Source: Tridacna crocea
Lineage: Eukaryota > Mollusca > Bivalvia > Cardiida > Cardiidae
Direction of reading: 5' to 3'
Assembly: GCA_943736015.1 (NCBI GenBank)
Contig: OX031062.1
Coordinates: 30,353,462-30,417,461, forward strand
Length of the DNA: 64,000 nucleotides
In this document: positions 1-64,000 of the stretch, one piece after another
Position numbering within the stretch: the first letter of the stretch is position 1
Layout of the letters: each line of letters starts with the position of its first letter
Made by a program: the position numbers and the translations under genes
The notes under the pieces: model-generated
What the model was told of the DNA's origin: nothing
The model's database searches: none
Seen by the model: only the letters and a program-made list of their open reading frames with translations

Positions 1-330
1 CGATACAGTTTTACAAATGTAGACTGATCCAGCATGAAAGCAATAGCAGACAACAAATAAGTTGAGGACCTGTCTTTGATAAGTTGATAGGAAAAAAAAA
101 AACAAGTTATGGGAAAAGGATTATGCTGGTTACCAGCAGTTTTTCATTTTCCCACAAGCTCTACTCTTCTGTGAATGTTTATGAAGAATTAGTACGGAAC
201 TATTTATGGCTTATATACAAAGAGGAATTGCTCCCTTGTCATTACATTGTTCTTTCACTTTCATTTCATCCAGACATCTTTTTTGTTAAACATGTATCTT
301 TGCTTTACTTCTATGCAGATTGAATGAGCG
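1..330 (-). mobile_element. Family H MITE, degraded, cut by window edge
   Basis: A worn inverted-orientation copy. The element's GACAACAAAT stretch is at 46-60 and a damaged central palindrome (GGGAAAAGG..GCTGGTTACCAGC..TTTTCCCAC) at about 109-167. The rest is hard to align. Confidence 0.5.
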
Positions 331-544
331 CTAACCTCGTTACCACACAGTGAAATTTTAGACCTATCCAAATAGAGAGGTCTTGCAGAAAACAATTTCA
401 AAGTGGGTGAAATGCAATTTTGCTTTCATAGGGTAGAAAACTTTGTGGGAAAAGGAGAAAATGCTGGTTACCAACATTTCCTCCTTTTCGCACAAAGTTT
501 TCAAAAGGCTTCTTCCTCAGGGGCGTTGTGTGGTAAAGGGTTAA
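331..544 (-). mobile_element. Family H MITE
   Basis: Nearly full-length copy in reverse orientation, from CTAACCTCGTTACCACAC to GTGGTAAAGGGTTAA. The central inverted repeat is at about 431-502. The closing TTAA (541-544) is also the opening TTAA of the next copy. Confidence 0.75.
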
Positions 545-1060
545 ACCCTTTGTTGAACAATCCTGGAGTTTTATCTACCCAGGGGGAGATATCTTTTGAA
601 AACATTGTGGGGAAAGGAAAAAAATTCTGGTAAACACTCATACGTTTTCTACTTTTTCCACAATGTTCCTACCATGTCAAAGACAAATCCAATCACTGGA
701 GCTATGCTTAATATTTCTGCAATTACTCTTAATTTGGACTTGACATAACTTTTGATGTTTGAACATTACAGGAAACTAATCCAAGGATACCAAGGAGCAT
801 GATAATTACTAAAGGTTTATCTTTTTCCCAGACACCACAAGTTTCAATTTTGGGCTCCTTCATATAGAAAGCATTTGAAGACAAGAAATTGGATCTAGAT
901 AAAGTTATTGGACTTGTCATCATTCAAGGACAGTAAAAATACAATGTGGAAAATGGAGCAAATGTTTTTAAATTTTTCACTCCTTTTCCCACTGTACTTG
1001 TTAAGCCCACTTTTTCTGGGTCATATAACATGAGGCCACTTGACAAAGAACCAAGAGAAT
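541..1060 (+). mobile_element. Degraded family H copies
   Basis: Opens with TTAAACCCTTTG and holds GAAAACATTGTGGGGAAAGG (599-618) with a damaged second arm. From about 780 to 1055 further worn pieces (GAAGACAAGAAATTGGA, CAATGTGGAAAATGGAG, CTCCTTTTCCCAC) suggest a second broken copy. Confidence 0.45.
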
Positions 1061-1290
1061 TTAGCTCTTTACCAAATAACCCAGGTTTTTCATTATTCTG
1101 AAAAAGAAGCCTTTTGAAAACACTGTGAGCAAAGGAGAAAGTGCTGGTAACCAGCATTTTCTCCTTTCACCACTTTGTTTTCTATCCTCACAAAACAATT
1201 TTCGATTTTGGAGACACTTTAATTTTCTTGTCTGCAAATGCTTTCAATTTGGACCAGTCTAAAATTTTGTTTGTTTGGTAAAGAGTTTAG
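1060..1290 (+). mobile_element. Family H MITE in an intron
   Basis: Runs from TTTAGCTCTTTACCAAA to TTTGGTAAAGAGTTTA with the usual 67-bp core. TTTA replaces TTAA at both ends. It lies in the intron directly after the - strand exon at 1302-1417. Confidence 0.7.
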
Positions 1291-1301
1291 GAAAAGCTTA
1301 C

Positions 1302-1417
1302 CATCTACACCTCGTCCACCAGTCTTTGGAAAAGGAATGGCAATGTGGGTATATTTGTTGGGGTCAAGACCCTGAACTTGCAATCTATACGGTATCTTTC
1401 CTTTGGTTGCCATGCAT
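1302..1417 (-). CDS. Exon of an unidentified - strand gene
   Basis: Read on the - strand, a pyrimidine-rich TTTTTACAG acceptor (AG at 1418-1419) opens a 116-base exon that closes at a GTAAGC donor (1296-1301). The frame gives (C)MATKGKIPYRLQVQGL at the start and FPKTGGRGVDG at the end, open throughout and ending in phase 1. The ATG at 1411-1413 could be the start codon, with the few bases before it as 5' UTR, or an internal Met. The peptide is rich in G, K and P and has no motif I recognise. Later exons would lie below position 1 and earlier ones above 1420; none could be picked out. The good splice signals and protein-like composition support a real exon, but no function can be given. Confidence 0.5.
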
Positions 1418-2660
1418 CTGTAAAAAGTAAGTTATCTTTTGTACATCCCACATGGGACTACAGTATATTCAGGGATGCAGTCCAAATTTACCGAAAGAAA
1501 ATCATACCAAAAATGAATTGAGACAAAATGTACCTTAAAATACAGTTAAAATGTACATCCCAACTAAGTTAAAATGTTTTTTGAAGCGTTTTGATTCCTT
1601 GAAGGTCCACAAACTGTTGATTGTTATTCATATCTCCAGCATGTGTAGTTTGTTGATGTCAAGCTGTAATGTCAGCTTGAAACCCTTACATTTGACCATT
1701 TTATTGAAATTGAAACCCTTACATTTTGACCATTTTATTGAAATTGAATATCAGCCAAATCCATGGCAAAAACATGTCAGACAATTATATATGTACTTGT
1801 CTTTCTTAATACAATCAAATCGATACACTTTTTCTTATCTTTAGATTGTGACCCTTCTGTATACTAAAACAAATACTTAGTGTTAAAACAAACTATCCCT
1901 TTGTCAAGTTAGCAACTTGTAAAACATCGAAACTCTTAAATTGTAACTTTAAAGGTGGGTATTTAGAAATTTCACATCGCACTAAATTTAAATATATATA
2001 ATATATATATCACCGAAATTTACAAGGAAAAACTATACAAATCACCAATATTTAAGAAGCATAAATATTGAGCTGTATGCACGTTTATCAGCAGTTCGCG
2101 TTCTAGGGATGCACAAAATTTAATTTCAAAACTAAAATTTAGATTCATGAATACAAAGTCTCTTGATCATTGGCATTTCTTTGAAAAAAGGGAAAACTGT
2201 GGTCGAAACAATAAAATCACAGTTTTTTTTACACTGGCACCTGGCACTCTTAATTTGGGATATTCAGCGACTTATGTCACACTGTCTTGAATCGAGTAAA
2301 TCGACATAATCATGACCATTCACTGCTTAAAGAGACAAACCTATTCATGATTTTATAAATAATTAGAATCTTTTACATTTTTTCAGATTCTCTGAATAAA
2401 TAACAGTTTATAACTGATTGAGCAGCATTTACGGTAAAAATACTCACAAATGCCTGTTGGAAAAAAGAGAGTCTTATAATTAGTAAACGAGTATGACCTG
2501 CATAAATCATTTGGCGTTGTCAGATTTCTTCCTTGTAAACTAAAACTTGCATGCAGACGACATGTCAAAACAGTTAAGTCTTTTGAATTTTTGGGGGGAA
2601 AGAAAGGAACAGCTGGGTGATGAAGACGAAGATTAAAGGCTATTTAGGCAATCCTCCTCT
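1418..2660. other. AT-rich DNA without recognised gene
   Basis: Nothing coding is seen. There is a tandem duplication of about 35 bp at 1678-1747 (unit GAAACCCTTACATTTTGACC...ATTGAAATT) and a short (AT)n tract near 1993-2010. Confidence 0.5.
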
Positions 2661-2674
2661 AACTCTACACAAGT

Positions 2675-2790
2675 ATGTCAGTTGTGAACAAAGATCGCAA
2701 ATGTCAACAAGTTCGGTTGGAAAAATACCGCTGGCTTCGGTTTGAGAAAGATCGCATGATCTGCGAAAACTTCTTCAAACCCCTTTACTT
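2675..2790 (+). pseudogene. Possible hAT/TTF-type zinc-finger fragment
   Basis: A short open stretch reads ..LEKYRWLRFEKDRMICEN... It resembles the W-L-x-F-x-x-x-x-x-x-M-x-C pattern that opens TTF-type zinc fingers of hAT-like transposases. The second cysteine pair and everything downstream are missing. The match is short and may be chance. Confidence 0.2.
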
Positions 2791-3045
2791 AAGGTTTTTT
2801 GAATGCCCAATCATTATTGCATTTCTATTGCCAAAAGCACTGGTCAGTCCTTGTAATATGGGAGCCCTAAAATTTGGGCTGGGACCCCTAATTTTTTTGA
2901 GGTTGCATCCAATGGACCTTGTTTTTCTAAAGCTCTGTAAAACCCTGTTAGAGACAATTAATGGCTGTTTTTTCTATAAACAACAAATCATTAAAGCACA
3001 TAGTTACTGATATTAAAGTTTTAACAATCCTTGTTTCACTCCATG

Positions 3046-3250
3046 GCAAAAAATCCCTACTTTTATTTAACAACCCTGAGAAAAAAGCCTTCTGTGAAAA
3101 AAATGGGAAAATGCTGGTAACTTGCATTTTCTCCTTTATTTACAATGTTTTTAACCCTTTCCAAACCAAATTTCAACTTTTCAGTCACATCTATATTGTC
3201 ATCTGTAAATGCTGTTAGTTTGGGCCAGTCTTAAATTTTGTTTCCAAGTC
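3046..3250 (+). mobile_element. Family H MITE, worn
   Basis: Contains AACCCTGAGAAAAAAGCC, GGGAAAATGCTGGTAACTTG, CATTTTCTCC and the CTGTAAATGCTGTTAGTTTG right arm. Both termini are eroded. Confidence 0.55.
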
Positions 3251-4360
3251 CCCAGCAATTTGACAGTACAACTAATACCGTCCGAATAATATGGTACTAC
3301 GAGTCTAAGGTCAACAGATTTAAACTACCTTTGGAACTGCAATACTAGTCCACTTATATGGCTTGTTTGCTTCAGCTGATTTGCTAGTTGTCCAACTAAG
3401 CTGCTTGTCATATTTTACGTTATTTTTCACAGAGAACTCTTAAACAATCATCTCACAACTCTTGCAGCTTGGTAGTCGAGTACTTTTTAGCTCTCAGATG
3501 TGAAGAGTAGCGAAAATGAGCTTAGGATGCAGTTACTAGTCGCATCCACCGGTCCCGCATCCACTTTGTAATATGAAAATAGGCAAAGCCTAGAAACAAG
3601 CGAAAGAGACTTTTTTTCTCAGACATATTCAATCATAATGCATACACCAACGAATCTGTGCAGATATGTTTATTTAACACTGCCCAGCAATTTTTGATGG
3701 CAGTAGATATCTACGGCCTTAAGTAGCTCTGCAAAACAACGAATTCTGCACTCTTCTAAATCTAAGGGAGATCACTCATTGTTTATCGATACTGTTCATA
3801 AGATAGTCTCCTGAAATGATTCATTCGAAAATGCTTAGTTCTATTCTGATATACATGTCATCTGGAACCAGAAATAAAGAAGCCTTAGAAAGCGTCTGCA
3901 GAAAACACTCGAGTTCCTCCTGAAATTACTGGTGTAATTGAAACGTTGCTGGAAACGGCATTAAACTACACACAGTCAGTATCATTCTCTCATATTAAAA
4001 TCTTACATTCGGCCCTCAATCAATTCATCCAACTAGAGGCCATTAAGAGCCTGAAATCTCTCAACAGGCTGCTTTTTTGTTGGCATACATTATGAATTTA
4101 TGATGCAGAAAAAAGACAAAAGAATGGAGGGCAGGGGGCTTGCAACCAACTGGGCTTGAACCGACGAAGACAGCATAGGTAGGCAATGATGATTAAACAA
4201 TCCATGGAAAAAAAGTACCGTGCATTTCTCAAAAATAACTTTTTGGAATCAAGCAAAATTTGATAGGGATTCAGTTTGCCTTGTATTAAACAATCCTAGC
4301 ATTTTTAAAAGAAATGTGAAAAATAACGTGAACTTAGTTGGGTGAACAGTATTAAGTCAT
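3250..4360. other. No gene recognised
   Basis: No exon or full repeat is seen. At 3569-3600 a small hairpin (ATAGGCAAAGCCTA) resembles one at 46921-46950. At 4151-4165, GGGCTTGAACCGACG read in reverse resembles a pol III B box, perhaps a worn SINE, but no A box was found. Confidence 0.35.
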
Positions 4361-5145
4361 CAAGTGGCTGCTTTTTCTGAATGGATTACTGGATTATATT
4401 TGCTAGTTTCACAAGAATTGGGCCAAAACTGTGGAGTCCATTGCCTAACCAAAACCAAGAAGTGGAAATTATCAACTTTAAATGGATACTTTTCTCAAAC
4501 TGACGGTTGTATATATATTTTTTTTCAAAAATTAACAGGTTTCAAGCTGTTGTTGCCACAAAGCAAATGTGCAAGTTTCATGAAATCTGTCCACAAATGA
4601 GGACTTTATCCAGTAAACAAAAAATGGAAATTTTCAACTTTGAACTGTAACTTTTCCCATACTTATTCAAATCAATAGGGTACTAGCCATTGATGAGATA
4701 AACAAACTCTGCAAGTTTCATAAAAATCTGGTGACAAATGCAGATTTCATGCAAACAAGAAATGGAAATTTCCAACTTAAAAAGGCAATTTTTCCCATAC
4801 TGTTTGTTGATTTTTTTTCAAAATAATTAGGGTTCAAGCTGTTGGTGAGATAAAGAAACTGCAAGTTCTACAAAAAATCTTATGAAAAATGCAGATTTTA
4901 TGATATAAACAAGAAATGGAAAATTTCAACGTGAAAGAGCCACTTTTCCATACTGTTTACGGTATTTTTTTTTTCGAAATCAATATGAGTTAAGCTATTG
5001 TTAAGACGAATTACATGTAATTGTGCAGTTTTACAAAAAAAAAAAAAAAAAAATCTGACCACAAATGCAGACTTTATCATGTTAACAAGGAACAGAAATT
5101 TTCAACTTGAAATGGCTACTCCTGCCATACTATCTGTTGCAGACG
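4360..5145 (+). repeat. Degenerate tandem repeat, about 135-180 bp unit
   Basis: The phrases GAAATTTTCAACTT, CCCATACT, GGTTCAAGCTGTTGG, TGCAAGTTTCAT and ACAAATGCAGATTT recur in the same order four to five times (for example near 4466, 4628, 4765, 4917 and 5094). Units differ by many substitutions and small gaps, so the array is old. One unit carries an A18 tract (5035-5052). Confidence 0.7.
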
Positions 5146-6830
5146 ATCAAAAACGTTTATTGCTTGATATAGAGGGCAGGAAGGCAGAAGGCAGTTCAGA
5201 CAATATTTTAACGTTGTTTTTGATGTAAAAACAAATTAGAAATTGTCAAAAAGATAATATTATGTAGAAAAATATTATGTAGAAAAATAAATGAAGAACA
5301 AAAGAAGAGAATGGATTTTACTTTGGCAAATTCATGATGTGTGCTAGATTTAATGTTTTTCGTGAAAGTGTAAGAGAGTCCAGATGCCATTTCTTAGGCA
5401 GATCAAGGCTTTTAACTATTCCCAAGCTGACAGAGGCATGTAAAGTGTTGACACTTATGGTGTAGATTAAGATCAGACTGCGCAGGATTTGTAGACCGTT
5501 CAGTGATCGACGGTGTGCTATATTTGGTAGAAACAACATTAGATCTGTACTCGAATGATTTTCTTTACACATTGCAATGTTCGTTCTTCTTTCTACAACC
5601 CAGTGGAAGAGGCTCAACTGTCTTGAGTTATTATTTCTAGTTTTTGTATATTTATTACAAGTCGTTGATTAGGCAGTGGTATAATTGAAATAATATCAAG
5701 AAATAACATCAAACAATAAATTTCGTGAAGTAAGCCCCACATAACACTAAAAAACTGTTAATATAATCTAGTGCACTTTTATCTGATTTTGAAATTAAAG
5801 AAAAAAAGTTACCCTATAACAAGATAGCAGTAAGTAAAATTTCTAACTATTAACAATTGTAACTTAATTAGTAAATTTTGACAGTACTCGAAATGAACAT
5901 TCATCTGTCAAATAACAAAGGCGACTTGAAATGCCTCGTATGAAAATATAAAAAAAGAAAGAAAGAAAAAAAAAAAAAAAAACATTCAGGGAAAAGGAGA
6001 TTTCGTAAGGTCGTAGACGGTGGTGTTCCAAAAACGTATCTTATAATAGATGCCGTGAATGTGGGTTGTGGGCACGACAGACACAATTTTTCAAGACAAT
6101 TCCCTGACGCTTTTGTTTCTCGTCAAATAACCTTTAATTGATAAATATGAGATATAATCATGAGAAATATAAATTTGTGGATAATTGATGTTGTCATTGA
6201 TTTATTTGTTCCTTGGGATAAAAATTCTATTAGATCTATACTCTCTTCTTGATATTTTTTTTCTCTTGGGTAAATTCGGGATTGTCATGAAAATAACAGA
6301 TTTTTACAAAGACAGTTCGCCAGCATTACAGTTAACAAAAACAACATGTTTCGGGATTATTTTTATTGAACTCTTGATTCTTTTGATAATATGATATTTT
6401 GTCTTTATTTCATTATGTGTTTTAGAATTATATTCAGGGAACGGATGGAACGGGGGATTTAACCGAGTGAAACAATTATTTTGTCATTACTCAGTGTACT
6501 CTTTCCAAAATCCTAATATTTTTGCAGGGTAAGGAAAATTGTCACCACTAGAACAAATCGTATCGGACAAATACCACCTGGACAATTTTCGCGACTTAGA
6601 CAAAGCCCAAACACAATAGTAGCAACGCGAACAAATAACCTATCCGCCTTTCCTCCATGTTTTCAATAGTTTCATGTTAGCTACCCATTTTCATGTGGTT
6701 TTAAGTTACAATCTTTTAAATTGCTGTTATTTTGTTTATATATAGAAATAGTTTGATAAAATACTTCATTATTTTGTATTTTTCATAATAACAGTTGGTG
6801 GAGGTCTTCCAAATGTGTGGGGGACTGCAT
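5145..6830. other. AT-rich DNA without recognised gene
   Basis: No coding exon or named repeat was found on either strand. There is a tandem AATATTATGTAGAAA duplication at 5255-5287 and an A-rich simple tract at 5947-5982. Confidence 0.45.
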
Positions 6831-6832
6831 TA

Positions 6833-7145
6833 TCTCCCGCTAGATGGCATTCTATAAATACTCATCTATCTGATATGGGCATCCTGGGTACAGAACCGAA
6901 CCACTATCCTACGCGACAACCGTTACTTTGATTAAAAAAAGAAAGAAAATGTTTACCCAATAAAACGCTACCTCGTGCAATTCCCTCAACTATGATCACC
7001 AGTTTAGAGAAATCTGTTGCTAAAGCAAGTATCATTTCTCCTCAAACGTATTGATACGTAAAAGCTATTTTCAACATTGCTACTTTAAAGAGCGTAATAT
7101 TACAGTCAGCCCGCTTTCAGGGCTAGTAGTGATGCGTCATATAAG
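6833..7145 (+). repeat. Repeat Y, copy 1 (possibly tRNA-derived)
   Basis: About 310 bp that recurs inverted at 38860-39172 with roughly 90% identity by eye (for example CATCCTGGGTACAGAACCGA and ACGTATTGATACGT). Its - strand contains GTCGCGTAGGATAGTGGTTC, which resembles the D-arm region of tRNA-Asp or tRNA-Glu genes, so a SINE origin is possible. The B box is not clear. Confidence 0.6.
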
Positions 7146-7640
7146 ACAGTGAACTGGCCACCGTTGTATACCGTGTATTACACGTAGTAGTATCAGGGGC
7201 GGTAACCAGTCTAATTTATAAGACAGTCGAATCTTCGAAGAATACGACAAGCGCAGACAACGTGGGAGACTGTGTTCCGCCTCCGTATCAGGGGAGGTAA
7301 CCAATGGATTAAAATCTTTGAAGCCAAATTTGACAGATGTTGCATATGAGCTGGTTAGTGTCAAAACTTCGTTAGATAATTAAACCTAGTTTGATCAGAT
7401 CATTATTTTGTTTAGTTATCAAAGGTTATCTTGTTTGATCGAGTTGTGCGCGTATGCATCATATAAAACTAGCAAATTCCACAGAGCAAGGCCAGGGACA
7501 CAAAGAGGTCGTCCTCGGTGTACGGATGCAAAAAGATGGATGTCAGCATATTCGGACCCAAGAAGATTCGGCCTAAGGCCTACCAGCGATTTTCGAGAAC
7601 ACCCGATTCCCAAAGTTGAGAGGATTCGTCCCTGAGGTTA
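7145..7640. repeat. Flank of repeat Y, with internal repeats
   Basis: GTATCAGGGG(C/A)GGTAACCA occurs twice (7190 and 7286). The stretch AGACAGTCGAATCTTCGAAG..GCGCAGACAACG (about 7223-7263) matches the palindrome beside the second Y copy at 38768-38855. No gene is seen. Confidence 0.4.
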
Positions 7641-8885
7641 AGAAGATTCGTACCCCATGTTTTACAGTGTTTAACAGTATTGGAAAAAAAAAAAAAAAAA
7701 AAGAATTGATGGAATAGAAGGATCTCGGAATAGAATAATACTGCCCATATAAGAAATTTTGCTTGAACTCAACACAAACATATATATGATAAGCAATACT
7801 CACATTTTTATGTGACATTTAAGTTAGTTCCCCATTTTTGCTTGATCTCTCAAAACTGAATCAATCTGAGACTGAGAGCCATATGTGCCATAGCAACTCT
7901 ATTTTTTGCCAGGTATACTTTGTTCCAACTCTATTTTTTGCCAGGTATACTGTGTTCTCCTTTTTCCATTCACCTAAGCGTAAATAAGCTCACAAAATTC
8001 ACATTTTCGGTCAAGGAATCAAAATTTTTGTGTAATGATCAAATATAAAATCTGAATCAAACTTTTAACTGAAAAAAATCACTACAACTTGCATCAAAAG
8101 CTTTGATCCGAGGATTTTTTCAAACCTACCTCACCAACCTGGGTAGTTTGGCCACTTTCCCATTTTTCCATTCATTTGATTGATTGTGAAGGCCGGTCGA
8201 AAAAAACTGATGAATATTCTACACTCAAGTTCAGAGGGACTAGCTTATTCATAGTAAAGCCACTAAAGGGTAAACACAACCCATTTAGGCGTATTTAATG
8301 TTTAAAACATTGAAAATTTGTTTTTTATTGTATCTAATGAAATATTTTCTTTCAATCTATGAAAATTACTCTCTTTTGAACATTGCATTTTTGCGTCTTA
8401 TTCCATAGAAAAATACTGTCGCTGCAGGATAGAATGTTTTGCATAATATCTGACAGAGTAGAATAGAACCAGGGTGGAACAAAACATCACAAGCGCTTAT
8501 TCCTTCTGCTTTAGTACATGAATGGAGAAGCGAGAATGAACAGAGAAATGAGAAAAGGGAATACTCCTTTGTAACTATCAAAAAAAGTTGCTGCATCGTA
8601 ATTCTGATGGTTTATACCTGATGAAAATCATATCTTTCAACTGGGAATAGTACCCTAGAAAAACACCACATTCAGTCTATTTCTTACAAGTATAGCTGAC
8701 ACGCAGGATTACAAGTATAGCTGACACAGAGGATTAGCCCACATGGTTGTATGTTTCATAGAAATTTTGAAGAAAATAATGATCAAATTCAGTGTCTTCT
8801 TTTGTTGCCATATATCATAGGCTATATATTAAAGGATAAAGATTTATTCCTTTAATTCTAATTTTTGAGAAGGTTCTGTCTGTAT
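7640..8885. other. No gene recognised
   Basis: Only small tandem duplications are visible: CAACTCTATTTTTTGCCAGG twice at 7894-7955, and ACAAGTATAGCTGACAC twice at 8687-8730. Confidence 0.4.
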
Positions 8886-9113
8886 TTAACCCTTTCCCAA
8901 ATGACAAATTTTAGACTCTTCCAAACTCAAAGACTTTACAGACGACAATTTCAAATTTGATAAAAATGGCAGAAAGTTCTCCAAATGGGTAGAAAACACT
9001 GTGGGAAAAGGAGAAATTGCTCATTATGAGCAGTTTCTCCTTTTCCCACAGTGTTTTCAAAATACTTGTACTGCAAACACGCTAAAACAAGGGCTTGCTT
9101 GGGAAAGGGTTAA
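8886..9113 (-). mobile_element. Family H MITE with changed but matching arms
   Basis: TTAA at both ends. Core at 8992-9058 (67 bp). Both arms differ from the family consensus at the same places (CACTG/CAGTG and GCTCAT/ATGAGC), so pairing is kept. Confidence 0.85.
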
Positions 9114-9189
9114 AATGAGGTTGAAGTGAAGGTAAAACAAAGGGTACAGAACATAGCACTTCAGCATATTTTGCTTTTGATACTTTCTT

Positions 9190-9357
9190 ATCATTATTTT
9201 AGATCGACAATGCTGGTAACCAGCAGTTTCTCCTGTTCCCAAAATGTTATCTAACTTTTCATAGAAAATTTTCCAATTTAGTGCAATACTGAATTTGGCA
9301 TCTGTGAATGCTTTCAATTTGGACCAGCCTAAAGTTTTGTCATATGGTTAAGAGTTA
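9190..9357 (+). mobile_element. Family H MITE, left part missing
   Basis: Begins inside the core (CAATGCTGGTAACCAGCAG) and keeps the whole right arm, ending GGTTAAGAGTTAA. Confidence 0.6.
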
Positions 9358-9654
9358 AACCCAAAAGTTGTGGATACATTTTTCTGTTTTTATATTTTTT
9401 ACTTCCATTCTATAACACAGATTGAACATGTGAACAGGAACAAGTGATCTGTACCCAGCTGGCAAAATGAGGTCATCTATATTCCACAGCAAAAAAATTT
9501 TATGACCAAGGACTCTGGCACAAGCTAAGCCCACAAAACTGGAGAAAAGATTAATAGTGTTCCTATGAACAAATTAATGCCCATACAATGCCGTGCAACT
9601 TTGTTGTTGTCCTTGGGACATCAATTAAAGTTTATACAAAGCTGATTTCTACAG

Positions 9655-11920
9655 ATGGCATGCACAGATAGAATGATGTCCAAGAGACACATTTGCTCAA
9701 TACTAAAGTTCTCCTTTTTGTTCTTTGTGGTCCTGTTTATTTTTGTGAAATGGAGTTTTATGAGTGAGAATGGAAATATTATAGATTCAAAGGAAAATGC
9801 AACACCGATAGACACTGGTTTTTCGTATTACAAAGAGAGATTATCAACACAGTTTGACCTGAGGGTTATAGCTATTGTGTACAACAGAGCAGAATCCCTT
9901 CAAAGACTGTTAAATTCCTTGAATGAAGCATATTACGATAATGATCACGTTAAGTTAGAGGTATGGATTGACTGTTCAAAAGCTGGACAGATAGACCAGA
10001 AGGTTCTCAATGTATCTAATGGTTTTGAGTTCAAACATGGTGAATTCTCTGTATACACTCACCCAGCCCATGTAGGAATATTTGGACAGTGGCTTAACAC
10101 CTGGATCCCTTTGGAGAACAGTTCAGAAATAGCTATGATTTTAGAAGATGATTGTGTTGTATCGCCACACTTCTACAAGTATCTAAAATTGGTTCACAAG
10201 AGGTATGACAAATATCCATCCATCAACGGCTACGCTCTACAAGGGGTCTCAATTAAGCATTCAAATTCAAGGGGTATTCTCCAAGCACCTTACGAAAATC
10301 TTGTGTTTTTGTACCCAGTTCTAGGGACATGGGGCTTCTCTCCTAATAAACTAAATTGGATGAAATTTTTGAGCTGGTTCAGATCTGCTTACCGCGACAT
10401 CCATTTCAAGCCGTATGTTCCTGGAAATATCGTAACAAAATGGTATAAGTCCTTTGAAAGTCAGGGGAAACAGGGTGGAGTATGGTCCATATGGCATATA
10501 TACTTTGCCTGGAAGAACAACGAATACACATTGTACAGTAACTTCAAAGGTAAATTAATACGATAATATTGAATCGTGGTTGTAAATCCTTGCACAAAAC
10601 AGAAAAATTTTGGGGCCATCTTTATTGAAAGCATTAATTTGTAGACAACAAAATTAAGTTTGGCTTATAACCCTGAACCACACAATCCCGACTTTTAACG
10701 ACCCTGTAAGGTAGTCTTCTGAAAACATTGTGGGAAAAGGAGAAAATGCTGGTGACCAGCAGTCTCTCCTTTTCCCACAATGTTTTCTTCCCTTCCTTAT
10801 ACAAATTCAGATTTACTGGGCATATTTATCTTGTCGTCTGCAAATGCTCTCAGGTTGGACCAGTCTAAAATTTTGTTGTTTGGTAAAGGGTTAAATAAAA
10901 GGATTTTTCTGTCAAAGGGTAGAAAATACAGTGAGAAAAGGAGACAATGCTGGTGACTATCATTTTCTCCATTTCCAGCCATATTTTAACCCATTACCAC
11001 ACAATCCCTACTTTTGACGCCCCTGAGAAAGAAGCCTTTAGAAAACATTGTGAGAAAAGGAGAAAATGCTGGTAACCAGCATTTTCTCCTTTTCCCACAA
11101 TCTTTTCTACCCTTCACAAAACAAATTTCTAATTTTTCGGTCACTTTTATTTTGTCGTCTGCAAATGATTTCGATTTGGACAAACCTAAAATTTTGTCGT
11201 TTGGTAATGAGTTAATGATTCCCTTTTCTGTGGGTCACTAAAATCAGGTTTGTGTCATAATGGATATTGAAACCTGATCCAAGGGAAGCTTTTTCAAACA
11301 TTGTGGGGGGGGGGGGTGGGAAGGATACAAACATCACAGTTTCTCTGCTGTTTTCTGCCAGAATATCTCTACCAAGCCAGAAATTAGAACGCAAGATCAG
11401 ATGCATTTTTTTAACCTTTTTCACACAAATTTGAATGTCATGTAAATCGGAATTTTGAAGACCTGTACAAACACACAGTCTGGGAACATTGCTGGAAAAG
11501 GAGAAAATGATGCTAATCAGCATTTTACCCTTTTTTGCAATATTTCCTACCATTTCTCAGACGGAAATAATCTTTTGAGTCCAGAAAAAAATTGGTCATC
11601 AGCAATTACTATTGATTTGGGCAAGTGTGAAGTTTTGTTAAGTTAATTTGCAACTTAGGTTGTAAATGGCAGTCTGTGAATTTATAAAACATTTGAATTG
11701 ATGTTATGAGGCAAGGTTTATGCTTTGTATTTATAACTTGATCATCTGTCTGATTTTAGACCATGAAGGTTTGACAGCCAATTGGAAGGAAGCTGGCCTC
11801 CATTATTCCAAGGGAAGTAACTCTAAGCAGTCCAATCCATTGCTGACTACCTGGAAGTTGGAATATGACCACTTGCCAGATTTTCCGATCAAGCTAAACC
11901 TAAATGGCGAGGTAATATAG
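9655..11920 (+). CDS. GT13-like Golgi glycosyltransferase, two exons
   Basis: Exons 9655-10549 and 11760-11920 join in phase 1 (CAAAG|GTAAAT donor, TGATTTTAG acceptor) to give 351 residues. Residues 16-33 form one hydrophobic segment after a short basic tail, as in type II Golgi enzymes, so the catalytic part should face the lumen. The domain starts near residue 68 with RVIAIVYNRAESLQRLLNSL, the usual nucleotide-sugar-binding start of GT-A enzymes. ILEDDCVVSPHFYKYL (162-177) matches the metal-binding EDD region of GnT-I and POMGnT1. Possible N-glycosylation sites are N48, N119 and N155. The first ATG directly follows CTACAG, so an upstream non-coding exon is possible. The stop follows GEV, where GAG|GTAATA could also act as a donor, so a further exon cannot be excluded. 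The intron holds several family H copies. Acceptor and donor sugar are unknown. Confidence 0.8.
10667..10894 (+). mobile_element. Family H MITE in glycosyltransferase intron
   Basis: From ATAACCCTGAACCACACAAT to TTTGGTAAAGGGTTAA, with a core of GGTGACCAGCAG centre. Confidence 0.8.
10910..10989 (-). mobile_element. Family H core fragment
   Basis: CAAAGGGTAGAAAATACAG with a damaged palindrome, ending directly against the TTAA of the next copy. Confidence 0.5.
10986..11215 (+). mobile_element. Family H MITE, near-consensus copy
   Basis: TTAACCCATTACCACAC to TTTGGTAATGAGTTAA. TTAA at both ends, a near-perfect 67-bp core and the complete right arm (TCGTCTGCAAATGATTTCGA). Confidence 0.9.
11270..11647 (+). 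mobile_element. Worn family H pieces
   Basis: AACATTGTGG followed by a G12 run (11304-11316), then a second worn copy with GGAAAAGGAGAAAATGATGC and CATTTTACCCTTTTTTGCAA, ending near GTTTTGTTAAGTTAA. Confidence 0.5.
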
Positions 11921-11974
11921 TGATGTTATGGTGGAAGTTGTGGATGCCTAATCCACTTTTATACCAAAAACAGT

Positions 11975-12140
11975 CACATGTTTTAATTACTGAAGAAGAA
12001 AGCTTTTGAAAGCATTTTGGGAAAAAAAAGAAATGTTGGTTTATCAGCATTGTCTCCTTTTCCCACAATGTTTTCTATTCTTTGAAAGATAAATCTGATC
12101 ATATTAGCAATATCTTAATTTATGGTTTTTACATGTTTTC
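11975..12140 (+). mobile_element. Family H MITE, worn
   Basis: GAAGAAAGCTTTTGAAAGCA, then GGAAAAAAAAGAAATGTTGG and CTCCTTTTCCCACAATGTTT. The distal arm fades out. Confidence 0.55.
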
Positions 12141-12224
12141 AGTTGGGACAAGTGCAAAAGTTCAAGGTACATGTATGGTAGACCATACAGAGTTGATGTT
12201 TGATTTCCAGCACAGTTTTAGCTA

Positions 12225-12605
12225 TAGTCTTAAGATCATGCATCGAAGTTTGATTGTGAAACTCTAAGATTTAACTATGTTCTTGGTAACCAGGGCCCTT
12301 ATTCACCAACCGTTCTCAAGAACATCCTCATTCTTATTTTCTAGAAATGTCTAAATGTGAAAGTAATTCTCATTCGTATTTTCTAGAATTGTCTAAATTT
12401 GAAAGTAACATTACTTCTGATTGGCTAAACCAAATGGTTTAGCCATTCAGAAGTGATGTTATTTTCAAATTCAGAAAATCTTGGATGATAAGAATGGTTG
12501 GTGAATACAGGCCCTGGTTATCAAGAACATAGTCCTAAGATCAAGTATCAAAGTTTGATCTTGAATCTCCAAGATTGGACTATATTGTTAGTAATCAGGT
12601 CTTGG
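12225..12605. mobile_element. Foldback MITE (family T) flanked by a direct repeat
   Basis: The core 12293-12517 folds back on itself: GGGCCCTTATTCACCAACCG at the left pairs with the GGTTGGTGAATACAGGCCC side, and the centre is CTAAACCAAATGGTTTAG. On each side lies a copy of a roughly 75-bp direct repeat (12225-12292 and 12526-12600, containing GTTTGATCTTGAATCTC-like text). The core appears to have landed in, or duplicated, this sequence. Confidence 0.7.
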
Positions 12606-12732
12606 TCTACACATGTCTGTAAAGGTTTTTCCTGAAGAGAAAAAGTACAGAGACTTGGAAATATGTGATGATGTCAGAGATAGAAATTAATTTTACTTTT
12701 TGTTTGGACTTAACTTATTGTGCGACTACAGA

Positions 12733-12885
12733 ACTCCAGCCAGAGGGAGTGATTTTGATTTCAAAATTGAAAAGATTAATTAATCTTCACTAAACCGTAT
12801 GTTACGAGTACTCATTAGAATCATCTCATTGTTTTGGAAGATAAATACATGTAACTGTCACTCCCTCCTGTCTGGAGCACTAGTA
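12733..12885. mobile_element. TIR MITE (family U)
   Basis: Ends CAGAACTCCAGCCAGAGGGA and its imperfect inverse TCCCTCCTGTCTGGAGCAC. The same ends occur at 33833-34023. Confidence 0.55.
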
Positions 12886-12899
12886 CATGTACTTGAAAT

Positions 12900-13325
12900 T
12901 ACCATATGTAGTTGTAAATTGAAATCAAATTTTCAAAAGGATGTTGTTTCAAGTATTACAGAGTATACATGTACTAAAGTCATTTTTTTTGTGTGTGTGG
13001 ATCTATATGAACTGCAGGACAGTTGTTTCTGAGCTTTAGGGATTTGGGGTTGTGAACTATCTGTAGGAACTTGTCTGGTACTAGTAAATAGAAATGTCAG
13101 TAAAACTTTTTCCGCACAGACCAATCTGTATATTTGTCCATAGATATTTTTTAGGGCTTAGTTTTTGACATTTTTTACATGTATGTCATTTGATTCAGAT
13201 GACATTATCTGTATCAGTTGACACTTTACCAATCATGAAATTTACAGGCTTGTCCCAATTGAACGCATTTACTGATCTATGACAATATTTTTGCGGCTCA
13301 AATGGTGGAACTTGTGTCTAAAAAT
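12900..13325. other. No gene recognised
   Basis: AT-rich DNA with nothing recognisable in either strand. Confidence 0.4.
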
Positions 13326-13329
13326 GATT

Positions 13330-13425
13330 AAAACATTATGGCAAAAGAAAGAAATGCTGGTTTACCAAACTTTTCTCCTTTTTGCATAATGTTCTTAAAA
13401 GCCTTCCTACTTAAGGGTTGTCGAA
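13330..13425 (-). mobile_element. Family H fragment
   Basis: Core only: AAAACATTATGGCAAAAGAA pairs with CTCCTTTTTGCATAATGTTC. The change GCAAAA/TTTTGC is present in both arms. Confidence 0.55.
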
Positions 13426-13449
13426 GTAATGATTTATTTTATTATGTGG

Positions 13450-13654
13450 TTAAGAATTAATTTCTGTGTACCTTGAGGAAGAAGGCTTTTGAAATCATTG
13501 TGAGGAGAGGAAAAATGTTGAAAACCAGTATTTTCTTATTTTCCAACAATGTTTTCTGTCTTTGCAAAGACAATGTTCATCATCATAGCCATGGTGAATT
13601 TGTTGTGTTGGACTTTGACAGGTTCAAAATTTTGTTGTATGACAAAGGCTTGAC
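13450..13654 (+). mobile_element. Family H MITE, worn
   Basis: Left arm CCTTGAGGAAGAAGGCTTTT, core with many changes, right end TTTTGTTGTATGACAAAGGC. It abuts the next copy. Confidence 0.55.
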
Positions 13655-13880
13655 TCTTTACCATGCAATCATATGTTTCAACAACTTTGTAGGAAAAGCC
13701 TTTTGAAATCATTGCGGAAAAAGGAGAAAATGCTGGTAACCAGCATTTTCTCCTTTTCCCACAATGTTTTCTACTCTTTCTAAAGTAAAGTTTCAATTTT
13801 TAAGTGATAGTTATTTTGTTATCTGCAAATGCTTTCAATTAAGGTCTAAAATTTCATGGTATTGTTTGGTAACAAGTTAA
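13650..13880 (+). mobile_element. Family H MITE
   Basis: TTGACTCTTTACCATGCAAT to TTTGGTAACAAGTTAA with a well kept core (about 13705-13771). Confidence 0.8.
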
Positions 13881-14179
13881 GGTAGAACATACATTTAAGA
13901 AGACAAAAGGCATTAGTTTATAAATTCTGAATTTTTTTTTTTACTTGTATTCAAATAGTCACCCTTGCATCATTGTAGTATATATTTATCAAAATGCATT
14001 TAAAATCATGAGGATATGTTTATATTCACTGCTTACATCACTTCAACTCTGACAGTATTATGTGTATACGTGGGAGATTTTTCCAGTTTTGAAATATTAT
14101 AACGAAAAAAGTCCTTGTTTTTAGTATATGTTTACCTGTGTATGACAAAAGCGTTTTGTGTCGTGTTATCCTATTTATA

Positions 14180-14320
14180 GAAACTAGCTCTTCACCAAAC
14201 AACAGAATTATAGACTGGTCCAAATTGGAAGGATTTGCAGATGGTATACTAAATGTAGCTGGGATGATGATATCTGTGTTTGGTAGGGTAGAAAACATTG
14301 TGGAAACAATGTCTGTAAAA
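14180..14320 (-). mobile_element. Family H half copy
   Basis: Reverse right arm only (CTCTTCACCAAACAACAGAA .. GGTAGAAAACATTGTGG). The second palindrome arm and left arm are absent. Confidence 0.6.
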
Positions 14321-14341
14321 GTGTGATTGTTTTATAATGGA

Positions 14342-14560
14342 TTAACACTTTACCACACAATCCTGACTTTTAAAGGCCATGAGAAAGAAGCTTACAGAAA
14401 ACATTGTTGGAAAAGGAGAAAATCAGCATTTTCTCCTTTGTCCAATTTTTTTCTGTCCTTCCCACTGGAAATTTTGATATTTGAGTCACATTAATTTTAT
14501 TTTCTGCAAAGGCTTTCAATTTGGAATAATAAACAATTTTGTTGTGTGGTAAGGAGTTAA
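14342..14560 (+). mobile_element. Family H MITE
   Basis: TTAACACTTTACCACACAAT to GTGTGGTAAGGAGTTAA. The middle of the hairpin (GCTGGTAAC) has been lost, leaving GGAGAAAATCAGCATTTTCTCC. Confidence 0.8.
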
Positions 14561-14905
14561 AGAGCTAATGGTTTACATTTTGATCAAATTTAGTCATTTA
14601 TGCTTCAATATCACACTTTAATAGAATTCATTTATTCCTTATACATTTTAATCAAACGTTATTTTCACCATTATTATGATTGTGTTGTTGTCTAAATGAT
14701 ATTTGCATTTTATCATAAAAACATGTGTTTTCTCCCTTTTATGTTTTAATAATGGAAACTTCAAGGCCAATTAGCGTACAAAAGTAAATAATTGGTGTGG
14801 TAAAATGCACTTAAGTTAAACTCATACCATAAGGCATTTCTACGATATCTCTAATTGACCGTAAATAACAGCAAGGATGAAGCCGTTTCTTTTGTGTGTA
14901 TGACA
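14560..14905. other. No gene recognised
   Basis: AT-rich DNA without visible repeats or coding signal. Confidence 0.4.
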
Positions 14906-15043
14906 CCTTTTGATAGCATAGAAAACATTGTGGTAAAAGGTGAAATTGCTCGTCACGAGCATTTTCACCTTTTGCCACAATGTTTTCCAAAGGCTCCTAC
15001 AAGCAATGTGTAGAAATGAGTATCTATGGAGTAAAGGGTTAAA
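14905..15043 (-). mobile_element. Family H core with compensating arm changes
   Basis: The core 14921-14987 is 67 bp. Relative to consensus both arms carry GGTGAAA/TTTCACC and GCTCGT/ACGAGC, so the changes match in both arms. Ends at AGTAAAGGGTTAA. Confidence 0.75.
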
Positions 15044-15099
15044 AGTATGGATATAATTGTGTAGAAGACAAGCAGTTATTATAGAGTTTGTCCCAAGTG

Positions 15100-15665
15100 T
15101 TAGGTGCTTCATCTTTGCAAGCCAAAGATACAAAGGTAGTACTCTTGGCCGATTGCCTCTTTAAAAATCGAAGCTCCCGCTGCGCCATTTCATTAGATGC
15201 TATCAAAACCCATCGCGTCCAATCAAACCATCTGTAACAAAAAATCTTTTGCAAAACAGAAGACAATAATGGCGGCACCCATCAAAAAACAAAAGTTGTC
15301 GTGTTTGTGACGAAAATTTGCCAAAAAAGAGTAGATGATCAATATTTAATGAGTATTCTATAGTTTACGATCAATTTCGTGAAGTATTAGAACAGGTTCC
15401 ATAGCCAAATGATTGCGAATCATCGTATGTCTGTTCGTCTTGTTTTTGATGTGATGAATCTGAAAGTGCAGCCATATTTGATGCATAGCCTAACAAATTT
15501 CATTACAAGCATTTTGATTGGTCAGAAATAACATCAGCAAAGGTTACGCAACTCGTGATATTCTATAGGTGGCAAAGCGGAAGTTTCGATTTTTAAAGAG
15601 GCGAGTGGCCAGGGATACGTAAGGAACAAAGTGGAGTTAGTATCCTTGGCTTGCGATGATGTAGG
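15100..15665. mobile_element. Non-autonomous TIR element, about 560 bp (family V)
   Basis: Imperfect terminal inverted repeats of about 80-90 bp: the left end (GCAAGCCAAAGATAC .. CCTCTTTAAAAATCGAAG) and the right end (TTCGATTTTTAAAGAGG .. GTATCCTTGGCTTGC) are reverse complements. The interior has no transposase. A fragment of the same terminus lies at about 43390-43540. Confidence 0.7.
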
Positions 15666-15894
15666 TGTTTGCACTAAAATGAATTTCAGAACAAGGTCAG
15701 AAGTTGCCAGGTCGCTTTCTACTTTTTATTTTTTACCTGGTTTTGAAATTCACTTTTCTCCCAGTGAATATCTTTTGGACTGACCATTCAAAAGCACATT
15801 GTCTATACAATTACTTCCATACATTTGAATTGTATGAATAAAATTTAAATGCATTTTAAGACACAATTGTGTGCTTTGGGCTGCTAATGTGACT
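15665..15894. other. No gene recognised
   Basis: Spacer between mobile elements, nothing seen. Confidence 0.3.
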
Positions 15895-16123
15895 TTAACT
15901 GTCTATCAAATGACAAAATTTTTTGACTAGTCCAAATTGAAAGCGCTTGCAGACGACAAAATAAATGTGAATAAAAAATTGAATTTGATTTAGAAAGGAT
16001 AGAAAACATTGTGGGAAATGGAGAAAATACTGGTCACCAGCATTTTCTCGTTTTCCCAGAATGTTTTCAGAGGGTTTCTTTCTCAGGGTCGTTAAAAGTC
16101 AGGATTGTATGGTAAAGAGTTAA
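15895..16123 (-). mobile_element. Family H MITE, first of a back-to-back pair
   Basis: TTAACTGTCTATCAAATGAC to GTATGGTAAAGAGTTAA. Its last TTAA (16120-16123) is the first TTAA of the next, oppositely oriented copy. Confidence 0.85.
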
Positions 16124-16348
16124 CCCTTTACCACACAGTCCTGACTTTTAACGATCCTAAAAAAGAAGTCTTTTGAAAACATCATGGGAAAAGGAGAAAA
16201 TGCTGGTAACCAGCATTTTCTCCTTTTCCCGCAATGTTCTCTACCCTTCCAAAAACAAATTTCAAATTCTCATTTATTTCTATTTTGTCATACGCAAATG
16301 CTTGGATTTGGGACTAGTCTAAAATTTTGTCATTTGGTAAAGAGTTAA
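16120..16348 (+). mobile_element. Family H MITE, second of the pair
   Basis: TTAACCCTTTACCACACAGT to CATTTGGTAAAGAGTTAA with a near-perfect core. Confidence 0.9.
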
Positions 16349-16415
16349 GTAATTCTTTCATGATTTTTATCTCTTTTCATGATTTCAATAATTCATAGTT
16401 AAGTCTAGACAAACC

Positions 16416-16614
16416 AGGCCCCTATTCACCAACCATTCTTGAGAATATTCTTATTTTCATTCTCCAAGGTTTTCTAAATTTGTAAGCAACACAACTTTTG
16501 ACTAGCTAAACCAAATGGTTTAGCCAATCAGAAGTTGTGTTACTTACAAATGAAGAAAATTTTGGAGAATAAGACAAAGAACATTCTTAAGGATGGTTGG
16601 TGAATATGGGCCCA
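16416..16614. mobile_element. Foldback MITE, family T
   Basis: GGCCCCTATTCACCAACCAT at the left pairs with ATGGTTGGTGAATATGGGCC at the right. The centre is GGCTAAACCAAATGGTTTAGCC minus flanks. The whole element is one long imperfect hairpin. Confidence 0.8.
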
Positions 16615-16769
16615 GAGGAATAATGCTTTTAAAAATCAAAATAGTAAAAGGTGCTTGCTGTCTACCCTTTCAAGAACACAGTCAGTCCTCTCACAAGCAT
16701 TCAATTTATAGGCTGCAATTGATTTCAGTCTAGACAACTTTAATATTTCGATGTTTGATAAAAGGTGAA

Positions 16770-16925
16770 ACTGTAAATGTCTTGGTATTTGTATTAGATA
16801 TGAAAAATGCTTTTCTTATTCTGTTAATGTCGTGATATTTGTAACAGATATAAAAAATGCCTTTCTTATACAGTAAATGTCTTGATATTTGTAATAGATA
16901 CAAAAAAAATGTTTTTCTTATACAT
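16770..16925 (+). repeat. Tandem repeat, about 60 bp x 3
   Basis: The phrases GTAAATGTCTTG(G/A)TATTTGT and TTTCTTATACAGTAA recur three times with few changes. Confidence 0.7.
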
Positions 16926-17110
16926 GTACTTCTTTTGTGATAAAAAATTTCAACATTTTCAGATTTTTATCATTTTATATGAAGAATCTCTATTTTTAAT
17001 TGTGTTACTTAGATAGGTAACTCTCTTACATCTGCAATGTGGTTTTGAAAAAGAAAAAAAATGTTTTGTTCATTTTACTTCAATTTGCTTGAAGAATGAG
17101 AATTCATTTT

Positions 17111-17279
17111 AAATCTTTACCACACGACAAAATTTTGGACTTCTCCAAATTGAAAGAATTTGCAGACAGCAAAATCGTGACTCAAAAAATTACCAGAATT
17201 TTCTCCTTTACCCGCACTGTTTTCAAAACCTTTTTTTCTCAGGGTCGTTAAAAGTCTGGATTGTGTGGTAGAGAGTTAA
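17111..17279 (-). mobile_element. Family H MITE with hairpin deletion
   Basis: Right arm CTTTACCACACGACAAAATT, then directly ACCAGAATTTTCTCC; one arm of the core is lost. Ends GTGTGGTAGAGAGTTAA. Confidence 0.7.
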
Positions 17280-17306
17280 GACAGCCAAATTTTAGAACAG
17301 CAAGTG

Positions 17307-17497
17307 TTAACTCGTTACCACACAATCCCGACTTTTTACGACCCTGAGAAACAGGCCTTTTGAAAACATTGTGGGAAAAAGGAGAAAATGCTGGTAACTA
17401 GCATAAATGAGCCACATTTATTATCATTTTCTTTTGTCATCTGCAAATGCTTTCAATTACGACTTTTCTACAATTTTGTCGTTTGGTAAAAAGTTAT
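17307..17497 (+). mobile_element. Family H MITE, one hairpin arm lost
   Basis: TTAACTCGTTACCACACAAT with a complete left arm to GCTGGTAACTAGCA, then straight into the right arm (TTTTGTCATCTGCAAATGCT). Ends AGTTATAA. Confidence 0.75.
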
Positions 17498-17547
17498 AAG
17501 TGAGCAGTGCTCTGTTAAAAGGTGGATTCATGCATTATAAAATGCAC

Positions 17548-17765
17548 ATCATACACAATCCGGACTTTTAACGACCCTGAAAAAGAAGCTGTTTGAAAAC
17601 ATTATGGGAAAAGGAGAAAATGCTGGTAACCAGCATTTTCTTCTATTCCTATAATGTTTTCTACCCTTCCCAAAACAAATTTCAATTTTTCCAGTCACTT
17701 TTATCTTGTCGTCTGCTAATGCTTTCAATTTCCACTGTTCTAAGATTTTGTTGTTTAGTATCCAG
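17548..17765 (+). mobile_element. Family H MITE
   Basis: CATACACAATCCGGACTTTT to TTTTGTTGTTTAGTATCC. Both outermost ends are eroded but the core is clear. Confidence 0.7.
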
Positions 17766-17869
17766 TCAAATGATATTTAATGATCATTTGGTAAACGGTT
17801 GATTTTAAAGAGGGCAAAGTGTGCGTCAGAAAAGGAAAAACTTTCATCAACAGGCCCCAAGATACATGT

Positions 17870-18220
17870 ACCAGTGAAAGACAGCTTTTGAAAATACTGT
17901 ATTTTCAGTCCTTTCATAGTTAAAGCCCATCGTTTGAGCCAAATTCACCTTATTGTCTTTACATGCTTTCAACATGGCCATGTTTAAAATTTTGTTGTGT
18001 GGTGTAGGGTAAGAATGAGTTACTACATGTATGATTATGTTTATCAAAAAAAAAGTTTAATGTCAAAGTGCCAAAAAGCCATGTTGCTTTCAAAAATACT
18101 CTTAGTATTAATTTTTCATTCGAAGAACTTTTTATCCCCAAGACAAAAAGCTTTAAAACACAATATGGGAAAATGAACAAAAATCTTGTAAGCAGCATTT
18201 TCTCCTTTTTACACAATGTT
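17870..18220 (+). mobile_element. Two worn family H pieces
   Basis: A first piece (17878-18012) keeps GCTTTTGAAAATACTG and a right arm ending TTGTTGTGTGGTGTAGGG. A second (18150-18220) is only a damaged core (AAAACACAATATGGGAAAAT .. CATTTTCTCC). Confidence 0.45.
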
Positions 18221-18221
18221 T

Positions 18222-20185
18222 TTAGCTCACCTTAGCATGAAGTGCTCAAAGTGAGCTATTGTGATCGATCAATGTCCATCGTCCGTCTCTCCGTCCGTCC
18301 ATCCATTCACAATTACAAAAAAAATCTTCTCCTCCTTAACTAACACAGATTTCATTCAAACTTCACAGAAATGATCCCTAGGTGATACACTGTCAAAATA
18401 CTTCAAAGATTTGAATTCCATTAAGAACTGTGGTTGCCATGGCAACCAAGTGAAAAAACTGAGAAAATATTCTCGTCCAAAACTGTAAGGGCTATGGCTT
18501 TCATATTTGGCATGTAGCATCATCTAATGGCCCTCTACCAAAATACTTCAAATCATGGCTCTAGTCTTGAAATTGGCCCTATGTTGTGGGTTCTCAGATT
18601 TTACATAGAGATTAAGAAGGAAATCTTAGAAAATCTTCTTGTCTCAAACCGTAAGGGCTAGAGCTCTCATATTTGGTATGTAGCATCATCTATTGGCCCT
18701 CTATTAAAATACTTTGCCCTAGTGCAGAAATTGGCCCTATGTTGTGTGGTCTCTGATTTCACAAAGAGATAAAGAAGGAAATCGTAGAAAATTTTCTTGT
18801 CCCAAACCATAAGGGCGAGAGCTTTCATATTTGGCATGTAGCATCATCTAGTGGCCCTCTACCAAAATACTTCAAATTATGGTCCTGCTGTGAAAATTAA
18901 ACCTATGTTGTTGGTCTTGGATTTCACATAGAGACAAGGAAGGAAATCTTTAAAAACCTTCTTGTCCAAATGGTAATGTCCAGAGCTTTCATATTTAGCA
19001 TGTAGCATCATATAGTGGCTCTCTACCAAAATACTTCAAATTATGTCCCTAATGTAAAAAATTGGCCCTATGTTGTGGGTCTCGGATTTCACATAGCGAT
19101 AAAGAAGGAAATCTTTAAAAATCTCTTTGTCCCAAACAGTAATGGCCAGAGCTTTCATATTCGGCATGTAGCATCATCTAGTGGCCCTCTACCAATATAC
19201 CTCAAATTATGGCCCTAGTGTTGAAAATGGCCTTATGTTGTGGGTTCTCGGATTTCACACAGTCATAAAGAAGGAAATCTTAGAAAATCTTTTTCTCCCA
19301 AACCATAAGGGCTAGAGCTTTCATATTTGGTATGTAGCATCATCAAGTTGCCCTCTACCAGAATACTTCAAATTATGGTTCTGGTGTGAAAGTTAACCCT
19401 ATGTTGTTAGTCTCATTTTTCACATAGAGAATAAGAGGGAAATCTTTATCCCATTACCAAACGACAATAGTTTAGACTGGTCCAAATTGAAAGCATTTGC
19501 AGACGACAAAATAAAAGTGACTGAAAATTTGAAATTTGTTTTGTGAAGGGTAGAAAACATTGTGGGAAAGGAGAAAATGCTGGTAACCAGCATTTTCTCC
19601 TTTTCCCACAATGTTTTCTAAAGACTTCTTTCTCAGGGGCGTCAAAAGTAGGGATTGTGTGGTAATGGGTTAAAAGTCTTCTTGTGAGCACTCTTGAGAC
19701 CACATTTCTTGCTAAGCTGAATTGAAAATTGGTTAGAATGTCTGTCTCAATAAAATCTCACATGAGTCTGCATTGAATGCTTGTTCGGAATATAACTTTG
19801 ACATCTCAAGTAAGAACGACTTCAAAATTGGTATGCATGGTTGTTGTGATATTACAGAGTACTGTGTTCAAGAACAATAACTCTACCTAGCATGGATTTT
19901 GAGTAATTCCACTTCGATCTTTATTTTGATAGTATTGTTAGCTTGTCCAGAGTGGAATTTTGAAGTCTCAAGTCAAATTGTTTGTTGCATTGCCTGCCCT
20001 TTGCAATTATTATATTTCCTGTACAACTGGCGGTGGGATTGCATATCTTGCGACAAAAAACGTTGCCGCTCTTGTTTCATCATCATTAGCCCTTGAACGT
20101 CAATATTTGGTAATTATAGTCTTTGTTGTAGACCTTTGCTGCTTAGTACTCAGGTGAGCGATACAGGAACATTATAGTCCTCTTG
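18222..20185 (+). mobile_element. Helentron-like element E1 (AGCTCACC family)
   Basis: Opens with a hairpin (AGCTCACCTTAGCATGAAGT..GTGAGC) followed by TATTGTGATCG and CCGTC-rich DNA. The core is about six tandem units of roughly 163 bp (marker TCATATTTGGCATGTAGCAT near 18501, 18667, 18825, 18989, 19155, 19320). It closes with ACTCAGGTGAGCGATACAGG and CTCTTG followed by T. The closing GGTGAGC is the inverse of the opening GCTCACC. No protein is encoded. A family H MITE sits inside it at 19446-19673. Assignment to Helitron/Helentron-type non-autonomous elements is inference from the architecture. Confidence 0.65.
19446..19673 (-). mobile_element. Family H MITE nested in E1
   Basis: Begins TTATCCCATTACCAAACGAC and ends GTGTGGTAATGGGTTAA. 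The host repeat reads GAAATCTTTAAAAATCT at the same place in neighbouring units, so the insertion split that TTAA. This is a good paralogous empty site. Confidence 0.9.
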
Positions 20186-20329
20186 TTTATTTTTACTCTT
20201 TTGATGACAAATTCCACCTTATGAGTCCTATTCATTTTGTGGTTTGCAAAGCCTTTGATTTGGACAGGTTTTCAAATTTTGTTTTCAAGATTTGATGGTT
20301 AGGCTACAAAGCGTGATCCAAGAATGTTT

Positions 20330-20500
20330 TTTGCAGACAGTGCATATCAAGATCAGACTGCACAGAAAATGCAGCCTGATCTTGGATCTACACTGTTTGA
20401 TATTTGTCCTCCGAAATTACTTTTGAAATTTTAGAATTGGAGTTTTTTTACTATCTGATTGAAAATTTTCATTTCACTTATTAAGGTTTACAACGAGACC
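20330..20500 (+). repeat. Palindromic interspersed repeat P
   Basis: AAGATCAGACTGCACAG .. TGCAGCCTGATCTTGGATCT with downstream TTACTATCTGATTGAAAATT and TTTCACTTA. The same order of phrases recurs at 30580-31010 and 56820-56960. Confidence 0.65.
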
Positions 20501-20579
20501 TTGAAAATGAATGTCAGGTCAAAAATTTTTATACTTACAACAGAGATTATATGATTTTTACCCCCAAAAATGTATTATT

Positions 20580-20720
20580 GCTTTAATTTTTACTTTGTTT
20601 AACATTACACTTGTACGTATTTTGTCCTTTACTTTGTTTAACATTACACTTGTACATACATGTATTTTGTCCTTTACTTTGTTTAACATTGCACTTGTAC
20701 ATATTTTTTCCTTTATTTTT
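20580..20720 (+). repeat. Tandem repeat, about 50 bp x 3
   Basis: CTTTACTTTGTTTAACATTA followed by CACTTGTAC(A/G)TA..TTTTGTC, three times with slight length changes. Confidence 0.75.
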
Positions 20721-20739
20721 GTGATGTCTGGTTAAGCAC

Positions 20740-21310
20740 ATTTATTATTGCTCTTTGTCCTGTGACTTTGAGACTTATATGCGCCAAATTTACATTGTTC
20801 AAAACAGTATTAAACAACTTCCCGTTTTTATTTTCTTTAAGGTATGTTTTTTCCCCAATAATATCTTATTATTTACGTTAAATACCCTATACATGTATAA
20901 AGTTTATTTTGTATGAGAGTATCGTTAATGGTCTAATGTTTGAATACTCTCAAGAGTAAAGGAAACAACTGTTATAAACAAAAGGGATCATGAATGACTA
21001 TACTTTGATTCTCATTAAGAATCTATTCTTTTACATGCTACTAATGACAACATATCTGACTAAAAAATACACTTAATGGACATAAAACTTTAAAAAAGAT
21101 AATGCCAAATCATACTTATTTGGTCCAATTGAAAACTCTTGGAATAAAATTTGTTCTAGATGAGACAGTGACTGTTTCTATTTCCCCTACTCACTGCATG
21201 TATACTAGAATACCGGTAGGTGGATTGCAGGATTCATGCTAAAACTTCTAGATCACTATAACACTGCTACATAATGCACAAGACGGCACACATATCCTTG
21301 ATAATCTCTG
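20740..21310. other. No gene recognised
   Basis: AT-rich DNA. An AATACCGGTAGGTGG stretch near 21209 was noted but not identified. Confidence 0.35.
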
Positions 21311-21446
21311 TACATGTATTTTACATGGTAGAAAATATTGTGGGTAAAAGGAGAAAATGCTGGTTACCAGCATTTTCTTCTTTTACCCGCAATGTTTTCA
21401 AAAGGCCTCTTCATAAAACACAAGATTTTTTGGAACAGGGTAAATA
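21310..21446 (-). mobile_element. Family H fragment with paired insertion
   Basis: The core from 21331 has GGGTAAAAG in the left arm and CTTTTACCC in the right, so an extra base is matched in both arms. Confidence 0.65.
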
Positions 21447-21658
21447 TATAACAATGAAGTTTATTAAATTTTGCAATTTATGTACTTTGTAAATGAGAAT
21501 TATATTTATTTATGATATTTTAGATGATTTAGTCATTGAGATTATAGCGAGAATAATGAGATTTTTCTTTAAGGTAACTTTACCGTGATAAGAGGTGCCA
21601 AAATACCTTCATACAGTATTGTTGATTGAGAAGATGTATTACTGTTACATGTATTAAT

Positions 21659-21870
21659 TTAACTCTTCACTACCAAAATAAATTAGACTAGTCCAAATTT
21701 GAAGCATGTATAGATGACAGTTCAAACATGGCCCAAGTGATAGAACTTTTGGTAGGTTAGAAAACATTGTGAGAAAAGAAGAAAATGCTGGTTACGAGCA
21801 TTTTCTTCTTTTCCTATGTTTTAAAAAGCTTTGTACTTCAGGGTGGTTAAGTCTTCGGATTGTGTGTTAA
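21659..21870 (-). mobile_element. Family H MITE
   Basis: TTAACTCTTCACTACCAAAA to GATTGTGTGTTAA. GAAGAAAATGCTGGTTACGAGCATTTTCTTC carries a matched G-to-A change in both arms. It shares its last TTAA with the next copy. Confidence 0.8.
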
Positions 21871-22146
21871 CTTATTACCAAATGACAAAATAATAGACTA
21901 GTCCAAATTGTAAGCATTTGCAGATGGCAAAATAATTGTGACTGAAAAATTGAAACTTGGCTGGGAAGGGTAGAAAACAATGTGGTAAAAGGAGAGAATG
22001 CTGGTCACCCACATTTTCTCCTTTCCCCACAATTTTTTCTACCCTTCCAATATCAAATTTCAGTTTTTGATTCACATTTAATTTGTTGTCTCCAAATGCT
22101 TTCAATTTGAACTGGTCTTAAATATTGTTGTTTTGTGAAGGGTTAA
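21867..22146. mobile_element. Symmetric family H variant (two right arms)
   Basis: About 280 bp in which both sides are the right arm: GACAAAATAATAGACTAGTC .. GCATTTGCAGATGGCAAAAT on the left mirrors ATTTGTTGTCTCCAAATGCT .. GAACTGGTCTTAAATATTGT on the right. The element is one full-length inverted repeat between TTAA sites. Confidence 0.8.
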
Positions 22147-22437
22147 GACTACTTTCACAGGAATTCTGAAAAGCTCCCAAAAGATTGGACAGCTTAGATC
22201 AGGGATCACATGGTACTCTGATTGCAGTCTATTCTTGATCTGCATTGTTGGAAAAATCACTTCATGCTGCATATAGCATGTTATTATGTTAATTCAAGTA
22301 TGTATTAAGATTAGCTTTAAATGATTTCTTTCTTGAGCAAACATGTCATTTTACATGTACATATTTATGTTCACTTTTGTTTTATCTGAAGGTTTTTTTA
22401 TTTATTTCTTCTTTATATATTTGAACCAAATTGAAAT
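22146..22437. other. No gene recognised
   Basis: Spacer. GATTGCAGTCTATTCTTGATCTGCA (about 22219-22243) may be a worn piece of repeat P. Confidence 0.3.
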
Positions 22438-23375
22438 ACTCCCGCAAAACAAATGTTTTTGGGAGTATACTGCAATCACCCTGTCTGTCCTTGTGTCTGT
22501 CCGTCTGTTTGTCCATCTGTCTGTGTGTCTGCCTGTATAGAAGATACTAGTAATTTTGTGTCGCAAACTCCTCCTACAGTTTTCCTTCAGTGACCTTGAA
22601 ACCTTGTACATATATTGATTATATATTGAAGGTCGTAAGATGCAATTTTCATTTGTTTACTCTCCTGGTTGAGGAATTCTTCCCATGAACTTTACATTTT
22701 TTTTCCCTTAACATGCATCTGTATGTAAAATACTAGAAATCAGAAACTCCTCCTACACTTTTCCTTCAATTATATTGAAACTTTGTACGTAATTATATTG
22801 ATCATATAATGAAGGTTGCAAGATGCAATTTTCAAGTGTCAGCTCCTCCTGGTAGAGGAATCATCTCCCCATGAACTTGATTTTTTTTTCCCATAAGCAT
22901 CCATCTTTCTATAAAATACTACTAGTAATTTTGTGTCAATAACTTCTACAGTTTTCCTTTAATTGTATTGAAATTTTGTACATATATTGATCATATATTG
23001 AAGTTTGCAAGACACAATTTTCAAGTTTCAAGTATTCCGCGTTGAGAAATTATCTCCCCTTGAACTTGAAAATTTTTCATACCCCTGCAAACCGAATCAT
23101 CCTGTCTGTCCTTCAATCTTTGTGTCCCTCTGCACATCCATCTGTGTACAATATACTAGTAATTTTGTGAAGCAAACTCCTCCCTCAGTTTTCCTCCAAT
23201 TGTATTGAAACTTTGCACATATTATACTGATCATCTATTGAAGTTGTGCAAGACACAGTTTTCAATAATCTCATCTATGATGCAAGGGCAATCTCCCCTT
23301 GAAAATAATTGTTCAATTGCCTGTTTCTGTCAAAGCACTGGTTGGGGTATTAAGTCACATTCAGTGACAGCTCTA
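22438..23375 (+). mobile_element. Helentron-like element (GGGAGTATACTG family)
   Basis: Starts with a hairpin (CTCCCGCAAAACA / TGTTTTTGGGAG) then TATACTGCAATCACC and a CTGTCTGTCC-rich stretch. The core is about four units of roughly 190 bp (marker ACTCCTCCTACA(G/C)TTTTCCT, then TATTGATCATATATTGAAG, then AATC(A)TCTCCCC). Ends GGGGTATTAAGTCACATTCA..CAGCTCTAG then T. A short copy with the same two ends lies at 27594-27735. Confidence 0.65.
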
Positions 23376-23383
23376 GTTTGATT

Positions 23384-23607
23384 TACCTTCCAGCATACAA
23401 TCTCGAGTTTTAAAGACCCCTGAGAAAGATGCCTTTTGGAAACATTATAGGAAAAGGAGAAAATGCTGGTTACCAGCATTTTCTCCTTTTTCTACAGTGT
23501 TTCTCCACACCAAGGACAAATTCCATCATTTGAACCACCTTTTTATAGTCTGCAAAAGCTATCAATTAGGACAAGACCTGATTCTTGTCATGTGGGAAAG
23601 AGTTATT
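23384..23607 (+). mobile_element. Family H MITE
   Basis: CCTTCCAGCATACAATCTCG to CATGTGGGAAAGAGTTATT with a well kept core (23455-23505). Confidence 0.75.
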
Positions 23608-23639
23608 GTGTAGCCATGACAAAGTTGTAGATCACTGCA

Positions 23640-23875
23640 TACTGAATGCATTTCAGTCATGCTCTGTCAAAAGGGGGTTAATGGTATTACCAATCTATAA
23701 CATTCATATTGTTGAACAACCCGGTAAATCATGTGGTAGAATGGTCCTTTAACAAGCACAAAATTGATGAAAAGAAAAAGAGTTTCATTACAGGTCAGCC
23801 TTTGTGGCCTGCGCAGGCTGACCTGGGTCATTAGTCTTTACCTGAAAGGTCGTGTTATGCTATGGCCATTGTGGT
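23640..23875 (+). repeat. Repeat Z (GCTCTGTnAAAAGGGGGTT)
   Basis: ATGCTCTGTCAAAAGGGGGT followed later by the palindrome GGTCAGCCTTTGTGGCCTGCGCAGGCTGACC minus flanks. A second copy lies at 44795-44940. Confidence 0.6.
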
Positions 23876-24093
23876 CCTTCTAATTAGCAAATTCATATTT
23901 GCCAAACTCCTACAGTTTTTATTGGAATAAGTTCAAACTTATTACACTGAATCTCTATGATGTGTTAATGTGCATGTGACTTTTAAAATTTGGAGATCTG
24001 CAGATATTCTAGATTTTAACCCATTTCACTGACAAGGCCCTATGGGCAAACATGTATATGGGTTGCTTTGCAAAGCTCTTGTTATAGATTTAG

Positions 24094-24267
24094 TTAACCA
24101 CCTTTTTACAGAGCATGTCTCCTCTGTATGTGACAAAATGATGATAATATATAGTTGGGAAAAAAGAGAAAATTCTGGCCACCATCATCTTCTGCTATTT
24201 GCACATTGCTGTCAACAGTAATTTTTCACTGTTCCTAAAACTAGAGATTGTTTGGTTGAGGATTTAG
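24094..24267 (+). mobile_element. Family H MITE, heavily worn
   Basis: TTAACCACCTTTTTACAG, then GGGAAAAAAGAGAAAATTCT and a decayed second arm. Ends TTTGGTTGAGGATTTAG. Confidence 0.4.
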
Positions 24268-24269
24268 AA

Positions 24270-24770
24270 ATGATTGTAAGAGCCCAATTGTTAAATCGTG
24301 TCATTCCAAAACATTGAAACTATTGTGAAGATGTCAGTCTTTTATTTCATTTGTTATTCCAAGTGTTGGTGGTTGACAGAAAAGTGAATTTTGAAACTTG
24401 GTAAATGTTGCCAAGTTCCTGGTCTTTTGATTACTGTCCTTGCCAGCAACTCAGAAATGGATGGAACATACAACAACAGATTTTAATCTTTGCAATAATT
24501 TCCATACTTTTATAATTATGGTAGATTTAGATTCATGTTAATATCTGCATTGTTTACTTTACATTTTTAGTCAGTTTGAAAATGCATATTAGTAACTTTT
24601 TTTTCAAACCAGAATATAAAATAAAGGATTGTGTAGATCAGAAAACATGTATTTATTTGATGCAGTTCTGATTTCTGTCTACACAATTAATAAAAGCAAT
24701 CCTTAACTTGGTGACTGCAAACTTTGCATAATCCAGTATTATAGATTTTACTTTACAAACATTGTTACTT
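24270..24770. other. No gene recognised
   Basis: AT-rich DNA without a recognisable feature. Confidence 0.4.
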
Positions 24771-24771
24771 T

Positions 24772-24957
24772 TTATCCCCCACCAAAGGCGGAGGGATATA
24801 GTTTTAGCATTGTCCATCCTCCCATCCGTCCTTCAGTCCGTCTGTGTGTCCGTCCCAGTGAATATCTCACATACCATTGAATGGAATTTTGTGAAACTTT
24901 ACACATGTGTAAAACATGTGTTCAATAACTAATTCTGCCGAGACACTTTTTTTTATT
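24772..24957 (+). mobile_element. Hairpin-headed element (CACCAAAGGCGG family), 5' piece
   Basis: TATCCCCCACCAAAGGCGGA and GGGATATAG form the opening hairpin, then CATCCGTCC..GTCCGTC and TATCTCACATACCATTGAAT. The piece is cut off by E2. Confidence 0.55.
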
Positions 24958-25690
24958 TTTAGCTCACCTGAGCACAAAGTGCTCAGAGTGAGGTATTGTG
25001 ATAGTGCTGTGTCCGGCAACCATCGTGCTTCGTTCGTCGTCAATTTTTACCTTGTGTACGCTCGAGAGGCCACATTTTCAGTCCGATACTAATGAAAGTA
25101 GGTCAGAATGTTTGCCTTGATGATATCTCGGACGAGTTTGAAAATGGGTCAGGTCAGGTCAAAAACTAAGTCACTAGGTCAAATCTTAGAAAAACCTTGT
25201 GCACGCTGTAGAGGCCACATTTTCCGTCAGATACTCATGAAAGTTGGTCAGAATGTTTCCCTTGATGATATCTCAGACCAAAACGAAAATGCGTCATGTT
25301 GGGTCGAAAACTAGGTCACTAGGTCAAATCTTAGAAAAACCTTGTGTGTGCTTTAGAGGCCACATTTTCAGTCCCATACTCATGAAAGTTGGTCAGAATG
25401 TTTGCCTTGATGATATCTCAGACCATAACAAAAATGGGTCATGTTGGGTCAAAAACTAGGTCACTAGGTCAAATCTTAGAAAAACCTTTTGTACACTGTA
25501 GAGGCCACATTTTCAGTCCAATACTCATGAAACTTGGTCAGAATGTTTGTCTTATTGACATCTCAAAAGTGCTTGATAATGGGTAATGTCTGGTAAAAAA
25601 CTAGGTCACTGGGAAAGTAAATTGAAAATGGTTAATGTTTGTTCAATAGACTCAGGTGAGCGATTTCGGGGCCCTCATGGCCCTCTGGGT
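24958..25690 (+). mobile_element. Helentron-like element E2 (AGCTCACC family)
   Basis: TTTAGCTCACCTGAGCACAAAGTGCTC hairpin minus flanks, then four tandem units of about 145 bp (marker GAGGCCACATTTTC at 25065, 25211, 25355, 25501), then GACTCAGGTGAGCGATTTCG and a hairpin GGGGCCCTCATGGCCC. Open frames such as SLGQILEKP appear in each unit but are products of the repeat, not a gene. Confidence 0.7.
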
Positions 25691-25940
25691 TTTTTATTTG
25701 ATGCAAAATGGATGACTTGGAGAGAATTTAAGTTAAGTGTTTTTTTTGGCAGGGGATATCATTTCAGGGAAATTGCTTCTTTGCGTTGATATGCTTTTCA
25801 TATAGAACACAAGTTTGAGGAGTTGGGATGAAATTGTGGTTTCCCATTTAATACAAATCAAACGTTCCTTTTAAGCTTGGCTATTTTAAAACTTTAAGTC
25901 ATTGTCAAAACTTTAACATCTTTGCCATTTTCATGTATTT
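25690..25940. other. Spacer between E2 and E3
   Basis: Nothing recognised. Confidence 0.3.
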
Positions 25941-26707
25941 TTTAGCTCACCTGAGCACGAAGTGCTCATGGTGAGCTATTGTGATCGTGCTGTGTCCGTC
26001 ATCAACTTTTTACCTTGTGTACGCTCTAGAGGCCACATTTTCAGTCCGATACTCATGAAAGTTGGTCAGGATGTTTGCCTCGATTAAATCTCAGACAAGT
26101 GCGAAAATCGGTCATGTCGGGTCAAAAACTTGGTCACTAGGTCAAATCTTAGAAAAACCTTGTGTACCCTCTGGAGGCTACATTTTCAGTCGGATACTCA
26201 TGAAAGTTGGTCAGGATGTTTTTCTAGATGATATCTCGTACGAGTTTGAAAAAACTAGGTCACGAGGTCAAATTTTAGAAAAACCTTGTGTTCGCTCTAG
26301 AGGCCACATTTTCAGTCGGATACTCATGAGAGTTGGTCAGAATATTTGCCTGGATGATATCTCGGAAGAGTTTGAAAATGGGTCATGTCGGATCAAAAAC
26401 TAGGTCACTAGGTCAAATAGTAGAAAAACCTTGTGTACCCTTTAGAGGCCACATTTTCAGTCCAAAACTCTTGGAAGTTCTTCAGAATGTTTGTCTTGAT
26501 GACATTTTGGATATGTTTGAAAATGGGTCATGTTAGGTCAAAACTACATGTAGGTCACTAGGTCGAATTTTAGGAAAACCTTGATATCTCAAAAGTGTTT
26601 GATGATGGGTAATGTCTGATAAAAAGCTAGGTCAGTGGGAAACTAGATGGGTCATGTTTGGTCAATAGACTCAGGTGAGCGATTTCAGGGCCATCGTGGC
26701 CCTCTTG
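25941..26707 (+). mobile_element. Helentron-like element E3 (AGCTCACC family)
   Basis: Same opening hairpin as E2 (TTTAGCTCACCTGAGCACGA..GGTGAGC, TATTGTGATCG). About four tandem units of roughly 145 bp, one shortened. Ends GACTCAGGTGAGCGATTTCA, then hairpin GGGCCATCGTGGCCC and CTCTTG before T. Confidence 0.75.
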
Positions 26708-27155
26708 TTTTCATTTTACAATGTCTCTAGTATTAATGAAGATAAATACTTTAGACTTGGCCAAGTTGTTAACTGTCAGAAGTAATCCAGAGAAAAAGGG
26801 CAGGTAACTATCTAAGTATTTTTTACACAATTGTACCCCCTTTTTTAACTTATAAATTTCACTGAAAATCAAGCAACTGCAGGCAGTTCTTTTGTTTAAA
26901 TTTTACTTTGCATGATTTTTTTCTGACAAGTATTAATTTTTGTCTTTTTTTTTTGAAAATATAAAAAAGATGTTAAGTTCTGTTTTGTCAAGTTTGCATG
27001 AAAGAAGTTAATCATGCTAGTGTCTTCCAGTAATTTACTAGTATTAATTAATTTTGATAATAGATTGCCTCTTGTAATGCTTACTTTAAAACCCCAAGTG
27101 TGTCAAGCCGAATAAAAACTGAATTTGAAAACAAAATTAGATTGCTCAGTAAACA
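26707..27155. other. No gene recognised
   Basis: AT-rich DNA with no repeat recognised. Confidence 0.35.
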
Positions 27156-27158
27156 ACT

Positions 27159-27316
27159 TTAACACTTTACCAATTCCCTCCATGTTTTTGACGACTCAAA
27201 GGAAGAAGGCCTTTAAAAAATTGTGCGAAAAAGTGATGATGCTGGTAGGCAGCAAATTATTTCCCACAATATACTCTGTCCCTTGAAAAGACAAGTTCAA
27301 AATCCATCTTTAATTT
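27159..27316 (+). mobile_element. Family H MITE, right arm missing
   Basis: TTAACACTTTACCAATTCCC, AAGGAAGAAGGCCTTT and a damaged core; stops before the CTGCAAATGCT arm. Confidence 0.5.
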
Positions 27317-27515
27317 AACTCCTTACCAAATGACATAATTTTAGACTGGTCCAAACTCGAAGCATTAATTTTGCAGACAACAAAATAAAGGTAACTTGGA
27401 AAAATAAAACTTGTTTTGGGAAAGGTAGAAAACATAGTTGGAATAGAAGAAAATGCTGGTGGTATCGTAGTGGTAAACACCAGGGACTGTTTTGTAAAGG
27501 GTCAAACGTTCGGGT
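27315..27515 (-). mobile_element. Family H MITE, core damaged
   Basis: TTAACTCCTTACCAAATGAC with the full right arm, then a truncated palindrome and TTTTGTAAAGGGTCAA. Confidence 0.6.
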
Positions 27516-27529
27516 AGATGCCATTTTAA

Positions 27530-27820
27530 AATAGTGTTAAAGATGCAGTAACTAGCATTTCCTCACCTCACAATGTTTTTAAACCCTTTTCGGGGGTATA
27601 CTGGAATCAGCCTATCTGTCCATCCTTGTGTTCGTCTGTGTGTCTGTCTGTGTACAAAATACTAGTAATTGCCTGTTTCTGTCAAAGCGCTGATGAGGGT
27701 ATTAAGTCGCATTCAGTGACAGCTCTTGTGTATCCTATCAGATTCCATTATTTAAGTCACATCTGAATAGTCATCTGCAAATGCTTTTTTTTTGAGCCTG
27801 TCATCTGTGAAGCAATTTAA
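27530..27820 (+). mobile_element. Family H remnant split by a short hairpin-headed element
   Basis: The left part keeps CTAGCATTTCCTCACCTCAC and CAATGTTTTTAAACCC; the right part keeps TTTAAGTCACATCTGAATAG and CATCTGCAAATGCT. Between them (27594-27735) is a 140-bp element: GGGGGTATACTGGAATCAGC .. GTATTAAGTCGCATTCAGTG..AGCTCTTGT. It has the two ends of the 22438-23375 element with almost no core. Confidence 0.65.
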
Positions 27821-28053
27821 TCTGTTACCACACTGCAAAAATTTAGACCTACATGTATCCAAATTGAAAGCATTTGCAGACAACAATTTTAACAATTTCA
27901 AAGTGGCTCAAATGGTGCAATTTTACTTTGATAGGGTAGAAGACTTTGTGAGAAAAGGAGAAAATGCTTGTTACCAGCATTTTCTCCTTTTCCCACAATG
28001 TCTTCAAAAGGCTTCTTTGTCAGGGTCGTTAAAAGTCGTCCTTGTGTGATTAA
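27817..28053 (-). mobile_element. Family H MITE
   Basis: TTAATCTGTTACCACACTGC to CTTGTGTGATTAA with a near-perfect core. The right arm has a longer AACAATTTCAAAGTGGCTCA stretch, also found at 388-410, 37755-37780, 53510-53535 and 55480-55505. This suggests a subfamily. Confidence 0.8.
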
Positions 28054-28302
28054 ACTCGCTGTTTCTGATACTGTCTGATGCTGTTTTCTTTCGTGCATAT
28101 TAAAGGTGCCGTTTCTGGTTCTCTCAGATGTTTGTATTTTTTCAATGGTCAGATAAAAGTTAGCAACAAAAAAAAAAATCATTATATAAACACACACCAG
28201 AAACACTCTTGCGCTCTTGGGGTTGACTTTATATTATATATAGGTAATGAAGGGATTTATTTTTTTGGAATTCAGATTTTTCCGTCTATGTACATATATT
28301 AA

Positions 28303-28567
28303 TGTAACTCTTTACCAGACAATCTGGAATTGAAAAAATCCTGATGAAGATGGCTTCTGTAAACATTATTGAAAAAGGAGAAAAATTTGGTAAAAAGTAT
28401 TATTTTGCTTTTACCATAATCTTTTTTAATCTCAACCCCCCCCCCCCCCCCCCTTTTCCCCCTTTCCAAAAAAAGTCATCTTTTTTGGCCTTATTTGATT
28501 TGTTGTCTGCAAAGGCTTTGGATTTGTACAGTAAAAGACTAAAATTTGCTCTCTGGGAGATAGTAAA
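28303..28567 (+). mobile_element. Family H MITE with C-run expansion
   Basis: GTAACTCTTTACCAGACAAT to TTGCTCTCTGGGAGATAG. The second core arm is replaced by a run of about 17 C (28436-28453). Confidence 0.55.
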
Positions 28568-28791
28568 CTCTTTACCAAAAGGCATAATTTTAGACGTGTT
28601 CAAATTCAGAGCATTTGCTGACCACAAATTAATGTGCCTCAAAAGTTGAAATTTTGCTTGGGGAGGGAAGAAAACATTGTGGCAAAAGGAGGAAATGCTG
28701 TTTACCAGCATTTTCTCCTTTTCACACTACGTTTTCAGAGGGTTTCTTCCTCATGGCTGTGAAAACTCAGGATTGCCTGGTAAAGCCTTAA
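28563..28791 (-). mobile_element. Family H MITE
   Basis: GTAAACTCTTTACCAAAAGG to TGCCTGGTAAAGCCTTAA, abutting the previous copy. Confidence 0.7.
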
Positions 28792-28979
28792 ATATTGTTT
28801 TTGTGCCAAAGTTATGTCGAAAAAAGTGGTAAAAAGGGTGGAAATGAATACAGAGAAGTTTTATTGAATGTTTGTATGACAAAGGTTTTACGTGTCCAAT
28901 AAAAAAATATAGTTTTCAATAGTATGTTGTTATGTTTGCACCTGTCAAGATTTCCCAAGTTTGAAAGAAAGATGAGAGT

Positions 28980-29330
28980 CCCACAGACTTTCCACACAAT
29001 CCTGAGTTTTTACTACCCCAGGAAACAGGAGTTTTTGAAAGCATTCCAACAATATTTTCTATTCTCTGACCTAGAAGAAATTACAAGGCTAAATCTTCGA
29101 AAAAGCTTGTGTGCAGTATCAAAGCCCCATTTTCAGCCTGATACGCTTGAAACTTGGACAGAATATGTACCGCGATTATATCTTGGCAAGTTCTAAATTC
29201 CGTCAAATCAGGTCAAAGAGCAGGACACATGGCTAAATACTTGAAAAAGCTTGTGTGCACTCTAGATGTGTGCACATTTTCAGCCTGGTACTCTTGAAAT
29301 TTGGCCAGAATGTTCCCATGGTTTGTTCTT
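28980..29330 (+). mobile_element. Family H fragment followed by two worn E2-type units
   Basis: 29000-29060 has CACACAATCCTGAGTTTTTA and GCATTCCAACAATATTTTCT. From 29085 the text (CTTCGAAAAAGCTTGTGTGC .. CCATTTTCAGCCTGATACGC .. GAAACTTGGACAGAATAT) matches the 145-bp unit of E2 and E3, about two copies, without their ends. Confidence 0.55.
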
Positions 29331-29775
29331 TCCATGATTGTGCGAATCTCCATTTGATTGAGCATGAATATTTAAAGATGGAAATAATTGATTGTAATGC
29401 TGGGAATTAAATGTTAACGGCCAAAGATATTTCAAAATCATAGTTTTCGGGTACAAACTTACTTTTGTTCGATATATTCACACGATTTCTCTGTGTCCAT
29501 CATGCATCGTACTGTCTAGGGACGTTACTCCTGACTCCTCCTAATGATCGGAGGTACACCACCATTACACAAATAATCCTCACTTTGTCATGAGTACTCT
29601 CCCTTCAACAAAATAGGTATTCATTTGCTTAGTTGCTTGACTTTCAAGCCAAAATTTGATTAATATTTATCTTTTTCTTTCAAATTAATGATTCCACACA
29701 AAACTGCTTCCTTGACAATTACCACTCCAGCGTTCTCAACGCTTTGAATTTTATCCGATTTGACGCTTTATCCAG
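29330..29775 (+). repeat. Repeat X, copy 1 (right part)
   Basis: CCATGATTGTGCGAATCTCC .. GGAATTAAATGTTAACGGCC .. ATGAGTACTCTCCCTTCAAC .. AGCGTTCTCAACGCTTTGAA. Matches the inverse of 46078-46500 over its whole length. Confidence 0.7.
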
Positions 29776-29827
29776 TCTTTGGACTGGTGTATCGGCTATC
29801 ATTGATACTGGGTTGCCGAAATCAGGC

Positions 29828-30012
29828 TTAACCCTTTAACACATAATCCTAAGTTTAAACGATTCAAACTGAGAAGGCTTTGGAAAAACAATGTGGTAAA
29901 GGGAGAAAATGATTTTAGTCTTTCAAAGATAAATTTCATCATTTGAACCACCTTTGCTGCCTGCTTTTAAGTTTGACCAGTCTACAATTTTGTCATTTGT
30001 AAAAGATTTTAA
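29828..30012 (+). mobile_element. Family H MITE, hairpin reduced
   Basis: TTAACCCTTTAACACATAAT to TTTTGTCATTTGTAAAAG..TTAA; the second core arm is missing. Confidence 0.6.
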
Positions 30013-30365
30013 GAATTAGATCTTACTAGCACACGGCAAAAATAGACTGTAGTGTAGTTCATATTATGGTATTTGTCTGTGATGGGGTAAAAACACTGTG
30101 GGAAAAGGAGAAAATGCTGGTTGACAGCATTTTCTCCTTTCTCAAGAGTGTTTTCAAGAGGTCACTTTCTCCCGTTAGTTTTGTAAAGGGTTGAAAGACG
30201 TAAAACAGGACAAAAATATGTCTTGTCTTAATTGAAATCATTGACATAAATACAATAATAATAGTGCTAAACTGATGGAATTGTTTGTTGATAGGGTAGA
30301 AAACATTGTGGCAAAAGGATAAAATGCTGGCTTCTTTCCCAAGATTATGTGGTAAAGAGTCAATA
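30010..30365 (-). mobile_element. Two adjoining family H copies, reverse
   Basis: First 30010-30193 with core GGGAAAAGGAGAAAATGCTG and TTGACAGCATTTTCTCC, ending TTGTAAAGGGTTGA. Second 30195-30365 keeps GGTAGAAAACATTGTGGC and ends GTGGTAAAGAGTCAA with the second hairpin arm missing. Confidence 0.6.
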
Positions 30366-30579
30366 CAAAAGTCGAAATACACATAAGAAACATATTAGAC
30401 ATAAAGGCAATCCCTAGGGACTGAGTTGCGCATTCTGCGCAAAGTAGTGTTAATAAGTTTTAGTGCCTTTAATAATTGAAAATTGTTAATTGCGGGGACA
30501 AAAGTGACAGTTTGTGGCGGCAAGCTGAAAAATCAATATTCTGTGCGTCAATCTCTAACTGTTTGTCTGACGATCCCCA

Positions 30580-31010
30580 GTTCAACCCTTAGGCTGCTCA
30601 GCGCGAATAACTGACCTTTTGCGGACAATGTTGATCACGATCAGCTTGGTCCGTATTCCCCAACCATTCTTAAGAACATATTTCATCTTATTCTCCAGAA
30701 TTTTCTACATTTGTAAGTAACACAAATTCTGATTGGCTGAACCATTCGCTTTAGCCAATCAGAAGTTGTGTTACTTACAACTATAGAAAACCTTGGAGAA
30801 AACGGCAAAGAATTTTCTCAAGAATCGTTGGTGAATATGGGCCCAGACTACACAGAACGTGCAGTCTAATCTTTGATCTACACTATCCGATAAGGCCATA
30901 TTTCGACCTCAAAAATACATTTTGAATTAGATCCAGAGAATTTTTGGTTTTAACTATCGGCTTAAAAAGTTCATTTCACTTACATGTATGTAGCAGCATA
31001 AGGGTTAATT
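30580..31010 (+). repeat. Repeat P interrupted by a family T foldback
   Basis: Left part CCCTTAGGCTGCTCAGCGCG .. GACAATGTTGATCACGATCA; right part AGACTACACAGAACGTGCAG .. AGCAGCATAAGGGTTAA. Rejoined, these read like the uninterrupted P copy at 56800-57005. The interruption is 30648-30845. Confidence 0.7.
30648..30845. mobile_element. Foldback MITE, family T, nested in repeat P
   Basis: GTCCGTATTCCCCAACCATT at the left and GTTGGTGAATATGGGCCC at the right, with inner arms TTGTAAGTAACACAAATTCT and AGAAGTTGTGTTACTTACAA around AACCATTCGCTTTAG. Confidence 0.8.
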
Positions 31011-31640
31011 GACCCTTGTGGAAAACGGCTGTGGAAATCAGTGTGGGAAAAAGAGAAAATACTTGAATGATAACTTTTCCAGATTCACTTGAAACCCCGC
31101 CCCCTCCTTTTTTTTTAACAAAGAACAACTAATTTATCAAAACTTTCAGAATTATTTGTTTTAGATAAGTAGAGTACTACTCAAATGTCATGTGCCGTTT
31201 CTTATTTACGAGGCAACAAACTTTGAGAGTCGTCCATGTTAAAAGCCATCAACAGAGTATAAAACAAGTTGGGTTCCTTTACAAAAGAAGCCAAGAGAGG
31301 TCAGCATCAATATTCTCAAATAATTTATTGGCTTTTAGTTTCATAATATCTTGGTACATGTAAACAAACAAGTAAAAAAGTCGCTGCGTAGAAACCGCAT
31401 TTGCACTATATGACGGTAATTTGACCTTCTTGCGCGTTTTGAAGTCGCATGATCTTGTCCAGCGGTCTTGGTCGATACTTTTTGCGAATGCATTAAGCCA
31501 CCTTTTCACATAACATGATTCTGTTATTTTGCGCTGAAAGAGTTTACCAAATAATTTCAGAAATCAGTAATTTAAATGCAGCAGACAGTTTTCTAATCAA
31601 GTTAACGGGGTTTTATATAGCTAACAAATTGGCTTTCAAC
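31010..31640. other. Mostly unassigned, small family H fragment
   Basis: 31030-31065 reads GAAATCAGTGTGGGAAAAAG, a family H scrap. The rest, up to the secreted-protein gene, has no recognised feature. Confidence 0.35.
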
Positions 31641-31814
31641 TAAAACATGAATAATTCAGTAAAAGTCATAGACCGTTACGGTTCCTATGTCTCCCGCCTC
31701 ATTTCGAATACCCGGATAAGGTACTGTCCCACCAGAGACTTAGTGAACACCAGCGAATTATCACTTACAAAATTTTGCCTGAAATTCACAAGCCAGACGG
31801 GGATCTACTTTAAA

Positions 31815-34800
31815 ATGGCCAGATTTTTTATCTGTGCTTTGTTTTGCCTTGTGCAAGGTAATTTTCTGTTATGAAATAATCTCCTTTGATTTTACGTGAC
31901 GTACTAGTATACAGGACGCTTCGCTAGTGTTACATAGAGGCCTAGATTCCTGCTGAGCAGCGTAGAGAATTTGGAAACACAGGGTCGATAGTTCGAATTC
32001 CAAGATAGGTGAATTCCTCGCCAACTGATGAGTCGTTGCGACAGGATTTATCCTCGGTTTATTTCGAAAACCTCGTCACCACAGCTTGTAACAAGTTGTA
32101 GTCACGATTCCTCTCTAACCGTTGACCTTGGTTTCGACGATGGTTATGTGAAGAAGCATACTTGTGCATACTGTTAAAAGAGACTCCAGGAAAGCATGGA
32201 TAGGTGCACTGGCTGCCGCGATATGGCTGAATTAATGTCGAAAACGCCGCTAAATACTCTGCATGGATCCATAAAAAACATTAAGTATAACGAAGGACTG
32301 AATCTGGAAGTAGAATGGCCCATGGACTTGCAGAAAATTGAAAGATAGCAAAAAGTTTAGATCCATGTCAGCCTGTGATGCGCAGGCTGACATGAGTCTA
32401 TACTTTTGCAGATGCACTAAGTTCCTTCTTCACAGAGCAGATCTGCAAAGTATTTACCTGTGAAACAAAACCACAACCAAAGAGTATTGTCACGTGACGC
32501 CTTTTTTACCGGTAATTCGTTTCAGGAAGGTAGGGTAATTGGACAGGCTAGTAACTATCACCCGGAAAGTGTTGCAAATCAAATGATAATTCACAATAAT
32601 AATGTTTTAAGCGTTTGATTTCGAGATTGACATTTATATCACCAAGATGTTATCACTTAATTTGCGTATACTGCCAAATTGAAATAATTAATATTAATAT
32701 CAAAAGATGTTATCTACCAGAGCCGATCGCATGCTTAAAAGATTATATGTACTAATCTTTACCAGTTATTATCATTATTATTATTATTATTTTCGACAGC
32801 TATCCTGATCTACGCTGACACCGTCGAGGTATCACTCTACCCAAACGACAAAATCATTTTCATAGGGGAGAAAACGATCGTGAACACCACTATTAGATTT
32901 CCGAAACCAATCTACGAAGATGTGAACGTGACCCTGTACCCGACTATGGACGGACCGGATATGTATCTGCGCAGGATTCTGGGAGTCAGTATCGGAAAGA
33001 ATCTGCAAGTCTCCGGCAACGTTGTGCCTCTCATGGACTGGGGCAAAAAAGATGCTGTACCGGTAAAGTCTTCAGTGCCAGAAAAAAATCCTAATTCATC
33101 AAGTATTAGCTTGTTTTCTTGGTTTTGTCATTAAATTTATATTATTTATTTGATCTATGTATGGGAAATCCCAGTCACCAAGCACAGTCTGGTATCTGGC
33201 TTCATATGAGTTTGAAAACATTTGTTTGCTAATTTGAGTGCATGTACAATGAAACGAGCTATAGAAACACTTGTTAGATTGGTGTAATTTGTCCAGGTCA
33301 AAGTTATTTACCTTTTCTTTTTAATCAATATATTCTACAGTGGTTGTCTCTTGTTATTTCTAAAAGGGTGAATATCTTGCCTGCAAGTACTCACTTGGAA
33401 CAGTGAAACGGGCACCACGACCGCGTAGTAGAATTGATGACGTCATTACATTTCAATACGAGGCTATCATGGGGGCTGAGGGGAGCTACGAAGATGGAGA
33501 CGATCATATTCTCGGTGCCAGTGTGAAGTCTGCGGACGACTATGCGATCACGCTAAAACATGCGACAATGAGAAGTCGTACTTTACCGGTAAATAGGATG
33601 TTTGAACAGTCTAGTTGATCCACTCTCTCTGGCCAAAAGGAGAGGGCGGAGATGAATGCATCTCTATAATGCTCGATACTAAGCCAGTTATTATACTATT
33701 ACGAATGCATATATAGATCAATTTAGTGTTATAATCGACTAGATCTGGAAAAAGAATTTTCCTTAGACATGTAGAAAATTTAAAATTATCAAAAAGTTTC
33801 TACTTATGCGAACTTCGCAGACTGACATGTGCAGAGCTACAGACGAGAGGGAGTTACGGTATTCTAAATTCATTATTTCTCTTTGAAACCCTATGTTTTG
33901 GGTACTTGTTAGAATTGTCTTGATGAGACAGTTCTAATAAGTACCCATAACATAGGGTAAAGTGGTGATGAACTATTTTCAATTTCGAAATCAAAATCAC
34001 TCGGGACCTCTATCTGGAGCTCTGATGAGTCGATACTTTTTGCAGATGCAACAAGCCCCCTTTCAGAGATAAACCTCACTTAATTTGCATATACTGCCAA
34101 AACTATTATTCTTCCGAAGAAAATTTCCTTTTGACAAAGATTAGATCTATCTTATCACTGCCTTTTTTTGCAAATGTCTAGAACACCCTTTGTTATACAG
34201 AGTTTAAAAATCTCTATTCCATGAACAGTTTCAGCATTGCAAACCTTTTATGACCTTTTATTGACCTTCACGAAATTGTCTACGTTAGCATTGAAGATTG
34301 CGCTTACAATTCTTAATGTTCTCTACGCATTGTAGTGCCCAGCAACTTTTCTCTGACCTTTCGTGAAAAGAAATCGGGCAGTTTAAAGATACACCTTTAC
34401 TCGTTTCAACCCGTTTAAACTTTACTCGTATTTTACGAGACTATAATAATTCTTGTATCTTTATGCCCCTGACGGTTGCAAATTAAATTACTACCAATAG
34501 AAATGTAATTCATTCCCTTATGGCCGTCAAAGGAAGCACTAGGTTTTAAATCAAGGACGAATCCCTTGAGTTTCTATATCCCGTACACCATATTTATCAA
34601 TTATTCGTCCATATTTATACACAGCTGACCTATATCTAAACCTTTCTTACACACTGTACTATATCCCGTACACCATACTTATCATTTGTTCATGTGTATT
34701 TATACACAGCTGACAAAAGTCTGAACCTTCCTTACCCACTATAGGATGTCCCATACACCATACGTATCAATTGTTAATCTGTATTTATACACAGCTGACC

Positions 34801-37800
34801 AATGTCTTAACCTTTCTTACACACTATACTATGTCCCGTACACCATACTTATCTTTTATTATCTATATTTATATACAGCTGAGTAATATCTGAACCTTTC
34901 TTACACACTATAGGATGTCCCGTACACCATACTTATCAATGGTTTATATATAGTTATACACAGATCACCTATATCTGAACATTTCTTACACACTACACTA
35001 TATCCCATACACCATATTTATCAGTTGTTCATCTATATTTATACACAGCTGACCAATGTCTGAACCTTTCTTACACACTATACTATATCCCATACACCAT
35101 ACTTATCTATTGTTCATCTATATTTATACACAGCTGACCAATGTCTGAACCTTTCTTACACACTATAGGATGTCCCGTACATTTCACTTATCAATTATTT
35201 ATCTATATTTTATACACAGCTTACTAATATCTGAATCTTTTTTACAAACCATACAATGTCCCATACACCATCCGTATAATTGTTCAACTATATTCATGCA
35301 CAGCTAACCAATATCTGAACCTTTCTTACAAACTATACCATGTACCATACCCCAAACTTATCAATTGTTCATCTAAATTTAATTATTTACACCCAGCAGT
35401 CCAATATCTGAACCTTTCTAACTCATAATACTATGTTCCGTACATATTTATCAATTATTCGTCCATATTTATACAAAGATGACGTATATCCGAACCTTCT
35501 TACTCTCTATACTATGACCCATACACCATACTCATCAATCGTTCATCTGTATTTATACACGACTGACAAATGTCTGAACCTTCCTTACACACTATACTAC
35601 ATCCCATATACCATACTTATCAATTATTCATCCATATTTATACATAGCTGACAATATCTGAACCTTTCTTACACACTATACTATGACCCGTACACCATAC
35701 TTATCTATGGTTTATATATATTTATACACAGATGACCAATATCTGAACCTTTCTTACACACTGTACTACATCCCATATACCATACTTATCAATTATTCAT
35801 CCATATTTATACATAGCTGACAATATCTGAACCTTTCTTACATACTATACTATGACCCGTACACCATACTTATCAATGGTTTCTATATTTATACACAAAT
35901 TACCAATATTTGAACCTTTCTTACACACTATACTACATCCCATATACCATACTTATTAATTATTCATCCATATTTATACACAGCTGACAATATCAGAACC
36001 TTTCTTACGCACTATACTATGATCCGTACACCATACTTATCAATGGTTTATATATATGTATACACAGATGACCTATATCTGAACCTTTCTTACACACTAT
36101 ACTATGTCCCGTACACCATACTTATCAATTATTCATCCATATTTATACACAGCTGACTAATATCTGAACCTTTTTTATACACTATACTATGTCCCGTACA
36201 CCATACTTATCAATGGTTTGTATATATTTATACACAGCTGACCTATATCTGACCGTTTCTTACACAATATACTATGTCCCGTGCACCATACCTATCAATT
36301 ATTCATCCATATTTATATACAGCTGACCTACATCTGAACCTTTCTTACACACTGTACTATGTCCCGTGCACCATACTTATCAATTATTCATCCATATTTA
36401 TATACAGCTGACCAATATCTGAACCTTTCTTACACACTATACTATGACCCGTACACCATACTTATCGATTGTTCCTCTGTATTTATACACAGCTAACCAA
36501 TATTTGAACCTTTCTTACACACTATAGGATGTCATGTACACCATACTTATCAATTATTCATCCATATTTATACACAACTGACCAATATCTGAATCTTTCT
36601 TACACACTATACTATGACCCGTGCACCATACTTATCGATTGTTCCTGTGTATTTATACACAGCTAACCAATATTTGAACCTTTCTTACACACTATACGAT
36701 GTCATGTATACCATATTTATCAATTATTCATCCATATTTATACACAACTGACCAATATCTGAACCTTTCTTACACACTTTAGGATGTCCCGTACACCATA
36801 TTTATCAATTTTTCATCTGTATTTATACACAGCTGACCTATATCTGAACCTTTCTTACGCACAATACTATATCCCATACACAACACTTATCAATTGTTCC
36901 TCTGTATTTATACACAGCTGACAAATGTCTGAACCTTTCTTACACACTATAGGATGTCCCGTACACCATACCTGTCTATTGTTTATCCATATTTATACAC
37001 AGCTGACCAATATCTGAACCTTTCTTACACACTTTACTATGTCCCGTACACCGTACTTATTAATTGTTCGCCTATATTTATACACAGCTGACCAATATCT
37101 GAACCTTTCTTACACAATATACTATGTCCCGTAGACCATACTTATCAATTTTTCGTCTACATTTATACACAGCTGACCAATATTTGAACCTTTCTTAAAC
37201 AAGATACTATGTCTCTTAGCCCATACCTATCAATTGTTCATCTAGGTTGATAGACTGCTGACCAATATCTGAACCTTTCTTACACACTACACTATGTCCC
37301 ATACACCAAGGTTATAATTGGTCTTCATCTATATTTATACACAGCTGACCAATATCTGAACCTTTCTTACACACTACACTATGTCCCATACACCAAGGTT
37401 ATAATTGGTATTCATCTATATTTATACACAACTGACCAATATCTGAACCTTTCGTACACACTATACTATGTCCCGTAGCCCGTACGTACCAATTGTTTAT
37501 CTAGGTCGATACACTGCCGACCAATGTCTGAATCTTTCTTACACACTGTTTTTTTAAAAGCGTTTTCTTTTTTCTCTCCCTCACTCTTGCTGTTAAGATG
37601 TAGCTTTACCACACAGTGACGACTTGTAGCGACCATGATGAAGAAGCCTTTTGAAAACATTGCGGGAAAAGGAGAAAATGTTGTAAACAGCGGTTTTTCC
37701 TTTTCAAAAAAAAAAAAGATTTCCACCCTATCAAAGCAAAATTGTACCATTTGAGCCAGTTTGAAATTGTCGTCTGCAAATTATTTCAATTTGGATTGGT

Positions 37801-38413
37801 CTAAAACTTTGTGGTGTAGTAGCGGGTTAACCCATTACCACTCAATCCCTACTTTTGACGCCCCTGAGAAAGAAGCCTTTAGAAAACATTGTGGGAAAAG
37901 AAGAAAATGCTGGTAACCAGCATTTTCTCCTTTTCCCACAATGTTTTCTACCCTTCACAAAACAAATTTCAAATTTTCAGTCACATTTATTTTGTCGTCT
38001 GCAAATGCTTTCAATTTGGACCAGTCTAAAATATTGTCGTTTGGTATTGGGTTAAAACATAATTCACCAAAGGTATTGCCTTTTTTTATCCCTTACGCCA
38101 CTAAACGTGGATCGGTGTGCTTTTTCAATGTAGAACATCAGACGACACAAAACACGCTGTCTGATATTGGATCTACATTGGTCGATACTGCATTTTTTCC
38201 CGGTTGAAATCAACTTTGAAATCACATGTAATATTTGGGGTTTTCCTTTTGCGAAAAAAGAAAATGATTTCATTTATCTAGCAGTTTATAGGTTAAATCA
38301 TGTTTTGATATCTCTTTCAGCTTCTTTTCCGGGCCATGAACGAGGATGCCAAGCTGAAGCCATCTGTTATTGAGATGTTGATGAGTGAAGTTAATGGCAC
38401 GGCGGCTCAATGA
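31815..38413 (+). CDS. Secreted protein of unknown function, four exons
   Basis: Exons 31815-31857, 32800-33062, 33367-33588 and 38321-38413 join in frame (phases 1, 0, 0) with GT-AG borders to give 206 residues ending in TGA. The start MARFFICALFCLVQAILIYA is a clear signal peptide, likely cut near residue 20. The mature part begins DTVEVSLYPNDKIIFIGE and is rich in V, I, Y and T in short runs, which suggests a beta-sheet domain. It has three NxT sites (in VNTTIR, VNVTLY and VNGTAA) and a single cysteine (C108, in EYLACKY), so no disulphide core. Exon 3 has a basic stretch KRAPRPRSR, a possible processing site, and an acidic one YEDGDDH. I do not recognise the family. Intron 1 holds a SINE, intron 3 a 3-kb satellite and two family H copies. 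No AATAAA is seen just after the stop. Confidence 0.75.
31932..32290 (+). mobile_element. tRNA-derived SINE-like element
   Basis: A tRNA-like head with B box near 31985 (GGGTCGATAGTTCGAATTCC), then a body with GTTATGTGAAGAAGCATACT and GCACTGGCTGCCGCGATATG..GTCGAAAACGCCGCTAAATA, a tail type I recall from molluscan SINEs. Lies in intron 1 of the secreted-protein gene. Family not assigned. Confidence 0.55.
32330..32460 (+). repeat. Palindromic repeat (GTCAGCCTG..CAGGCTGAC)
   Basis: CATGTCAGCCTGTGATGCGC and AGGCTGACATG form the hairpin; the flank AGTCTATACTTTTGCAGATG recurs at 34028-34055 and a related hairpin at 44848-44880. Confidence 0.6.
33740..34075 (+). repeat. Same palindromic repeat, interrupted by a family U MITE
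   Basis: The left half (33745-33835) and right half (34024-34070, GATGAGTCGATACTTTTTGC) match 32310-32440. Between them, 33833-34023 has ends CAGAGCTACAGACGAGAGGG and CCTCTATCTGGAGCTCTG and a strong central hairpin: ACCCTATGTTTTGGGTACTT versus AAGTACCCATAACATAGGGT. Confidence 0.65.
34570..37549 (+). repeat. 84-bp satellite array, about 35 units
   Basis: A head-to-tail array of TATTTATACACAGCTGACCA, ATATCTGAACCTTTCTTACA, CACTATACTATGTCCCGTAC, ACCATACTTATCAATT and a variable TGTTCATCTA joint. The interval between successive GTCCCGTACA is 84 bases (34833 to 34917). Units differ by a few percent, with variants clustered locally (for example GACCCGTACACC at 35690-36480, CACCAAGGTTATAATTGG twice near 37310-37400). 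Lies wholly inside intron 3 of the secreted-protein gene. Confidence 0.95.
37600..37830 (+). mobile_element. Family H MITE
   Basis: GCTTTACCACACAGTGACGA to GTAGTAGCGGGTTAA. The second core arm is partly replaced by an A12 run. It shares TTAA 37827-37830 with the next copy. Confidence 0.75.
37827..38055 (+). mobile_element. Family H MITE, near-consensus
   Basis: TTAACCCATTACCACTCAAT to GTTTGGTATTGGGTTAA with a core differing between arms at a single position. Very close to the copies at 10986 and 19446, so this group is probably the youngest. Confidence 0.9.
38090..38250 (+). repeat. Repeat P, worn
   Basis: CATCAGACGACACAAAACAC, GCTGTCTGATATTGGATCTA, CATTGGTCGATACTGCA in the usual order. Confidence 0.5.
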
Positions 38414-38472
38414 ATATGTAACTAAATTGTGGAAGAGCCATTGTGCAACTCAATGTAACACTTTTTAAAACA

Positions 38473-38490
38473 GCGATTACGTAATCGCTC
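38473..38490. repeat. Perfect 18-bp palindrome after the stop codon
   Basis: AGCGATTACGTAATCGCT lies about 60 bases after the stop of the secreted-protein gene and could form a hairpin in its 3' UTR. Function unknown. Confidence 0.5.
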
Positions 38491-38499
38491 TTTCAATAA

Positions 38500-38760
38500 T
38501 ATTGGTTTCAGGTGTTTCGATTCGCATTTTAAAAAGCACCCCCGGCGACAAAAATTCACGGTCCACATCAGTTTTTCAAATCCAATTTTACTCAGTCTTT
38601 GGTTTACCCGTCATCCAGGCACATGGATGTTATTGGCTTTGACAGTTCTTTACGGCAATGTTTATCTCGGCCATTTATTTAAACAGACCCTATAGACTTG
38701 GGTAATAGCCTCCGTATAAGCCCTAATTTTCCCCCCAAACGGGGATGAGTGATGCTTCAC
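38500..38760. other. No gene recognised
   Basis: Spacer. Nothing identified. Confidence 0.3.
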
Positions 38761-38767
38761 AGCAGAC

Positions 38768-38855
38768 AGGTCGAATCTCCAAATAATATGACATGCGCAG
38801 ACAACGTTTATTTCCGTTGTCTGCGCATGTCATATTCTTCGAAGATTCGACTGTC
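38768..38855. repeat. Long palindrome beside repeat Y
   Basis: GTCGAATCTCCAAATAATAT and GACATGCGCAGACAACG pair with CGTTGTCTGCGCATGTCATA and TTCTTCGAAGATTCGAC around TTTATTTC. Arms of about 37 bases. A half copy is at 7223-7263. Confidence 0.75.
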
Positions 38856-38859
38856 TTAT

Positions 38860-39172
38860 ATGACGCATCACTACTAGCCCCGAAAGCGGGCTGACTGTAA
38901 TATTACGCTCTATAAAGTAGCAATGTTGAAAATAGCTTTTACGTATCAATACGTTTGAGGAGAAATGAGACCTGCTTTAGCAACAGATTTCTTTAAACTG
39001 GTGATCAAAGTTGAGTGAATTGCACGAGGTAGCGTTTTATTTGGTAAACCTGTTTTTGTTTTAAACTCAAAGTAACGGTTGTCGCGTAGGAAAGTGGTTC
39101 GGTTCTGTACCCAGGATGCCCATATGAGATAGATGAGTATTTATAGAATGCCATCTAGCGGGAGATAATGCG
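38860..39172 (-). repeat. Repeat Y, copy 2
   Basis: Reverse complement of 6833-7145 (ACGCATCACTACTAGCCCCG .. GAATGCCATCTAGCGGGAGA). Both copies lie next to the GCGCAGACAACG palindrome, so that may be part of the same element. Confidence 0.65.
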
Positions 39173-39194
39173 TTTATTTCATTTTCTGTTGTAC

Positions 39195-39680
39195 CACTGC
39201 TAAGAAAAGATTTTTTGTGGTATTTGTGGAAGACAATACCACGATGAGTTCGAAATTGAACTTGAAAACCACGTACCGTATTTTGTGCAAAGCCGAAGGA
39301 AATAAACCGGCTTAAACCCAATTTTTCTTAGACAAATGACTTTTTCGACCACATTCAATTGGAAATGGCATGTTAAAACTTGAAATACACTGGGTGATGC
39401 CATCGATGGTGGAAATACTGTTTTTTTTAAATAGCTTCACTTGCCTATAGATTTCTATTTGCGCAATGATACAATGTTTGCCTTCTGATCGTTTGGTCCT
39501 GAGCTATTATTTTTCAAAATCATTTGTCCCATGGCTTGTTATTCCCATGATTGCGCTACTCCATATAATTTGCAATGGATATTTATAGATCGAAATAATT
39601 CATTATAATGTTGGGAATTACGTGTAAATGTTAACGGCCAAGGATATTTCAAAAGCACAGTTTTCTGGTACAAACTCAAC
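39195..39680 (+). repeat. Repeat X, copy 2 (left part)
   Basis: GGAAGACAATACCACGATGA .. TGCAAAGCCGAAGGAAATAA .. GATGCCATCGATGGTGGAAA .. TGTTAACGGCCAAGGATATT. Matches the inverse of 46400-46830. Its right part is replaced by a family T half element. Confidence 0.7.
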
Positions 39681-39684
39681 AAAT

Positions 39685-39795
39685 TAAACCATTAGGCTTA
39701 GCCATTCAGAAGTTGTGTTACTTTCAAACTTGGAAAGTCTTGCAGAATAAGACAAAGAACCTTCTTAGGAATGGTTGGTGAATATGGACCCAGTT
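39685..39795. mobile_element. Family T foldback, right half
   Basis: ACCATTAGGCTTAGCCATTC to GGTTGGTGAATATGGACCC; the left half is absent. Confidence 0.65.
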
Positions 39796-39822
39796 GTCTG
39801 ATATAAAGTGGAGTCTGAAATT

Positions 39823-40037
39823 TTAATCATTACCAAACGACAATATTGTAGGCTTGTTCAAGTCGAACACATTCGCAGACGTCAGACGACATAATAAAAG
39901 TGACTGAAAATTTGAAACTTGTTTTATGAAGGGTAGAAAACTTGTGGGAAAAGGAGAAAATGCTGGTCAACAGCATTTTCTCCTTTTTCCACAACGTTTT
40001 CCAAAGGCTTCTTTCTCATGATCGTGTGGTAATAGGT
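39823..40037 (-). mobile_element. Family H MITE
   Basis: TTAATCATTACCAAACGACA to GTGTGGTAATAGGTTGATTAA; core GCTGGTCAACAGC. Confidence 0.75.
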
Positions 40038-40260
40038 TGATTAAATTATTTGGGAGGCGCTGGTCGCGATATAGTGCCCTTGGGCTACGGACGGCAGAGC
40101 CCGATCCTTCAACTGATGAAACTAAAATAATACGAATGTTATATACAATATATGTAATAGAATAGACTGCCTACCTTGGTTGGATTTTAAATGATTATTG
40201 TAATGTAAGAGACTTTGAGTAGGGAGTGAGATTGTTTAAAAAAAAAAGAGACCCGAGGAG

Positions 40261-40262
<2 letters not shown>
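40037..40262. other. Unassigned, perhaps a worn tRNA-like repeat
   Basis: GGCGCTGGTCGCGATATAGT..GGCAGAGCCCGATCC resembles a pol III promoter region only loosely. No gene. Confidence 0.2.
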
Positions 40263-40297
<35 letters not shown>

Positions 40298-40417
40298 CAG
40301 AACTCAGAATATTATATTTTAATTACCGTGGATATATGCCGTTAGCCCAAAAAACATGTCATATTTACAACTACCTGTTGATTATGCCCTGGTCATACTT
40401 GTATGTAGCGGTAAAGC

Positions 40418-40451
<34 letters not shown>
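40262..40451 (+). repeat. Two (GA)n microsatellites
   Basis: Runs of GA at about 40265-40296 and 40421-40450, separated by 125 bases of unique sequence. Confidence 0.9.
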
Positions 40452-40452
<1 letters not shown>

Positions 40453-40606
40453 ATCAAAAATTTTTTTGATGCAGCTTTATTTCATTGTTACTTTAATTGC
40501 TTTGTGTCTGAGTGTCAGAAGTTTATGCAATAAACAAGTACTCTCTCAACTGTTCAGTTGGACATCTGCTTTGAATAGAACATACAATTATTATTAAATT
40601 TTCCTT

Positions 40607-40835
40607 TGACTCCTTTACCACAACGACCCTAACAGAAAAGACTTTTAAAAACGTTGTGGAAAAAGGAGAAAATGCTGGAAACCAGCATTTTCTCGTTTTC
40701 CCACAAAGTTTTCTCTTTTTTTATAAAGAAAGACAAATACCATTACTTTTGTCACATTACATTCACCACCTGGAATTAATTTCAGTTTGGACAACTGTGG
40801 CATTGTCTGTCGTCTGAAAGACCTAAAGAGTTAAC
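40607..40835 (+). mobile_element. Family H MITE
   Basis: TTGACTCCTTTACCACAACG to GACCTAAAGAGTTAA. Core GGAGAAAATGCTGGAAACCA. The next copy uses the same TTAA. Confidence 0.7.
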
Positions 40836-41160
40836 TCTTTACCAAACGACAAGTCAAGTCTAGTCTCTGTCCAAAATTGAAAGCTTCTACAGAAGACAAG
40901 TTCGGAAGTGAATCAAATGCAAGGAGGTTTCTCGACAAAAAACATTGTGGAAAAAAAAAAGAAAATTATAGTAACTATTACTATATCTTTTTTTTTGCTT
41001 TTTCCCTGCAATGTTTTCAAAAGCTTTCTCCGAGCATTTTCTCCTTTGTCCACTAAGTGTTTTTCTACGGTTTCAGAGACAAATCTCCTTACTCCAGTCC
41101 AATTTGAATCTTCGTTTGAACGTCTTTTGAGTTTGGACAAATCTAGAGTTTTTTAAAGTA
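40832..41160 (-). mobile_element. Family H copies, worn, symmetric-looking
   Basis: Left TTAACTCTTTACCAAACGAC..GAAAGCTTCTACAGAAGACA and, after two damaged cores, a forward right arm (CAGTCCAATTTGAATCTTCG .. GAGTTTGGACAAATCTAGAG). Either a symmetric variant or two fused copies. Confidence 0.5.
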
Positions 41161-41207
41161 TCGTTTTGGATTAATAATTCTCTTGAAAATTCTATTTAAT
41201 TAATTAA

Positions 41208-42175
41208 TATGGCTGTTAACCCTTTGTAAAACGATAGCTATTTAACTCTTTGCAAAACAACAGCTGTTTAACTCTTAACAAAACGATAGCTTTTTAACTT
41301 TTAACAAAACGATAGCTGTTTAACCCTTTGCCAAGTAATGTTTGGCTCTTTTCCACAAGATAGCTGTTTAGCCCTTTGCTAAAAGATATCTGTAAAACTC
41401 TTTGACAAACGATAGCCTTTTACCTCTTTGCCAAACAATAGCTGTTTAGCTTTAGCCACAGTGAAGCTGTTTAGCTCTTTAACAAACAGAAGCTGAATAA
41501 CTTTTTGTCAAACGGAAGCTGGATAAATCTTTAAAGAAAAAAAGTTGTTTAGCTCTTTGCCAAACAATAGCTGTTAGGCCATTTGCCAAACGAAACAAAA
41601 TAGCTGTCTAGCTCCTTGCCAAACGATAGCTGTTTAACTCGTTGTCAAACGATAGCTGTTTAACTCGTTGTCAAACGATAGCTGTTGAACTCGGTGTCAA
41701 ACGATAGCTGTTGAACTCTTTGCCAAACGAAATCTGTTTAATTCTTTGCCAAACATGACCTCTTTAGCACTTTGCCGAAAGATAGCTGTTTAGGTCTTTG
41801 CCAGACGATAGTTTTTTAACTCTTAGCCAAACGATAGCTACTCGTATTTAGCTCTCTACCAAACGATAGCTGTTTAACTCTTTGCCAAACATAAGCTATT
41901 TAACTCTTTGCCAAACATAAGCTGTTAAACTCTTTTACAAAATGATAGTTGTTTAACCCTTTGCTGAACGATAGCTGTTTTAGCTCTTTGTCAAAAATCT
42001 GTCTTACTCTTTGACAAACGGAAGCTGTTTAGCCCTTTGCCGAAACACTGCTGCTTAACTATTTGCCAAACGATTGCTATTTAACCCTTAGCCAAATGAT
42101 AGCTGTTTAACTCTTTACAAAAGGATAGCTGTTTACCCTCAGCCAAAAGATAGGTGTTTAGCTCTATCCTAAAAG
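41208..42175 (+). repeat. 28-bp minisatellite, about 34 units, like the family H terminus
   Basis: Unit close to GATAGCTGTTTAACTCTTTG plus CCAAAC, repeated head to tail with frequent single changes. TTAACTCTTTGCCAAACGAT is one base change per few positions away from the family H end TTAACTCTTTACCAAACGAC, a copy of which stands 370 bases upstream (40832). Confidence 0.85.
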
Positions 42176-42239
42176 ACATTTTTTTACCAATCCGCAATGA
42201 AAGCATACATGCGCAGACGATGACTTACAAGTGGCTAAA

Positions 42240-42605
42240 CATTAAGGTACCGGCAATTCTCTTTCGATAGGTTTGAAACCATTGTGGGAAAGGCAGAAAA
42301 TGCTGGTTACCTTCCCTCGTTTAAACACGGGAACGTCTGATAAGGCCTATAGGTTAAATTTCAATACTCTAGCTTTTTTTCTAAGCCGACTGAAAAATGC
42401 ACGTTTCCCTTTGCCTTTCTCTTCACCAAACGAAATAATTTAAGACTCCACCGTTTTGAAGCACTTAAAAATGGTTCACATACTGAGATTTGTCTGTGAA
42501 AGAGGAGAAAACATTGTAGGAAAAGGGAGAAATTGCTGATTAACAGCATTTTCTCCTTTTGCCACAATGTTTTCCAAAGACATGTCCGTGCAGCGTCGTT
42601 AGGAT
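42240..42605 (-). mobile_element. Family H fragment and a worn copy
   Basis: 42265-42312 keeps one core arm (CATTGTGGGAAAGGCAGAAA). 42420-42605 runs from CTTCACCAAACGAAATAATT through GGGAGAAATTGCTGATTAAC to CAGCGTCGTTAGG. Confidence 0.6.
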
Positions 42606-42975
42606 TTTTTCTAGAAAGATCTATTTGCTTATCTCTGACATTACACTAAGATTACCTTTAGAAGACGATTATAGAAAGTGACCTTCGGGCTTTTTCATGC
42701 CCTTGAAAGAAACTTAACATGTGCACGTGAAAACGTTCATTTTACCCATTACTGTATGGATATGTATGTCGTTAGATATTCGTGGAAATTATTTTGGAAA
42801 AACATCTTGTAAATGATCGATTTTTCCTTTCCATCCCCCCCCCCCCCCACACACACACTTTGTTTTCCATATCATTCAAAACAATATTCGTATTTCCTTA
42901 AAAATTTGCGATCTGAACATTTTTTCTACTAGCTCAGGATTATTGCAAATAGCTTGTACAATAAGGGGGTTAAAG
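42605..42975. other. Upstream region of the IGFBP-domain gene
   Basis: No repeat recognised except a C-run (42835-42848) followed by (CA)5. Confidence 0.35.
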
Positions 42976-42978
42976 ATC

Positions 42979-42988
42979 TTTAAATAAG
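42979..42988 (+). promoter_or_regulatory. Possible TATA box
   Basis: TTTAAATAAG, 36 bases before the ATG of the IGFBP-domain gene. A start site near 43010 would leave a very short leader. Suggestive only. Confidence 0.35.
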
Positions 42989-43023
42989 CAGTATCAACAC
43001 TGCAGACGGCACTTTAGACAGTG

Positions 43024-44244
43024 ATGCTGCAATACGTTCTGCTGATTTGTTTGTGCTATTTTATTACTATTGAGACGGTCCCCGTCCTCCATTGTGTGAG
43101 TTGCGCAAATGCAACTTGTCCACCGGAACCAGTGTGTCAACTAGACCGGAAACCATGTGGATGCTGTAACGTGTGTACACTAAAAGCAGGAGAAGCTTGT
43201 CACGGGTTCTCAGCCAGGTGAGTAACTAAAATTTATGCACAAATATTTTGGCCAACAATATCTTTACCAAACAAAAAAAAAAAGGACTTGTCCACTTTCA
43301 AAGTCTTTGAAGACGACAAACCAAATGTTTTATAGGATTTGTCAAAGGAAGGGAAGGAAACATTGTGGAAAGAGAAGGAAAAGATGAAATGCAACAAACG
43401 ATTTCATTCGTTGCAGCTAGAGCTGGCTGCATCCAATGAAAAAGCGTATCGGGTGAATGTAAAAATCAAGCTCGATCCGCCAAGGGTAAAGTAGCGTAGT
43501 GAATCGTCAGCCTTGGCTTGCGAAGATGCAAGTCATAGGTCCACCTATGTAGACGTCTTTTTTCCCCCAAAATATTTTTTTCACCATTTCTTTTTTAGAT
43601 TAAGCCCTCTTTCTTTGGGAAAACAAATTACAGTCTGCAATTTTCATCAATGGCTGGTACGGGAGTAATGGTCCTTTGATTTTTGTCCTAATCCAATGCC
43701 TTCTGACACTTGTAGTTGAATGCTATAGAAGTAAGTTTACCTTTTCCAATTGGAAGAATTTGTAAGACGGTGACATTTCAAATAATCATAATCATGATGA
43801 TGATGATGATGATGTAGTATACTGTTCTATCCCACAGATAGATGTAAAGGTATAGCTTGTGTTGGTATAAGGGAATACTTATACTGCTTTGCTATAGAGC
43901 TAGCTTTTGTAGCGATGTGGTAGAGTGTTCGCCTTGAGACCCGGAGGTCCATGGTTCAAACCGCGTCAGTGACGGATGTTTGTAAGAACTGTTACAATAA
44001 AAATAATTAATAATAAACAAGAGCATAATATTATCAACCCTAAAGCTTCAAAGTGCCACTTTTGCGGGAAGTGTAGACCAAGATCGGACTGCACAAACGT
44101 GCAGTCTGATATTGGATAATAATGAAGTACAGAACTAATTAAATTTTTCATTCCTCAGATTCTGTGACTTTTAATACCGATTTAATCTGTCCTCAAAAGC
44201 AAAAGTGATCTTTGATCTTTACTGTCTGATACATGTAGACTTTT

Positions 44245-44282
<38 letters not shown>

Positions 44283-44534
44283 GCAGGCAAAAGCGCGTAA
44301 TAAGTGAGCTTTTCTCTTGGCCGAAATTTATTTAGAAGCTAAAGTAAAGGTTTTACTTATTCTCGTGTCTTTCTCTCTCTTTGCAGTTGTGGAGCCAATT
44401 TGAAATGTTTAACACCAGGTGGAGAATTCGATGAGCGGCCCCCATGGTTTTCGATCCTAACAGGCGTGTGTGTTCCTACGTACCTTACACCGCCCTTGGC
44501 GACGCTGGCTCCGCCCCTACTACAGATAGGCTGA
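43024..44534 (+). CDS. Secreted single IGFBP-domain protein, perlustrin-like
   Basis: Exons 43024-43217 and 44387-44534 join in phase 2 (CCAG|GTGAGT donor, CTTTGCAG acceptor) to give 113 residues. Residues 1 to about 18 (MLQYVLLICLCYFITIET) are a signal peptide. The rest is one insulin-like growth factor binding N-terminal domain with 12 cysteines (24, 27, 32, 38, 45, 47, 48, 51, 59, 66, 72, 93), the number the family uses for six disulphides, and the CGCCxxC signature at 45-51 (CGCCNVC). After C93 comes a short proline-rich tail. Free-standing domains of this type are known in invertebrates, among them perlustrin from abalone nacre, which binds insulin-like peptides. Binding of an insulin-like ligand outside the cell, or a role in shell matrix, is inference. 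ATTAAA at 44586-44591 may serve for polyadenylation. Family H, family V and SINE pieces fill the intron. Confidence 0.9.
43258..43550 (-). mobile_element. Family H and family V fragments in the IGFBP intron
   Basis: 43262-43385 is a reverse family H right arm and half core. 43390-43540 ends with AGCCTTGGCTTGCGAAGATG, the terminus of the 15100-15665 TIR element. Confidence 0.5.
43790..43815 (+). repeat. (ATG)n microsatellite
   Basis: Eight or so ATG/GAT units following ATCATAATC. Confidence 0.9.
43895..44010 (+). mobile_element. tRNA-derived SINE
   Basis: A box-like TAGCGATGTGGTAGAGTG and a perfect B box GGTTCAAACC about 37 bases later, as in a tRNA gene, but the sequence does not close into an acceptor stem. 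It ends in an AT-rich tail (ATAAAAATAATTAATAATAA). Confidence 0.65.
44040..44240 (+). repeat. Repeat P, worn
   Basis: AGACCAAGATCGGACTGCAC and GTGCAGTCTGATATTGGA hairpin, then CTGTCCTCAAAAGC and GATCTTTACTGTCTGATACA. Confidence 0.5.
44249..44282 (+). repeat. (GA)n microsatellite
   Basis: An unbroken run of AG units about 100 bases before exon 2 of the IGFBP-domain gene. Confidence 0.9.
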
Positions 44535-44794
44535 CAGCAGCAATGTCAATTATCTCATTTTGCCTGAAATGAACTTGTACCGATGATTAAAAATAATAAC
44601 ATGAAAGAATGGTGTAATTACTGCAGACGCCCATAACACTGTAGATCCTTCCTCTAGAACCTCTTGCAGACGAATTTTCTTTTTTTTTGTCCTGTGGCCG
44701 ATCTCTTTTAGAAGGGGATATACTTTTTGTTACACTCAGTTTCTACATTTTCATTCTTTCTTTCTTACATACATGTAGTTTGCAGTTGAGCCTT

Positions 44795-44940
44795 GCTCTG
44801 TGAAAAGGGGGTTTAATGCATTAAAAAAAGGTATCGACTCATGTCAGCCTGCGCAGAGTGACATGAGTCGAAACATTTTTGCTATTGGTCAATTTTCTGC
44901 ATGTCAGAGGATCAGCCTTCTTCATGATTCAATCAGATGT
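44795..44940 (+). repeat. Repeat Z, copy 2
   Basis: GCTCTGTGAAAAGGGGGTTT, AATGCATTAAAAAAAGGTAT, then hairpin GACTCATGTCAGCCTGCGCA / GAGTGACATGAGTC. Confidence 0.6.
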
Positions 44941-45740
44941 TAAACAAATTATGGAACCATAGTTACATGATAGCTTGCTTGGTATGAAGCATCACGGAAA
45001 TTCATTGGTCCCTTATTTGCAAAGAGATGATTTCTGTGATCACATGGGAGTCAAGATCAGCAAAGCGCAGACTGTGGTATTAACTATAGATTCTAATGAA
45101 TGCGTAAATACTTTTGTATTCAAACAATGTTTTTATCAAAATTACATGATTCCCTTTTATTGTCAAAGTTGCACAAAAAAACCCCTACTTTACTACACGA
45201 TTGTAAAACAGTTTTAAGCTATGGACTGATCTATTCTGAAAGAAATTGTTGTCATCTATTTTCTTTGCAAGTAGACCTATCTGTTTTCCAACATAAGATA
45301 TAGCGAATATTCATCAGTGATGCACAAATTTTATTTGGCCTGCAATGAGCTGACGGTGCTCGTAAAATGTGCGTTTCCGTCGTTCAGTGCGTCCTCCATA
45401 CGGGTAGCGCGCGATTAACGTAAGAACAGTACATGATCTTGAGTGGTCATTTAGGCCCAAAAAGTCGTTGGATAATAGTACAATTCCCACTCGGTCATCG
45501 TAAAGCTGCGGCACGATTTCCGTGAGGTTTCTGTGAGGAGACTACACGATGACTTCCGAACGAAATCCATACGGATTAACCCCTACGTATGGTATTGCAA
45601 CACTGCAAACCTCTTCCGAGTCGAAGTAAAAAGAAAGTTTCTGCTACATCAGAGAAAATAGGAGGACAGATGCTAATGTGTTTCTGATGTTGATTTGATG
45701 ATTTCTGTGAAAACCGAGGGCAAGTTTTTTTTTATTTCAT
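44940..45740. other. No gene recognised
   Basis: Open frames of up to 80 codons occur but show no domain or splice context. Confidence 0.35.
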
Positions 45741-45910
45741 GGAGTGTCCGTGTTTCTTAGGTAGAGTGTCGGCCTCCTTATGATAAAGTCCCGTGTTCGA
45801 TAACCTGGAGCGGGTAATAACTTAAGCAATATATTGGTGAACCAATTAGATGTGGGTATTGATGGAGTTTCCAGGAGGCAGAATCGAAGGAAATTAGTCT
45901 AAGTTCCGTT
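45740..45910 (+). mobile_element. tRNA-derived SINE, worn
   Basis: TTCTTAGGTAGAGTGTCGGC resembles an A-box region and GTCCCGTGTTCGATAACC a B box, spaced as in a tRNA. The body follows to GATGGAGTTTCCAGGAGGCA. Confidence 0.5.
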
Positions 45911-46077
45911 CCAAGAACTTGTTTCTTAATCGATGTAAAATATATTTTAACTAAACTAATTTTACGGGGAGTTCTTTGTTTAGTTTATAGCACATTTTAT
46001 TGACAATATATTACCAGTTATGCTTGCAGTGTCTATGTTTAAAAGGAACTCAGAGTTTGGCGATTTTCTTTCTGTGA

Positions 46078-46855
46078 CCAGATGGAGGAAATAATCAAAG
46101 CGTTGAGAACGCTGAAGTAGTATTTGTCAAGGAAACCCATTGTGTGGAATTAATAGTTTGAAAAAACAGAGACATATTGTTCAAATATTGGCTTAAAAGT
46201 CAACCCACTAAACAAATGAATACCTTTCCGGTTGAAGGGAGAGTACTCATGACAAAGTTTGGTTTATTTTTGTTTAAGTGGTCTCCTTTTGATCATTAGG
46301 AGGAAGCAAAAGTAACGCCCTTTGACAGTAGGATGCATGACCAAAAGAGAAAAAAATCCTGTTGATATATCGAACAAAATAAAGTTTTTTGCTGAAAACC
46401 ATAATTTTGAAATATTTCTAGCCTTTTACATTTAATTTCCAACATTACAATCAATTACCTCGATCTTTAAATATTCATGAGCAATCAAATGGAGTAGCGC
46501 GCAATCATAGGACGGACAAGCCATGGAACGAATTGGTTTTGGAACGAAAAAGCCCAGGGTCAGTTGGCAAATTTGTATCATTGCGCCCATAAAACGCTAT
46601 GAGTGAGAGAAGCTATTTTCAATCAAAAATAGATATTTCAACGATCGATGGCCTCGCCCAATGTATTTTAATATGCTATTTCAAATTATATATCTGAATG
46701 CCACCGTAAAACTCATTTGTCTGAGAAAAAATAAGTTTTACTGGGTTTATTTCCTTCGGCTTTGCACAAAATAAGATACATCGTTATCAAAATTCAATCT
46801 TGAACTCAAAGTGGTATTGTCTTCGACAAATATTTTTCAGGGGTAGTTATGTTTA
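46078..46855 (-). repeat. Repeat X, fullest copy
   Basis: About 780 bp. Read on the - strand it covers both the left part seen at 39195-39680 and the right part seen at 29330-29775, in one piece. No coding frame and no clear terminal repeat was found. A CAGCGTTCTCAACGCT hairpin lies near the distal end (46100). Confidence 0.75.
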
Positions 46856-46859
46856 AGGA

Positions 46860-47165
46860 TTAGCAAAGACTGAAATCAGTTGATGTGCCATATTTTAGCT
46901 TCTAGTGTAGGCAACTGAGTAATATGAATATAGGCAAAGCCTATAAGCGAGCAGCGCTGCAAGTTTGTGCAACTTTGATAAAGTAGCATAGATTTTCTTA
47001 TCAAATGCCTAAAAAAAGCAAAGCAACTGCAGGTGAACCAACAGAAAAAAGAAAGATAAATGAATAAAATATTAATAATCCCTCTACTTTACCCCCTCCC
47101 TCGCTTTCTTTCCAGCTATTAAATTACTATTCTCAAATGCATCGGAAGTAAGAGGCTAAAAGTGC
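46860..47165. other. No gene recognised
   Basis: Contains the small hairpin ATAGGCAAAGCCTAT (46930-46944), also near 3575. Confidence 0.3.
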
Positions 47166-47262
47166 TGGAATTATAGTATGCCTGAACCCACAACCACCAG
47201 GTCATGAGTCAGGCACATTACAAACCACTGACCTACTTGGCCAGTATGGTTTCATTTCTGAA
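47165..47262 (-). mobile_element. tRNA-derived SINE
   Basis: On the - strand: GGCCAAGTAGGTCAGTGGTT (A-box region) and GTGGGTTCAGGCATAC (B-box region) spaced as in a tRNA, then an AATTCCAGCAC tail. Confidence 0.55.
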
Positions 47263-47645
47263 TTAGGCAAAGGTAATGAAAGCTTTGAATTAATCAGTAA
47301 TGTGCATCTAATGTATGTGATTGTGTTCAAATTAGTATGATGATGTCGTATTTGCTGGCAAAGCAGAAAACAGAGTAACATAATGGCAAATCGCATCTTT
47401 TATTTGAACACAAAATTTGCACATTTTCCTTGATGTGATTTGATAAGAGGTCTGCAGGCTTGTTTATCTCAATGTAAAAATAGCTGATAATTCTCACTGT
47501 GAACTTAAGTCTGAATACAATTTTTTTATGTTCATCAGGGACAACTGCCATTCATGGTATTTATGATTAGATCTATACAGTTTTAGAAATATTGGTTTCC
47601 AATCTTATGAATTCTCCTTTTCCCTGAATAATTTTAAAGTTTTTC
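47262..47645. other. No gene recognised
   Basis: AT-rich spacer. Confidence 0.3.
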
Positions 47646-47868
47646 TTAACCCACAAACCCTACTTTTGTTGCCCCTCAAAAAGAAGCCTTTTGAAAACAC
47701 TGTGGGAAAAGGAGAAAATGCTGGTAACCAGTATTTTCTCCTTCTCCCACAGTGTTTTCTGCCCTTTACAAAATAAATTCAATTTTTCAGTCATTTTTAC
47801 TTTGTGGTCTGCAAATGCTTTCAATTTGGACCAGTCTAAAATTTTCTCGTATGGTAAAGACGAGTTAA
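47646..47868 (+). mobile_element. Family H MITE
   Basis: TTAACCCACAAACCCTACTT to ATGGTAAAGACGAGTTAA. Both core arms carry CACTG/CAGTG in place of CATTG/CAATG. Confidence 0.85.
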
Positions 47869-47869
47869 G

Positions 47870-48120
47870 TACTGGCCGATTTGTTTCGCTCCCTTTACCG
47901 TAAAAGACTATAAAAGTTAGGGAGAACGTCCTTGTGCGCTGCTCACTTTAAATTCGATAGAAGTAAACAGCAAAGCTGTGTAATAGGCAATAAGAGTACA
48001 GTAAAGGGACAAAGATGGTGAATTTATCTAAAAAAAAAAACGGCACTGGTGTGACACCCATCGCAAAACCTAAGCAAGGGAGATCACTGTGCTCAGGCAC
48101 AAGTAAACAGTTTGCTTCGC
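47870..48120. other. No gene recognised
   Basis: Spacer before the duplicated block. Confidence 0.3.
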
Positions 48121-48124
48121 ATTG

Positions 48125-48965
48125 GCCAGGGTCAAAAATGGCTTTTATGAGAGACTCATTTTCCTTTTATGGTATAAAGAAAAATCTTTGAAAAATTTCT
48201 TCTCTCAAACTATTCATTGGATTTCATTGTTGTTTTCACTGTGGGAAAAGGTGAAATTACTCATAATCAACGAAAAGACAAGAAGTCTTTGGAAAACACT
48301 GTTGGAAAAGGAGAAAATGCTGGTAATCAGCATTTTCTCCTTTTCCATCAGTGTTTTTTACTCTATCAAAGAGAAAAATCCTCATTTCATCAATGTTTAA
48401 TTTGTCGTTTGCAAATGCTTTCAATTTGGTCACATCCCAAATTTTGTTGTTTGGTAAAGGGTTAAAGAGGGTTGGTTTACGTAATCCATAGTCCTTTTCA
48501 TATAAAACAAGAGAACCTCTGCACTTTTATTATTCTGGTGAAGGTTTGTTGACCTACTGGTGACTAAGTGCAAAGTGAACAGAAGGGGTGTTAATCCTGG
48601 TGACCTATATAGTTTTCTATATTTAGATGTTTCCCCACCCAAAATGGTTTGTGATGTCCAAGACCCTCTTTAACTATAACCAGATGACAAAATTTTGTAA
48701 CTGCTCATAATTGAAAGATGTTGCAGACAATATAATATAGCTTCAGATTAGTAAAACTTGTATCGAAAAGGGTAGAAATTATTGTGGAAAACTAAGAACA
48801 TGCTCGTTACCGTTATTTTCTTCTTTTCTCGCAATCTTTTTCTTAGCCTTTTCTCTTCAGTTGGTAGCTAAAATGCAGTATTGAATGGTAATTGTTAAAA
48901 ACTTCTCTTCACTGTTACAGAAAAATCAGGCCTGTGGAGCGATACAGGCGCTCAAGCGCCTCTAG
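48125..48965 (+). mobile_element. Duplicated 0.85-kb block with Helitron-like 3' end, copy 1
   Basis: From GTCAAAAATGGCTTTTATGA to GGCGCTCAAGCGCC then TCTAG|TT. Matches 62880-63765 in the same order. The end is a 7-bp-stem hairpin (AGGCGCT CA AGCGCCT) directly before CTAG and a T, the 3' signature of Helitrons. The start TCAAAAA fits a Helitron TC end but the base before it is not A. Inside lie two family H copies (about 48235-48465 and 48671-48895). Confidence 0.55.
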
Positions 48966-48974
48966 TTACCATCA

Positions 48975-51570
48975 GTTTGAAGGTTTTATCTCAGTTGCAT
49001 AGCAGGATAAGGGTTAAATTCTTAACCAACAAATCTACCAAACTATAAATTTAAAGTTTTGTAGTTTTTGGTTTTAAATAGCATCTGCAGATAGGATCTA
49101 CTGTTTGATTAAAAGTTTCTCAAAAGAAGGACTTTGCAAAGGATATGAAATCGTTGTGACAGAAGGAAAATTGCTTGTAACCAGCAGTTTTCCTCAAGAT
49201 TCCAAACATGTTTTCCAAAAGCCTATGTAGTATCCCTAAATATCCGGACTGTCACGTGAAGGGTTAAATTGCATGAGAATTATTCGATAAAAAATGTATA
49301 AGAAATTTAATCATATACAAGCATACTATTGATTTAAAGCTACGGCATAATCTACATAATTATGTGTAAATATGATTTTCTTTGATTCACATATGACGAA
49401 AAAAAAAAAAAAAAAAATGGATAAATAGTCACTTTTCTCAATTAGATACAGTTTATTTACGATATCGAATTATATCCTTTAGCAATCGACCCAATAAATG
49501 AAGCCTATAGACACGTAATGCAAAACTATCGCAGTTGGGATTTTTAAAAAAAAATTTTGGTCTAGGGGAGAAAACTCGTACTGCCTAAGAGTAAGAGAAA
49601 ACCAAGAGTAATCTCCCTTATAATGATCTGCGCCCCCCCCCCCCTTTCTCCTAGACGCTTGACGGATCAAAGTACTTAACACAACACTGGGGGAAAGGTG
49701 ACATGCATGTATCGGTTTTAATCTGTTTTTAATGAAGATTTCAATTAATCTTAACAAGAGAGTTTCATTGACTTTGATTTCGATACAATATCACGCTAGA
49801 ATCTAATTTTTAAGAAAGAACATTTCCTGCTTTATTTCTTGAAATTCGAATGGAATCATCGAGAAAGTTTTGAATCCTGGAAAATCGCCATTTGCAAAGT
49901 TATGAGATTTGCGGACGGCATTCAGTATCATACTCCATAGAATGTACGATCTGATTCTCTGTTTACATAGTCCGCTTGTTTTGTTGAACCTATTAAGTGT
50001 CAAAATCTCTACGAGATACATTTAATGGACTGCAGAGTCTATATATTTAAACCGTCGAAAGAGGTCCACATGTAGGCGTGAAAAAAACTTCAAAGCGCCA
50101 TATGCAATAATAGTTGTCTTTGCAACCAGTGTTGATTAAGATCAGACTGCACAGAACGTTCAGTCTGGTCTTGATCTACACTGTCCGCTTTGCTTAGACA
50201 TTCTTCACAAAAGCAACCTTGATAATGTAACTGTTTGGGAGAAGATTCTAGACTGAACATTTGTGTTAAGTTTATTTGACGCCCTAGATAGTTGTCAGTA
50301 TAGGGGACAGCTTTAGGGTTCAATTTTGAATCTACCTCATATATTTCTACAAACTAGAAGTTTTGTTTTGAACTAGTTTATAAGATAACGTTTCAATATT
50401 AAGCGGTATCTGTCGACATTGTCCGTAAATGAAAAAATATTTTTCTTGGTAAGTGTGCGTTTATTTATCATTGTGATATCATATACTCTCTAATTTGATT
50501 TAATAATATCTGTTACCTCAGAGATATCTTACCAAATGATGCATTGTTATTCTAGTGAAATCTTACCTTAATTCCAAATTCAAATATTGGCGTTATAAAT
50601 TGTCATGAAATAAAAGGAAGACTACCTACCGCCTGTTTTGACAAATAATATGTCGTACTGAATTAATTTCTGTCGGGTGCATGTCGATTTTAGAATAGTT
50701 GAAATTAACAATTTTACCATACGAACTGATTCAAAGTCGTTACAGCTACATGAAAAATTATCGCTTGTCAAACAGATCGCCTCTACAGACGTTACCGTGT
50801 TTATTCGTCCTCGGTTTTACGCTTGCTCTTTGCTGGCATTTTTTGTAAGGTGCACAGGCATATAAGGACTATAGGCATGAGGGGGAGGTTCCATTGTCCC
50901 GCCTACTGCTTCTACCATTCAGGTACTATAGCCACAGTCATTTAGCACTACCGGAAAAAGCCAAAGCGAGGCTTTGGGTGGAGCCTGTCTCTTGTAGACC
51001 TATCTTCAAAGGTAACGACGTGAAGCAGTCAGAAATAAGCGCTTTCCTCTTCAATAAGGGAAGCAACTCTGACATTACTAATAACATAATTTTGTATGAG
51101 TTGTCTCCCATTGACCATTGCTAGTTCATCATTCTATCGCGATGGCCTTAAATTGTGGACGAAAATCAGTTTAGAACAAAACACCAAGCACAAGCGACGG
51201 TAAAATGGAATAAATAAGCGAAGGAAGGGAACAAGAAAGTAAATAAAACAATGGACAAAAAATACATGATAATGTTTTAACAAAATATCAGTTGAAACGA
51301 CATGAAGGAACCGGAAATAAAAACAAGGAGACGAGATAGTTTTCCTTGATTTCTTGTGATTTGACGGGTGCTTCTTGTTGTTAGTCGTACATTTCATAAT
51401 CTAACACAAAAAATCGCGTGTATCTTCACATATAAAGGGAAAACAATCCACAAAATACTGGAATCATTGATGAGTTTTATTTTCACAGTGTCCGGGTTAT
51501 ACATATATTCGGATAAAAGTTTGGCTTTGTAGCAGAAACGTAAAAGTTCTGTTCTTAAAAAACTTCATTT
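48975..51570. repeat. Duplicated 2.6-kb block, copy A
   Basis: Aligns from AGGATAAGGGTTAAAT to TTCGGATAAAAGTTTG with 56965-59790, at roughly 75-85% identity by eye, with small gaps. It contains a reverse family H remnant (49027-49266), a repeat P piece (50110-50190) and the conserved core at 50780-51125. A C10 run (49633-49643) is private to this copy. No protein gene was recognised. Confidence 0.8.
50801..50910 (-). promoter_or_regulatory. Conserved promoter-like core, copy A
   Basis: On the - strand: a GGCGGGAC box, CCTTATATGCC (TATA-like, 50857-50867) and, 18 bases on, ATGCCAGCAAAGAGC opening a 12-codon frame MPAKSKRKTEDE then stop (50801-50839). Across about 85 bases only two or three differences separate it from the B copy, far fewer than in flanking DNA. 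Interpretation as a promoter or first exon is inference. Confidence 0.4.
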
Positions 51571-51630
51571 AAGTTTTGAAAAATAAGTAACAAAAAAAAT
51601 GGAGGAAAAGTTTGGTAAAAATTTAACTAT

Positions 51631-51860
51631 TTAGAAGATAATAAACTATAGGCCTGCATCAAATTGGAAGCAATTTAGCAGACGACAAATCTAAAAGTTG
51701 GTCAAAAGATGACTTCTGTCCTTGATAGGATAGGAAAAATGAAATGATAGGAAAAACCAGAAAATGCTGGATAATAGTATTTCATCCTTCTTCTATAGTG
51801 GTTTCAAAAAATCATAGAGTTCTCAAGGATATATTTTGAAGTTGGGGACTGTGTACCTTC
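51631..51860 (-). mobile_element. Family H MITE, worn
   Basis: AGATAATAAACTATAGGCCT, TTAGCAGACGACAAAT, then AGGAAAAACCAGAAAATGCT and GTATTTCATCCTTC. Confidence 0.5.
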
Positions 51861-51867
51861 AGTCCGA

Positions 51868-51962
51868 CTCTGAAGGCTTGCTCCGATGCTATTGTTGTTA
51901 TTTAGTCTCTGCTGTGGAGACCAAATAACAAAAATAGCATTGGAGCAAGCATGCAACCACTA
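51868..51962. repeat. Strong inverted repeat
   Basis: GCTTGCTCCGATGCTATTGT and TGTTATTTAGTCTC pair with GAGACCAAATAACA and AAAATAGCATTGGAGCAAGC, about 34 bases per arm with a loop of about 8. Not part of family H. Confidence 0.75.
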
Positions 51963-52393
51963 GGCATTGTATATACCTGTAGACTGAAGGATTTCCCAAG
52001 TGTTATTTTGTAATTGGGTCTTGGAGAAGAGAAACATTTAAAAAATGGCATCGAAGCTCCCCTTTGGATCGAATGTAGGCTTTGTACATAGATCCTTTTC
52101 TTATTGACCAACAAATCTAAAGTCAGTTCTATAACATGATAACAAACCATTCTGTCAAACTGAAGAAAACATTTTGTATGTTTTGTTTTGGCCACAGGGT
52201 TCTGAAGCATTGTCAGCCCATGGATACATGTAGATGATTTCTTAATGTGTAAAATACAGTGTGGTTGGAATGATGAAATTTGCCATAAAAAGGGTAGAAA
52301 AACCTTGTTGGAAAAGGAGACAATGCCATTTATTATGGTGGTTTGAAAACAATGAATGTCTTCAAAAACGATGGCTTGTTGCGTACAAGATAC
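51962..52393. other. No gene; worn family H piece
   Basis: 52285-52330 has AAAAGGGTAGAAAAACCTTG and GGAAAAGGAGACAATGCC. Nothing else recognised. Confidence 0.35.
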
Positions 52394-52628
52394 TTAACCC
52401 ATTACCGCATAATCCCTACTTTTGACGACCCAGAGAAAGAAGCCTTTAGAAAACATTGTGGGAAAAGGAGAAAATGCTGATAATCATTACCAGCATTTTC
52501 TCCTTTTCCCAGAATGTTTTCTATACCCTCACAAAACAAATTTCAAATTTTAAGTCACTTTTATCTTGTCGTCTTCAAATGCTTTCGATTTGGACAAGCC
52601 TAATACATTGTTGTATAGTAATAAGTTA
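52394..52628 (+). mobile_element. Family H MITE
   Basis: TTAACCCATTACCGCATAAT to TGTATAGTAATAAGTTAA. The hairpin tip is enlarged (GCTGATAATCATTACCAGC). Confidence 0.85.
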
Positions 52629-53015
52629 AATAGAAACATTGAAATTCTTTTATGGCTCAAGATGAAGTAAAATAATGAAAAGTAACCTGGCAAGCAATTA
52701 CCTTTTTATCATCACCATTGTTTTGTTTTATTGAAAAGCAGTATATCTATTGGGTTATTGGGTGATGCTCAGTGCTCATAAATAATGGTTTCATAAATGT
52801 TCAAGAAAATATGGCGGCAAGGGCCTGCCAATAAGCGTGTGAATATTTTTTACAAATCGCAAATTAAAATCTATTTGTTCTATCTGAGTATGTACAAAGA
52901 AGTAGGTCAAATGCCAGTGCATTCAGCTACCTTCCAAAAAAACCCTCTACCTCATGGGTATTTTTTTTACTGATACAGTGTGTGAAAGGTTTGAAAATTT
53001 CTTTTTTCATTTCAG
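52628..53015. other. Spacer before the orphan exon
   Basis: No repeat or gene recognised until the pyrimidine-rich tract at 52993-53012. Confidence 0.3.
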
Positions 53016-53230
53016 GTTTTCAGTACAGAATTGCTTGGGGAGTAAATGGTTGTCCAGTAATTTTTGCAGCACTTAAACTTCACGAACGTTCAATAAGAAA
53101 CATGTGGAACACTGAAGAAACAGAATTCAGACGTCTACCATGTTATAGAAGCATTGTGAAGTCATTTATAAAGAAGCAGAACCAGCTAGTTGTATGTTCC
53201 TCTCATAAGAAGATAACTACCATGTGTTGA
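53016..53230 (+). CDS. Orphan 3' exon candidate
   Basis: A strong acceptor (TTTCTTTTTTCATTTCAG) opens a frame that runs 70 codons to TGA (53228-53230): ..FQYRIAWGVNGCPVIFAALK.. to ..HKKITTMC. If real it begins in phase 1. The composition (balanced hydrophobic and charged residues, W, C and Y present) is protein-like and the DNA is not a known repeat of this window. The phase would fit exon 1 of the glycosyltransferase at 9655-10549, but that lies 42 kb away with two genes between, and exon 2 of that gene has its own stop. No homology is recognised. It may be the last exon of an unseen gene or a chance frame. Confidence 0.35.
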
Positions 53231-53270
53231 AATTCAGTATTTTGATTCTGTAACAAAAGAACAAAATGCC

Positions 53271-53366
53271 TAACCCTTTACCAAACAATCCCTGGTTTGT
53301 ACGACCCTGAGATAGAAGCCTTTTGAACACATTGTGGGAAAAGGACAACAAAATTGTCCAGGTTAA
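53271..53366 (+). mobile_element. Family H left part
   Basis: CTAACCCTTTACCAAACAAT to GTGGGAAAAGGACAACAAAA. Cut off at the TTAA of the next copy. Confidence 0.65.
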
Positions 53367-53590
53367 CCCTTTCACACAAAATGCCGACTTGTGATTCTCC
53401 TGGAAAAGAAGCCTTTGGAAGATGTGGGAAAAGGAGAAAATGCTGGTAACCACATATTTTCTCCTTTTCCCACAAAGTTTTCTACCCTGTCAAAGAAAAT
53501 TTGCACAATTGTAACCACTTTGAAATTGTCGTCTGCAAATGCTTTCAATGTGGACAAAGGCTAAAATTTTTTTGTCTGGTAAAGGGTTAA
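53363..53590 (+). mobile_element. Family H MITE
   Basis: TTAACCCTTTCACACAAAAT to GTCTGGTAAAGGGTTAA. Belongs to the subfamily with TTGTAACCACTTTGAAATTG in the right arm. Confidence 0.8.
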
Positions 53591-53644
53591 AAGGTTTTGC
53601 ATTCTGTAAATTACATATAGCTTAAGTCATGAGATTCATGATTT

Positions 53645-54082
53645 AAAAAAGCAGAAAACACTGATGGAAAAGGAGGAAATGCTGGTATCTAAGGTTTTTC
53701 TCCTTTTCATCGTTCAATATTTTCAAATCTCAAAACCTGAAGCTAAATTCAAACTGTCCTCTTCAACTGCTTTAACCCTATACCAAGCCATCCGGACTTT
53801 GAACAATTCTGATAAAGAAGGCTTCTGAAAACGTTGTGGGAAAAGAAGAAAATGCTGGTAACCAGCATGTTCTCTTTTTCCCACAGTGTTTCCTACCCTG
53901 CTGAAAACAAATTTCAATTTTTTGAGTTTTATTTATTTTGTAACCAGCATTTTCTCCTTTTCCCACAATGTTTTCTACCCTTTCCAAATGAAATTTCAGT
54001 TTTTGAGTCATGCTTATTATGTCGTCTGCAAATGCTTTAAAGTTGGACTAGTTCAGAATTTTGTCATCTGGTAAAGAGTTAA
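53645..54082 (+). mobile_element. Family H fragment and a copy with duplicated core
   Basis: 53645-53771 is a worn core and arm. 53772-54082 starts TTAACCCTATACCAAGCCAT and ends ATCTGGTAAAGAGTTAA; TAACCAGCATTTTCTCCTTT and the following arm to CAAATT occur twice, so the second half of the core is duplicated in tandem. Confidence 0.75.
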
Positions 54083-54210
54083 GATATATTGCAAATTAAC
54101 AATTTGTGGCTAAAGGAATATTTGAGTAGGGAAAAGGCAAATAATGACTGAAAGGAAAACAGGAAAAGTATTAGAGTAGGTATTCACTGAGGTTAATACC
54201 GGTAGTCTCT

Positions 54211-54558
54211 TTTAGCTCTTTACAATGAAAAAAAAATAAAGGATGGTCAAAACTGAAAGCATTTGCAGAAGACGAATCACATGGTGCACAGAGTAGAAAA
54301 GTTTTCTTTGAAAGGATAGAAAACATTGTGGGAAAATGAGAGAATGCTGCCTTTTAGACCAGTACATATTGAAATCATTTGCAGACAACAAATTAAATGT
54401 CAACCAGATGTTGAGATATGTCTTGGAATGGATAGAAAAGATTGTGAGAAAAGCAGAAAATGCTAATTACCAGCGTTTCTCTCCCTTTTCCTCATTATTT
54501 TCTAAAGCCTTCATCCTCAGGATTAATAAAACGGGATTATGTGGTAAAAGTTTAATAC
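54211..54558 (-). mobile_element. Family H with duplicated right arm
   Basis: GAAAGCATTTGCAGAAGACG..GAAAACATTGTGGG and ATTGAAATCATTTGCAGACA..GAAAAGATTGTGAG follow one another before a single left arm ending ATGTGGTAAAAGTTTAA. Confidence 0.65.
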
Positions 54559-54689
54559 CTGCTGGTACAAATGATTGTTTTGATTGTATGGTGACTAGAG
54601 CCACTTTCAGTATTATTTCAGTTATGTCACAGTGGCCAGTTCACCTATTCATGCTTTCCTGGAGTCTCTTTTATCAGTATTCCAAACAG

Positions 54690-54890
54690 TTTTCTATTCC
54701 AAACCATTGGCTGCTTTCCCACATAACCATTGCCAGGACAATAGTAAGTGTTGGGAGAATGATGATTCCTGTGGCAATGACTATCAGCAATCCCTAAAAG
54801 AAATTGGTCGAGCCAGGGATGGAGCCCACGACCTTTTATTCCCAAGTCCTGCGTGCTACCGAATGAGCTACCAGGGCTTGGCTTCCCTTA
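54690..54890 (-). mobile_element. SINE, copy 1
   Basis: On the - strand a tRNA-like head (CTGGTAGCTCATTCGGTAGC, then GGTCGTGGGCTCCATCCC) followed by a body (GATAGTCATTGCCACAGGAA .. AATGGTTATGTGGGAAAGCA) shared with 56521-56705. Confidence 0.65.
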
Positions 54891-55108
54891 GGTATAAAGC
54901 TTATGAAAAGATTATGGGAAAAGAGGAAAATGTAGATGACCTACATGTTGTTTTTCCCCATTCCCCAAGTTTGTTTTTTTAACAACTCAAAACAGTAACC
55001 ATCCCTTGACCTATATTTGTCAGTTGCAAATGCTTTCAGTATTATTTATTAAAGTATTAGCATCAGGTACAGGAAATAGTGAGAATGTACACACTGATTC
55101 AAATTTTT
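54890..55108 (+). mobile_element. Family H piece, heavily worn
   Basis: TATGAAAAGATTATGGGAAA, GTAGATGACCTACA and GTTGCAAATGCTTTCAGT. Both ends lost. Confidence 0.4.
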
Positions 55109-55335
55109 TAAACTTTACCAAACTACATAATTTTAGACTTGTCCAAAATGGAAGCTTTTGCAGACAAGAAAATAAATGTAACTCAAAAATTGAAATTTGT
55201 TTTCAGCAGGGTAGCAAACATTGTGGGAAAAGGAGAAAATACTGGTAATCAGCATTTTCTCCTTTTCTTATAATATTTTAAAACTGCTTCTTTCACAGGG
55301 TTGTTAAAAGTTGGGATTTTGTGGTAAAGGTTTAA
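55109..55335 (-). mobile_element. Family H MITE
   Basis: TTAAACTTTACCAAACTACA to TTGTGGTAAAGGTTTAA. It shares TTAA with the next copy. Confidence 0.75.
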
Positions 55336-55560
55336 CCCTTTACCACACAATGACGACTTTTAACACCTCCTAGGAAGGGGCCTTTTGAAAACATTGTGGG
55401 AAAAGGAGAAAATGCTGGTAACCAGCATTTGCTCCTTTTCCCACAAAGTTTTCTTCCCTATCAAAGCAAAATTACACAATTTGAGCCACTTTGAAATTGT
55501 CCTCCGCAAATGCATCCAATTTGGACAGGTCTAGAATTTTGCTGTGTGGTAATGGGTTAA
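55332..55560 (+). mobile_element. Family H MITE
   Basis: TTAACCCTTTACCACACAAT to TGTGTGGTAATGGGTTAA, with a near-perfect core and the TTTGAGCCACTTTGAAATTG subfamily arm. Confidence 0.9.
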
Positions 55561-55606
55561 ACAGGAATATGAATTAACTTACTTCACTTTGTTTTAATAA
55601 TAATTC

Positions 55607-55835
55607 TTAACCCTTTACTGTACAATCCCTGGTTTTTATGACCCTGAGGGAGAAGCCTTTTGAAAACATTGTGGGAAAAGGAGAAAATGCTGATAACCAG
55701 CATTTTCTCCTTTTCCCACAATGTTTTTCTACCCTGCTAGAAACAAATTTCAAATTTCCAGTTACAGTTATATTGTCGTCTGCAAGTGCTTTCAATTTGG
55801 ACCAGTCTAAAATTCTGTTGTTGGTAACGAGTAAT
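55607..55835 (+). mobile_element. Family H MITE
   Basis: TTAACCCTTTACTGTACAAT to GTTGTTGGTAACGAGTAATT with a near-perfect core. Confidence 0.85.
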
Positions 55836-55954
55836 TACACCCAGAGAACTGAATATTTTTATAAAATACATGCATATATACATGTTTATGCACAGAACTG
55901 CATTGTTAAATAAATTAGGTTCGTTTTTCTATCTTTTTATCTTGTCTTTCCTTT

Positions 55955-56097
55955 TACCCCATTCCACACAATCCTGAGTTTTAACAACCCCAAGTAGAGA
56001 AGGCTTTTGAAAACACTGTAGGCTTTCTCAAACATTGTAGGAAAAGAAAAAAATGTTGGTAACCAGACAGGATGCCTTTGAAGAAAAAGAGGGCTTT
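55955..56097 (+). mobile_element. Family H left part, broken
   Basis: CCCCATTCCACACAATCCTG, AGAAGGCTTTTGAAAACACT, then GGAAAAGAAAAAAATGTTGG. No second arm. Confidence 0.5.
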
Positions 56098-56327
56098 TTA
56101 ACCCTTTACCACTCAATAACAACTTTTAACACCCCTTGAGGAAGAAGCCTTTTGAAAGCACTGTGGGAAAAGGAGAAAATGCTGGTAACCAGCGTTTTCT
56201 TTTTTTCCCATAGTGTTTTCTACCCTATCAGGATCAAATTTCATTATTTGAGTCGCATTTGAATTGTTGTCTGCAAATACTTTCAAGTTGGGCAAGGTCA
56301 AAACTTTGCCATCTGGGAAAGAGTTGA
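56098..56327 (+). mobile_element. Family H MITE
   Basis: TTAACCCTTTACCACTCAAT to ATCTGGGAAAGAGTTG. Core arms read CACTGTGGG/CCCATAGTG. Confidence 0.85.
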
Positions 56328-56329
56328 AA

Positions 56330-56520
56330 TATTGGAGGTTATTGAAAACATTGTGGGGAAAAGAAGAAAATGCTGGTGACCAGAAGAAAAGTCTTTCAGA
56401 TAAAGAGATGGCTTTTGAAAACATTGTTGGAAAAGAAGAAAACGCTTGTGACCAGAAAAGGAGAATTCTTCTTCTGAGAAATCGACAGCTTTTGAAAACA
56501 TTGTGGGAAAAGATGAAAAT
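56330..56520 (+). repeat. Tripled family H core arm
   Basis: The single arm GAAAACATTGTGGGAAAAGA plus GAAAATGCT occurs three times in a row (56344, 56417, 56494), each followed by GACCAGAA(A)AG-type text instead of the matching second arm. The third runs straight into a SINE head. Confidence 0.75.
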
Positions 56521-56705
56521 GCTCTGTAGCTCAGCTGGTAACAACATTTGAGCAAGCATGTTGCTGGTACAAAATTCCAGCTTGCCAATTTCTCTCAGAG
56601 AATTTATGATAGTCATTGCAACAGGATACATTCCTATCTTGCTTCTGAATAACCCTAGATGGTTATGTGGGAAAGCAGCCAATGACTTAGGAACACCATA
56701 GTGAG
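56521..56705 (+). mobile_element. SINE, copy 2
   Basis: Head CTCTGTAGCTCAGCTGGTAA with a tRNA-like A box, then TGATAGTCATTGCAACAGGA .. TGGTTATGTGGGAAAGCAGC shared with the - strand copy at 54690-54890. Confidence 0.65.
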
Positions 56706-56799
56706 AAGTGCTGGAAAAGAAATGCTGGGAGAGCATGTATAGGTTAAGTGGTTGCAGCTGTGATATCATTGAAAATATTTGAATGGTATCAACTCTTAG

Positions 56800-56964
56800 G
56801 CTGTTAAGTACAACTCAAGGACCTTTTGCAGACAGTGTTGATCAAGATCAGACTGCACAGAACAAATAGTCTGATCTTTGATCTACACTGTCCTATAAGG
56901 GGATGTCTGATCCTGAAAAAAATACCTTTGAAATAGCCAAATTTTGGTTTTTACTATCAGTTTG
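56800..56964 (+). repeat. Repeat P
   Basis: GTTGATCAAGATCAGACTGC, AATAGTCTGATCTTTGATCT, ACACTGTCCTATAAGG and TTGGTTTTTACTATCAGTTT. The clearest full-order copy in the window. Confidence 0.7.
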
Positions 56965-59790
56965 AATTTTTCATCTCAGTTACTTAGTAGGATAAGGGTT
57001 GAATTTTAAACAAACAAATCGACTAGACTATAAAAGTTCTGTACTGTTTAGTATTAATAACATTTACAGATAGTGTTTGATCAAAAGTTTTTCAAAAGAA
57101 GGACTTTGTGAAGGATATGAAATTATTGTGGCAAACGGAAAAAAGCATGCAACCAGAAGTTTTCCTCAAGATTCTCATTATGTTTTCCAAAAGCCTAAAC
57201 AGTGTCTCTAAGTATCGGGACTGTCTTGTAAAGGGTTAAATTGCACGATAATTATTTGATTAAAATGTATAAGAAAGAGTCATATACAAGCATACTGTTT
57301 GACAAAATTTTTCATTGATTTAAATAAGGCACTGTGTAGTCTACATAATTATGTGCAGATATGATTTTCCTTGATTCATATATGACGAAAAAAATATATA
57401 AATATCCATTTTTCTCAATTAGATACAGTTTAATTACAATATCGAATGATATCTTTTATCAATCAACCCAATAAATGATGCCCATAGACTCGTAGTGCAG
57501 AACAATCGCAGCTGGGATTTAAAAAAAAAATATGGTCTAGGGGAGAAAACTCGTACTTTCTAAGAGTAAGAGTAAAGCAAGAGTAGTCTCCCTTATAATG
57601 ATCCGCCCTTCATCATTTCTCCAAGACGCTTGACGGATCAAAGTACTAAACACAACACTATGAAAAAGGTGACGTACATGTAACGTTTTTAATCTGTTTT
57701 TGATGAAGATTTCAATTAATTTTAACAAAAGAGTGTCATTGATTTTGATTTTAATACAAAACACTAGAATCTAAGTTTTAAATAAGATAATTTCCTGCTT
57801 TTTCTACTTGAAAGTCGATTGGGATCACAAAGAAGGGTTTTAATCTTTGAAAATTGCCATTTGCAAAGGTATGAGGTTTGCGGACGGCATAGTTTAAAAT
57901 GACGCTTCACAGAATGTACGATCTGATTCCGAGTCTACACAGTTAACTTGTTTCGTAAACCTTTCAGTGCAAAATAAATAAATTCAAATTCCAGCGGACG
58001 ACTCTAAACACATTCTATTGAAACTCACAAAGATTTTGCTTGTATAGGTTTGACTACACCAGCGGATGACATAGATCAATGATCAGACTGCACGTTCTGT
58101 GCAGTCTGATCTTGATTTATGCCGTCCGCAAAAGTCTCTGCTTTCGCCTATGGCGCCGAAAGGGTTAAGCTAGCTATTTGGATAGAGTTAAAATCTTTAT
58201 CAGATAGATGTAGAACTTTCCGGTACACTGTTCAAATCGTCGACAGAGGTTTGATGTCTTGAGGCCCGTTCGATGTCTTAAGTGCCATATACAGTAAAAG
58301 ATGCCTTTACAGTCTGTGTAGATCATGATCAGACTGCACAAAACGTGCAGTATCAGACTGCACAAAACGTGCAGTCTGATCTTTGATCTACCCCGTCCAC
58401 TTTCCTCAGACTTTTTATGCAACTTTAAAACCTACATTGTTCGGAAAGTTTTTTTTAGACTGAAGTTATCTCTTGTTTATTTGGCGCTCTATGGGTTTGT
58501 AACAGAATGGTTTGATATTCATTGGGATTTATTTTAACTAGACATCATCTTCCTGCATTAAGCCAATTTATGTTTTGAAGTTGAGCTATAAAATGACCTG
58601 CCATATTTAGCGATATATGTCGATATCGTCATTGAATGAAAACATAGTTTTGTTTGTAAGTTTGCGTTAAGTTATCGTAGTGGTTATCATTAACTCATTA
58701 ATTTCATGTACTGAACATCTATTACCTCAATGATATCTGTTACAAAATATTGCATTTTTACTGTAGCGCGATCTTACAATGAATTCCAAATTCAAATATT
58801 GGGGGTGATAATTAACATGAAATAAACGGGAGACTACCTGCCGCCTGTTAAGAAAAATAATAAGTTTGACCGATTTTCTTTTTTGTTTGGTGGCATGTAA
58901 TTTTTAGAACGGTTAAAATTAACAAGTTGACCACATAAACTGGTTGATATCCGTTACACCTAGATGAAAATTTATCGTTTGTCCAACGGATCGTCTCTAC
59001 AGACGTTACCGTGTTTATTCGTCCTCGGTTTTATGCTTGCTCTTGGCTGGCATTTTTTGTAAGGTGCACAGGCATATAAGGACCAGAGACAGGAAGAGGA
59101 GGTTCCATGTCCCGCCTACTGCACGTACTACGCACATACTATAGCCGCAGTAATGTAGCACCTCCGGTAGTAGCCAAAGTGAGGTTTTGGGCGGAGTCTT
59201 TGTTTTGTAGGCGTACCATTCAATAGTATGCACGTACTCACAACGCGAAGCAGTCAGAAATAAGCCTTTTCCTCTCCAATAAGGGAGGCAACTGTAGCAT
59301 TACTAATTACAAAATTTTGTACGAGTTGTTTCCCTTTGACCATTAGGCGTTCATAATTCTCTTGCAAGACCCATATATCTTGAATGAATATCAGCCCGGA
59401 ATAAAAAGCAAAACAAAAGCGCAGATAAAATGGACGGAAATAAGCGATAGTAGCAATAAATTAAACAAATTGAGGAGAAAAAGCAATGTAAATTGGTGTT
59501 ACAAACAAAAATTGATGCGAAAGGAACAAACCGGAAATAGAAAAAAAGCTTGGTAGAGAAGATTTGACACTATTTCCATGATTTCTTTACGATTCTACGG
59601 GAGCCGATGGTTGTTAGTCGCATGTTTCTTTTTTTAAAGTAAACACGTGTATATCTTTGCATATGAACCATATCAAACTCAAAGGCAATAAAACAGTAAA
59701 CATGAACGAGATTCATCTGTTGAGTATCCGGATTGTAGATATATTCGGATAAAAGTTTGAGTTGTGAGAAAAATTTGAAATTTATTCAAT
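56965..59790. repeat. Duplicated 2.8-kb block, copy B
   Basis: Partner of 48975-51570, in the same orientation. Begins at AGGATAAGGGTTGAATTT and ends at TTCGGATAAAAGTTTGAGTT. Additional material inside B includes an extra repeat P hairpin near 58070-58110 and a tandem doubling of CAGACTGCACAAAACGTGCA at 58331-58375. Confidence 0.8.
59015..59125 (-). promoter_or_regulatory. Conserved promoter-like core, copy B
   Basis: On the - strand: GGCGGGAC box, CCTTATATGCC (59071-59081) and ATGCCAGCCAAGAGC opening MPAKSKHKTEDE then stop (59015-59053). The only amino acid difference from copy A is H for R. Confidence 0.4.
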
Positions 59791-60600
59791 ACAACACTTT
59801 ACGTTAGTTGAAAACAAAATAAAGAAAATTGCATAATATTGAGAGAAGCTAGTATAAATACAGTTGTAAAAACTTGTTTCTATCGAATGGCAGTCATTTG
59901 AACATCCGGTAATTTCGACACCCAGTCATTTCAACACATTTTGGTCATTTTAATTCCCGGTGGAAAAATGTTTACAAACTTTGGTCATATGGACTTCTTA
60001 TTTTTTGGGGGGCACTTTTTAAACTCGACTTTTTGTTATCAAGTTACTTTAATTTCTTTTAAAGATTTCATATCAGTGTAATTTTGTATTGGTGTGTGAC
60101 CAAAACATGTTTTTAAATAACTTTATTCAAGGGGAATTACTCCGAGTATGGGTAGATTCGTACAATTTTATGTATTCTACTCAGCCTTCTTAATAAAGAG
60201 ATTAATATGCAGTATAATATTTATCACACCTTCACCTGTCTTTAACTGTGTTTGACTCACATTTTTATCGATCGGAATGAAACATAATTAATGAAAATAG
60301 ATCTCTACTACAAAATATAACAAATGCCCAGACTAGACCACCTAAAAAGAGATTAAGAAAACATATATCCTTCACACATTCAAGATAAAAATGTATTTAC
60401 ATACAGTACGTCCATTTTACCGAATCTGTAATTTACAGAAACCCTTTTACATCCAGCACAGCAGAGTTTTTTTTTGTCATGCAGTGAGGTAACCTTTGAA
60501 AGCATAGTATCAGTGAGAGTTACATTAAGTCACAGCTCTAGTTCAACTTGCTGAAATAAAAAGGAATTGCAGACAACAAATGAAATGTAGTTCAAGCAAT
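59790..60600. other. No gene recognised
   Basis: AT-rich. A CAGTCATTTGAACATCCGGT / CAGTCATTTCAACACATTTT / GGTCATTTTAATTCCCGG series (59889-59960) is a small degenerate repeat. 60520-60545 (TTAAGTCACAGCTCTAGTTC) resembles the end of the 22438-23375 element. Confidence 0.35.
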
Positions 60601-60604
60601 GAGA

Positions 60605-60740
60605 TTTGAGATAAATAGGTTTAAAAGTGTTTGATAGAAAAAATTATTTGTTGGAAAAGGAGAAAATGCTAGTTTACAATATTTTCTGATTTCCACATTA
60701 TTTTCAAAATACATTTTCCTGGAGGTAATCAAGGGTAAAT
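60605..60740 (-). mobile_element. Family H, worn
   Basis: TTGTTGGAAAAGGAGAAAAT, then GCTAGTTTACAATATTTTCT. No clean ends. Confidence 0.45.
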
Positions 60741-60811
60741 GAACTTTTCTTTCCATCTTTATAGTGTAAATATGGAAGGGAAGTGCAAAACGCAGAAACT
60801 AGTTTACCACA

Positions 60812-61190
60812 TTGGAGAAGAGAGAAATCAAAAACCATAATATTTCTCGGGAAGAAGTTGTGAAGTATTTAACAAAAAAGTGGGGCAAGAGTTCTCCACC
60901 ATCCACACTCAGTGTTTTTTTTTTTTTTAAAAACAAAGAGAAATGGACCAGTGGTTTGGAAGATTACAAGGTTCAGACTAGCACACCAAAACACATGAAC
61001 CTGGATGAGAGCTTTTATCGTTGGTACTCAGACTTAAGTTCAAGAAATATTATTGTAAGTCAAAAGGGCAAAGAACTTGGCTGTGAACTGGGGATTCAGG
61101 ATTTATCTTATTCCAATGGATGGCCGGCCAGATTTAAGAAATGCCATAGTATTAAAGCATGCAAACCTAAATGTAAGAATGTTTTTCAAG
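60812..61190 (+). pseudogene. Tigger/pogo-type transposase, N-terminal remnant
   Basis: The frame reads REEVVKYLTKKWGKSS..TLS..KNKEKW, as in the first helix-turn-helix of Tigger and CENP-B proteins, then NLDESFYRWYSDLSSRNIIV and GKELGCELGIQ..SNGWPARFKKCHSI, the Tc5/CENP-B second DNA-binding domain (normally LDEALYxWFxxxRSxGxPVS..A..LAxELG..SNGWLxRFKxRHxI). A poly-T tract (60917-60931) gives a run of phenylalanines. About ten residues usually present after the IIVS position are missing. The initiator is in doubt: ATGGAAGGG at 60771 is in another frame. The DDE catalytic domain is absent; after 61190 a family H piece follows. A dead fragment of a plain DNA transposon. Confidence 0.7.
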
Positions 61191-61229
61191 TCCAACCCAT
61201 GTTTTTACTGGTTTTAATTCTTTATCTCG

Positions 61230-61397
61230 ACGAAATTCCAGTTGACTATTTTTTCACCAGCAATTTCTCCTTTTCTCACACTGTTTAGTACTCTTTACAA
61301 AACAAATTTCAAATTTTTAGTCACCTTTATTTTGTCATCTGCAAATGCGTTTGATTTCGACAAACCTAAAATATTGTCGTTTGGTAATGAGTTAATT
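61230..61397 (+). mobile_element. Family H MITE, 5' truncated, between a local duplication
   Basis: Starts in the core (CACCAGCAATTTCTCC) and keeps the whole right arm, ending GTTTGGTAATGAGTTAA. TTAATTCTTTAT(C/T)TCGAC and AAATTCC(A/T)GTTGA stand on both sides (61216-61249 and 61393-61427). Confidence 0.7.
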
Positions 61398-61539
61398 CTT
61401 TATTTCGACCAAATTCCTGTTGATTTCACAAGATAGGCCTTTCCTATTTCTTTACTCAAAAAACTTTTCTTCAGTGTTGTTCAAACATGGGATTGTTTAA
61501 AGCGAAGCCCGGATTCAGTCCAATCATTTTCTCCTTTTT

Positions 61540-61870
61540 AGCTCCACTGGCCGAAGGCCAGCGAGCTATTGTCATGGCGTTGTGTCCATCGTGTGTCCGT
61601 CCGTGCGTGTGTCTGTAAACTTTTTCTTTAAAAAACTTCTCCTCAGAAACTATCAACTGGATTTTTACCAAATTTCTCAGGAATGTTCCTTAGGTGGTCC
61701 TCTTTCAAATTCCTTCAAATAATTGTGTTCCATGAATAATTCTGGCTGCCATGGCAACCAAAGTAAAAAACCTTTAAAAATCTTCTCCTACCGAACTGTT
61801 GATTGGATAGCATTATTATTTTGCAGGAATGTTCCTTAGGTAGAGGTCTATAGAATTCCTTAAAAAAAAA
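61540..61870 (+). mobile_element. Hairpin-headed element (CTGGCCGAAGGCCAG family), 5' piece
   Basis: TTTTAGCTCCACTGGCCGAA and GGCCAGCGAGC form the opening hairpin, then TATTGTCATGG, GTGTCCGTCCGTGCG and two core units (marker GGAATGTTCCTTAGGT at 61681 and 61831). No 3' end is seen; it stops at an A11 run. Confidence 0.6.
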
Positions 61871-61879
61871 AGGCCGAGG

Positions 61880-61992
61880 CTATCCGCAGGATGGTTGTGC
61901 GAATAAGAATGGTTATCGGCATGACGGTCGTGCCGATAACCATTCTTATTCGCACGACAGTCGTGCTGTTAGCACCACTATCTGCACGACAG
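61880..61992. repeat. Perfect 25-bp inverted repeat in a GC-rich palindrome cluster
   Basis: GTGCGAATAAGAATGGTTAT plus CGGCA is mirrored exactly by TGCCGATAACCATTCTTATT plus CGCAC across TGACGGTCG. More GCACGACAGTCGTGC-type palindromes follow to 61992. Related text is at 62745-62865. Confidence 0.85.
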
Positions 61993-62051
61993 AAAATGGA
62001 CCACTGACAGTACTTTAACTATTGCGTTTGGGGAAAAAAATACTCACTTTT

Positions 62052-62283
62052 TTAACCCTTTACCAAACAATCCCTGGTTTTAACGACCCTGAGACAGAAG
62101 CCTTTTGAAAACATTGTGGGAAAAGGAGACAGTGCTGGTAAACAGCTTTGTCTCATTTTCCCACAATGTTTTCTGCCCCGCTGGAAATAAATTTCAATTT
62201 TTAAGTTGCATGGTTTATTTTGCTGCCTGCAAGTTCTTTCAACTTGGAACAGACCTAAATTTTGTTGTTTGGGAAAGGGTTAA
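62052..62283 (+). mobile_element. Family H MITE with matched arm change
   Basis: TTAACCCTTTACCAAACAAT to GTTTGGGAAAGGGTTAA. The core has GAGACA in the left arm and TGTCTC in the right where the family has GAGAAA/TTTCTC. Confidence 0.85.
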
Positions 62284-62744
62284 AGGGGGGATAGGGTTTA
62301 GAGTACCGGAAATTGTGTCTGCCATATTACAAAGCCATCTTTTTTTCATTTTCGGCGGCCCTTCGATTCAGTTACTTTTTTTCTCAAAATTCTAAAGATA
62401 TCACAGATTGTGCGGATAGTTGTAACCATTGAGGGTAAGTGATCCGGCTAATTTTTCCCCCTACTTTGGGGCCGGGATCTTTTTTTTTTCCAAGTTCCTC
62501 CTCCTCCTCTCCAATGAAACTCAAATGTTTCTTCCACAACACTCCTGTACGTATCACTCCATTGGCTGATAGTCCTACCTAAGATCCCTTCACACCAAAC
62601 ATTACAATACTTGGGAATGGTTTAAAACATAAGACCCCTTAGGCCTAAGATAGGGCTAAAATGAATAGTAACAAGATTTCACTATATAACTCTTGGCAAT
62701 AATTTCGACCCTAGGGCTATGATTTATATGCTCTTGATGAAGGC
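62283..62744. other. No gene recognised
   Basis: Contains a G7 run and a T9 run. No repeat recognised. Confidence 0.3.
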
Positions 62745-62870
62745 CAACGACCGTCGCGCGAATACCGAACCTTATCGGCACGACCGTCGTGCCGATAGAC
62801 ATTCCTTATCGGCACGACCGTCGTGTGAATACCGGACCTTACCGTTGTGCCGATAGACACTTCCAAAAAA
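62745..62870. repeat. GCACGACCGTCGTGC palindrome cluster
   Basis: TTATCGGCACGACCGTCGTG occurs twice, with CGACCGTCGCGCGAATACCG and GAATACCGGACCTTACCG between. Same motif family as 61880-61992. It ends beside the start of the 0.85-kb duplicated block. Confidence 0.75.
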
Positions 62871-62879
62871 AAAGAAAAG

Positions 62880-63765
62880 GATCCGTCAAAAAACATGGCT
62901 TTTATGGGAGACTCATTTTCCTTTTATGGTATAAAGTAAAATCTTTGAAAAATTTCTTCTCTCAAGCTATTTGTTGGATTTCATTGTTGTATTGCAGGTT
63001 AGTTCCTATGGTGGTAAGTCTTTACCATACAATCCTGACTTTTAACGTCCCTAAAGAAGAAGTCTTTAGAAAACACTCTTGGAAAAGGAGAAAATGCTGG
63101 TAATCAGAGAGAAATCATCATTTCATCAATGTTTAATTTGTTGTCTGCAAATGCTGTCAGTTTGGTCACGTCCCAAATTTTGTCGTTTGGTAAAGAGTTA
63201 AAGATGGTTGCTTTACATAATCTATAATCCTTTTCATATAAAACAAGAGAACCCCTGCACTTTTATTGGTTTTGGTAAAGGTTTGTTGACCTACTGGTGA
63301 CCTAGTACAAAGAGGGACAGGGCTTTACTGATGTGATAAGGCATTTTGTTATCCAATCAAACTGATCCTGCAACTTCAATAAAACAATTGCCACAATACA
63401 TATTTTTTTCTGTATTTTGATGTTTCCCCACCCAACTTTGAATGGTTTGTAACAAGACCCTCTTTAACTATAACCAGAAGACAAAATTTTATAACTGGTC
63501 ATAAATGAAAGATGTTGCAGAAAACATAATAAATCTTCAAATTAGTAAAACTTTTATCAAAAAGGGTAGATAATAATTATTATTGTGTAAAACTAAGAAA
63601 ATGTAGGTTACTATTATTTTCTTCTTTTCTCACAATTTTTTTCATAGCTTTGTTTCTTTAATGACCTACAATGCAGGAATGAATGGTAATTGTTAAAAAC
63701 TTCTCTTCACCGTTCCAGAAAAATCCGGCCTGTGGAGCGATACAGGCGCTCAAGCGCCTCTAGTT
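62880..63765 (+). mobile_element. Duplicated 0.85-kb block with Helitron-like 3' end, copy 2
   Basis: From GTCAAAAAACATGGCTTTTA to GGCGCTCAAGCGCC then TCTAG|TT, in line with 48125-48965. Its first internal family H copy (63005-63202) has lost the second core arm. The second (about 63466-63695) is worn as in copy 1, so both insertions predate the duplication. A 70-base stretch near 63315-63400 is not in copy 1. Confidence 0.55.
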
Positions 63766-64000
63766 TATATCGTGACATTACTTTGCCAAAAATGGGCATC
63801 ATTAAAAAAAAAGGGGGGGGGGGGAATAAAATAAATCGAACTGTAATTAGGCTGTGTAAAAGGTTAGATGTAAAACCAAATTTGTCACACTTAATAGTAA
63901 TATAGCTGACGAAAGAGTTGCCTCTGAAAAAGTAAACTGACCGTTCGATCAATACTATAGCAAAACAAATGATTGCCAAGTGCAGGGAAAACGTAAATGA
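63766..64000. other. No gene recognised
   Basis: Only a G10 run (63812-63822) stands out. Confidence 0.3.

Follow-up and report, generated by a model that had tools for sequence, protein, structure and literature searches.

A hairpin-centred MITE in Tridacna crocea

A full-length MITE lies on the plus strand at positions 8886–9113 of the window (the whole stretch of 64,000 nucleotides that was analysed), bounded by TTAA at 8886–8889 and 9110–9113 and with the ends TTAACCCTTTCCCAA and TTGGGAAAGGGTTAA. It belongs to a piggyBac-like family of about 227 bp, described here by a 227-position model from an iterated profile, and the hairpin of family H, a near-perfect palindrome, forms its centre. 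The window holds 85 non-overlapping matches to this model, which make up 22.5% of its length; elsewhere in the genome the density is about one non-target match per kb across 65 fetched loci, a non-random sample that was collected by similarity to three window copies and includes whatever neighbours the matches.

Of the 108 copies that span the full length of the model, 87 have TTAA at both ends, as a TTAA target duplication would leave it. In addition, for the nested copies L029:2098 and L031:2097, the joined flanks align without a gap, over 144 of 144 nt, to uninterrupted loci, at up to 97% identity. The target and the ends are consistent with a MITE of piggyBac-like type. CC[C/T]T, the terminal motif named in the available part of PMC2872659, is present at both ends in the clusters around the window copies at 8992, 62053 and 14921 (S8992, S62053 and S14921); the majority ends of the main cluster, CTCATTACC and CCCATTACC, are without it. 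The element is short, has a high copy number and is classed as non-coding by its length alone. Two other assignments were considered and rejected. Kolobok MITEs of the T2-MITE type share the TTAA duplication, but their ends start with two purines according to the available text of PMC6004289, whereas the ends of this family start with CY after TTAA. Membership in a known family of structured RNA genes was rejected because no Rfam match reached the gathering score in the window. Exact patterns of the hairpin core were found neither in viral contigs nor in prokaryote genome contigs. A literature search on TTAA MITEs in bivalves and on hairpin compensation in MITEs, which covered few subscription journals, returned no title or abstract opening on family H.

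Several features of the window stand beside the MITE copies. Some copies abut head-to-head or in line at a common TTAA (15896–16347, 55113–55559, 37604–38054 and 10668–11214), as if newcomers had inserted into the terminal TTAA of older copies. A tandem repeat at 41212–42165 has about 36 copies of a 26-bp unit, GCTGTTTAACTCTTTGCCAAACGATA, that is similar to the MITE's left end, as though an end had turned into a minisatellite, and the units of two short arrays (56342–56523 and 53858–54008; 77 and 82 bp) contain half hairpins of the family. At 34574–37547 an 85-bp unit is repeated in tandem about 35 times, and a 166-bp array at 18464–19446 stops where a MITE copy starts (19447). None of the nine window open reading frames scanned reached the Pfam cut-off; the one at 9655–10563 has its top named relatives in Mercenaria, Dreissena and Ruditapes.

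Matched changes in the two arms

The hairpin of the first copy, at 8992–9058, has 33-nt arms around a 1-nt centre. The sequence-only reading had held that its arms depart from the consensus at matched positions (CACTG/CAGTG and GCTCAT/ATGAGC) and that four other copies do so too, and all five read as it described. The hairpin at 14921–14987, of the 14921 subfamily, has GGTGAAA/TTTCACC and GCTCGT/ACGAGC; the one at 21331–21399 has one inserted base at mirrored places of both arms (GGGTAAAAG/CTTTTACCC); the copy at 21660–21869 (plus strand) has a matched G20A in its hairpin at 21780–21812 (GAAGAAAA/TTTTCTTC); and the copy at 62053–62282 (minus strand) has a matched A24C in its hairpin at 62107–62173 (GAGACA/TGTCTC).

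Paired change in the window hairpins also exceeds chance. For the 56 of the 85 window matches in which more than 85% of the hairpin was aligned, we counted 35 matched pair cells against a mean of 15.6 in 500 column shuffles that ignore kinship and copy age (s.d. 3.6, maximum 29). Both arms were changed at 63 true partners, compared with 23–39 when the partners were slid by one to six positions; sliding abolishes the effect. Even so, matching is the exception in these 56 hairpins, because 318 cells were changed on one side only and 28 on both sides without a match.

Inheritance from a few parent elements

The assembly that was searched comprises 1.05 Gb in 31 contigs. From 344 matches we kept 247, leaving out hairpins aligned over less than 90% of their length; the better strand was retained where matches overlapped, and three loci inside the window (L001, L009 and L039) were left out of the counts. 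In this genome set, six matched types were each present in both arms of 23–51 of the 247 copies. For example, A21T was carried in both arms by 38 copies, in the left arm alone by three and in the right arm alone by one.

At least 40 places in the genome are 92–100% identical to the 8992 copy. Among those relatives that were read, both arms commonly have T8C, A26T and G31C. The 8992 copy itself retains T8C and G31C as matched subfamily states, the A26T of its subfamily is now broken in the right arm, and its G32A is parallel decay at a CpG. Relatives of the 14921 copy have G14C, A21T, A26T and G31C in both arms, and their majority sequence has no fixed one-sided change; the 14921 copy keeps A21T and G31C matched and has G14C and A26T each altered on one side. 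Since the two groups share A26T and G31C, there are five distinct pairs and not seven. The copies of each group sit at mostly unrelated insertion sites: homologous flanks were found on the two sides in one and none of 28 pairs of the 8992 group, and in five and four of 406 pairs of the 14921 group, and among 32 further loci of the 8992 group there was flank homology in seven of 496 pairs. One copy, L063:2858, has A26T and G31C as its only matched changes and is a possible intermediate. Thus, where they can be traced, the matched changes were mostly inherited from a few parent elements.

The A24C of the 62107 hairpin is also common to its relatives, and 28 of these 30 copies lie inside one repeat of about 1 kb, which occupies 61872–62872 in the window. 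Homology to this repeat was found in 24–29 of 29 fetched loci for most 100-bp steps of 61901–62800, and homologous flanks were found on the left in 325 and on the right in 346 of 435 pairs of copies. We therefore rejected S62053 as a MITE subfamily with fixed one-sided changes: the 28 copies with homologous flanks are mostly one insertion carried by the larger repeat. Two loci without homologous flanks, L019 and L021, do have the one-sided states of S62053, and they count against the explanation that we prefer below. The majority hairpin of S62053 pairs more fully on one strand, which had prompted a strand-specific RNA reading; this was dropped because a transition in one arm always leaves a G-U pair on one of the strands, and the one-sided changes that are shared point both ways. 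The repeat has GC-rich inverted motifs close to both of its ends.

The T insertion of the 21331 copy occurs at 189 exact one-arm places in the genome. Among 50 copies examined it was in both arms in four (two of them chosen for it), in one arm in 38 and unclear in eight. The four copies with both arms changed are unrelated by flank, at distances of 0.36–0.43, and the call for one of them, L109, rests on one mismatch versus two. Ten automatic calls of matched indels were made; clean by eye were W21312, L067:853 and the pair W49035/W57022, and the remainder, which look like homopolymer or alignment noise, were discarded.

Arm changes after insertion

Over all pairs of the 247 hairpins, a series that reuses copies so that the pairs overlap, matched changes made up none of 1,058 changed stem pairs at flank distances below 0.04, six of 1,405 at 0.04–0.08, and 26% at 0.4–0.6. 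In the series of non-overlapping nearest pairs, the 49 pairs closer than 0.12 had no matched and 109 single differences; 21 pairs at 0.12–0.2 had three matched, eight other double and 91 single differences; and 48 pairs beyond 0.2 had 37 matched, 81 other double and 406 single differences.

Private changes within the subfamilies agree with this picture. In the 40 copies of the 8992 subfamily there were three matched private changes against 3.6 expected, all of them G32A at one CpG. The G31C change created a CpG in each arm, and G32A was found in the left arm in nine copies, in the right arm in 15 and in both in three (3.4 doubles expected), so that the doubles can be explained as parallel decay. 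Because they match the single-arm rates, GCTCAT/ATGAGC in the 8992 example is in part a product of ordinary CpG decay. No matched private change was found in the 38 copies of the 14921 subfamily. Outside the CpG, the 78 copies of the two subfamilies therefore have no matched private change; only 0.15 and 0.11 were expected, so that these zeros oppose frequent conversion, not conversion at a low rate.

In wider sets a residue of matching is left. The 114 clustered copies had six matched private changes where 1.3 were expected: T8C in the main cluster accounts for three and the CpG pair for the other three. The 133 old, unclustered copies had 82 matched cells against 43.5 expected, and 61 against 40.8 (from column and copy rates) once the six main types were removed. 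Matched T8C, G10A, G20A and G12T recur in copies without flank kinship; T8C occurs on several flank backgrounds, namely S8992, three main-cluster copies and seven unclustered copies, and its recurrence may reflect an old polymorphism, hairpin exchange between copies or repeat change. Taken together, the residual excess, the recurrent types and the both-arm T insertion make a low rate of arm-to-arm copying possible.

Within the subfamilies, the arms of inserted copies mutate near-independently. Independence of the arms once subfamilies are taken into account had been named as the outcome that would refute the sequence-only reading; it describes inserted copies closely and fails for the source elements, whose fixed differences are mostly paired.

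Divergence between source lineages

Relative to the family consensus, S8992 has fixed differences at six sites and S14921 at eight, all in matched pairs; in S62053 one change is matched and two are one-sided. The sequence of the hairpin is conserved as well. Between the main cluster and S8992, six of 66 hairpin sites differ versus 42 of 123 interior sites (Fisher p = 1e-4), and between the main cluster and S62053 the figures are four of 66 and 25 of 124 (Fisher p = 0.01), so that hairpin divergence between subfamilies is three to four times below that of the flanks. The alignment of S14921 to the model starts only near the hairpin, yet 58 of its 66 hairpin sites are kept.

Within clusters, too, the hairpin has changed less than its flanks in five cases out of six: 0.018 versus 0.069 and 0.046 in S8992, 0.020 versus 0.032 and 0.037 in S14921, and 0.030 versus 0.075 and 0.067 in the main cluster. 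Change in S62053 is about equal (0.029 versus 0.025 and 0.024). Slower hairpin change inside clusters weakens the case for a restraint that acts in sources alone, although mixed sources within loose clusters may explain it. A further point against our preferred explanation is G13A, a one-sided change that marks 12 of the 38 copies of the 14921 subfamily, which means that a mismatched source did multiply. The G13A copies are L043, L048, L050, L051, L054, L056, L058, L061, L064, L066, L104 and L107. As for the kind of change, transversions account for five of the six main types, and four of these simply flip the pair (G to C or A to T). Private changes, by contrast, comprise 119 transitions and 67 transversions, and given these numbers the probability of the transversion excess in the main types is 0.025.

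Origin of the paired differences

The matched changes had been put down to arm-to-arm conversion through a cruciform, to pairing-dependent transposition or to selection on an RNA hairpin. Conversion in resident copies, by replication template switching at the hairpin in any copy of any age, is probably not the main cause. The mechanism itself is described for RNA genes in the available part of PMC8794818, and the 61 matched cells of unclustered copies and the both-arm T insertion in four of 50 copies unrelated by flank would suit it. However, the 49 independent close pairs, with no matched and 109 single differences, speak against it, as does the lack of non-CpG matches among private changes in 78 copies; old copies, too, are dominated by one-sided changes, and slower hairpin divergence between subfamilies is not predicted. 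We regard it as distinctly unlikely in this general form, and the data argue against more than a minor contribution. Parallel point mutation at hot sites, CpG among them, is even more improbable as the source of the matched changes: it accounts for G32A at 8992, and some G-to-A matches in old copies may qualify, but it cannot yield types that most carriers have in both arms (A21T in both arms of 38 carriers, in one arm of four), which excludes it for the six main types.

Pairing-dependent propagation or selection stays plausible. We think it somewhat probable that subfamilies are founded by paired source palindromes, that the arms mutate independently after insertion, and that selection for pairing keeps the sources paired. 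New copies would arise from a few source elements, whose palindrome would stay paired while its sequence slowly alters, so that every subfamily would start out with matched arm changes of its own; once a copy has inserted, its arms would mutate independently. Selection during spread would presumably keep the sources paired, and it might act via a DNA hairpin, a twofold transposase site or a transcribed RNA. Selection on source pairing is favoured because both pairing and sequence are kept between subfamilies. The main rival is that template switching is confined to sources: the palindrome would be repaired, or re-created from one arm, in sources or in the transposition cycle only, and selection would be unneeded. 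Such a process can make several matched changes at once, and it fits both their absence from inserted copies and the paired state of fixed subfamily differences; moreover, stepwise compensation through G-T would not favour transversions, which five of the six main types are. Nevertheless, on its own it leaves the lower divergence of the hairpin than of the flanks unexplained, L063:2858 suggests at least two steps, and mismatched G13A copies multiplied without repair, so that we consider it unlikely, if less so than conversion in resident copies. A fuller version of the selective explanation, which we offer tentatively and hold to be somewhat less than probable, is that the palindrome is a selected cis-element without which the MITE would not spread efficiently, that sources evolve by compensatory replacement of pairs, of which very many copies keep a record, and that a copy riding in a larger repeat accumulates one-sided changes and so serves as a natural control.

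Relation to known systems

The subfamilies of a repeat offer a way to separate hairpin selection from arm conversion, by comparison of source-fixed with copy-private changes, and with so many copies the question can be tested. If selection acts on pairing, a cut-and-paste MITE would depend on an internal hairpin, which is not required in the papers on TTAA transposons that we compared.

Among the closest counterparts is CMITE of Acropora corals. According to the available text of PMC2872659, it is small, has piggyBac/TTAA duplications and CC[C/T]T ends, is better conserved between families in its interior than at its ends, and forms tandem arrays; on the other hand, it is only about 100 bp long, and that text mentions no hairpin, palindrome or arm covariation. 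A one-event route to matched arm changes is provided by hairpin template-switch mutations, but the portion of PMC8794818 available concerns RNA genes, and a comparable rate is absent in inserted copies here. Compensatory change in the stem of a mobile element has precedents in REPINs and DINE-1. REPINs of bacteria, as described in the accessible part of PMC3116915, are short mobile palindromes with compensatory changes in the stem, and the paired unit is regarded as the replicating unit; unlike family H, they are bacterial, are tied to RAYT transposases and have no TTAA or comparable terminal repeats in that account. In DINE-1 of Drosophila, a non-autonomous element, the stem has between-species differences that were read as compensatory, although this stem is only 7–11 nt long and lies near one end of a Helitron-like element without TTAA, as far as the available text of PMC2374699 describes it.
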